IMG/VR virus record: IMGVR_UViG_3300028895_000257
Span: 1-31,515 of that record
Strand: one strand, 5' to 3'
Length of the DNA: 31,515 nt
Source: a virus
The stretch's first letter is position 1, and every line of letters begins with the position of its first letter. Positions 1-31,515 of the stretch are shown in pieces. The notes under the pieces are model-generated. The model saw nothing but the letters and a program-made list of their open reading frames with translations. It had not been told where the DNA came from and did not search any database. A program made the translations under genes and the position numbers.

Positions 1-86
1 GCAATCCGGGGCCGCCAAACAAGGCGAAGTACTGGTCGTGCAAGTTGTGGTCAGACAAGCCGGTATCGGACATCGTCAAGGGGTAG
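1..86 (+). CDS. 3' end of small basic Cys-containing phage protein (partial)
   Basis: Positions 1-86 are the last part of the gene that is complete at 30699-30956; codons begin at position 3 and the stop TAG is at 84-86. The visible residues include the YWSCKLW segment and the C-terminal DIVKG. The 5' end lies outside this window edge only because the contig is cut inside the gene; the full product is described at the right end. The endolysin start codon follows 2 nt after the stop. Confidence 0.85.
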   Translation, partial: NPGPPNKAKYWSCKLWSDKPVSDIVKG

Positions 87-88
87 CT

Positions 89-556
89 ATGGGCGACATC
101 ACGAAGAACTTCTCGCTTTCGGAATTTGCGCGGTGCCGCGAAGGCTTGCAGGACTTGCCGTACGAAGTCGAGCAAGCAATCACATACCGACTTGCCCCGA
201 AGCTGCAGTACCTTCGCGACCGTATCGGCCGCCCGATTCGCATCACTTCGGGCTACCGGTCGAAGGCCTACAACGCCCGCATCGGCGGTTCGAAGACTTC
301 GCGGCATGTGTACGGCCTTGCCGCCGACATCGACGTCGCGAACATGGGTGCCGACGAGCTCGCGCAACTGGTCGTTGACACCGCAGCCGAAGAGGGCGAA
401 ATGTGGGACCAGGTCATTAGCTACCCGAAGACGGGCGGCCATGTGCACGTCGGCCTTGCCTTCGAAGGCAAGCAACCAAGAGGCGAGAAACGCCGCAAGC
501 TACCGTCGGGTAGCTACCCGCATGTGCACCGCTTCACGCAGGAGTCAGAACGATGA
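89..556 (+). CDS. Endolysin, peptidase M15 family (L,D/D-Ala-type peptidoglycan peptidase)
   Basis: This is a 155-aa zinc peptidase predicted to cut peptide stems of host peptidoglycan at the end of infection. The M15 signature is clear: TSGYRS (residues 53-58), then SRHVYGLAAD (71-80), giving zinc ligands His73 and Asp80, then HVHVG (118-122) with His120 as the third ligand. There is no signal peptide, so release needs a holin; a holin-like gene lies just upstream at 30469 across the join. I chose ATG 89 because the reading frame upstream, from 38, overlaps the preceding gene, while ATG 89 follows AAGGGGTAGCT, a close Shine-Dalgarno site. The product starts MGDITKNFSLSEFA, typical of this family. 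It overlaps the next gene by 4 nt (ATGA). A second, diverged and frame-broken allele lies at 30959-31392. Confidence 0.9.
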   Translation: MGDITKNFSLSEFARCREGLQDLPYEVEQAITYRLAPKLQYLRDRIGRPIRITSGYRSKAYNARIGGSKTSRHVYGLAADIDVANMGADELAQLVVDTAAEEGEMWDQVISYPKTGGHVHVGLAFEGKQPRGEKRRKLPSGSYPHVHRFTQESER

Positions 557-786
557 AGGCACGCAAACTTCGGGCCGTCGGCCGTATGCTCATTTGCGGA
601 ACGCGCGAAGAGCTCGTCGAAGCACTTGACGAGCTCATTGAACCGAAGTCGCGGTTGTGGGAACGGGTCTCAGACATTGCCGTCGGGTATGTCGTCGATG
701 TGCTTCTCGAAGGCCGTGAAGACCTGGTCGCAGGTATGCGCGAAGTGCTCGACGAGCTCGAAAGCCCGCCGAGCGATGCCGCTTAG
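553..786 (+). CDS. Hypothetical 77-aa protein after the endolysin
   Basis: I do not recognise this family. The start ATG 553 overlaps the endolysin stop in an ATGA arrangement, so it is translationally coupled and is the last gene of the rightward late operon. The product is helical-looking and strongly acidic in its second half, with a basic N-terminus (MKARKLRAVGRM); there is no membrane segment. Its position after holin and endolysin might suggest a lysis accessory role, but nothing in the sequence proves it. Glu is mostly encoded by GAA, unlike the main late genes. The stop TAG (784-786) overlaps the stop of the convergent SSB gene. A truncated second copy begins at 31389. Confidence 0.75.
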   Translation: MKARKLRAVGRMLICGTREELVEALDELIEPKSRLWERVSDIAVGYVVDVLLEGREDLVAGMREVLDELESPPSDAA

Positions 787-1199
787 AACGGCAGGTCGGG
801 ACTAGGGGCGTAGTGGTTGAAGTCGTCGGAGGTCATCGACGGGGCCGACTTCGTCTTCGGGGCCGGTGCGTAGCCGCCCTGCGGCTTGCCCGTCGACACG
901 AAATCGAACTCGCTTGCGACAAGCTCGGCCGACCATCCGGTGTCGCCGTCGCGCTTCGTGTACTCGCGCACCGTCGGCGGGCCGGACACCATCACAGTAT
1001 CGCCCTTCTTCGAGTGCTTCGCGGCGACTTCGGCTCGCTTGCCGAAGAGCGTTGCAGACCACCATGTAGTTGTCTTGTGGTCGCCGAAGCCGGTGTCCAC
1101 CGGCAACGTGAGCTTGCAGACCTGCGTACCCTTCGCGGTCGTCCGCAGTTCGGGGTCACGCGCAAGGCGGCCGACGATAGTGAGAGATGCTTTGCCCAT
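783..1199 (-). CDS. ssb: Single-stranded DNA-binding protein
   Basis: This 138-aa SSB would coat single-stranded phage DNA during replication and recombination. The N-terminal ~105 residues fit a bacterial-type OB fold: MGKASLTIVGRLARDPELRT at the start, KLTLPVD, then WWSATLFGKRAEVAAKHSKKGD and the VSG turn. A short disordered linker follows, ending in the acidic-hydrophobic tip DLPF, the standard SSB tail that recruits partner proteins such as exonucleases and primase. I chose ATG 1199 because it forms TAATG with the stop of the upstream RecE-like gene and begins directly with the fold; an in-frame start 12 nt upstream lies inside that gene. It is the last gene of the leftward operon. Confidence 0.93.
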   Translation of the reverse strand: MGKASLTIVGRLARDPELRTTAKGTQVCKLTLPVDTGFGDHKTTTWWSATLFGKRAEVAAKHSKKGDTVMVSGPPTVREYTKRDGDTGWSAELVASEFDFVSTGKPQGGYAPAPKTKSAPSMTSDDFNHYAPSPDLPF

Positions 1200-2002
1200 T
1201 ACTTGCTCCAAGTCAGGTCAAGGTCGGCTTCTTCGGCGCGACCTGGCCATATATCGAATTCGACGCAGATTTCATACAGCTCGGCGAGTGCGTCGTACTC
1301 GCAAAGTGCCTTGTCGATGGTATCGACGGAGAAGTGAAAGACGGTAACGTCGAACGGCGCGACATTCTCGACAGCAATGATCGACCAGTGAACCGCGACG
1401 TTGCCGAGCTCGACGCCGTACCGGTCTGCGAGCCCGTGCAGATAGTGCGCGCACTGGACTTCATAGCCGAACATGCGGGCGTCGCGCCGAAACGACAACG
1501 GGTGCGTCGACCGGGTTGTCTTCAGGTCGACCCCGTGCAGACCGTCGGGCGACAACCGGGCGGCATCGACCTTCATGCGGACTTCGCCGAAGCCGGGTTG
1601 CGTCCAGAAGTGCGCGGTCTCGACTTCCGTGCGCTTGTCCGCAAGCAGCTCGGCCACCCACGGGTGCGAGGTGACATTGCGGGCCGCCTGGTTCGCGGCT
1701 TTGAACTCGGCTTCGGTGACCAGGTCGCGGCCGGTCTCGTCGGCGGCCTTCTTCGCAGCCTTGTACGCCTTCGTGCGCTTGTCGGTCGCGTCGGTCACAA
1801 TGTACCGCTCGTCGAACTTCTCGCACTCGAAGACCAGAAGGTGAACGAGCGACCCAAAGACCATCGACGAAGACGACTTCTTCGGGTTGTCGCAGGCGTG
1901 CCGGAAGTGCTTCGCGCTTTCGCGAAGGTGCTTTATTCGGCTGTAGTTCAGGGCCGGGTGCGCGTGGTACTCGGCGTCGGTCATCTGGTTGTCATTCGCC
2001 AT
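1199..2002 (-). CDS. RecE-like PD-(D/E)XK exonuclease (exodeoxyribonuclease VIII type)
   Basis: This 267-aa nuclease is predicted to resect double-stranded ends 5'-3' to expose strands for annealing. Family features are visible: an N-terminal YHAHPALNYSRIKHLRESAKHF block (residues 12-33), the MVFGSLVHLLVFE helix (47-59), Lys-Val-Asp with Asp146, the catalytic VDLKTT with Asp159 and Lys161, and the EVQCAHYLHG helix (181-190) with the conserved Gln and Tyr. I chose ATG 2002 because AAGAAGGG precedes it; longer in-frame extension runs through the RuvC-like gene and lacks family similarity. It overlaps that gene by 11 nt. The ERF annealing protein at 4128 is the likely partner; RecE-type nucleases are better known with RecT. 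Confidence 0.88.
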   Translation of the reverse strand: MANDNQMTDAEYHAHPALNYSRIKHLRESAKHFRHACDNPKKSSSSMVFGSLVHLLVFECEKFDERYIVTDATDKRTKAYKAAKKAADETGRDLVTEAEFKAANQAARNVTSHPWVAELLADKRTEVETAHFWTQPGFGEVRMKVDAARLSPDGLHGVDLKTTRSTHPLSFRRDARMFGYEVQCAHYLHGLADRYGVELGNVAVHWSIIAVENVAPFDVTVFHFSVDTIDKALCEYDALAELYEICVEFDIWPGRAEEADLDLTWSK

Positions 2003-2495
2003 TGCTTTGCCCTTCTTTGTTGAGGTACGCCAGGACAAGCCCGAGAGCTTGCCAAGCGTGCGAAGAGACCCCGTACAAGGGGCCGGGAGAGGCCTTGCGG
2101 CCGATTGCCGGACTACCGCCCGGTGTCTGATGGTCTTCAATGCAGGCGGCCCGTACGCGGCTATCTGCGCTTCCTTTGCCCGATAGCACGCCAAGATGCC
2201 GAAGCACTTCTCGGCGCGTCATGGTCTGCACGGGCGGGCCGTCCATGCCGAGCACAACGGACAGCTCGCCCGCCGTCCATGCGGTGTCGAGTAGATGCCC
2301 GATGATACCCGGCCCGAGTGCGCCCATTACCGACGGTCTTTCGATGACGGCAAGGTTGCACCCGTGTTCAAGAAGTGCGCGGTCGACTTCGTTGAAGGTC
2401 GCCTTGCCCGAAGACCAGACTACGCGACGCTCCCAGGTGTCGTACACGACGGCCCCGTGCGTCTTCGGGCCGGGGTCGACGCCGAGTACCTTCAT
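1992..2495 (-). CDS. RuvC-like Holliday-junction resolvase (intact paralogue)
   Basis: This 167-aa RNase H-fold protein is predicted to cut branched DNA so that recombination-linked concatemers can be packaged. It starts with the RuvC signature MKVLGVDPGP (catalytic Asp7) and a second strand ending AVIERPSV (Glu52). The C-terminal helix SSHAWQALGLV (144-154) sits where RuvC normally has its last Asp pair. Here that pair reads His146 and Gln149, so the active site deviates from the canonical one. ATG 2495 overlaps the upstream stop as ATGA and gives the typical RuvC N-terminus; a GTG at 2513 is possible but adds only MARGGG. A second, frame-disrupted paralogue lies at 3383-4126 with the same C-terminal helix. 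Confidence 0.85.
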   Translation of the reverse strand: MKVLGVDPGPKTHGAVVYDTWERRVVWSSGKATFNEVDRALLEHGCNLAVIERPSVMGALGPGIIGHLLDTAWTAGELSVVLGMDGPPVQTMTRREVLRHLGVLSGKGSADSRVRAACIEDHQTPGGSPAIGRKASPGPLYGVSSHAWQALGLVLAYLNKEGQSNGE

Positions 2496-2887
2496 GCCTC
2501 CCCCCCGGGCCACCGCCCGAGGGCGGCAGCGGCGGCGATGCAGGCGCGGCCAACGGATGGACCCTCACCAATCAACGTGGGCCACGAGCCAATCGAGACC
2601 CATTCGTCCTTGCTGGTAGCCACTGCGTATCCGACGCCCAGCAACGCCAGCAGACACCCGGCGGTCGCGGGGTCGTCGGGGTCGGGCCACTCGACCTTGC
2701 AGATGCACTCCAGATTCAGCCCGTCGCCGTCATCACTGACGACGCCGCCGTCATCCCATGCACGCCCGCTGAACCGGAACGCTGGGTTGCTGGCGGTGTC
2801 CACAACGAGCATCCCCGGCATCCACCGCCAGCCCGGCAGCGACACTGCGACGCGCCCCCACTCTTCTGCCGTTCGTTTTGCGGTCAT
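2492..2887 (-). CDS. Hypothetical 131-aa phage protein
   Basis: I do not recognise a named family. The product carries the segment GWRWMPGMLVV near residue 20, a stretch often seen in small phage and prophage proteins of unknown role. An acidic stretch around residue 50 (DDGDG) and an Ala-rich C-terminal helix follow. There is no signal peptide and no catalytic motif I can identify. The stop overlaps the RuvC-like start (ATGA), and its own start overlaps the preceding gene (TGA of 2884-3117), so it is part of the coupled replication/recombination operon. Confidence 0.75.
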   Translation of the reverse strand: MTAKRTAEEWGRVAVSLPGWRWMPGMLVVDTASNPAFRFSGRAWDDGGVVSDDGDGLNLECICKVEWPDPDDPATAGCLLALLGVGYAVATSKDEWVSIGSWPTLIGEGPSVGRACIAAAAALGRWPGGEA

Positions 2888-3117
2888 GCGTCACCCCCAG
2901 AACGAACCGTTAAGGATTGCTTGACCGTTGCCTGCCACGCCGGGCACGGTGGTGCGTCTTTCGGTGGCATGGAAGGGGGAACGCCGGGCGAGTCGGGCGC
3001 GACGTGCCGCTCAATCCACTCTTCAACACCTCGCGACGACAACGCCATGCACGTATGACCCATCCCGTCACCGGCCGGGGGTCTGTCGTGCTGGCATGTC
3101 CAGCAGTTGCGCTTCAC
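2884..3117 (-). CDS. Small Cys-rich hypothetical protein (possible zinc-binding)
   Basis: This 77-aa protein has a CxxC pair at residues 5-8 (NCWTCQHD), a third Cys in GHTCMAL near residue 23 and a fourth near residue 58 (PPCPAW). That spacing could hold one zinc ion. No family is recognised. Both ends overlap neighbouring genes by 4 nt, consistent with coupled translation. Short cysteine-knuckle proteins of this type are common between recombination genes in phage early operons, often of unknown role. Confidence 0.7.
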   Translation of the reverse strand: MKRNCWTCQHDRPPAGDGMGHTCMALSSRGVEEWIERHVAPDSPGVPPSMPPKDAPPCPAWQATVKQSLTVRSGGDA

Positions 3118-3380
3118 GAGTCACCCCCGGCCACGCGGACAACGCCGCCGCTCCAGTCGGAGTCGCGCCACGAGTCGAGCAGCATGGCATCGACGTCGAG
3201 CGCGCTCGGGTCACGCTCGTCGGGCGCCGCCCACTCAACCATCTCGTCTCCGGCGCTGTCGACGTACCGCCGGATGACCACGAACGAGTACTCGTGCAGC
3301 CGCTTGGTGTGCATGTTGTAGGTCACATCGCGCAGCACATCGCCGGGCTGCGGGTCTTGCATTGGGTTGCGTGTAAACAT
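3114..3380 (-). CDS. Hypothetical 88-aa protein
   Basis: No family is recognised. I chose ATG 3380 because AAGGGGTGAAC lies directly upstream and the product then starts MFTRNPMQDPQPGDVL; an in-frame start at 3440 would run into the RuvC-like gene. The sequence reads as a small beta-rich domain (GDVLRDVTYNM, HEYSFVVIRRYVD, EMVEWAAPDE), the kind of strand pattern seen in small phage proteins that bind nucleic acid or modify host proteins, but this is only a shape argument. It overlaps the next gene by 4 nt (ATGA). Confidence 0.72.
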   Translation of the reverse strand: MFTRNPMQDPQPGDVLRDVTYNMHTKRLHEYSFVVIRRYVDSAGDEMVEWAAPDERDPSALDVDAMLLDSWRDSDWSGGVVRVAGGDS

Positions 3381-3382
3381 GT

Positions 3383-4126
3383 TCACCCCTTGTGTTGCAT
3401 TGTGAGGCGGTGGGCCATGACGAGGCCAAGGGCCTGCCATGCGTGCGAGGAGACGCCGTAGAGGCGGCCGGGGGCCTTCTTCGTGCCGCGTGCGACCTTC
3501 GGGTCACCGCCGTGCAGCTCAATGCAGGCCTGCCGCACAAGGCTGTCCTTGTTGCCCTGCTTCGCGCAGTTCAGCGCCTGCAAGACGTCGCGCCGGTAGC
3601 GGAGTCGCCCCGACTGGAAGAGGGCCTTCAGCGTCCGGAGCGGATGCTCGCGGCCGAAGGTGGAGCTCCGAGCGGTGAGGGCGCGCGCGGCAGCACGAAT
3701 CTCCTCCGGCGCAAGCAGCGTACGCACGGCAATCGCCATGCGGTGGTGGTCATGCTCGGGGACGAGCAGACCCTGATGATGTGTCATTTGAGTCAGTCCG
3801 TGACGCGTCTCTTCGCGTCGTGAGAACGAACTGCCTTGACATCCAGCTGTTGATGAGCGACGGTGAGGTGCCAACCATGACCGAGCCCATCTTGAGCTGC
3901 CCCAGGCAGTCCAAGGAGGGGGAGCCGCCGCAGGCAATTGCCTCCGGCGGTTTCGTCGTCTTGGAGGGTAGTGCCGGACGACCTGCGTGCGGACGAACTG
4001 CCGTAGGTCATCCAGGTCCATGGCCTTGTGTGCCTCGAGCACTTCCCGAGTCTGGCCGTCGTACAGCACCACCCCCAAGGCCTTCGGGCCGGGGTCGATG
4101 CCGATGAGGCGTGCGTCGCGCAGCAT
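3383..4126 (-). pseudogene. RuvC-like paralogue with apparent double frameshift
   Basis: The N-terminus (RLIGIDPGPKALGVVLYD) and C-terminus (RLYGVSSHAWQALGLVMAH, plus YRRDVLQAL) match the intact RuvC-like protein at 1992-2495. Between about 3965 and 3795 the frame continuous with both ends gives implausible Arg/Pro/Ser-rich residues. The frame that keeps the phage's usual G/C at third positions is another one, reading LDCLGQLKMGSVMVGT. The frame therefore appears to shift near 3962-3967 and back near 3780-3800. This could be a real decayed copy or two small sequencing indels; the overall 744-nt frame stays open either way. It lies 2 nt after the ERF gene stop region and shares its operon. Confidence 0.65.
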
Positions 4127-4127
4127 C

Positions 4128-4778
4128 TCACGGCCCCACGGGATTCGACGCGGTCTGCCGGATGACGTCGGCGCCGTTGCCGTGTTGAATCCACTGCAGG
4201 GCGTTCTTCGCCTGCTCAGGTGTCAGGTCGGGAAGCTGGGGGCGGTCTCGGCGTCTGGCCCACACCGAGTACTGCTCCACGGTCACGCCGGCGTCGAGAA
4301 GCGCCTGCTTCACCTTGCGCGCCCAGGCGTCGGCCTCAGGGCGGATGTTCGACACGGGGCGCCGCTGCGGCTGGTGGCGGCTCGCCGCGTTGCCGTCGTC
4401 GTCGTCGACGGGCAGACCCAGAATGGACTGCGCAGCGTAGCGGCGAAGGTAGGTGATGGCGCTGCCGACGGCTTGTGCGTCGCCCTTCTTGCCGGGGAAG
4501 CACGCGGCGGTCGACGACAGCATCTGGCCGGAGCTGTGGGTGATGACGGTCGTGACCTGCACGAGCTCGTAGTCGAAGTGCGGAAGCTGCAACAGCGCCA
4601 GGCCGTGCTTGTTGAGTGCGGGCACGATGGCCTCGAGCACGGCCGACAGGCTCGCGTACTTGCTGCGGAAGTGCGGGTTCTTGCTGTCCTTCTTCGCGCT
4701 GCCCATGTCGGCCTGGGCGGCGGCGAGGGCCTTGAACAGCTCGGCACGGTCGTCGGTGAATGAGAAGAGGTTGAACAT
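4128..4778 (-). CDS. erf: ERF-family single-strand annealing recombinase
   Basis: This 216-aa protein is predicted to anneal complementary single strands in phage recombination. ERF hallmarks are present: NPHFRSKYASLSAVLEAI near residues 33-50, NKHGLALLQ, THSSGQMLSS, and the diagnostic AVGSAITYLRRYAAQSILGL block followed by the acidic DDDDGNAA. The C-terminal third (EADAWARKVKQALLDAG and TPEQAKNALQWI) is a helical extension, probably for partner contacts. ATG 4778 is the family-typical start (MFNLFSFTDDRAELFKAL); an upstream extension overlaps the primase-helicase coding end. Together with the RecE-like nuclease and SSB it forms a recombination module. Confidence 0.92.
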   Translation of the reverse strand: MFNLFSFTDDRAELFKALAAAQADMGSAKKDSKNPHFRSKYASLSAVLEAIVPALNKHGLALLQLPHFDYELVQVTTVITHSSGQMLSSTAACFPGKKGDAQAVGSAITYLRRYAAQSILGLPVDDDDGNAASRHQPQRRPVSNIRPEADAWARKVKQALLDAGVTVEQYSVWARRRDRPQLPDLTPEQAKNALQWIQHGNGADVIRQTASNPVGP

Positions 4779-4812
4779 GGCTTGCCCTGTTGTGTCGTGT
4801 TGTTGGAGTGTG

Positions 4813-7089
4813 TCAGGCGTTGGCCCAGACTTCGCGGAGAACCCGGCCCTTCGGGGCGCGGGAGAGAGTGTCGATGGCGTCGAGGCCGTTGCCCACACCG
4901 GTGGGCGGTTCGTCCTTGAGGTAGTAGGTGACGCCGTTGCTGCGCATCTTGGTGAACCCGCTGCGCTGCAAGGCGGCGGACAAAGTTAGTCCGCGTCCCT
5001 GGGGGTTCACGTCGCGGCCGATGGCAGCAGCAAATTCGCCGCAGGTGAAGCGGTTGTGGGCGCCGCCCTTGTTGTGCTGGTACGCCGTCATCGCGCACTG
5101 CGTGTACCAGTCCAGGTAGCGGAACTGCGCGTTGGTCTGTCGGCGCAGCTGCTCTTCCTTCGCGCACAGCCACCACTTCTCACCAGCTTGGTACGCCACC
5201 CTTGCCTCTGCAAGCAGCTGGTCGCGGTGCTTGTCGATGTAGTCGAGGTCGACGGGCTTGTTCCCGCAGGCGATGACCCAGTACCGACGGTCGCCCGTGC
5301 GGTCGCGGAGGAAGTCGCGCTCGTTGGTGGTGGCGACGATGACGGTGTGCCGACGGTACGTTCGCACCTTGCGGCCGAACGGGGGCCGCAGACGGTCGAC
5401 GCTCGAGGCGATGAAGGCCTTGCGGGTTTCCTGGTCGGCGGTGCTGCTCCCGGCGAGCTCGGCGTCTTCGTACAGCCAACAGCAGTAGAGCTGCAGGTAG
5501 CTGTCTTTGTCGCGCAGGTTCATTCGGGTGTCACTGAACAGCTCGCCTTCGAAGCCGGGCAGGTCGACCAGGCGGCGGAAGAGCTTGCTCTTGCCGATGC
5601 CTTGCCGCCCTTGCAGCGTCAGCACGGTGTCGACCTTGCAGCCGGGCTCGTACAGCCGCGCCATGAGCGACAGCAGGAAGCGGCGCCCGTAGGCGCGGTA
5701 GATGTGCAGGTCTTCGCAGCCGAGCGTCTCCACGAAGAGCGCCTCAATGCGGGGGCGGCCATCCCACTTGAGCCCGTCGATGTACTCGCGGAGAGGGTTG
5801 CGGGTGTGCTGCCGGGCGACGTACTCGATGGTGCTGTAGAGGCGCTCGCGGCCGACGTTCCAGTTCCAGCTGTACGCGCCTTCCATGTGAGCCATGACCT
5901 CAATCCAGGTCGTGTCGCAGACCGGTTCCTGCCCATTCATCTCGCGTTCGGCGAAGGCGTCGTACCAGAGGTCGAAGGTCGTGTCGTGTGTCAGCATTCG
6001 GGCGAGGTTGCTCACCGTGTTCGCCACGTCACCGAGCTCGCCCTTCTTCTTCGGCGGCTTGCGCACGAGCTCGGCGAGCCCGGAGACCGTCGGCGTGTTG
6101 TGGGTGTTCCAGTACGTCGAGGCGCTCGGCCCCGAGTAGTAGCGGGTTCGGCCGTCCAGCTCGCGAGCAAAGAAGCCCGAGCCGATGGTGCTCCCCCCGA
6201 AGGGGCACACGACCTTCAGGCGCTCACCCGGCCCAAGGCTGTCGACGAGGGCCTGCCAGCTCCTGCCGTCGGGCAGACGCTGCGCGCGGAAGTCGACCTC
6301 GACCGTACGGGACTGCCGGGGCTTCTTCTGCTTCGGGGCGATGTCGGCCGCGGCTGGAGCAGCCGGGGCGTGCTCGTCGACGAGCGTGGACAGGGCGTCC
6401 TGCAGTCGCACGAGGTCGGCACGCGACAACGCAGTCGGTGAGGAGGTGACGACCTCGACCTCGAGGTGTCGGCCTGCGGCCTTTCGGTTCACGCTTCCGG
6501 GCAGACGGCACAGGCGGGCGCCGACGTCGTGCGTGCGGTCGAAGGCCGAGGTGTACGAGGTGAGCGGGGGCTGCATGCCGTTCGCGAGCTCGGCGACCTG
6601 CAGGTTGACCTGGTCGACGATGGCAGCGTGCAGGGCTCGCAGGGCGACCTTCTCGCCGCCAACCTCTTCGGCCACTGCGTAGTGCACATGGAAGCCCCAG
6701 CCCGACATGAGCACGAGGCTCGGGGGGAGCCCCGTGACCGCCTCGAGCTGCGGCACGTACTCCTCGAGCATGAGCTTCAACAGGCTGTCGCGTGCCCTGT
6801 CGTCGAGGCGGTAGAGCCGGGCCTTGCGCTCCTGGGCACGAGCCTCGAGGACTCTGCCCCGAGACAGGCGGATGGCATCGTACAGCCCAAGCATGTCCAG
6901 GTCGAAGAAGAGCGACGTGACGCGCTCGCAGTTGTCGAAGGTGCGGCCCCGGCCCTTGTCGTCGACGGTGCCCTGCCGGAACATGCCGGTCGAGATGTAT
7001 TCGCCCCCGGGCAGAGTCTGCCGCACGTACTGCAGACCCTTCGGCGGTGTGGGCCACACAACTTGCACACGGGCGTCGATGGCTTTCAT
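4813..7089 (-). CDS. Primase-polymerase / SF3-type (VirE/D5-like) helicase fusion
   Basis: This 758-aa protein is the replication initiator-like enzyme. The N-terminal third has archaeo-eukaryotic primase motifs: FFDLD (61-65, the metal-binding Asp pair), SGWGFHVHY (129-137, with the catalytic His) and RLPGSVNRK (195-203). A linker rich in Ala, Pro and Lys follows (about 240-260). The C-terminal half is a helicase ATPase of the VirE/D5 group: WDGRPRIEALF (442-452), Walker A GRQGIGKSK (494-502), Walker B WLYEDAEL (538-545), ATTNE sensor (586-590) and GDRRYW arginine motif (599-604). It likely primes and unwinds phage DNA, with synthesis by host polymerase, since no DNA polymerase gene is present. 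ATG 7089 overlaps the upstream small membrane gene (ATGA). Confidence 0.93.
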   Translation of the reverse strand: MKAIDARVQVVWPTPPKGLQYVRQTLPGGEYISTGMFRQGTVDDKGRGRTFDNCERVTSLFFDLDMLGLYDAIRLSRGRVLEARAQERKARLYRLDDRARDSLLKLMLEEYVPQLEAVTGLPPSLVLMSGWGFHVHYAVAEEVGGEKVALRALHAAIVDQVNLQVAELANGMQPPLTSYTSAFDRTHDVGARLCRLPGSVNRKAAGRHLEVEVVTSSPTALSRADLVRLQDALSTLVDEHAPAAPAAADIAPKQKKPRQSRTVEVDFRAQRLPDGRSWQALVDSLGPGERLKVVCPFGGSTIGSGFFARELDGRTRYYSGPSASTYWNTHNTPTVSGLAELVRKPPKKKGELGDVANTVSNLARMLTHDTTFDLWYDAFAEREMNGQEPVCDTTWIEVMAHMEGAYSWNWNVGRERLYSTIEYVARQHTRNPLREYIDGLKWDGRPRIEALFVETLGCEDLHIYRAYGRRFLLSLMARLYEPGCKVDTVLTLQGRQGIGKSKLFRRLVDLPGFEGELFSDTRMNLRDKDSYLQLYCCWLYEDAELAGSSTADQETRKAFIASSVDRLRPPFGRKVRTYRRHTVIVATTNERDFLRDRTGDRRYWVIACGNKPVDLDYIDKHRDQLLAEARVAYQAGEKWWLCAKEEQLRRQTNAQFRYLDWYTQCAMTAYQHNKGGAHNRFTCGEFAAAIGRDVNPQGRGLTLSAALQRSGFTKMRSNGVTYYLKDEPPTGVGNGLDAIDTLSRAPKGRVLREVWANA

Positions 7090-7253
7090 GTCAGGTCACC
7101 CTGTCCGGGGTCGCTGCGAAGCTCACCGATGCGAATCCCGAGGTCAATGCCGTCAGCATTGCCGTCGCGGAAGCCGAGGTAGTAGCCGAGGAGAAGGATG
7201 AGAATGACGGCGACGGCGCGCATGAGCAAGCGGCCGAGGGCACGGTCAGACAT
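7086..7253 (-). CDS. Small single-pass membrane protein, 55 aa
   Basis: The product begins MSDRALGRLLMR, followed by a clear membrane segment AVAVILILLLGYYLGF (about residues 13-28), then a hydrophilic tail of ~27 residues (GNADGIDLGIRIGEL). Its stop overlaps the primase-helicase start (ATGA), so the two are coupled. Arg residues before the segment predict an N-in, C-out topology. No family is recognised. Roles to consider are membrane tethering of replication, superinfection exclusion or an anti-host function. The Shine-Dalgarno site is weak (GGAAC). Confidence 0.65.
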   Translation of the reverse strand: MSDRALGRLLMRAVAVILILLLGYYLGFRDGNADGIDLGIRIGELRSDPGQGDLT

Positions 7254-7275
7254 GACGGTTCCAGGTGAAGGTGGT

Positions 7276-7343
7276 GCTGCAGGGCATGCGGGCCACTGCG
7301 CATGGCCTTGTCAGGCCGAAAGGATGAATGCACACCCTGCAGC
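7276..7343 (-). other. Intercistronic inverted repeats, possible structured RNA or replication hairpin
   Basis: This lies in the 98-nt gap between the 71-aa and 55-aa genes, the only real gap in the leftward operon between 8134 and 4813. GCTGCAGGG (7276-7284) pairs perfectly with CCCTGCAGC (7335-7343). Immediately inside it, CATGCG (7285-7290) pairs with CGCATG (7299-7304). The result is a stacked two-stem structure just upstream of the membrane peptide and primase genes. It could tune readthrough or translation, or be part of an origin. There is no U-tract, so it is not a typical terminator. Confidence 0.5.
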
Positions 7344-7351
7344 GTGAGCGG

Positions 7352-7567
7352 TCAAGTGTAGGGGTCACGGACGACGGGCACGCCGTCTTCGAGCGTCGCC
7401 TTGCAGGCTTCGATGAGGCCCGCGGCTTGCTGGCGGCGCCGAAGGTCGTCGCGCACAAGCTCGTGAACGACCGTGTGCAGGTAGTCGGTCGTGGTCATGC
7501 CGGCGTGAGCTGCCGCGAGGCGGATGTCGCGGCCCATGTCTTCGTTCAGGATGGGTCGAAGTTGCAT
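7352..7567 (-). CDS. Small protein with ribbon-helix-helix-like pattern, 71 aa
   Basis: The product starts MQLRPILNEDMGRDIRLAAAHAGMTTTDYLHTVVHELVRDDLRRR. The short strand, helix, turn (GMTTTDYL), helix pattern resembles Arc/MetJ-type DNA-binding proteins, where a strand is followed by two helices and a basic end. This makes it the best local candidate for a regulator that could bind the repeated sites in the control region, but the match is by pattern only. ATG 7567 overlaps the upstream stop (TGATG). It belongs to the leftward early operon. Confidence 0.7.
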   Translation of the reverse strand: MQLRPILNEDMGRDIRLAAAHAGMTTTDYLHTVVHELVRDDLRRRQQAAGLIEACKATLEDGVPVVRDPYT

Positions 7568-7845
7568 CAGTCCTCCTGAAGCCGCTCGATGGCGGCGGGC
7601 GAGAGCTTGTGCATGCGTCGAATTTCATCGAGAGACGTCTCAACGACAGCGTCGACGATTGGCCTCAGAGCGTCCTCGACCTTGGCGGCGAGCGCAATGC
7701 GCGGACCGTCGTAGTCTACGCGCCGCACGTCTTGCATCGCCCTGGCGATGGCCATGTTCAGGCTCTCAACTTGTTCGTGCAGCAAGCCGTGCGACACGAC
7801 AATCTGCCGCACGATGTCTTCGGGGGTCTTGCCCTTGGTGGTCAT
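7567..7845 (-). CDS. Hypothetical helical protein, 92 aa
   Basis: No family is recognised. The product (starting MTTKGKTPEDIVRQIVVSHG) looks wholly helical, with heptad-like stretches (HEQVESLNMAIARAMQDV and DALRPIVDAVVETSLDEI). ATG 7845 has a good GAAGGA site upstream and was chosen over a longer in-frame extension that crosses the neighbouring gene. It sits in the leftward operon between two other small genes. The early position suggests a host-takeover or regulatory role, but this is inference. Confidence 0.72.
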   Translation of the reverse strand: MTTKGKTPEDIVRQIVVSHGLLHEQVESLNMAIARAMQDVRRVDYDGPRIALAAKVEDALRPIVDAVVETSLDEIRRMHKLSPAAIERLQED

Positions 7846-7855
7846 GGTCTGTCCT

Positions 7856-8137
7856 TCAGGTGTGGGAGAGGGTGAGTGCTTCGCGCCGGAGCTGGCACAG
7901 CTCGTCGGGCGTGCAGAGCATTCGGGCGACGGCGTAGTCGGTCGGCTCGGTGTAGCGCAGCGTCGCGCGTCCCTTGACCCGCAGCCACAGCACGCGGCCC
8001 GTGTCTCGGTTGAGCAGCTTGCAGAAGCCGCCGAGCTCGGCAGGGTCGAGCGCATAGCGCCGAGCCGCGACACGCCCGACCAGGCCGATGAGCTTGCGCC
8101 GGTAGTCGTCGGCGCGACAGTGTCCGTGCGCGGTCAT
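7856..8137 (-). CDS. Hypothetical basic protein, 93 aa
   Basis: No family is recognised. The product contains YRRKLIGLVGRVAARRYALDPAEL, a basic helical stretch, followed by a beta-like segment (RVLWLRVKGRATLRYTEP) and a C-terminal helix (CTPDELCQLRREALTL). I chose ATG 8137 because it overlaps the preceding stop in ATGA form; another ATG at 8149 is in frame. The charge pattern would allow nucleic-acid binding. It is in the leftward early operon. Confidence 0.7.
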   Translation of the reverse strand: MTAHGHCRADDYRRKLIGLVGRVAARRYALDPAELGGFCKLLNRDTGRVLWLRVKGRATLRYTEPTDYAVARMLCTPDELCQLRREALTLSHT

Positions 8138-8364
8138 GCGAGCCGCCATGCGGTGACGTCATCGTCGCGCTGACCGAGAATCGACCGCATCCAGCGGAAG
8201 TCGTCGCAGAAGCCCTCGACGGTCGTGCCGTCACGCAGCAGCGCCTTGATGTAGTCGCTTGGGGCGCAGGTGGGCCACGACTTGCCGTTGAGTGTGTGGA
8301 GCGTCCAGCCTGCAGCGACGAGCTCGTCACGGGTCATGAGGTGCAGTAGAGTGTCGGAGTTCAT
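8134..8364 (-). CDS. Hypothetical protein, 76 aa
   Basis: No family is recognised. The product (MNSDTLLHLMTRDELVAAGW onward) includes a Trp- and Cys-containing middle (KSWPTCAPSDYI) and ends FRWMRSILGQRDDDVTAWRLA. I chose ATG 8364 because it forms ATGA with the stop of the 24-aa gene upstream; an in-frame GTG at 8376 lacks a good ribosome site. It ends in a 4-nt overlap with the next gene, so the run from 8435 to 7567 is a tightly coupled set of tiny early genes. Confidence 0.68.
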   Translation of the reverse strand: MNSDTLLHLMTRDELVAAGWTLHTLNGKSWPTCAPSDYIKALLRDGTTVEGFCDDFRWMRSILGQRDDDVTAWRLA

Positions 8365-8435
8365 GCGAGCATCCACAGGTAGAGGGTGAGGAAGATGACG
8401 GCCGCCCCTGCGGCTGCTTCGAGGTGTTCGCGCAT
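8361..8435 (-). CDS. 24-aa membrane micropeptide, first gene of leftward operon
   Basis: ATG 8435 is preceded by TGGAG at good spacing and the stop overlaps the next start (ATGA). The peptide has an acidic/basic head (MREHLEAA) and then an almost wholly hydrophobic run AAVIFLTLYLWMLA that could cross the membrane once. It is tiny, so it could be only a translation-coupling leader for 8364. The combination of Shine-Dalgarno, overlap and hydrophobic composition supports a real product. Confidence 0.5.
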   Translation of the reverse strand: MREHLEAAAGAAVIFLTLYLWMLA

Positions 8436-8499
8436 CGGGTCTCCAGGTGACACGAAGACCTTACACCGTTTCGGACGGATGTCGGTAGTGGTTACTCTG

Positions 8500-8586
8500 T
8501 CATGGTTCGGTCACAGTTGTGTCATTGGCGAGACCATCCACACGCACGGCATTCTCGCTAACAGTCGTCGAGAATGCGCTATTCAT
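8500..8586 (-). CDS. Possible 28-aa leader peptide of the leftward transcript
   Basis: The ATG at 8586 is about 9 nt from the predicted leftward start site, in the same position relative to the promoter as ATG 8761 is to the rightward promoter. The first six codons give MNSAFS, while the rightward one gives MNTAFS. The peptide then reads TTVSENAVRVDGLANDTTVTEP and stops. The ribosome site is AGGGG only two bases from the ATG, which is poor. It could be a leader peptide or simply a by-product of a duplicated regulatory DNA element. Confidence 0.3.
   Translation of the reverse strand: MNSAFSTTVSENAVRVDGLANDTTVTEP
8549..8577. promoter_or_regulatory. Perfect 9-bp dyad (GCATTCTCG / CGAGAATGC)
   Basis: GCATTCTCG at 8549-8557 and CGAGAATGC at 8569-8577 are exact inverted copies separated by 11 nt. 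The whole dyad lies within the early transcribed region of the leftward promoter. A 9-11-9 dyad fits a dimeric operator or an RNA hairpin in the leader. The half-site recurs elsewhere in the control region (8619-8628, 8718-8726, 8771-8780). Confidence 0.6.
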
Positions 8587-8601
8587 CACCCCTGCACTGT
8601 C
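8567..8601 (-). repeat. Left arm of 35-nt inverted repeat at transcription start
   Basis: The sequence matches the reverse complement of 8746-8780 at 30 of 35 positions, with the core TATTCATCACCCCTG nearly identical. It starts right at the predicted leftward -10 box and covers the first ~35 nt of the leftward RNA. It therefore duplicates the initial transcribed sequence of the rightward promoter. Confidence 0.8.
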
Positions 8602-8629
8602 TTTTAGTGCTGGTCATCGGCGTTCTCAA
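8601..8629 (-). promoter_or_regulatory. Leftward sigma70-like promoter
   Basis: On the minus strand TTGAGA (8629-8624) is followed by 17 nt and then TAAAAG (8606-8601). The -35 box matches consensus at 5 of 6 positions and the -10 at 4 of 6. The predicted start is near 8594. It faces the leftward operon whose first likely gene starts at 8435, leaving a leader of ~160 nt. Confidence 0.55.
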
Positions 8630-8715
8630 CTTCACAGTGCAAGCCCCTCTTGTGAAAGTATTAGCCGGCAAAAAAACAACCACTTCTACTTTCGCGATTT
8701 AACCCTGCACTGTGT

Positions 8716-8745
8716 TTGCGAGAAGGTGCACTACCACGGTATAAT
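8716..8745 (+). promoter_or_regulatory. Rightward sigma70-like promoter
   Basis: TTGCGA (8716-8721) is followed by an 18-nt spacer and a perfect TATAAT (8740-8745). The predicted start is near 8752, so the leader to the first late gene is about 50 nt. Because the -10 is perfect and a host-type -35 is present, host RNA polymerase alone could use it. It overlaps a GAGAA-type site at 8718-8726. Confidence 0.7.
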
Positions 8746-8780
8746 GACAGTTCAGGGGTGATGAATACTGCGTTCTCGGC
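8746..8780 (+). repeat. Right arm of 35-nt inverted repeat at transcription start
   Basis: This is the partner of 8567-8601. It directly follows the TATAAT box and spans the first transcribed bases of the rightward operon, including ATG 8761, which is in frame with the first late gene. The five mismatches to the other arm include changes that keep the same or similar codon (GCA/GCG, AGC/ACT). Confidence 0.8.
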
Positions 8781-8799
8781 AATTCTGAATGGAGAGTTC

Positions 8800-9048
8800 A
8801 TGTCAGCGACCGACCACACGGGGCACACGATGTCAAGCGAGGAAATTGAACTCGCTCTTGCGAAGCTGGCACCAGACGCCATCGGGCTGCTCGAGGGTGT
8901 GCTGCGGGGCACGAAGCGGCCGAACAAGGCGCAGCTCGATGCGGCCTGGCGGGTGCTCGACGTCGCACGAGAAAGGAAAGCGCCAGAGGTCGAGACACCC
9001 GAGCTTGAGGAGCTGCGCAACGTGCTACGCTTGGTGGGTGACTCCTGA
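8800..9048 (+). CDS. Candidate small terminase subunit
   Basis: This 82-aa protein is the first gene of the late operon, two genes before the large terminase. The product is helical: SSEEIELALAKLAPDAIGLLEGVLRG, then NKAQLDAAWRVLDVARERK, a pattern (helix, helix ending in Ala-rich LDxA) resembling the core of small terminase proteins that recognise phage DNA. It is shorter than most and lacks an obvious helix-turn-helix, so the call is tentative. ATG 8800 has GGAGAG at ideal spacing; ATG 8761 in the same frame would add 13 residues (MNTAFSAILNGEF) but has a poor ribosome site. Confidence 0.55.
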   Translation: MSATDHTGHTMSSEEIELALAKLAPDAIGLLEGVLRGTKRPNKAQLDAAWRVLDVARERKAPEVETPELEELRNVLRLVGDS

Positions 9049-9070
9049 ACCACTGCACGGAGGGCAAGCC

Positions 9071-9313
9071 ATGCAGACGACGAAGACGGGGCTGCCGGTC
9101 GAGGTAGCGACACCATGGGCAAGGATGGGGGCAAGTTGGGCACGGACACTGCGCCGTCCGCTACTCGATGGGGAGTGCTACCCTTCGGGCGGTCGTTGGG
9201 CGTGGTCGGTGATGTGCCCCCTCACCTTGCAGCGCCTCGATGGGGGCGCGTGCGACACGTGTGAGGAGGCGAGGGCAGCAGTCGATGCCGCGCTCGAGGG
9301 TCTGGCGTGCTGA
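9071..9313 (+). CDS. Hypothetical protein, 80 aa
   Basis: No family is recognised. The start is supported by GGAGGG six bases upstream of ATG 9071, and the stop overlaps the GTG start of the large terminase. The product has a WARMGASWARTLRRP segment and, toward the end, CPLTLQRLDGGACDTCEEA with a C...CxxC arrangement that could bind zinc. Location between the candidate small terminase and the large terminase suggests a packaging or regulatory role, unproven. Confidence 0.65.
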   Translation: MQTTKTGLPVEVATPWARMGASWARTLRRPLLDGECYPSGGRWAWSVMCPLTLQRLDGGACDTCEEARAAVDAALEGLAC

Positions 9314-10857
9314 CCTTCGTGCCGCCGACGGTGCCCCCGGCACTGCGCGACCAAGTTGCCGAGCTCGTCAGGTCGCCCTCGACCTTCTGCCGCGTGCACA
9401 AAGTGCAGCACAAGGACAGCAAGCAGGAGATTGCGTTCGACCCTCTGCCGATGCAGACCAAGATCTTCGCGGCAGTCGAGGCAGGGCACAAGCGCATCGC
9501 GGCCATCAAGGCGCGCCAGGTCGCAGCGACGACAGCGTGCAAGTTCGTGCTTCACCAGCTGTGGACGTCGACGGAGACCGAGAGCATGCACGCGCTCGTG
9601 TCACTCCGGGCCGAGAGTGCGACGGCGCTGCTCGATGACCACCGGCGCTGGCTGCGCCACCCGCCGGCCCTGTTGCAGCGGGAGCTGGACACGCGGGCGA
9701 AGGGTGAGCTGCGCTACTCCGACACGGGGGCGAGCCTCAAGGCCTTCACCTCGAGGAGCCAGACCGGGCTGCGCTCGTTTGCCCCGACCGCTGCGCTGCT
9801 GTCCGAGTTCGCCTTCGCGCCTGACCAAGAGGAGCTGCTCGCGCAAGCGTTGGCGGCGGTCGGTGACGGGCTGCTCATGGTCGAGAGCACAGCCAACAAC
9901 CCCGGCGACGCCTTCTCGCGCATCATCGCGGGCGCTCCCGAGAACGGTTGGCACGTCATCACGCACTGGTGGTGGGAGCACCCGGCCTACTGCGACTCGG
10001 TGCCCGACGACTTCGAGCCAACCGAGGCCGAGCAGGAGCAGGCCGAGCGCTACGGGCTGTCGCTCGGGCAGCTCGTGTGGCGTCGCCGCTACCTCGCCAC
10101 CCTGGGCGAGCACAAATTCAAGCGGGAGTACCCTGGCTGCCTCGACGACTGCTTCCTCAACAGGAAGGGCGGATGGTTCGACGACCAGCTTCTGCAGGGT
10201 GTCCACGTCATCGACCATGCAGCGCTGTCGGACGGGGGCGGCCGAGAGATAGAGGCCCCGCACCCGCACGACCGCTACGTCATGGGCGTCGACGTCGGGG
10301 GCGGTGTCGGGGGGGACTACTCGGCGCTGTGCGTCGTGTCGGTGGCCACGCGTCAGCCGGTGTACGCCGAGCGCAGCAACCGGGCGACGCCGTCGAAGTG
10401 GGCGCACCGCGTCGTTCAGGTCGCGAGCCGGTACAACCAGGCGCTTGTACTCGCCGAGAGCAACAACCACGGGCACGCGCTGCTGCTTGAACTGAACACC
10501 TGCGGCTACCGGCAGCAGTGGCGGTCTCCGCAGGGGAAGCCGTGGGTGACGACGTTGCAGTCGAAGCTGGACGCCTTCGACACGCTGCGCGAGGCGATGC
10601 AGCAGATACAGGTCATGGACCGGCCGACATGGATGGAGCTGCGGGGGCTGACGGTCCCCGAGGGCAAGGTCGCCCCCGAGGCCCCGAAGGGCGCCCACGA
10701 TGACGCTGCGGTCGCAATCGCCCTTGCGTACCGGTGTCTTCGCGACATACCTGCAACTTGGCGCACAGCTGCGCTACAATCCCAGCGACACCGCATGAAC
10801 GACCTGATTGCCCGGAGCCGGGCACGTCGACTGCGGGCGAGCTCGCTGCCGTTCTGA
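9307..10857 (+). CDS. terL: Large terminase subunit (packaging ATPase-nuclease)
   Basis: This 516-aa motor pumps DNA into the prohead and cuts concatemers. The ATPase half shows the Walker-A-like KARQVAATT (68-76), Walker-B-like LLSEFAF (164-170) and coupling motif VESTANN (192-198). The RNase H-type nuclease half shows MGVDVGGG (Asp329), AESNNHG (Glu384) and AHDDAAVA with Asp465/Asp466. The GTG start at 9307 is chosen because GAGGG lies at good spacing and the frame begins MLTFVPP there; it overlaps the previous stop. Length is typical. The nearest packaging type (headful or cohesive/terminal repeat) cannot be read from the sequence alone. Confidence 0.95.
   Translation: MLTFVPPTVPPALRDQVAELVRSPSTFCRVHKVQHKDSKQEIAFDPLPMQTKIFAAVEAGHKRIAAIKARQVAATTACKFVLHQLWTSTETESMHALVSLRAESATALLDDHRRWLRHPPALLQRELDTRAKGELRYSDTGASLKAFTSRSQTGLRSFAPTAALLSEFAFAPDQEELLAQALAAVGDGLLMVESTANNPGDAFSRIIAGAPENGWHVITHWWWEHPAYCDSVPDDFEPTEAEQEQAERYGLSLGQLVWRRRYLATLGEHKFKREYPGCLDDCFLNRKGGWFDDQLLQGVHVIDHAALSDGGGREIEAPHPHDRYVMGVDVGGGVGGDYSALCVVSVATRQPVYAERSNRATPSKWAHRVVQVASRYNQALVLAESNNHGHALLLELNTCGYRQQWRSPQGKPWVTTLQSKLDAFDTLREAMQQIQVMDRPTWMELRGLTVPEGKVAPEAPKGAHDDAAVAIALAYRCLRDIPATWRTAALQSQRHRMNDLIARSRARRLRASSLPF
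10751..10780 (+). promoter_or_regulatory. Possible internal promoter before the portal gene
   Basis: Near the end of the terminase gene, CTGCAA (10751-10756), an 18-nt spacer and TACAAT (10775-10780) form a weak -35 and a good -10. It would give extra transcripts for portal onward. Confidence is low because of the poor -35. Confidence 0.3.
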
Positions 10858-10864
10858 GGTGCTA

Positions 10865-12541
10865 ATGCTGACCCCCCAAAACGTGCAAGAGATTGTCGAG
10901 CAGCACGACGAGTACTGGCAGGACAAGCGCCCTCGGATGCGGGAGCTGCGCAGCGTGTACTTCACGCGGTTCTGGTCGGACCGGGAGTACGACAGCGCCG
11001 ACGGCATCTTGCGGACCGAGGTGCCGAAGGCGTACGCGGTCGTCGAGAGCTACCTCGGCAGCCTGTACGCGCGGAACCCGAGCGTGTTCGTTCAGTCAGA
11101 CCTGCGTGGACGGGGCAACCCGGAGGTCGCCGCGGCGACGGCGAACCAGTACCTGCTGACGGTCCGCAACGTCATCGAGGATGCCACGCGCCTCGCGCTC
11201 ATCTACCCCTGCGCCTTCGTGAAGCTCGCCCCGGTCGAGTCGGTCGACCCGCTCAAGCGCGTCGCGTCGACAGCCCTTGAGCCTTGGGCGGTCATCGTCG
11301 ACGACACGGCGGGCAGCTGGGGCCACCAACGCTGGGTGGGGCACACCTACTTGCTGCCGCTCGACGAGGCGGCGGTGCGCTTCGAGACGGCGCCCGAGGA
11401 CTTCACGCCCCGCGCCTACGCCCGGTGGATTGACACCCGGCGGAACACGCAGCCGGGCACCGAGACGCAGCGGGAAGGCCAGTACGACAAGTGGGTGCGG
11501 GTCGTCGAGCTGTACGACCTGGTCGACGACAAGCTGCTCGTGTGGTCGCCCGACTACAACAGCGGGCAGGAGTTCCTCTTCCAGGGCGTGACGGTGCAGG
11601 TTGGCGCCCTCGACCCCGAGGCGGCAGAAGGCGACGACGTCGAGCCCGAGCTCGAGCACGAGGAGACGGGCATTCCGTACAAGAGCGCGAGCGGTCGCCC
11701 GGTCGTGCCCATCGTGCCGCTGTACTTCTCGCGCGACCCCGGCGTACCGCTTCGGGGCTACAGCCTCGTCGACCGCAGCTACGACCAGTTCCGCGAGCTG
11801 AACGTCATGCGCACGTACCAAGCGCAGGGCGTGCGGCGCATGGCCCGGCAGTGGTTCATGCGGGCCGGCTTCATGTCCGAGGACGCGGTCGCGAAGCTGT
11901 CGGCGGGCCGCGACGGCGAGGTCATCGAGGTCGACCTGCAGCCGGGCATGCCGCTCGAGGGCAACATCATCCCGGCACCGCAGGCCCCCATCCCGGCAGA
12001 CATCTCGCTGTACTCGCAGACCGTCGAGGCCGACATTCGCGAGGCCGGACTGCTCGCGCCCTTCACACGGGGCGAGGTCACGAAGGCCACGGCCACCGAG
12101 CAGAACCTGCTCGCGAGCTACACCAGCTCGGAGATTGGCCGCATGGCTCGGCAGCGCGACGAGGTCATCACGAGCATTGCGCGCACCTACAACGTCATGC
12201 TGTCGGTCATCCTGGGCGACGAGGCCGAGCCTCTTGCGTTGCCGAACCCGGTCGGCCCCACGATGCTGTCTGCCGACGACCTCACGGGCGACTTCCGGTA
12301 TTGGGCGGTCGACGCGGGCAGCACCCCGGCCGGCGACCTGGCGAAGCGGCAGTCGCTTGTCGAGCTCGCCCCGCTCCTTCTGCAGCTCGGTACGCCCGCG
12401 TCTGCACTACTCGAAGAGGTCGTGCGTACCTTCCAGCTTCCCGAAGAGCTCGGGCAGGCAGCGCCGCCTCCCCCCGAGCCTCTCCCCGAGGGCCTTCCGC
12501 CCGAGGGCGCCGTGCCCCCCGTTCCGACTCCAGTGGAGTAG
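10865..12541 (+). CDS. Portal protein
   Basis: This 558-aa protein forms the ring through which DNA enters and leaves the head. It follows the large terminase directly, as usual. Early portal-like features are MLTPQNVQEIVEQHDEYW and EVPKAYAVVESYLGSLYARNP (helix-rich wing). The middle carries PLRGYSLVDRSYDQFRELNV and the LKxS-like adaptor region, with TASTEQN-like KATATEQNLLAS before the final helices. The C-terminus is a proline- and glutamate-rich tail (residues ~530-558), probably disordered. ATG 10865 has GAGGTG upstream; earlier in-frame starts lie inside the terminase gene. Assignment rests on position, size and architecture of podovirus-type portals. Confidence 0.85.
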   Translation: MLTPQNVQEIVEQHDEYWQDKRPRMRELRSVYFTRFWSDREYDSADGILRTEVPKAYAVVESYLGSLYARNPSVFVQSDLRGRGNPEVAAATANQYLLTVRNVIEDATRLALIYPCAFVKLAPVESVDPLKRVASTALEPWAVIVDDTAGSWGHQRWVGHTYLLPLDEAAVRFETAPEDFTPRAYARWIDTRRNTQPGTETQREGQYDKWVRVVELYDLVDDKLLVWSPDYNSGQEFLFQGVTVQVGALDPEAAEGDDVEPELEHEETGIPYKSASGRPVVPIVPLYFSRDPGVPLRGYSLVDRSYDQFRELNVMRTYQAQGVRRMARQWFMRAGFMSEDAVAKLSAGRDGEVIEVDLQPGMPLEGNIIPAPQAPIPADISLYSQTVEADIREAGLLAPFTRGEVTKATATEQNLLASYTSSEIGRMARQRDEVITSIARTYNVMLSVILGDEAEPLALPNPVGPTMLSADDLTGDFRYWAVDAGSTPAGDLAKRQSLVELAPLLLQLGTPASALLEEVVRTFQLPEELGQAAPPPPEPLPEGLPPEGAVPPVPTPVE

Positions 12542-13042
12542 ATGATGCCGTTCGACCCTGGTGCTTCCATCCCCGACCCTGCGCTGCAGGGTGTTGCCGA
12601 AGACGCCGACATGATGATGGGCGACGCCCTCGCGTCTCTCATCCCGCCGCCGATGCGTCCGTACAACCCGAAGGTCGTCACCAGCCTCGCGAATGCGCTG
12701 GCCGACGTGCTCGCCCTGTTCGACATGGCAGTCGAGCCCGAGACCTACACCGGGCCGCAGGAGAGCCTCGACCCCGACCTCGTGCGCTTCCTGTCGATGG
12801 TGGCCACCGCTGCCGAGGACTACGGCAAGCCGCTCCCCATCCGTCTGGAGGAGATGCGAGACGAGGCTGCGCTCACCCGCACGACCGCGGCGCTCACCGA
12901 GCTCGCCAACGACGCGGAGTTCAAGGCCTTCCTCGAAGAGCCCTCTGAGGAGGTCGACGAGGCGCAGGTCGAAGTCGAGGTGACCGCGGCGCCCCCTGAA
13001 GAGGTTGAGGCCTTCGACTTCGCGTCCCGTATGCGGCGGTAG
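12542..13042 (+). CDS. Hypothetical acidic head-assembly protein, 166 aa
   Basis: No named family is recognised. Placed directly after portal and before the WYL-like and scaffold genes, it is probably a minor head or connector-associated protein. The N-terminus is proline-rich (FDPGASIPDPALQG, IPPPMRPYNP); the middle is helical (VVTSLANALADVLALFDMAVEP); the C-terminal third is strongly acidic (EEPSEEVDEAQVEVEV). Start is ATG 12542 or the adjacent ATG 12545; GGAG spacing slightly favours the second. Confidence 0.7.
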   Translation: MMPFDPGASIPDPALQGVAEDADMMMGDALASLIPPPMRPYNPKVVTSLANALADVLALFDMAVEPETYTGPQESLDPDLVRFLSMVATAAEDYGKPLPIRLEEMRDEAALTRTTAALTELANDAEFKAFLEEPSEEVDEAQVEVEVTAAPPEEVEAFDFASRMRR

Positions 13043-13045
13043 CTC

Positions 13046-13525
13046 ATGCCGTTCAAGTCGCTCGCCCTGCGCCTCAAAGAGGCCTTCGGCTTTCGCCAGA
13101 AGGCCGCTACCATCATTCCGACTACGCGAAAACAAGCGTACTATCGGACGATTGAGGGTATCGGCGAAGCCGGCAACCTTGCCGAAGGCATCACCCGACG
13201 GCAGCCCGTGTCCTTCTACTATGAGGACAAATGGCAAGAGCCCGGCGTGCCTGGTCGTGCCGGTGTGCGCGTGGGGAACCCGCACGCCATGTGGAAGGGG
13301 ACGAACGGCACGACGTACCTTCACCTCTACGTCGACCCGCGCAGTGCCACCGCTACCGGTGAGCTGCCGGGCTGGCGTACGTTCATTGTGAGCCGAATTC
13401 GTGGGGTCTCAACCCTCGAGCTCGGCAACACGTTCTTCGGGAAGCCCGTGCAGTTCGCACTGGGCCCCGGCTACAACCCGGCGTGGTACTCGGGGCAGGG
13501 GACGCCCCTGTACCTCGCCAAGTGA
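13046..13525 (+). CDS. WYL-domain-like protein in the head-assembly block
   Basis: This 159-aa protein matches the strand pattern of WYL domains: QPVSFYYEDKW (strand with paired Tyr), VRVGNPHAMWKGTNGTTYLH (the Pro-x-Ala/Leu turn and the strand before a Tyr-Leu) and GWRTFIVSRIRGVSTLELG (the R-x-F-x-x-x-R-I signature). WYL domains usually sense ligands in bacterial regulators and CRISPR or defence proteins. Here there is no helix-turn-helix, and it sits between portal and scaffold, so it may be a virion component or regulator carried in the capsid. The match is by pattern, not search. Spacing from the previous gene is 3 nt. Confidence 0.6.
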   Translation: MPFKSLALRLKEAFGFRQKAATIIPTTRKQAYYRTIEGIGEAGNLAEGITRRQPVSFYYEDKWQEPGVPGRAGVRVGNPHAMWKGTNGTTYLHLYVDPRSATATGELPGWRTFIVSRIRGVSTLELGNTFFGKPVQFALGPGYNPAWYSGQGTPLYLAK

Positions 13526-13542
13526 GAGACCAAGGGCAAGAC

Positions 13543-14298
13543 ATGGAAGAAGCAGCAGCAGCAGCACCCGAAGCCGTGGAAACGGCACCCGAAGCACCCG
13601 AAACTCCGGAGGTTGCCGAGACCCCGGAGGCGGAGGCACCCGAGGCACCTGACGGCCGCCCCGCGCTGTCGTGGGAAGAGGCGATGCGTCGGGTGCCGCC
13701 GGACATCGCGGCCTTGATGAAGGGCATGCAGGGCGACTACACGCGCAAGACGCAGGAGGTCGCCCAGATGAAGAAGGACGTCCTGCGCGAGCGCGAGGCG
13801 CTGCAGCGGGGATTCGCGCAGGTCAAGCCGAAGGACCCTGCCGAGCTCGGGGACTTCGACCCGTTCAACGAGGCGAGCGTGCAGGCACGCATCGAAGCCG
13901 AGGTCGCGAAGCGGCTGCAAGAAGCGCTCACGCCGATGCAGAGGGAATACGAGCTCATGGCGGCCGAAGAGGCGTACCAGGGCTTTGTACAGACGCATCC
14001 CGACTTCGAGACCGACACCGAGCTGCGTGCCGAGGTGCAGCAGGCGCTTGAGGCCAACCCGACGCTCGACCTGGAGACCGCCTACTATGCGGTCCAGGGC
14101 CGTCGCAACCGCCGGGCAGCGTCGGAAGCGACTGCTCGAGCGAAGGCCGAGCGCACAGCACGGCGCAAGGCAGCCGTCAAGGGGACAGGCATGCCCCGGA
14201 AGGGCACAGCCCCCCGGAAGCCCGCGGCGCGCGACCTGAAGAAGATGAGTCACGCCGACATCCTTGCCCTGGCGAAGGAACTTGCCGCGGGGCGGTGA
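13543..14298 (+). CDS. Scaffold protein
   Basis: This 251-aa protein is the likely internal scaffold for prohead assembly. The N-terminus is very acidic and Ala/Pro/Glu-rich with PEAPETPE-type repeats (about residues 2-35). It is followed by helical coiled coil (MKGMQGDYTRKTQEVAQMKKDVL), a central acidic helix region and a highly basic C-terminal tail (ARAKAERTARRKAAVKGT and KPAARDLKKM), the classic coat-binding end. It lies directly before the major capsid gene. ATG 13543 is supported by AAGGG spacing; the upstream in-frame start overlaps the WYL-like gene. Confidence 0.85.
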   Translation: MEEAAAAAPEAVETAPEAPETPEVAETPEAEAPEAPDGRPALSWEEAMRRVPPDIAALMKGMQGDYTRKTQEVAQMKKDVLREREALQRGFAQVKPKDPAELGDFDPFNEASVQARIEAEVAKRLQEALTPMQREYELMAAEEAYQGFVQTHPDFETDTELRAEVQQALEANPTLDLETAYYAVQGRRNRRAASEATARAKAERTARRKAAVKGTGMPRKGTAPRKPAARDLKKMSHADILALAKELAAGR

Positions 14299-14311
14299 CA
14301 CGCGATACACT
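14282..14311 (+). promoter_or_regulatory. Possible promoter before the major capsid gene
   Basis: TTGCCG (14282-14287), an 18-nt spacer and TACACT (14306-14311) lie at the end of the scaffold gene. They are followed by a 116-nt leader with short inverted repeats before the capsid start. A separate promoter here would help make capsid the most abundant protein. Both boxes are partial matches only. Confidence 0.4.
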
Positions 14312-14414
14312 GTCGGCACAGCTGACCACCCCATAGTGGAGTCTGCGAGTGCTCGGCAGTCCTCATGGATGACGCCCCCCAATACTGTCCAACCACGCAC
14401 TCGGAGGCCTTCGC

Positions 14415-15434
14415 ATGGCTCCCCCCACCTCGGTACTCAGTACCACCCTGCAGCTGCTGCGCGACAAGCTCGTCGACAACAGCTACCTCGCGCACCCGCT
14501 CTTCCGGGCCATCGAGCAGGCGGGCAACCTTGTCCGCGTCTCGGGCGGTTCCCGTGTCGAGCAGCCCGTCATCTTCGGCGAGCACTCGCAAATCACCGAG
14601 CTCACCAACGGCTTCGAGCCGGTGAACATGGCGGTCACCGACCCGTTCAACGTCGCGAAGTACGAGTACTCGAACTTCACGCAGCCCATCATCCTGTCGG
14701 CGGTTGAAGAGCTCGCCAACAAGGGCGAGACGGCCGTGGTGAACATCCTCGAAGCGAAGATGTCCAACGTGATGCTCGGCCTCCGCAAGGCGGTCTCGAA
14801 GCGCGTCTTCGTGGGCGGCAGCACCCTCGGCACCCTGCAGACCCTGAACGGCATGGGCACCGCGACCGTCGCCGCCGAGACCACGGGCTGGCTTGAGGGC
14901 GTGGCTACCGGCTCGCAGCTCAACACCGTCGGCGGTCTCGCCAAGACCACCTACCGCTCCGAAAACTGGTTCAACCAGTTGCAGGACGCGGGCGGCACGA
15001 TGAGCCTCGAAGACCTTGACGAGCTCTTCATCAACTGCCAAATCTTCAACCCCGCCGGCGAGTTCCCTGACCTGCTGTTCATGTCCCCGAGCGCCTTCGC
15101 CGCGTTCCAGGCCTTGCAACAGTCCTCGGTGCGCTACGTCAGCAGCAGCGACCGCGAGAGCCTCGACTCGGGCATGGTCGCCATGTGGCGCGGCGCCAAG
15201 ATCTACATCGAGCCGAACCTTGGCTACGCCAACGCCGCCGGCGCCAACGTGTCGGCCTTCGCGCTGTCCTCGTCGCAGTTCCAGCTGTACGCAGACACCG
15301 ACGCCTTCTTCACCGTGAGCGACATGCTGCCGGTGCCCGGCACGGCCACCAAGGCCGCGCAGGTCATTAGCCGCGTTCAGCTCGTCACCGGCCACCTCGC
15401 CTCGCACGGTGTCCTTCTCAACGCGGAGAGCTGA
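14415..15434 (+). CDS. Major capsid protein (HK97-like fold expected)
   Basis: This 339-aa protein builds the head shell. It follows the scaffold and is followed by a decoration-type protein, the standard order. Sequence features include an N-terminal helix (PPTSVLSTTLQLLRDKLVDN), the long PVIFGEHSQITELTNGFEPV segment, and a C-terminal region with the G-rich strands and SDMLPVPGTATKAAQVISRV. No lambda-like scaffold domain is fused. The start ATG 14415 is supported by GGAGG 8 nt upstream. Codon use is strongly G/C at third positions, as expected for a highly expressed gene of this phage. Confidence 0.88.
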   Translation: MAPPTSVLSTTLQLLRDKLVDNSYLAHPLFRAIEQAGNLVRVSGGSRVEQPVIFGEHSQITELTNGFEPVNMAVTDPFNVAKYEYSNFTQPIILSAVEELANKGETAVVNILEAKMSNVMLGLRKAVSKRVFVGGSTLGTLQTLNGMGTATVAAETTGWLEGVATGSQLNTVGGLAKTTYRSENWFNQLQDAGGTMSLEDLDELFINCQIFNPAGEFPDLLFMSPSAFAAFQALQQSSVRYVSSSDRESLDSGMVAMWRGAKIYIEPNLGYANAAGANVSAFALSSSQFQLYADTDAFFTVSDMLPVPGTATKAAQVISRVQLVTGHLASHGVLLNAES

Positions 15435-15436
15435 CC

Positions 15437-15868
15437 ATGGCTACCTCGTCTCTCATTCAGTTCCTTGCGGCCGGTGAGGCTGGAGACAGCTCCAACCGCC
15501 GCCAGGTCGAGACCTTCCTTGCAGGTGGTGCGATTTCCGAAGGCGACTGGGTCGCGCTCGACTCCTCGCAGGCGGGTGCCGACCGCGTGCTGTACGTCGT
15601 CGAGGCCGCCGCCTCGGCCACGGGTGGTGTCGCCATCGGTGTCGCCACCGAGGACGCCGCTGCGGGTGAGCGCCTCGACGTCGTCGTCGCCGGCTACTAC
15701 CCGACCGCGAAGGTCACCACGGGCGTCGCGCTCAACGCTCCGCTGTCGGTGGACACCACCAACGGCCGGGCCGACGCTGCCGACGCTGCGAACGTGGTCA
15801 TCTGCGGCGTGTGCCTTGAGCTCGCCGCGGCCAACGTCGCGCCGGTGCACGTGTACAAGCGGTTCTGA
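15437..15868 (+). CDS. Head decoration/cement-type protein
   Basis: This 143-aa, Ala/Gly/Val-rich beta protein follows the capsid gene after 2 nt, so the two are coupled. The segments GGAISEGDWVALDSS, GVAIGVATEDAAAGERLDVVVAG and a late CLELAAANVAPVHVYKRF resemble small capsid-stabilising proteins of the DUF2190/lambda gpD style, which attach to the assembled shell. The call rests on position, size and strand pattern; no catalytic motif is present. Confidence 0.7.
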   Translation: MATSSLIQFLAAGEAGDSSNRRQVETFLAGGAISEGDWVALDSSQAGADRVLYVVEAAASATGGVAIGVATEDAAAGERLDVVVAGYYPTAKVTTGVALNAPLSVDTTNGRADAADAANVVICGVCLELAAANVAPVHVYKRF

Positions 15869-15884
15869 GGCTCCCCCAGCCTCC

Positions 15885-15920
15885 GGGTCGGTCGATGTCC
15901 TTGCCCGCATCGGCCGACCC
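15885..15920 (+). terminator. Strong 13-bp hairpin between decoration and adaptor genes
   Basis: GGGTCGGTCGATG (15885-15897) pairs over its full length with CATCGGCCGACCC (15908-15920), counting one G-U pair, with a 10-nt loop. It lies 17 nt after the decoration gene stop in an 82-nt gap. There is no clear U-run (ACCTTCTTCC follows), so it may be a partial terminator, an mRNA-stabilising element or a processing site that keeps capsid RNA high. Confidence 0.55.
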
Positions 15921-15950
15921 ACCTTCTTCCAGGGCATGCGGTGACGTGAC

Positions 15951-17288
15951 ATGAACCTCGCAGACCTGCGGGCGTTCTTGGGCAACCTGCTCGACTACGA
16001 CCCCACGAACGTCACCTACGAAAACCAGCTGACAACGCTGCTCAACGACGCGCAGACGCGCATCTTGACCGACCGCCCGTGGTCGTTCAGCGTCGTCGAG
16101 GACGACCTCGAGGTGCGGACCGACGCGCCGTTCACCCTCGCGGCCACCAACGGCTCGGCCACAGTCACCGGCACCGGCTTCCCGGTGTCGCCCTCGACGG
16201 TGCGGCCCGGCAGCACGCTTGACGGCGGCACGGTTCGCATCGACGGCCGTGAGTACGAGGTCGCGTGGGTCGCGAACAGCACGACGCTGTACCTCACGAC
16301 GCAGTTCGTTGGCACCACGGGCAGCTACGACACGACGGTGCGGCAGCGCCAGGTCTACATGCCGTCCGACACGATGACCGTCGAGAGCGTGCTCGACATG
16401 ACCGACGCACTGCCCCGCACGCAGGTGCAGCTGTCGAAGTGGACGCGGGACGACGTCCAGCTTGACCCCAACCAGCTCGGAACGCCGACCGCCTTCATGC
16501 CCTCTCGTAGCCGCAGGGTGCGGGCCCCTCGGGCAGCTACGGGCGTCGCGGTCACCACCCCCGGGGCAGGTCGCGGCGTGCGGACGCTCCAGGTCTACAT
16601 GGTCAACGTGCGGGCTCCCGGCACGTCGGCCCCGGTCGAATACCCAGCACAGTACTCGGGCGGCTTCGAGTCGGCGCTGTCCCCGGCGTTCGACATCACG
16701 CTGCAGGACAACGAAGAGCTGTCGCTCACCCCCGAGACGCTCAACAACCAGACCGGGCTGTACCGTCGCTACTACTTCACCTGCACCGAGCTCGGCATCG
16801 ACGCCCCGGTGCGCATCCGAGACGCGTCACTCAGCACCGACACGGTCTCGCCGGCGGGCGCCACCACCATCGCAGCGGACACCCGCGTGTCGCTGCTGCA
16901 GTCGCAGGCCTTCGCCGAGACGGCGCTGCGCTACCGCACGACCGGGGGCGTGTACCGCGGCTTCGAGCTGTACCCGCATCCGAGCGAGAACACCCGAATG
17001 CGCCTGCGCCGGCTCATGGCGCCGCAGGACATGCAGGAAGACCACGACACGCCGCTTGTTCCCGAGGCCTACGCGCAGGTCATCGCCTACGCTGCCATGG
17101 AACAGCTGTGTCTCAAGCACGACAACGCGGCGCTGTCGCAGGTCTACGCCCGCAAGAAGATGGCGTTGTTCCAGGCGATGGAAGCGCGCTACCTGAAGGG
17201 TGTGCCCCGGCGCATCATCAAGGGCGAGCGGTACACGAACGCCCGGTACTACCCGAACCCCTACGGCCCCCTCACCTTCACGCCCTGA
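15951..17288 (+). CDS. Head-tail adaptor/neck protein
   Basis: This 445-aa protein is larger than the usual ~200-aa podovirus adaptor. The helical start (MNLADLRAFLGNLLDYDP, TTLLNDAQTRILTDRPW) is typical of portal-docking proteins. A long beta insertion follows (about 60-300, with many Ser/Thr/Val strands). The last part again resembles a neck protein: PEAYAQVIAYAAMEQLCLKHDN, then ARKKMALFQAMEARYLKGV. It likely bridges portal and tail nozzle. Its position after head genes supports this. The Shine-Dalgarno site is weak. Confidence 0.72.
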   Translation: MNLADLRAFLGNLLDYDPTNVTYENQLTTLLNDAQTRILTDRPWSFSVVEDDLEVRTDAPFTLAATNGSATVTGTGFPVSPSTVRPGSTLDGGTVRIDGREYEVAWVANSTTLYLTTQFVGTTGSYDTTVRQRQVYMPSDTMTVESVLDMTDALPRTQVQLSKWTRDDVQLDPNQLGTPTAFMPSRSRRVRAPRAATGVAVTTPGAGRGVRTLQVYMVNVRAPGTSAPVEYPAQYSGGFESALSPAFDITLQDNEELSLTPETLNNQTGLYRRYYFTCTELGIDAPVRIRDASLSTDTVSPAGATTIAADTRVSLLQSQAFAETALRYRTTGGVYRGFELYPHPSENTRMRLRRLMAPQDMQEDHDTPLVPEAYAQVIAYAAMEQLCLKHDNAALSQVYARKKMALFQAMEARYLKGVPRRIIKGERYTNARYYPNPYGPLTFTP

Positions 17289-17297
17289 GGAGGCACC

Positions 17298-19460
17298 ATG
17301 CGCGGCACCACCTTCCAGGCGCCCACGGCGGGCGGCGTCGAGACCCGACTGCCCGGCAACCCGCAGAACGCGCAGGAGCTTGAGAACTGGACAATCGACC
17401 CGCGAACCGGTGGGTTCTCGTCCCGTGTTGGGTACGAGCGTTGGAACCCAAATCAAGCCGCAGGATTCTCGCCTTTCGGCACTACTGGACCGGTCTACAG
17501 TCTGCACGTTGCGCAGCACCTCGCCCAAGGCGCCCGACAGGTCGTCATGTTCGAGGCCGATGGGGCGCTGCAGCTCGTGTACGACATTGCCGGCACCGGG
17601 GTGACCCGCACGGTGCAGGCCAACCGGCACATTCCGACGGCGACCGAGGCGGGCAGCTGGTACACCGACATCGGCGACCGCACGGTTGTGACCAACGGCG
17701 TCGACCGCCCCGTCATCGTCCGCCCGTGGCCCCTGGGCGACATCACCGAATCGGCGAGCGCCATCGGCAACACGGTCCGCGCTCTGGGCTTCGGGGGTTT
17801 CCCCCCTCCAATCGAGCCCATGCGCAATGAACCCATGGATCCCGGCACACAGTCACAGCGGACAGCCTCGGGCGGCCGCTTGGCGCTGTGGTGCCCCTTT
17901 TCGGCCGGCGTCCCTGGCGAGACCGCGGGGCGGTGGGGGCTTGGCTTTCCGAGGGGCGAGGCCGACAGCGACCAGCAATCGCTGTTCGACTGGTCGGTGA
18001 GCTTCATCACCGACACGGGGAGCGAGTCGCCCCTGTCGACACCGGCCACGCTGTCGTGGACGATGCCGACGACAGCAAAAGGCTTTCGGGCAGCGATTGC
18101 GCTGCGTGTGCCCACCGGTCCCGACGGCACGGTAGGGCGGGTGCTCTACCGCACCCCCAACTACTCCGACGACTACGTGCGGCAGGGCGATGACCGGTTG
18201 TACGAGGTCGGGCGCATCCGCAACAACGTCGACGACATCTACTTCGACGCGGTGACGACGGCGAACCTACTGGTGCCGGCTCCCACCGTGCCTACCGTCG
18301 GGCTGCCAGCTCCGCGCGCCCGCTTCTCGGCGTTCTGGGCTGGGTCGCTCTGGCTCGATGGTGGCCTCGAGGACGCCGACACGCTGTACTACAGCCGGCC
18401 AGGCCGCATCGAGGAGTTCGCGGCCGATGGCTTCCTGCGCCTCGGCGGGCAGACGGCCGGGGGCGTCACCTGTATCTTCCCCCACTACGCGGCCCTCGTC
18501 GTGTTCCGCGAGAACGCGGTCGACGTGGTGACAGGCGACGCGGCCTCAGGGTTCTCCTCCTCGACCATCGCGACCGGGGTGACGTGCCGAGCCCCCCACA
18601 GTGTCGCCGCGGTTCCCGGTCTTGGCCTTGTGTTCCTGGCGCTCGACGGCGTGTACGCCATCGTCGGGGGCTTGCAGGGTGGCAGCACCTTCGACGTGCT
18701 CAAGCTCACGACCTCGCAGCAGGAGCTCATCGAGCGCCTCACCCCCGACCTGCACCCGAAGGCGGTGGGGGCCTACAGCGCGAAGACGCGCGAATACCAC
18801 GTCTATGCCCCCGCAGACGGACAGGACCGCCCGTCGCTGGGCTTCGTACTGCACCTCGACCTGCTCGAGACGTCCCTGTCCCCCTGGTCGACCCGCACGG
18901 GGTTCCCGGTGGGGGCCTTGTCGACGCTCTACGACGGCACGCTCATCTTCGGGCATCACACCGGGTTCGAGGCCGGTGCGAACAGTGAAGCGGGGCTGTT
19001 CCTCATCACTGGGCGGCGGGCGATGGGGGGCACCATCGTCGAGCAGTCCTTCGTGTACGCCGACCCGCCCACGAGCATCTACCGGTCGGTGTGGAACGAC
19101 CTCGGAGACCCGCAGCAGCAGAAGCAGGTGCAGTACGTGACGGTGTGGGTGCTCACCACCGGGCAACCCGTCGTCACGGTGAAGCACCTCAAGGACTTCT
19201 CGCTCACCGCTGTCGAGGAGCGGAGCTACCAAGCGCAGCCCCCCGACGCGACCGGATTGCCCGTGTTCAACACTGCCACCCTCGGCACGGCCACGCAGTA
19301 CAGGCAGGCTCGGCTTGTGCCTCTGCGGGTGTCGGTCGCCCAGATGTCGTGCGCCTGGTTTGCGTTCGAGATGTCGACGACCGACGACCTTGTGCTCGTG
19401 GGCTACGAGGTAGAGTACAAGATGGGCAAGACCCGCACGACGATGGGGGTGAGGGCGTGA
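17298..19460 (+). CDS. Tail nozzle/stabilisation-type protein (beta-propeller-like)
   Basis: This 720-aa beta-rich protein starts MRGTTFQAPTAGGVETRLPG and has repeated strands with Gly/Asp turns and many Trp and Tyr, such as LENWTIDPRTGGFSSRVGYERW and RARFSAFWAGSLWLDGGLEDADTLYYS. This is the architecture of P22 gp10-like stabilisation proteins and podovirus nozzle proteins that cap the tail and hold DNA. It follows the adaptor gene and is followed by further tail proteins. Assignment is from position, length and strand pattern. SD is in AGGAGGC 5 nt upstream. Confidence 0.72.
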   Translation: MRGTTFQAPTAGGVETRLPGNPQNAQELENWTIDPRTGGFSSRVGYERWNPNQAAGFSPFGTTGPVYSLHVAQHLAQGARQVVMFEADGALQLVYDIAGTGVTRTVQANRHIPTATEAGSWYTDIGDRTVVTNGVDRPVIVRPWPLGDITESASAIGNTVRALGFGGFPPPIEPMRNEPMDPGTQSQRTASGGRLALWCPFSAGVPGETAGRWGLGFPRGEADSDQQSLFDWSVSFITDTGSESPLSTPATLSWTMPTTAKGFRAAIALRVPTGPDGTVGRVLYRTPNYSDDYVRQGDDRLYEVGRIRNNVDDIYFDAVTTANLLVPAPTVPTVGLPAPRARFSAFWAGSLWLDGGLEDADTLYYSRPGRIEEFAADGFLRLGGQTAGGVTCIFPHYAALVVFRENAVDVVTGDAASGFSSSTIATGVTCRAPHSVAAVPGLGLVFLALDGVYAIVGGLQGGSTFDVLKLTTSQQELIERLTPDLHPKAVGAYSAKTREYHVYAPADGQDRPSLGFVLHLDLLETSLSPWSTRTGFPVGALSTLYDGTLIFGHHTGFEAGANSEAGLFLITGRRAMGGTIVEQSFVYADPPTSIYRSVWNDLGDPQQQKQVQYVTVWVLTTGQPVVTVKHLKDFSLTAVEERSYQAQPPDATGLPVFNTATLGTATQYRQARLVPLRVSVAQMSCAWFAFEMSTTDDLVLVGYEVEYKMGKTRTTMGVRA

Positions 19461-20113
19461 AGAAGTGGACCCAGCGCGAGGTGCGGCAGGGGGGCGTTGT
19501 GTCTCCCGACAGCATTCAGCGCGAGATGACGAGCTCGCAGTCAAGCATCACCGCCCTCGACCGTTCGCAGCTTCCTGCGGCGTGCATCGACGAGACACGC
19601 CTCGTTGACTACGCGCTGCACCGGTTCTACCTCGAAAACCCATGGGGAATCACCGGGGAGCAGGAGGCGGTCGTCGACGACGACACGCCGCTGAACAACT
19701 GGAAGGCCTTCACCTACCAGCTCTACACGGGTGGCTGGACTACGGTCGCGACTACGACGCTCACGGCGTTCAAGGGCGGCAGTCTCTTCGCGGAGTGGGC
19801 GGGGAACGCCTACGTCTACCCGGCGTCAACGCAGCCACTGCTCGCCAACGTCGAGGGCGTGCCTCGCTACGTCCGGCTGCGCCTGCTCGTCGCGGGCCGC
19901 GTGCTCGTCGAAGAGCTCGGCCCGGCGATGCACGAGGGCTTTCGCATCTTCGGCACCGGCATCTTCGAGCAGGGCGACCTTCCGGTTGAGGCGCAGATAC
20001 GACTCACCGACACGACGTACGACGACATCATCGAGGAGCACAGCAGCAACGACCCGCTGTGTCAGGCGCACGTCTACTCCATGCGCTTCCTTGGCATTGG
20101 AAGGTGGCGATGA
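19457..20113 (+). CDS. Tail-associated virion protein, 218 aa
   Basis: No family is named with confidence. GTG 19457 overlaps the preceding stop (GTGA), with a GAGG site just upstream. The product is beta-rich with aromatic residues (TYQLYTGGWTTVATTTLTAF, SLFAEWAGNAYVYP) and a conserved-looking helix-to-strand end (VEAQIRLTDTTYDDIIEEH, VYSMRFLGIGRW). It lies between the nozzle-like protein and two fibre-type proteins, so it is probably part of the tail tip or its adaptor. Confidence 0.68.
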   Translation: MKKWTQREVRQGGVVSPDSIQREMTSSQSSITALDRSQLPAACIDETRLVDYALHRFYLENPWGITGEQEAVVDDDTPLNNWKAFTYQLYTGGWTTVATTTLTAFKGGSLFAEWAGNAYVYPASTQPLLANVEGVPRYVRLRLLVAGRVLVEELGPAMHEGFRIFGTGIFEQGDLPVEAQIRLTDTTYDDIIEEHSSNDPLCQAHVYSMRFLGIGRWR

Positions 20114-21012
20114 GCCGAATCAACCGGGCCCGCATCGTCGACGGCGACGACGTCACCGCGGCCAGTCTCAACGACCGCTTTGACGACTTCTCGCAGGCAG
20201 GTGCTCTCGACCAGTTCAACACCCGCGACGGGGCGGTCGACCTTCCGCAGCTCGCGAAGACGGGGTTCCAAGCACCGTTCATGCAGGTCGACGACCTTGG
20301 GAAGAGCGACCTGCTGCACGCGGCCCCGGTGAGCGACAGCGCGAAGGGCACCACACCAGGGTCGTTTTCGGTGCTCCAAGACGGGGCGGCGAATCCGACA
20401 ATCGCCACCTATACGGGCGGCCTCAGCATCACGACGAACGACGTGCTGCGCGTGTACTGGTCGCTGTCCGTCGCTGCCGAGCTCTCTGGCACACCCTGGG
20501 CGCTGGGCTTGCAGTACAACACCATCACCGGCACGGGCGGCGGTGGGAACCTGGACGTCTCGACCTCGGCCGGCTGCTTCGCGGCGTGGCTGCAATGGGA
20601 CGTCACCGACGCCACGCTCACCAACTGGACCGAGGTGCCGGGGCAGGGCGACTTTCAGACGCTCATCGGGGGCGGGTACTACGGCAACACGCTGCAGAAC
20701 TGCGGCGCAACCACCATCATTCCGCTGTGGTCGGTCTGGATGCGGAACGTCCGCAACGGCGACAGCAGCTCTGGCGCGAGAGAGGAGACGCGCGACGCTG
20801 GCTGGCGTGGTGTCTCGGGCTCGTGGCACTACGTGTCGGGCTTCACGCGCACCATCTACGGTCTAAGAGTCGTGATACTCGGCGTCATGCACCCGTACCG
20901 GGCAACAACGGGCGGCACCAACGCCCTTGTGCACGACATCGCGCCTGCTGGAGGAGTAAGCCTGCAGTACACTGGCGGCAGGCTCGTCACCATGGTCAAC
21001 AGGATCAAGTAG
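20110..21012 (+). CDS. Tail fibre/virion protein A, 300 aa
   Basis: ATG 20110 overlaps the previous stop (ATGA). The first ~45 residues (SRINRARIVDGDDVTAASLNDRFDDF then FNTRDGAVDLPQL) form an N-terminal module also seen in the next gene. The rest is beta-rich with Gly/Thr/Trp (LGLQYNTITGTGGGGNLDVS, FAAWLQWDVTDATLTNW, PLWSVWMRNVRNGD), like a virion attachment domain. It is likely a fibre or tail-surface protein. No catalytic motif for a depolymerase is visible. Confidence 0.65.
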   Translation: MSRINRARIVDGDDVTAASLNDRFDDFSQAGALDQFNTRDGAVDLPQLAKTGFQAPFMQVDDLGKSDLLHAAPVSDSAKGTTPGSFSVLQDGAANPTIATYTGGLSITTNDVLRVYWSLSVAAELSGTPWALGLQYNTITGTGGGGNLDVSTSAGCFAAWLQWDVTDATLTNWTEVPGQGDFQTLIGGGYYGNTLQNCGATTIIPLWSVWMRNVRNGDSSSGAREETRDAGWRGVSGSWHYVSGFTRTIYGLRVVILGVMHPYRATTGGTNALVHDIAPAGGVSLQYTGGRLVTMVNRIK

Positions 21013-21732
21013 ATGGCGTACAGCAAGCCCAACACGTTTGCCGACGGGACGACGCTGCTTGCCACCGAGGTGCAGGGCAACGTCGACGCGCTGCGGGTGT
21101 ACCTGCACGACGGCATCGTGCAAGCCGACCTGCTCGCTTCTCAGTGGGTGGACACCCGGCACGTACAGCCTCCGCGCTACGACGCCATCACCGGTCTGCA
21201 GCACGGCGTGACCGGCTACCAGGGCGGGCAGTCCTCGGGGGCACTGGTGCAGCTCCAGTTCTCGACGAGCTACCTCACTGGCGCGGGCTTCGGCACGTCG
21301 CTGGCGGCCTGGCGGCGCGTCCCGACGACCTCGTTTGACCTCGACCTGCGCCGAGACGCGAAGTGTCTGCTGCACTGGGCTGTCGAGGTGGAGAGCGGCC
21401 CCGACGACGTGCCCGCGGTGACGGGGCGCACCCCTGCCGTCGGTGACCGGTACGCCTACTTCGCCCCCTACGTCGCGACGCTGGATGCCGCGGGGCGAAA
21501 CGTGCTCGACGCGCAGGAGGTCAAGAACAACCCCGACGGCTTCAACAGCACCGCGCCCCTCGGGGCCGACCGCCCGTACACGCCCGCGAACGGATACGGG
21601 CGGCGCACCGGCGTGCTGGCTTTCGAGCGCAGCGCGGGGACCCGCACGACCTGCGGGCTGTGCACGTGGACGCAGATTGACCGGTCTGCCGTCGTCAATT
21701 GGTCGGTTGCTCTCGAAGTCTGGTACCTGTAG
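21013..21732 (+). CDS. Tail fibre/virion protein B, 239 aa (related to A)
   Basis: It follows A directly. The N-terminal module (MAYSKPNTFADGTTLLATEV, GNVDALRVYLHDGIVQADLL) has the same layout as that of A: F/I-x-DG, then a helix, then a DG-I-x-x-x-DL strand. The following WVDTRHVQPPRYDAITGLQHGVTGYQGG segment and the beta-rich rest are typical of podovirus tail proteins. Probably a paralogue that assembles with A on the tail. Confidence 0.68.
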   Translation: MAYSKPNTFADGTTLLATEVQGNVDALRVYLHDGIVQADLLASQWVDTRHVQPPRYDAITGLQHGVTGYQGGQSSGALVQLQFSTSYLTGAGFGTSLAAWRRVPTTSFDLDLRRDAKCLLHWAVEVESGPDDVPAVTGRTPAVGDRYAYFAPYVATLDAAGRNVLDAQEVKNNPDGFNSTAPLGADRPYTPANGYGRRTGVLAFERSAGTRTTCGLCTWTQIDRSAVVNWSVALEVWYL

Positions 21733-21740
21733 GAGGTCGC

Positions 21741-22379
21741 GTGGCCATCGGAACCGCAGCACTCATCCTGGGCGGCCTCACGGCTGCTTCCGGCGTCGCG
21801 GGGGGCGTGGGGCAGGCAGTCGCCGCCCGGCGCACCCGCGAGGACATCGACCGCGAGCTTGAGGAGCTGCGCCGACAGCGCGGGCTGTCTGGCCGGGAAC
21901 GGCAGGCGATGCAGTCGGCGGCCCAAGCGGAGCAGGTTGCTCTTGAGCGAACCTTGCAGGGCCAGCAACAGGAGCAGCTCGCAGCGCAGGCAGCCACCGG
22001 GGGCGCAATCTCCGGGCGGGACATCTTCCTTCGCGAGCAGGCGGCACAGCAGGCTCGGCAGGAGGCATCGATCGCAGCGGGACAGCAGGAGCTACAGGCC
22101 GACCTGGCGCGACGTGCCGAGACCGCACAGCGCGAGGCTGACCTGCAGGCCGCTCGGATGCAGGCCGAGGCCGCACGCACCGCCGGCATCACACAGGCCT
22201 TGACGGGCGGTCTCGCCGGGGGCGCGGTACTTGCGCAGCAGCAACTCGAGCGGCAGCAGCTGGACGAGCAGCGCGAGTTCGACTTGCAGCTCAAGCTGGC
22301 CGAGCTCGGGGAGCTTGACAACGACGAGGTGCTCCGAGCCACCGGCGCACTGCCCAACCCCTACGGAACCCGGTTGTAG
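21741..22379 (+). CDS. Small internal virion (ejection) protein
   Basis: This 212-aa product starts at GTG 21741 after a perfect AGGAGG site. The first ~25 residues are hydrophobic and Gly/Ala-rich (AIGTAALILGGLTAASGVAGGVGQAVAA), like a glycine-zipper membrane helix. The rest is a long Gln/Glu/Arg-rich coiled coil (REDIDRELEELRRQRGL, QREADLQAARMQAEAARTAGI). Ejected proteins of podoviruses often have this plan: a membrane-inserting N-terminus and helical core. It lies directly before two larger helix-rich proteins that form the same cassette. Confidence 0.72.
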   Translation: MAIGTAALILGGLTAASGVAGGVGQAVAARRTREDIDRELEELRRQRGLSGRERQAMQSAAQAEQVALERTLQGQQQEQLAAQAATGGAISGRDIFLREQAAQQARQEASIAAGQQELQADLARRAETAQREADLQAARMQAEAARTAGITQALTGGLAGGAVLAQQQLERQQLDEQREFDLQLKLAELGELDNDEVLRATGALPNPYGTRL

Positions 22380-22381
22380 CC

Positions 22382-24145
22382 ATGCCCGCGAAGTCGCAGA
22401 CCTACTTGGAGCAGTACAGCGCCGCCCGCCGGGCAGCGTCGACCTACGACGCCGTCGTGCGCGACATCCGTGACGAGCGGCAGCAGCTGCAAGCCCTTCA
22501 GCAGCTCATTCAGTCCGAGCGCAACACGCTCGCACAGCTCGAGGCGGGCCTTGCGACCGAGCGCACGTCGCAGGGCATCGCAGACGAGGTGCTCAAGGCC
22601 ACGTACAGCAGCGAGGCGCTCGCCGCGCAGCTCGCAGCGCAGACCAGCGCCGCCGGCGCAGCAGCTCGGGCAGTGCCCCGCGAGGTCGTGTCGCTGGTCG
22701 AGAAGGCGAATGCCGACGGCGACCTGCAGGCGGCCGAGGCCCACCGGGCCGGCGTGCTCGCGGCGTCGCTCCTGGGGCGCGCCGACCGCCCACTCACGCA
22801 GCAGGCCGCAGACGCGACGCTTGCGTACCTTGAGGCGCTGCCCAACCTACCGGCGCGGACGCTGCAGCGTGCGCGCCAAGCAGCCGGGCGGGTCGCACAG
22901 CGGCCGACACGGGGGCCGGGTGCCCCTGCACTCACCCCCGAGCAGGCGGCGCAGGAGGCGGGCCGTCAGCGGGCCCTGGAGGCGGTCTACCACAGCAGCC
23001 CGCTCGGGTACGTGGGCGCCTTCGAGGGCGAGGCCATCGCCAAGCGTCGACGGTCGAGCCCCGCGCCGGACGACACCAGCTTCGCAACCGCCGACGACGC
23101 CCTCACGAGCTACCTCGACATGCTCGAGGACGGCATCGCGAGCGCCGAGGAGCTTGCACGCATCACGGGCACCGACCCCGAGCAGGCAGAGCGCGACTTC
23201 CGCTTCGCCAAGGGCGTATACGCCGACGCGAAGGCTGTAGGCGCCTACCAGAACCGGCAGCGCAAGTACTTCGAGCCGAGCTGGCTGTCGCAGGCTGCTC
23301 GGGTCACGCAGCTGCAGCGCTCCCTGCAGCAGGCGACGCCCGAGGTGCAGCGCAGCGTCAGCGAAGAGGCTGCGCGAAGGGTGCTGCAGCAGCGAGGGCT
23401 CGACCCCGACGACAAGTACCTGTCGTTCCGTGGGACTCCGAAGTACGACTACCTCCGAGCGGCGGACCGCATCTACGCCGAGGTGCCCGACGAGCTCGTG
23501 CCGTCGACGAAGGTGCAGCGCAGCGTCGCGACCCTCCTGGACCAGTACGAGAGCACGAAGACGCCCTGGAAGCTGGACGACTTGGCTGCACAGCTCGGCA
23601 AGACGTTGTCAGGCGACGAGCTTGCCGAGGCTGTGGGCTTCGGGCTGGCCTACGACCGGCAACGGCGCGAGGGCGTCACGCCGGCAAACCAGCGGGAGCT
23701 GCAAGAGCAGGAGCGCCAGCGCATCGAGGCCGCCGAGAAGGCCCGCGAGGACCTGCGCCGAGAGGTCGAGGCGGACATCGAGGCCGCACGCAGCGAGCGC
23801 GACAACCTTGAGGCGAGCCTGCTGCGCGATGTCGGGCGGCAGCTCTCGACCGGACAGGAGCAGCAGCAGTCGCTTGCAGCACGGTACGCACGGGCTCGAG
23901 CGGGAGGGATGACAGCCGACGAAGCACGCGTCACGGTCGACCCGTCCTACGTGCCCCCTGCCGAGGTCGGTGCCGAGCTCGGCAAACCAGCCCCCCTTGC
24001 TCCGGGCAAGGACATTTCGCCACTCGAGGCCGACTTCACCTTGGGCGGCGAGGTTGTGCCGCCCGAGGATGCGACGGCCGACAACGGGCCGACAGCCGAA
24101 GAGCTACAGGAATGGCGTCGCCTGCTCGAGCTCTACGGGGGCTGA
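22382..24145 (+). CDS. Middle internal virion (ejection) protein, coiled-coil rich
   Basis: This 587-aa product is almost wholly helical, Ala/Gln/Glu-rich, with heptads (VVRDIRDERQQLQALQQLIQSER, RELQEQERQRIEAAEKAREDLR, VEADIEAARSERDNLEASL). A short SYLDMLEDGIASAEELARITG segment lies mid-protein. It follows the small ejection protein after 2 nt, and precedes the giant one. No lysozyme or transglycosylase motif is seen. The likely role is part of an internal core released into the host during DNA entry. Confidence 0.7.
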   Translation: MPAKSQTYLEQYSAARRAASTYDAVVRDIRDERQQLQALQQLIQSERNTLAQLEAGLATERTSQGIADEVLKATYSSEALAAQLAAQTSAAGAAARAVPREVVSLVEKANADGDLQAAEAHRAGVLAASLLGRADRPLTQQAADATLAYLEALPNLPARTLQRARQAAGRVAQRPTRGPGAPALTPEQAAQEAGRQRALEAVYHSSPLGYVGAFEGEAIAKRRRSSPAPDDTSFATADDALTSYLDMLEDGIASAEELARITGTDPEQAERDFRFAKGVYADAKAVGAYQNRQRKYFEPSWLSQAARVTQLQRSLQQATPEVQRSVSEEAARRVLQQRGLDPDDKYLSFRGTPKYDYLRAADRIYAEVPDELVPSTKVQRSVATLLDQYESTKTPWKLDDLAAQLGKTLSGDELAEAVGFGLAYDRQRREGVTPANQRELQEQERQRIEAAEKAREDLRREVEADIEAARSERDNLEASLLRDVGRQLSTGQEQQQSLAARYARARAGGMTADEARVTVDPSYVPPAEVGAELGKPAPLAPGKDISPLEADFTLGGEVVPPEDATADNGPTAEELQEWRRLLELYGG

Positions 24146-24146
24146 C

Positions 24147-27100
24147 GTGTCGATGTACAACCAGCTCATGCGGGCTGCCTACCGGGCCGACCAGCAGGGC
24201 GACACCGAGGCCGCGAGGAAGCTCGTGCAGGCCGCGCAGCGAGAGGCCAAAACAGCGGCCCCACAGCCCGCACAGGGCACGGCAGCGCCCGAACCAAAGC
24301 CTGTACCCGCAGAAGAGACCGCGACGCCTGTAGAGCCTCCTACGCCCTCTCCGCTGCTCGACCTACCCACCTTCGAGGTGGGGGCGGCTACTGTCGTCGA
24401 CGAGCTGCCCCCGGAGCTGCCCCGCGCGGAGCTGCCCACGACACCGGCAACCTTCGAGGCGCCCGAAGCCACCGAAGAGCGACTGCGCAACCTGGTCGAT
24501 GAGCGGGTGCAACAAGCCCTCGAGGCCCGTGGCCCCCTGGTGCCCGACCCGTCTGCCCTTGAGGCCCGTGCGCGGCAGCGAGCCGAGGAGGAGCAGGCAC
24601 GCCAGCGCGAACGGATGGTCATCGCGGGGCGCGAAGACCGACCGGTAGAGCCGACGGCGTTCCTGCCGATGGGGCGCCCCTCTCGCATCAGCGAGCAGCG
24701 CGTGCGGCAACAGGCCGACGAAGCCTTCCCCGGTTTCCTCACCGAGCAGACCGAGCGACTGTACCGCGACCCCGAGACGGGAGAGCTGCGACGCCCTACT
24801 GTGTACGAAGAGCTCGTTGAGACCTTCGCCGCTCAACCGGTGATGACCGAGGCCGAGGCGCGAGCGGCAGACGAGGCATTGCGCCAGCAGAAGGCCGACA
24901 TTCAGGCCCGCCGCGAGGCCGGCGAGGACGTTGGCCTCTGGGAACGGGCGTCGCCCTACGTCACCGAGGCCTTCCAGTGGGCAGCGACCTCGCCCCAGCA
25001 GACGGGCGGCGTGTACGAAAGCGCGACCGCTGCGACCTTGCGCAGTGTGCCCGCGTTCCTGTCGGCTGCGCTGCGCGAGGGCTACTTCTCGGGCCTTGGG
25101 TACGACGTCGACCCCGAGGGCAACCCGGTCGACCCGACCGACTTCGGCTACCAGCTCGCGCAGGCCCGCGAGGCGGTTGGGCTGCCGGCAGTCGCGACCC
25201 GTGGGCCGGGTGGCGTGCCCCTCGCCTTCCCGGTGCCGCTGCCCGGTGTAGCGGTCGAGGCCGAGCGTCAGCGTGACGCCGTTGGCACCGACCCGCTCGC
25301 ACGACGGCAGCGCCCCGATGTCGAGGTGCCGAGCTTCACCGAAGACCCTGCGGGCTTCTTTGAGGGCGAGGCCCGACGAGTGCTACAGACCATCCAGGGC
25401 GACCGGGGGCTCGGTGATGACTTCGTCGACTCGCCGGATGTGCGCCAGGCCTACGTCGAGCTGTACGGCTCTCCCGATGCAGCGTTCTGGGGCGGCACCC
25501 TGGGCGACGTGCTCATCCCTGCAGGTCCTGGAACCGCGTACCGGTCGTCGAGGGCTGCGCTGTCTGCCCTCGGGCGTGCCGCAACCGAGACTCCCACAGC
25601 GCGCCGAGCGGCCGAGGCTGCCATCACCGCAGCGGAGGCGAACACCGCCAGCCGGGCCGAGCGGAGCATGCTCAACGCAGCGGCAGACGTGGCCGCCATC
25701 GTCGTGCCCGGTCGGGCGAGCGACGGGCGCGTCGTACGTGTCGTCGCAGACAAGGTGCTCGACGTAACGCCGGGCTTCTCCGACGCGCAGCGCGCCACGA
25801 TGAAGGCCGCCGTGAAGCAGGGCAGCGACACCCCAGCCCAGGTCGTGCGGGACATGGCGCGGGCTGTGGGGCAGTCACCGAGTGACGATGCATTCAGGCG
25901 GATGCTCACCGAGGTCGAGCTGCGCACACCCGACGACCTTGTCATGGTGTCCGAAGCAGTTGCGGTGCCCCGGAAGGTAGCCGCCGAGACGCGCCGAGTC
26001 ATCGGTGAGGCCGTGCAGGCGCTGCAGCGCGCCGAGACTCCATCGGAACAGGCCGCCATCCTGCGCCGGTACGAGATGCCGGCGTACGCTCGGCGAGTCG
26101 AGGAGGCAGGAGGTCTTGACGCCCTTGAGCCTCGGGTGCAGAACGCTCTTCGCGAACAGGTCAAGCTCCAGGCCGCGTACCGTGCGGTGCCGGACATCGC
26201 TGACGCGGTGCGCAAGGCCGACAAGGTCTCGGAGTTCAACAGCTATGTCGAGCGCCTCGCGGTGCTGCGCCCAGGCATCGGAAAGGGCGCTTATGGACCG
26301 CTAATGCGCCGTATAGCAGCCATTTACGGCTCTAAGGCGTATCAGGTCACACCGGCTAGCGTCGCGAAGACGGCGACGGCGCTGCGGGCTGCGGGCAAGT
26401 CTGTCGCTCGGCAGGTGCGGCAGGCGCTCAAGGCCGAGGCAAAGACGACGCGGAGCGCCGAGCAGGCCCTCGACAACGTCTTCGCTCGCGAGGTCACCGA
26501 CATGTCGACCGACGCCATGTACTCTCGCCTCCTGGGCGAGCTGTACGGCCCGGAGAACGTGCCGAACCTGCTTGCCGCACTCAAGCAAGACGACCTCACC
26601 CAAGGGCTACGCCTTGTGACCGACGTGCCGACGGTCGCGAAGCTGCGGCAGATTGACGAGCTCGCCGTCGCGAACGGGTACGTGCGCGCGAAGGGGCCGG
26701 CGCCCGAGGTCGAGCGGGCGATGCTCCGCGCCATCATCGAGGAGGGCGTACGCAAGCGGGTCGCGTTGGATGGCAAGGCCTTCGAAGCGGCGCTGTTCGG
26801 CGAGCGGGTCAAGGACGTCGCAGCCAGTGCGCGGGCAGCATCCCCCGAGGGGGCCGGGGGCTTCTTCCGGGTGCCCGAGCGCCTCGACCCGCAAGCGGGA
26901 GCACCGGGGAGCCGGGCGCGGTTCTACCGGGCAGCAGACCCTGCGACCGAGCGCAAGCTCGCGGAGAGTGTCGACGAGCTTGTGCAGGTCATCGCCAACG
27001 AGCCGGGCATTGGCCGGTTCGGGTGGGGGGACTGGTACGCCGCCCATGCGGGGCGCCTTGGGCAGTCACTGCGGGACTCCGAGTACGCAATGCGCTACGG

Positions 27101-28610
27101 CTACTACCTGCCCAACCTGCCCTACTTGACGGGCCGGCTCATGGCGCTGCCCATCGTGTCGCTCGCCACCATCGGGGCCGAGAACACGCTGCGGGCGCTT
27201 GCCCGGCAGGCCGGAAAGGTCATCCCCGAGGGTGTGCCGCTGTTCCCCCGGAGTCGGCGCACCGGCCTCGGCGTCACCGACCCCGACGGGGTGTACTACA
27301 GCCCGAAGGTGCTCGATGACCTGCTCGAGCTGCACGGGGGCCTTGGCGCTACCGCCATCGACCAGGCGCGGGCCGGTCGGCTTGCGCGCGACATTCTGCG
27401 CGACGTCGAACGTGCGGCATCGCCGGCGCTGCGGCGGGGAATGGCTGACGCCAGCGTGCGGCCAGACGTCGTGAACTTCTGGATGCGAACGGCCGAGGCC
27501 GTCGAGCTGTCGTACCGGCGCAGCGTCTTCGAGGCCGGTGTCGCAAACGGCATGTTGCCCAGCGATGCCGCCATCCTCGCCCGGCGCAGCCTCTTCGACT
27601 ACGGCGAGGTTCCGGGGGCGCTCACCAACACGGTCGGGCAGCTCTTCGCCGACGCCGGCGAGATGTACCTGTACGTGCTGGAGTTTGCTCGGCTTGTTGC
27701 CCGCAACCCGGAGCAGGCCACGCGCATCGCGAAGGCCACGCGCGCTCGCCAGCGGCAGCAGGATCGCTACGGGCTGGAGGGTGACCGGACGCTCAAGGCC
27801 CTAGGCATCGTGCCGGCTGGACGGGAGGGGCAGCAGCTCCACGTGTACGGCCCCGACATGCCGCAGGTACGCCCTGTCGAGAAGACCCTCGACCTGCTCC
27901 GCAGCGCCGACTTCGTTGTGCAGCGTCTCGCGGGTGTCGCGAAGGCCACCGGCCGGGCGGACTACAGCGGCGCCCTCGACACCGGCCTCGAGGGGGCGGG
28001 CGAGGTCATCCGCTACGGGGCAAGCGAGCTGCTGCCGGGGGTGCTTGATGCGCTCGAAGCGGCAGCGGGTGCCGAGCTCGGCGCACCGGGGGCGCCACGG
28101 GTCGACCTTGCGCAGCTCGACGACACTGCGGCCTTCTGGGCTGCACTGCTCGCGGCGGACTACGCAGACCCCCGGCACGAGGACGGCACCTGGAACACCG
28201 CGGTCGACATTCTTGACCCGCAGCAGGTAGTCCCGCCAAAGGAGCTCGCGGTGCCGGGTGAACCGTCGCTGTGGGCGGTGCAGCCCCCCGAGGGCACGCC
28301 CTTCCTCGCGCTCGGACAGACCCGCGACGGGGTGCCGCGCTACTTCGTCTTCGAGCCGAGCCAGCGCGGGTTGCGCAACCTGCAGGCGGTGCGGGGGCTG
28401 ACGCCCGACGTGCTCGAGCAGGCGCTCGGCATGGCCGCGTCGCTGTACGGCAGCACCAACAACGTCGACGTCGAGGCAGTGTTCCCGAGCGGACCCGCGG
28501 CAGCAGCGGGCCGCGCCCTCGGGGGTCGGGCTGCGCTCACTCGCGACGAGGACGTGCTGCGAGCTCGTCAGACCGAAGCAATCCGGGCGGTGCGCGAGGA
28601 CGTGCGATAG
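24147..28610 (+). CDS. Giant internal virion (ejection) protein, 1,487 aa
   Basis: This is the largest gene. GTG 24147 (VSMYNQL) or ATG 24153 is the start; the first residues, MYNQLMRAAYRADQQGDTEA, form a helical-repeat-like head. Residues ~20-120 are Pro/Ala/Glu-rich and likely disordered. The middle and C-terminal two thirds are helical with Ala/Arg/Glu-rich segments. Around residue 1150 it carries LFDYGEVPGALTNTVG, which resembles an FDYxxL-type segment of phage ejection proteins and large polyvalent proteins. I see no clear transglycosylase or polymerase motif. As in T7 gp16-like proteins, it probably forms a channel for DNA entry. The function of the long middle part is unknown. Confidence 0.68.
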   Translation: MSMYNQLMRAAYRADQQGDTEAARKLVQAAQREAKTAAPQPAQGTAAPEPKPVPAEETATPVEPPTPSPLLDLPTFEVGAATVVDELPPELPRAELPTTPATFEAPEATEERLRNLVDERVQQALEARGPLVPDPSALEARARQRAEEEQARQRERMVIAGREDRPVEPTAFLPMGRPSRISEQRVRQQADEAFPGFLTEQTERLYRDPETGELRRPTVYEELVETFAAQPVMTEAEARAADEALRQQKADIQARREAGEDVGLWERASPYVTEAFQWAATSPQQTGGVYESATAATLRSVPAFLSAALREGYFSGLGYDVDPEGNPVDPTDFGYQLAQAREAVGLPAVATRGPGGVPLAFPVPLPGVAVEAERQRDAVGTDPLARRQRPDVEVPSFTEDPAGFFEGEARRVLQTIQGDRGLGDDFVDSPDVRQAYVELYGSPDAAFWGGTLGDVLIPAGPGTAYRSSRAALSALGRAATETPTARRAAEAAITAAEANTASRAERSMLNAAADVAAIVVPGRASDGRVVRVVADKVLDVTPGFSDAQRATMKAAVKQGSDTPAQVVRDMARAVGQSPSDDAFRRMLTEVELRTPDDLVMVSEAVAVPRKVAAETRRVIGEAVQALQRAETPSEQAAILRRYEMPAYARRVEEAGGLDALEPRVQNALREQVKLQAAYRAVPDIADAVRKADKVSEFNSYVERLAVLRPGIGKGAYGPLMRRIAAIYGSKAYQVTPASVAKTATALRAAGKSVARQVRQALKAEAKTTRSAEQALDNVFAREVTDMSTDAMYSRLLGELYGPENVPNLLAALKQDDLTQGLRLVTDVPTVAKLRQIDELAVANGYVRAKGPAPEVERAMLRAIIEEGVRKRVALDGKAFEAALFGERVKDVAASARAASPEGAGGFFRVPERLDPQAGAPGSRARFYRAADPATERKLAESVDELVQVIANEPGIGRFGWGDWYAAHAGRLGQSLRDSEYAMRYGYYLPNLPYLTGRLMALPIVSLATIGAENTLRALARQAGKVIPEGVPLFPRSRRTGLGVTDPDGVYYSPKVLDDLLELHGGLGATAIDQARAGRLARDILRDVERAASPALRRGMADASVRPDVVNFWMRTAEAVELSYRRSVFEAGVANGMLPSDAAILARRSLFDYGEVPGALTNTVGQLFADAGEMYLYVLEFARLVARNPEQATRIAKATRARQRQQDRYGLEGDRTLKALGIVPAGREGQQLHVYGPDMPQVRPVEKTLDLLRSADFVVQRLAGVAKATGRADYSGALDTGLEGAGEVIRYGASELLPGVLDALEAAAGAELGAPGAPRVDLAQLDDTAAFWAALLAADYADPRHEDGTWNTAVDILDPQQVVPPKELAVPGEPSLWAVQPPEGTPFLALGQTRDGVPRYFVFEPSQRGLRNLQAVRGLTPDVLEQALGMAASLYGSTNNVDVEAVFPSGPAAAAGRALGGRAALTRDEDVLRARQTEAIRAVREDVR

Positions 28611-28619
28611 AGTGAGACA

Positions 28620-28632
28620 ACGACCAGGTCGT
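28620..28632. promoter_or_regulatory. Perfect dyad ACGACC-A-GGTCGT before the tail-tip block
   Basis: Six bases repeat as an exact inverted copy around one base, in the 45-nt gap between the giant ejection gene and the next gene. It could be an operator or a recombination/processing site. The position is notable because codon style changes just after it. Confidence 0.4.
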
Positions 28633-28655
28633 CGACCGTTGCAAGAGGTGAGACC

Positions 28656-29090
28656 ATGCCGACCCGCATCACGAACTTCCTTCACGATTCGCTCGAAGTG
28701 CCGAGCGTTGTGCCCGTGTTGGGTACCGCCTTCGCGGCCGCCGATGTGCACGTGCACGACATGACGGGCGAACTTCCGAGCTTCAAGGGTGCCGGTCTCT
28801 TTCACGGCATCGTCGAAGGTATCCACGTCAAGTTGACGAACGCCGCGAGCTCGACGAAGGTGACCATTCGGCTCTGTCTCGACGCCGACGGCGACGTCAC
28901 GATTGTGCCCGACACCGAAGCCGACCTTGTTGCGGGCATCACAACTGCCACCGAGAAGTGCGCGGCCTTCTCCGTTCGTCTTCCGGTCTTCCAGCTCTTC
29001 GCAAGCACGAACCGCAACCTGTACCTCTTCGCGAAGGTCGACGCCGGTACGCCGAACTTCGCGCAGTCCTGCATCACTTGGCGGGAGTAG
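28656..29090 (+). CDS. Hypothetical virion protein, 144 aa
   Basis: No family is recognised. ATG 28656 follows AAGAGGTGAGACC, a strong ribosome site. The product is beta-like (HVHDMTGELPSFKGAGLFHG, IHVKLTNAASSTKVTIRLCLDADGD) with a final FAKVDAGTPNFAQSCITW segment, in the style of small tail-tip or fibre-cap proteins. It is followed after 3 nt by the likely receptor-binding gene. Glu is mostly GAA here, unlike the structural genes before it. Confidence 0.65.
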   Translation: MPTRITNFLHDSLEVPSVVPVLGTAFAAADVHVHDMTGELPSFKGAGLFHGIVEGIHVKLTNAASSTKVTIRLCLDADGDVTIVPDTEADLVAGITTATEKCAAFSVRLPVFQLFASTNRNLYLFAKVDAGTPNFAQSCITWRE

Positions 29091-29093
29091 GCC

Positions 29094-30194
29094 ATGCCCG
29101 TCGCACCTTGTTTCGACCCAACAACGGGCGCTTCGGGCGGTGCTACGCCGGGCGGTAGCGACCCTGTAACGCCGCCCGCGGCCGCTTCGGAGTCGGTAGC
29201 CGCAGGCGGTAGCCTTGCCGCCGTCACCTTCGGCGCATTCACCGACCCCGGCGGACGCATCTCCTCGTACAGCGCGACGAAGACCAACGTGAGCGGCTCC
29301 GCAACCATCAGCGGGTCCGGCCTCGGCCCCTACGCCATCGCCGGTGAAGCGGATGGGGAGGTACTGCTCATCGAGCTGGACGCCCTTGACGCTTCTTCGA
29401 ATGTGCTTGCGACTGCCGTGTACACCGGTAGCATTGGAAGCTCTACAACGGGCGGGGCGTGGGTAACGCTCAAAGACTACGACTTGACCGACCTTGATAC
29501 GACGTCGTCGTTGTCGACCGGTACGCATACCTTGACGTTTGCAAGCATTGCGGACACGATTGACGTCGTACTTTCCAAGTACAACGACGGCGGCGGCATC
29601 ACGGCCACACCGACAAACGGGTCTGGTATCGTTATCGACGGCGGCACCGACACGACTTCAACCGGTACGATTTCAATGCGGCCTTCGGACTGGTTGACCT
29701 CCTACACCGCCGACGACGTGCAACGCTATGTCTATGCAATCACGTTTGTGCTTACGGTCGACCTGACTGCGAACCCTGGTTCGTCGGCGTTTATGGCTGG
29801 AGTAAACATCGGCAACAACACGACGCACAACAGCGGGGATAGCCGGCATTTCTATATCCTCGCTTCGAGCGACGGAATCAACGAGCAAGTCCGCATACGG
29901 ACAAACGCAACGTCGACGGCAACACTCACGACGCAGGCCTTGCGTACGACGCGCACGGTTACCGCTATTGTCCATTTCGGCGAAATCGTTCAGCTCATGG
30001 ATAGCGACGGGCATACAATCCCGACGCCCGACGTATCGCAAGGTTTGCCGACATACAACGCGGGCTCGGACGCGGTAGGCCGCAACGATGACACCAGGGT
30101 GTATCAAAACAGCGGCGGCATCCGGGCTTTCTTCAGCTGCAACAACACGGGCGACATTACCTGTAGTCGTGTCATTGTGCGGAGGTTCGAATGA
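29094..30194 (+). CDS. Putative receptor-binding/tail-tip protein, 366 aa
   Basis: This Gly/Thr/Ser-rich beta protein starts MPVAPCFDPTTGASGG. It has an Ala-rich strand region (residues ~30-90) and ends in a jelly-roll-like series (WLTSYTADDVQRYVYAITFVLTV, GVNIGNNTTHNSGDSRHFYILAS, RAFFSCNNTGDITCSRVIV). It uses more A/T at third positions than the head genes, typical of a fast-evolving or recently exchanged host-specificity gene. The exact attachment role is inference from position before the lysis genes and from composition. Confidence 0.6.
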   Translation: MPVAPCFDPTTGASGGATPGGSDPVTPPAAASESVAAGGSLAAVTFGAFTDPGGRISSYSATKTNVSGSATISGSGLGPYAIAGEADGEVLLIELDALDASSNVLATAVYTGSIGSSTTGGAWVTLKDYDLTDLDTTSSLSTGTHTLTFASIADTIDVVLSKYNDGGGITATPTNGSGIVIDGGTDTTSTGTISMRPSDWLTSYTADDVQRYVYAITFVLTVDLTANPGSSAFMAGVNIGNNTTHNSGDSRHFYILASSDGINEQVRIRTNATSTATLTTQALRTTRTVTAIVHFGEIVQLMDSDGHTIPTPDVSQGLPTYNAGSDAVGRNDDTRVYQNSGGIRAFFSCNNTGDITCSRVIVRRFE

Positions 30195-30469
30195 TTCGCG
30201 TGTACGACACCGGCTTCGACGCCGACGGCAACTTCGTGGTGAGCATACAAGCCGAAGGGCCGCTTCTCGCCTCCGACATGCAGACCGCACCGGCGGGCGG
30301 CTACGAGGTCGCAATGGTTTCGACAGGCAGGACGTCGCAACAAGTCGCCGAAGTGCTTGTTGACATACAGACCCGCATTGCAAACGGCGAAGCGACGCCC
30401 GTACTTGCTTCGCATCTCGACGCGCTCGGCTTGCGGGCCGCAGTCGAACAATGGGCGAGGGGGTCGTAA
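30191..30469 (+). CDS. Hypothetical protein, 92 aa
   Basis: No family is recognised. ATG 30191 overlaps the previous stop (ATGA) and its own stop overlaps the holin-like start (TAATG). The product has a beta start (RVYDTGFDADGNFVVSIQAEGP) and a helical end (VAEVLVDIQTRIANGEATPVLASHLDALGLR). It may be a small tail cap or chaperone for the preceding protein. Confidence 0.62.
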   Translation: MIRVYDTGFDADGNFVVSIQAEGPLLASDMQTAPAGGYEVAMVSTGRTSQQVAEVLVDIQTRIANGEATPVLASHLDALGLRAAVEQWARGS

Positions 30470-30699
30470 TGACCGTTGAAGCCATCGCTCCCTATCTCGC
30501 AGGCCCCGGTGCCGGTCTCATCATCTGCATCCTTGTCGGTCTCGGCATCTACAAGCTCTTGCGCGACCTTGTCGTGCCTATGGTACAGCGGGGTATCGAT
30601 CGACATCTCGACCAGGTCGACGCGATGATGAGGCAGCACTCAGCCGAACACACCAAGATCATCGAAGGGCTCGACGCCCTGAACTCGAAGATTTCGTGA
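30469..30699 (+). CDS. Holin-like membrane protein, 76 aa
   Basis: The product has one strong membrane segment, AGLIICILVGLGIYKLL (about residues 16-32), after a short N-terminus, followed by a charged amphipathic coiled-coil tail (QRGIDRHLDQVDAMMRQHSAEHTKIIEGL). This plan fits a small holin or i-spanin-like lysis protein, and it lies two genes before the M15 endolysin, which itself has no signal peptide. Start ATG 30469 forms TAATG with the previous gene and has GAGGGGGTCG upstream. Confidence 0.65.
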   Translation: MTVEAIAPYLAGPGAGLIICILVGLGIYKLLRDLVVPMVQRGIDRHLDQVDAMMRQHSAEHTKIIEGLDALNSKIS

Positions 30700-30956
30700 T
30701 GCCGGTACGTCGAATCAAGAAAGGCGAAGCCGGGTACGGCAAGCACAAGTTCGTCGCGACGGGCGAGCACGACGGCAAGCCGTACACGGTGCGCTTCGGT
30801 GACGCGAAGATGGAAATCAAGCGCGACAACCCGAAGAGGCGCAAGAACTTCCGCAGTCGGCACGGCTGCAGCAATCCGGGGCCGCCAAACAAGGCGAAGT
30901 ACTGGTCGTGCAAGTTGTGGTCAGACAAGCCGGTATCGGACATCGTCAAGGGGTAG
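30699..30956 (+). CDS. Small basic Cys/Trp-containing phage protein, 85 aa
   Basis: ATG 30699 overlaps the holin-like stop (TGATG). The product is Lys/Arg-rich (PVRRIKKGEAGYGKHKF) and has the distinctive tail FRSRHGCSNPGPPNKAKYWSCKLW. I have the impression that this Arg-His-Cys ... Tyr-Trp-Ser-Cys-Lys pattern recurs in small conserved proteins of many, especially aquatic, phages; its function is not known to me. Position between holin-like and endolysin genes is conserved at both contig ends: its last 86 nt are repeated at positions 1-86. Confidence 0.72.
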   Translation: MPVRRIKKGEAGYGKHKFVATGEHDGKPYTVRFGDAKMEIKRDNPKRRKNFRSRHGCSNPGPPNKAKYWSCKLWSDKPVSDIVKG

Positions 30957-30958
30957 CT

Positions 30959-31392
30959 ATGGGCGACATCACGAAGAACTTCTCGCTTTCGGAATTTGCG
31001 CGGTGCCGCGAAGGATCAAAGACCGACTTGCCCCGAAGCTGCAGTACCTTCGGGACCGTATTGGCCGCCCGATTCGCATCACCTCGGGCTACCGGTCAAA
31101 GGCCTACAACGCCCGCATCGGCGGTTCGAAGACCTCGCGGCATGTATACGGCCTTGCCGCCGACATTGATGTTGCGGACATGGGTGCCGACGAGCTCGCG
31201 CAACTGGTCGTTGACACCGCAGCCGAAGAGGGCGAGATGTGGGACCAGGTAATCAGCTACCCGAAGACGGGCGGTCATGTGCACGTTGGCCTCGCCTTCG
31301 AAGGCCAGCAACCACGGGGAGAGAAACGCCGCAAGCTACCGTCGGGCAGTTACCCGCATGTTCACCGGTTCACGCAGGAGACAGAACGATGA
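30959..31392 (+). pseudogene. Second endolysin allele, frame broken near residue 19
   Basis: The start ATG 30959 and first 18 codons equal the left copy. Then 8 nt (31015-31022) replace 42 nt, a net loss of 34, which shifts the frame; the M15 motifs continue in the other frame to a stop at 31390-31392. Downstream, about 25 substitutions fall in 24 codons and only three change the amino acid (Asn to Asp, Lys to Gln, Ser to Thr). That pattern means this allele was evolving as a working protein, so the break is recent or an assembly/sequencing artefact. One extra base near 31021 would restore a reading frame 11 residues shorter. Confidence 0.7.
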
Positions 31393-31515
31393 AGGCACGC
31401 AAACTTCGGGCCGTCGGCCGTATGCTCATTTGCGGAACGCGCGAAGAGCTCGTCGAAGCACTTGACGAGCTCATTGAACCGAAGTCGCGGTTGTGGGAAC
31501 GGGTCTCAGACATTG
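31389..31515 (+). CDS. Truncated copy of the 77-aa gene after the endolysin
   Basis: The first 42 codons of the gene at 553-786, identical in sequence over the visible part, cut by the end of the window. It starts with the same ATGA overlap with the endolysin-type frame. It is part of the right terminal repeat and not a separate gene on the circular map. Confidence 0.85.
   Translation, partial: MKARKLRAVGRMLICGTREELVEALDELIEPKSRLWERVSDI

Follow-up and report, generated by a model that had tools for sequence, protein, structure and literature searches.

A mirror-symmetric region of four predicted operator sites between the divergent operons of an uncultivated phage

The window analysed in this study was the whole of IMG/VR record IMGVR_UViG_3300028895_000257, which represents 31,515 b of DNA from an uncultivated phage with a GC content of 66.7%. 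A control region, with 45–48% GC compared to 67% in the genome, separated leftward replication and recombination genes from rightward packaging and structural genes. The leftward genes encoded SSB, an exonuclease, a RuvC-like protein, ERF and a VapE-like helicase/primase (4813–7089, minus strand), along with several small ORFs. The rightward operon began with an 82-aa gene (8800–9048, plus strand), which is a candidate small terminase by its position alone. It also encoded the terminase large subunit, TerL (9307–10,857, plus strand), and the portal, major head and tail proteins. Judged by this gene content, the leftward block would be early and the rightward block late in time. The proteins scanned, which represented part of the ORFs, included no recognisable integrase or immunity repressor. 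The 82-aa gene and TerL were separated by a small ORF (9060–9313, plus strand) that resembled by eye the small left-operon ORFs of the related loci L041 and L065.

Two inverted arms, one in the left part of the control region (8567–8601, minus strand) and one in the right part (8746–8780, plus strand), had been reported in the first-pass annotation to match at 30 of 35 positions, and these arms proved to be real. The sequences between 8569 and 8604 and between 8743 and 8778 were inverted copies of each other, identical at 31/36 positions (86%, E 7e-7 within the genome). The ungapped mirror score was 21, which made this the best inverted repeat within about 500 nt, and the maximum found in 30 shuffles was 11. 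Alignment of the region with its own reverse complement, allowing gaps, gave a score of 54 compared to 25 or less in 200 shuffles; as this exceeded all of the shuffles, the region between 8567 and 8780 is mirror-built along its entire length. At the left edge of the left arm there was also a perfect 9-nt inverted repeat, GCATTCTCG...CGAGAATGC (8549–8577), which belonged to a group of GCRTTCTCG-like copies at 8549, 8569, 8620 and 8770.

Two more mirrored sites, at 8634–8641 and 8706–8713, were present within the gap between the arms, and the unit is one of four sites rather than two arms. The outer-left predicted operator half-site (8593–8600, minus strand) was ACAGTGCA and lay within the left arm, 41 nt from the inner-left half-site (8634–8641, plus strand), which had the same sequence, as did the inner-right half-site (8706–8713, minus strand). 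The outer-right half-site (8747–8754, plus strand) was ACAGTTCA, which carries 1 mismatch, and was located immediately past the -10 box, 41 nt from the inner-right site. Each arm was composed of its outer site and an extension, which was GGGGTGATGAATAGCGCATTCTCGACG in the left arm and GGGGTGATGAATACTGCGTTCTCGGC in the right arm. Allowing no more than one mismatch, 16 copies of ACAGTGCA were found in the genome, 4 of them in the control region. These four copies formed two inverted pairs, each with a spacing of exactly 41 nt, and were the sole such pairs in the genome. Each pair bracketed a promoter position such that the inner site was upstream of the -35 box and the outer site followed the -10 box.

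Relatives were recovered by searching with TerL (17 loci) and with the 82-aa ORF (47 loci). Mirrored arms recurred among these relatives, and the paired element, which the first-pass annotation had proposed to look for in related phages, was retained as a mirrored quadruple in all clades except one, with a motif and spacing that differed by clade. The window clade had the motif ACAGTGCA with a left/right spacing of 41/41, although the outer-left site was degenerate in L022 and L023. Clade L038–L061 had GTGCAGGG with a spacing of 36/36, the outer sites of L054 being degenerate, whilst clade L027–L032 had AGTGCAGGGT with a spacing of 46–48/46 and 10-nt copies repeated in tandem at its inner sites. 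The motif of clade L062–L066 was GGGACGGGT and its spacing was 46/45. The remaining clade (L034–L037, L042 and L043) showed no mirror clearly above chance, with gapped scores mostly in the shuffle range.

The left and right halves of the region matched within a clade and differed between clades. This was seen in a block-wise alignment of the left and right modules by clade, where the mean score was 28.8 for own halves and 13.7 for all other pairings. It was also seen in 10 phages of the 36-nt clade, where the match of each outer site with its own partner gave a score of 239 compared to a maximum of 236 in 20,000 permutations (p 5e-5). Additionally, 22 of the 28 exact GTGCAGGGT copies in five near-full-length relatives fell in the control region. 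Duplicates free of constraint would lose their match as they change, and the same factor therefore most likely reads both sides; this is the pattern to be expected of operators that share one protein. Such co-variation of the sites in relatives gives good support to the earlier suggestion that both operons are switched together via a shared DNA-binding target.

Each arm had also been described as starting at the -10 box of its own promoter, the two promoters being mirror images, and this description held only in part, for the right side in the window clade. The rightward sigma70-like promoter TTGCGA-18-TATAAT (8716–8745, plus strand), located between the inner-right and outer-right sites, was the only consensus promoter match between 6500 and 11,000, and 0/60 shuffles contained one as good. 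Its TATAAT was kept in the window clade, and TACAAT was present in L063 and L066. The possible leftward promoter TTGAGA-17-TAAAAG (8601–8629, minus strand) was present as described, yet it was weak, being equalled or bettered by 5/60 shuffles, and it was not conserved. The left side of the relatives rarely scored above shuffles and a canonical leftward promoter was absent from most of them. The 36-nt clade, which is the largest, had no sigma70-like promoter on the left or on the right, and several clades had none on either side. Relatives that kept the promoters and lost the arms had been named as the case that would overturn the first proposal; what the relatives revealed was the reverse, with sites that were conserved and promoters that were not. 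By this comparison the mirror resides in the predicted protein-binding sites and not in the sigma70 promoters.

A 71-aa ribbon-helix-helix-like (RHH) protein encoded in the leftward operon (7352–7567, minus strand) was identified as the candidate regulator. The family was present in 29 of the 30 left flanks read, including that of the window, and the exception, L042, has a short flank. The gene was also found in 7/7 near-full-length records tested, and in those members of the clade without a mirror that had a long enough flank (L036, L043 and the record of L037). Alignment of the family showed an RHH-like pattern, and relatives weakly matched HicB, NikA, ParD, ParG and TacA (TacA1), with a best Pfam E of 4e-4; the window protein itself did not match RHH families. 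An AlphaFold model of the candidate (mean pLDDT 80) contained helices at residues 9–21 and 26–58; the model was of a monomer, and the N-terminal strand would form only in a dimer. Most Foldseek matches of the candidate were RHH proteins (KacA, Arc, AtaR and PutA), all with E > 0.1 and the best with E 0.5, and a PDB sequence search with the RHH alignment returned chance-level matches only. These lines of evidence on the fold are individually weak and all point to RHH, and are consistent with, rather than conclusive for, an RHH identity. The 7352–7567 protein is the best candidate for binding the sites. Co-variation between the protein and the sites is suggestive only, as operator type and protein type both follow phylogeny.

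A DNA search of the control region in the phage collection gave no match, and the TerL matches in this collection all had <30% identity. In the host search, no relative of the 82-aa protein was found in the genome collection. One TerL relative, L068 (64% over 352 aa), was located in a Gemmatimonadota MAG chromosome; neither the control region nor a recognisable RHH gene was present in the 17 kb seen, and Gemmatimonadota as host is only a hint. In the relative L006, a gene resembling a DNA cytosine methyltransferase was found between the 82-aa ORF and TerL, at about 4180–5000. In the near-full-length relatives, which were records of 30.0–30.7 kb, the distance between the control region and the contig ends differed greatly, and this variation suggests that their genomes are circularly permuted, near-complete and about 30 kb long.

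We consider it probable that an operator region with mirror symmetry is common to the two divergent operons and that the arms are its outer halves; through this region one phage protein would control both operons. On each side, an inverted pair of sites would bracket the promoter place, with the outer site at about the transcription start. A small protein of the leftward operon, most likely the RHH-like protein encoded at 7352–7567, would bind all four sites, and both operons would thereby be controlled at once. In the simplest form this protein would act as a repressor: bound at the outer sites, which overlap the starts, it would block transcription in both directions, and it would limit its own synthesis by feedback on the leftward operon. 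Binding of this protein to the sites, a repressing rather than an activating effect and the timing of its action in infection are inferred. As most relatives were without a canonical leftward promoter, a leftward sigma70 promoter as the target of repression is no more than a possibility. A more detailed version of this reading is put forward tentatively: an inverted operator pair, with a spacing that matches between the sides and is specific to the clade, may bracket each divergent promoter, a single RHH protein of very small size may bridge or loop each promoter and so couple both operons, and the operators on both sides may evolve in concert with the protein.

The main rival is a phi29-like switch, in which binding of one regulator to the shared sites would silence leftward transcription and activate the rightward operon, producing an early-to-late order instead of equal repression. 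The genome layout is the same as that of phi29, where four p4 sites are located between divergent early and late promoters (PMC3100819), and each inner site is immediately 5′ of the -35 box, which is the usual position of an activator. The lack of a consensus sigma70 promoter on either side in several clades would also fit activator dependence, and AmrZ is an example of an RHH protein able both to repress and to activate (PMC3325190). However, halves that are built alike and equally spaced predict the same effect on both sides, and an outer site that overlaps the transcription start is in the usual position of a repressor; we regard this switch as rather unlikely. A replication origin, in which the four inverted sites would serve as iterons for an initiator, with DNA unwinding in the AT-rich stretch that they surround and a secondary role for the promoters, appears less likely again. 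It would agree with the low GC content of the region (45–48% in a 67% GC genome), with the strongly AT-rich centre and tandem 9–10 nt site copies at the inner positions in several relatives, and with the replication genes that adjoin the control region. AT-richness is common to promoter regions anyway, however, what the sites bracket is the promoter positions and not just the AT-rich centre, and the strong promoter is conserved in the window clade.

The arms had further been proposed to be a duplicated RNA leader, that is, an antitermination, pausing or translation-start element common to both transcripts. In the window both arms would be at a transcript 5′-end, and in each of them AGGGGTGATGAAT leads into an open frame. 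The predicted 5′-ends folded no better than shuffles, though, and gave no Rfam match, and neither the start codon (the ATG of the arms) nor the frame was conserved. The ATGAATAGCG block followed the outer site in the window clade but preceded it in other clades, and the inner sites, which would be outside either outward transcript, were also conserved. A leader of this kind is very improbable, and its antitermination or pausing form finds no support in these results. Read outward, both arms (8761–8800 and 8504–8587) carry AGGGGTGATGAAT and would encode MN(S/T)AFS. A shared translation start with this sequence was considered and rejected; in the window it shared the reading frame of the 82-aa gene, yet other clades did not conserve it. 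Mirrored arms could, finally, arise by chance or by a recent inverted duplication without function. The mirrors persist in relatives with TerL down to 64% identical, with the left and right sides changing in concert in both motif and spacing, which refutes this as a full account and leaves it a negligible probability.

With the shared operator region as the preferred reading, the control region can serve as a regulatory landmark in a group of uncultivated phages of ~30 kb without a close relative in the phage collection searched. Its relatives form a natural evolution series in which one divergent control region occurs in four or more motif/spacing classes, and the candidate regulator is merely about 60–70 residues long. 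This opens RHH site specificity, and the re-wiring of several operators at once by a phage, to direct testing.

No paper describing this layout was found in the open-access literature searched, and the layout represents a variation on divergent control regions already known from phages. In lambda, the same kind of operator is used at the leftward promoter (oL) and the rightward promoter (oR), and the region described here is similar in having one kind of predicted operator on its leftward and rightward sides. Unlike this region, oL and oR are kilobases apart, each have three sites, are bound by the helix-turn-helix proteins CI and Cro, and serve lysogeny. The likeness to Arc and Mnt of P22 is that the candidate regulator is a small phage RHH-like protein, and its structural matches include Arc; there is no sequence-level membership, however, and the operons here are those of replication and of packaging and structure, not an immunity region. 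In the A2c/A2b-A3 region of phi29, four sites for the phage-encoded early protein p4 are located between divergent early and late operons (PMC3100819). The present region likewise has four mirrored, predicted regulator sites between divergent operons, whose early and late timing is judged from gene content. The p4 protein is an N-hook protein that recognises CTTTTT-15-AAAATG and works with p6, whereas the candidate here is RHH-like by prediction and would not be a p4-type regulator; the site sequences also differ, and the present region has on either side an inverted pair whose members match and are equally spaced. The likeness to phi29 is one of how the region would work and not of membership.
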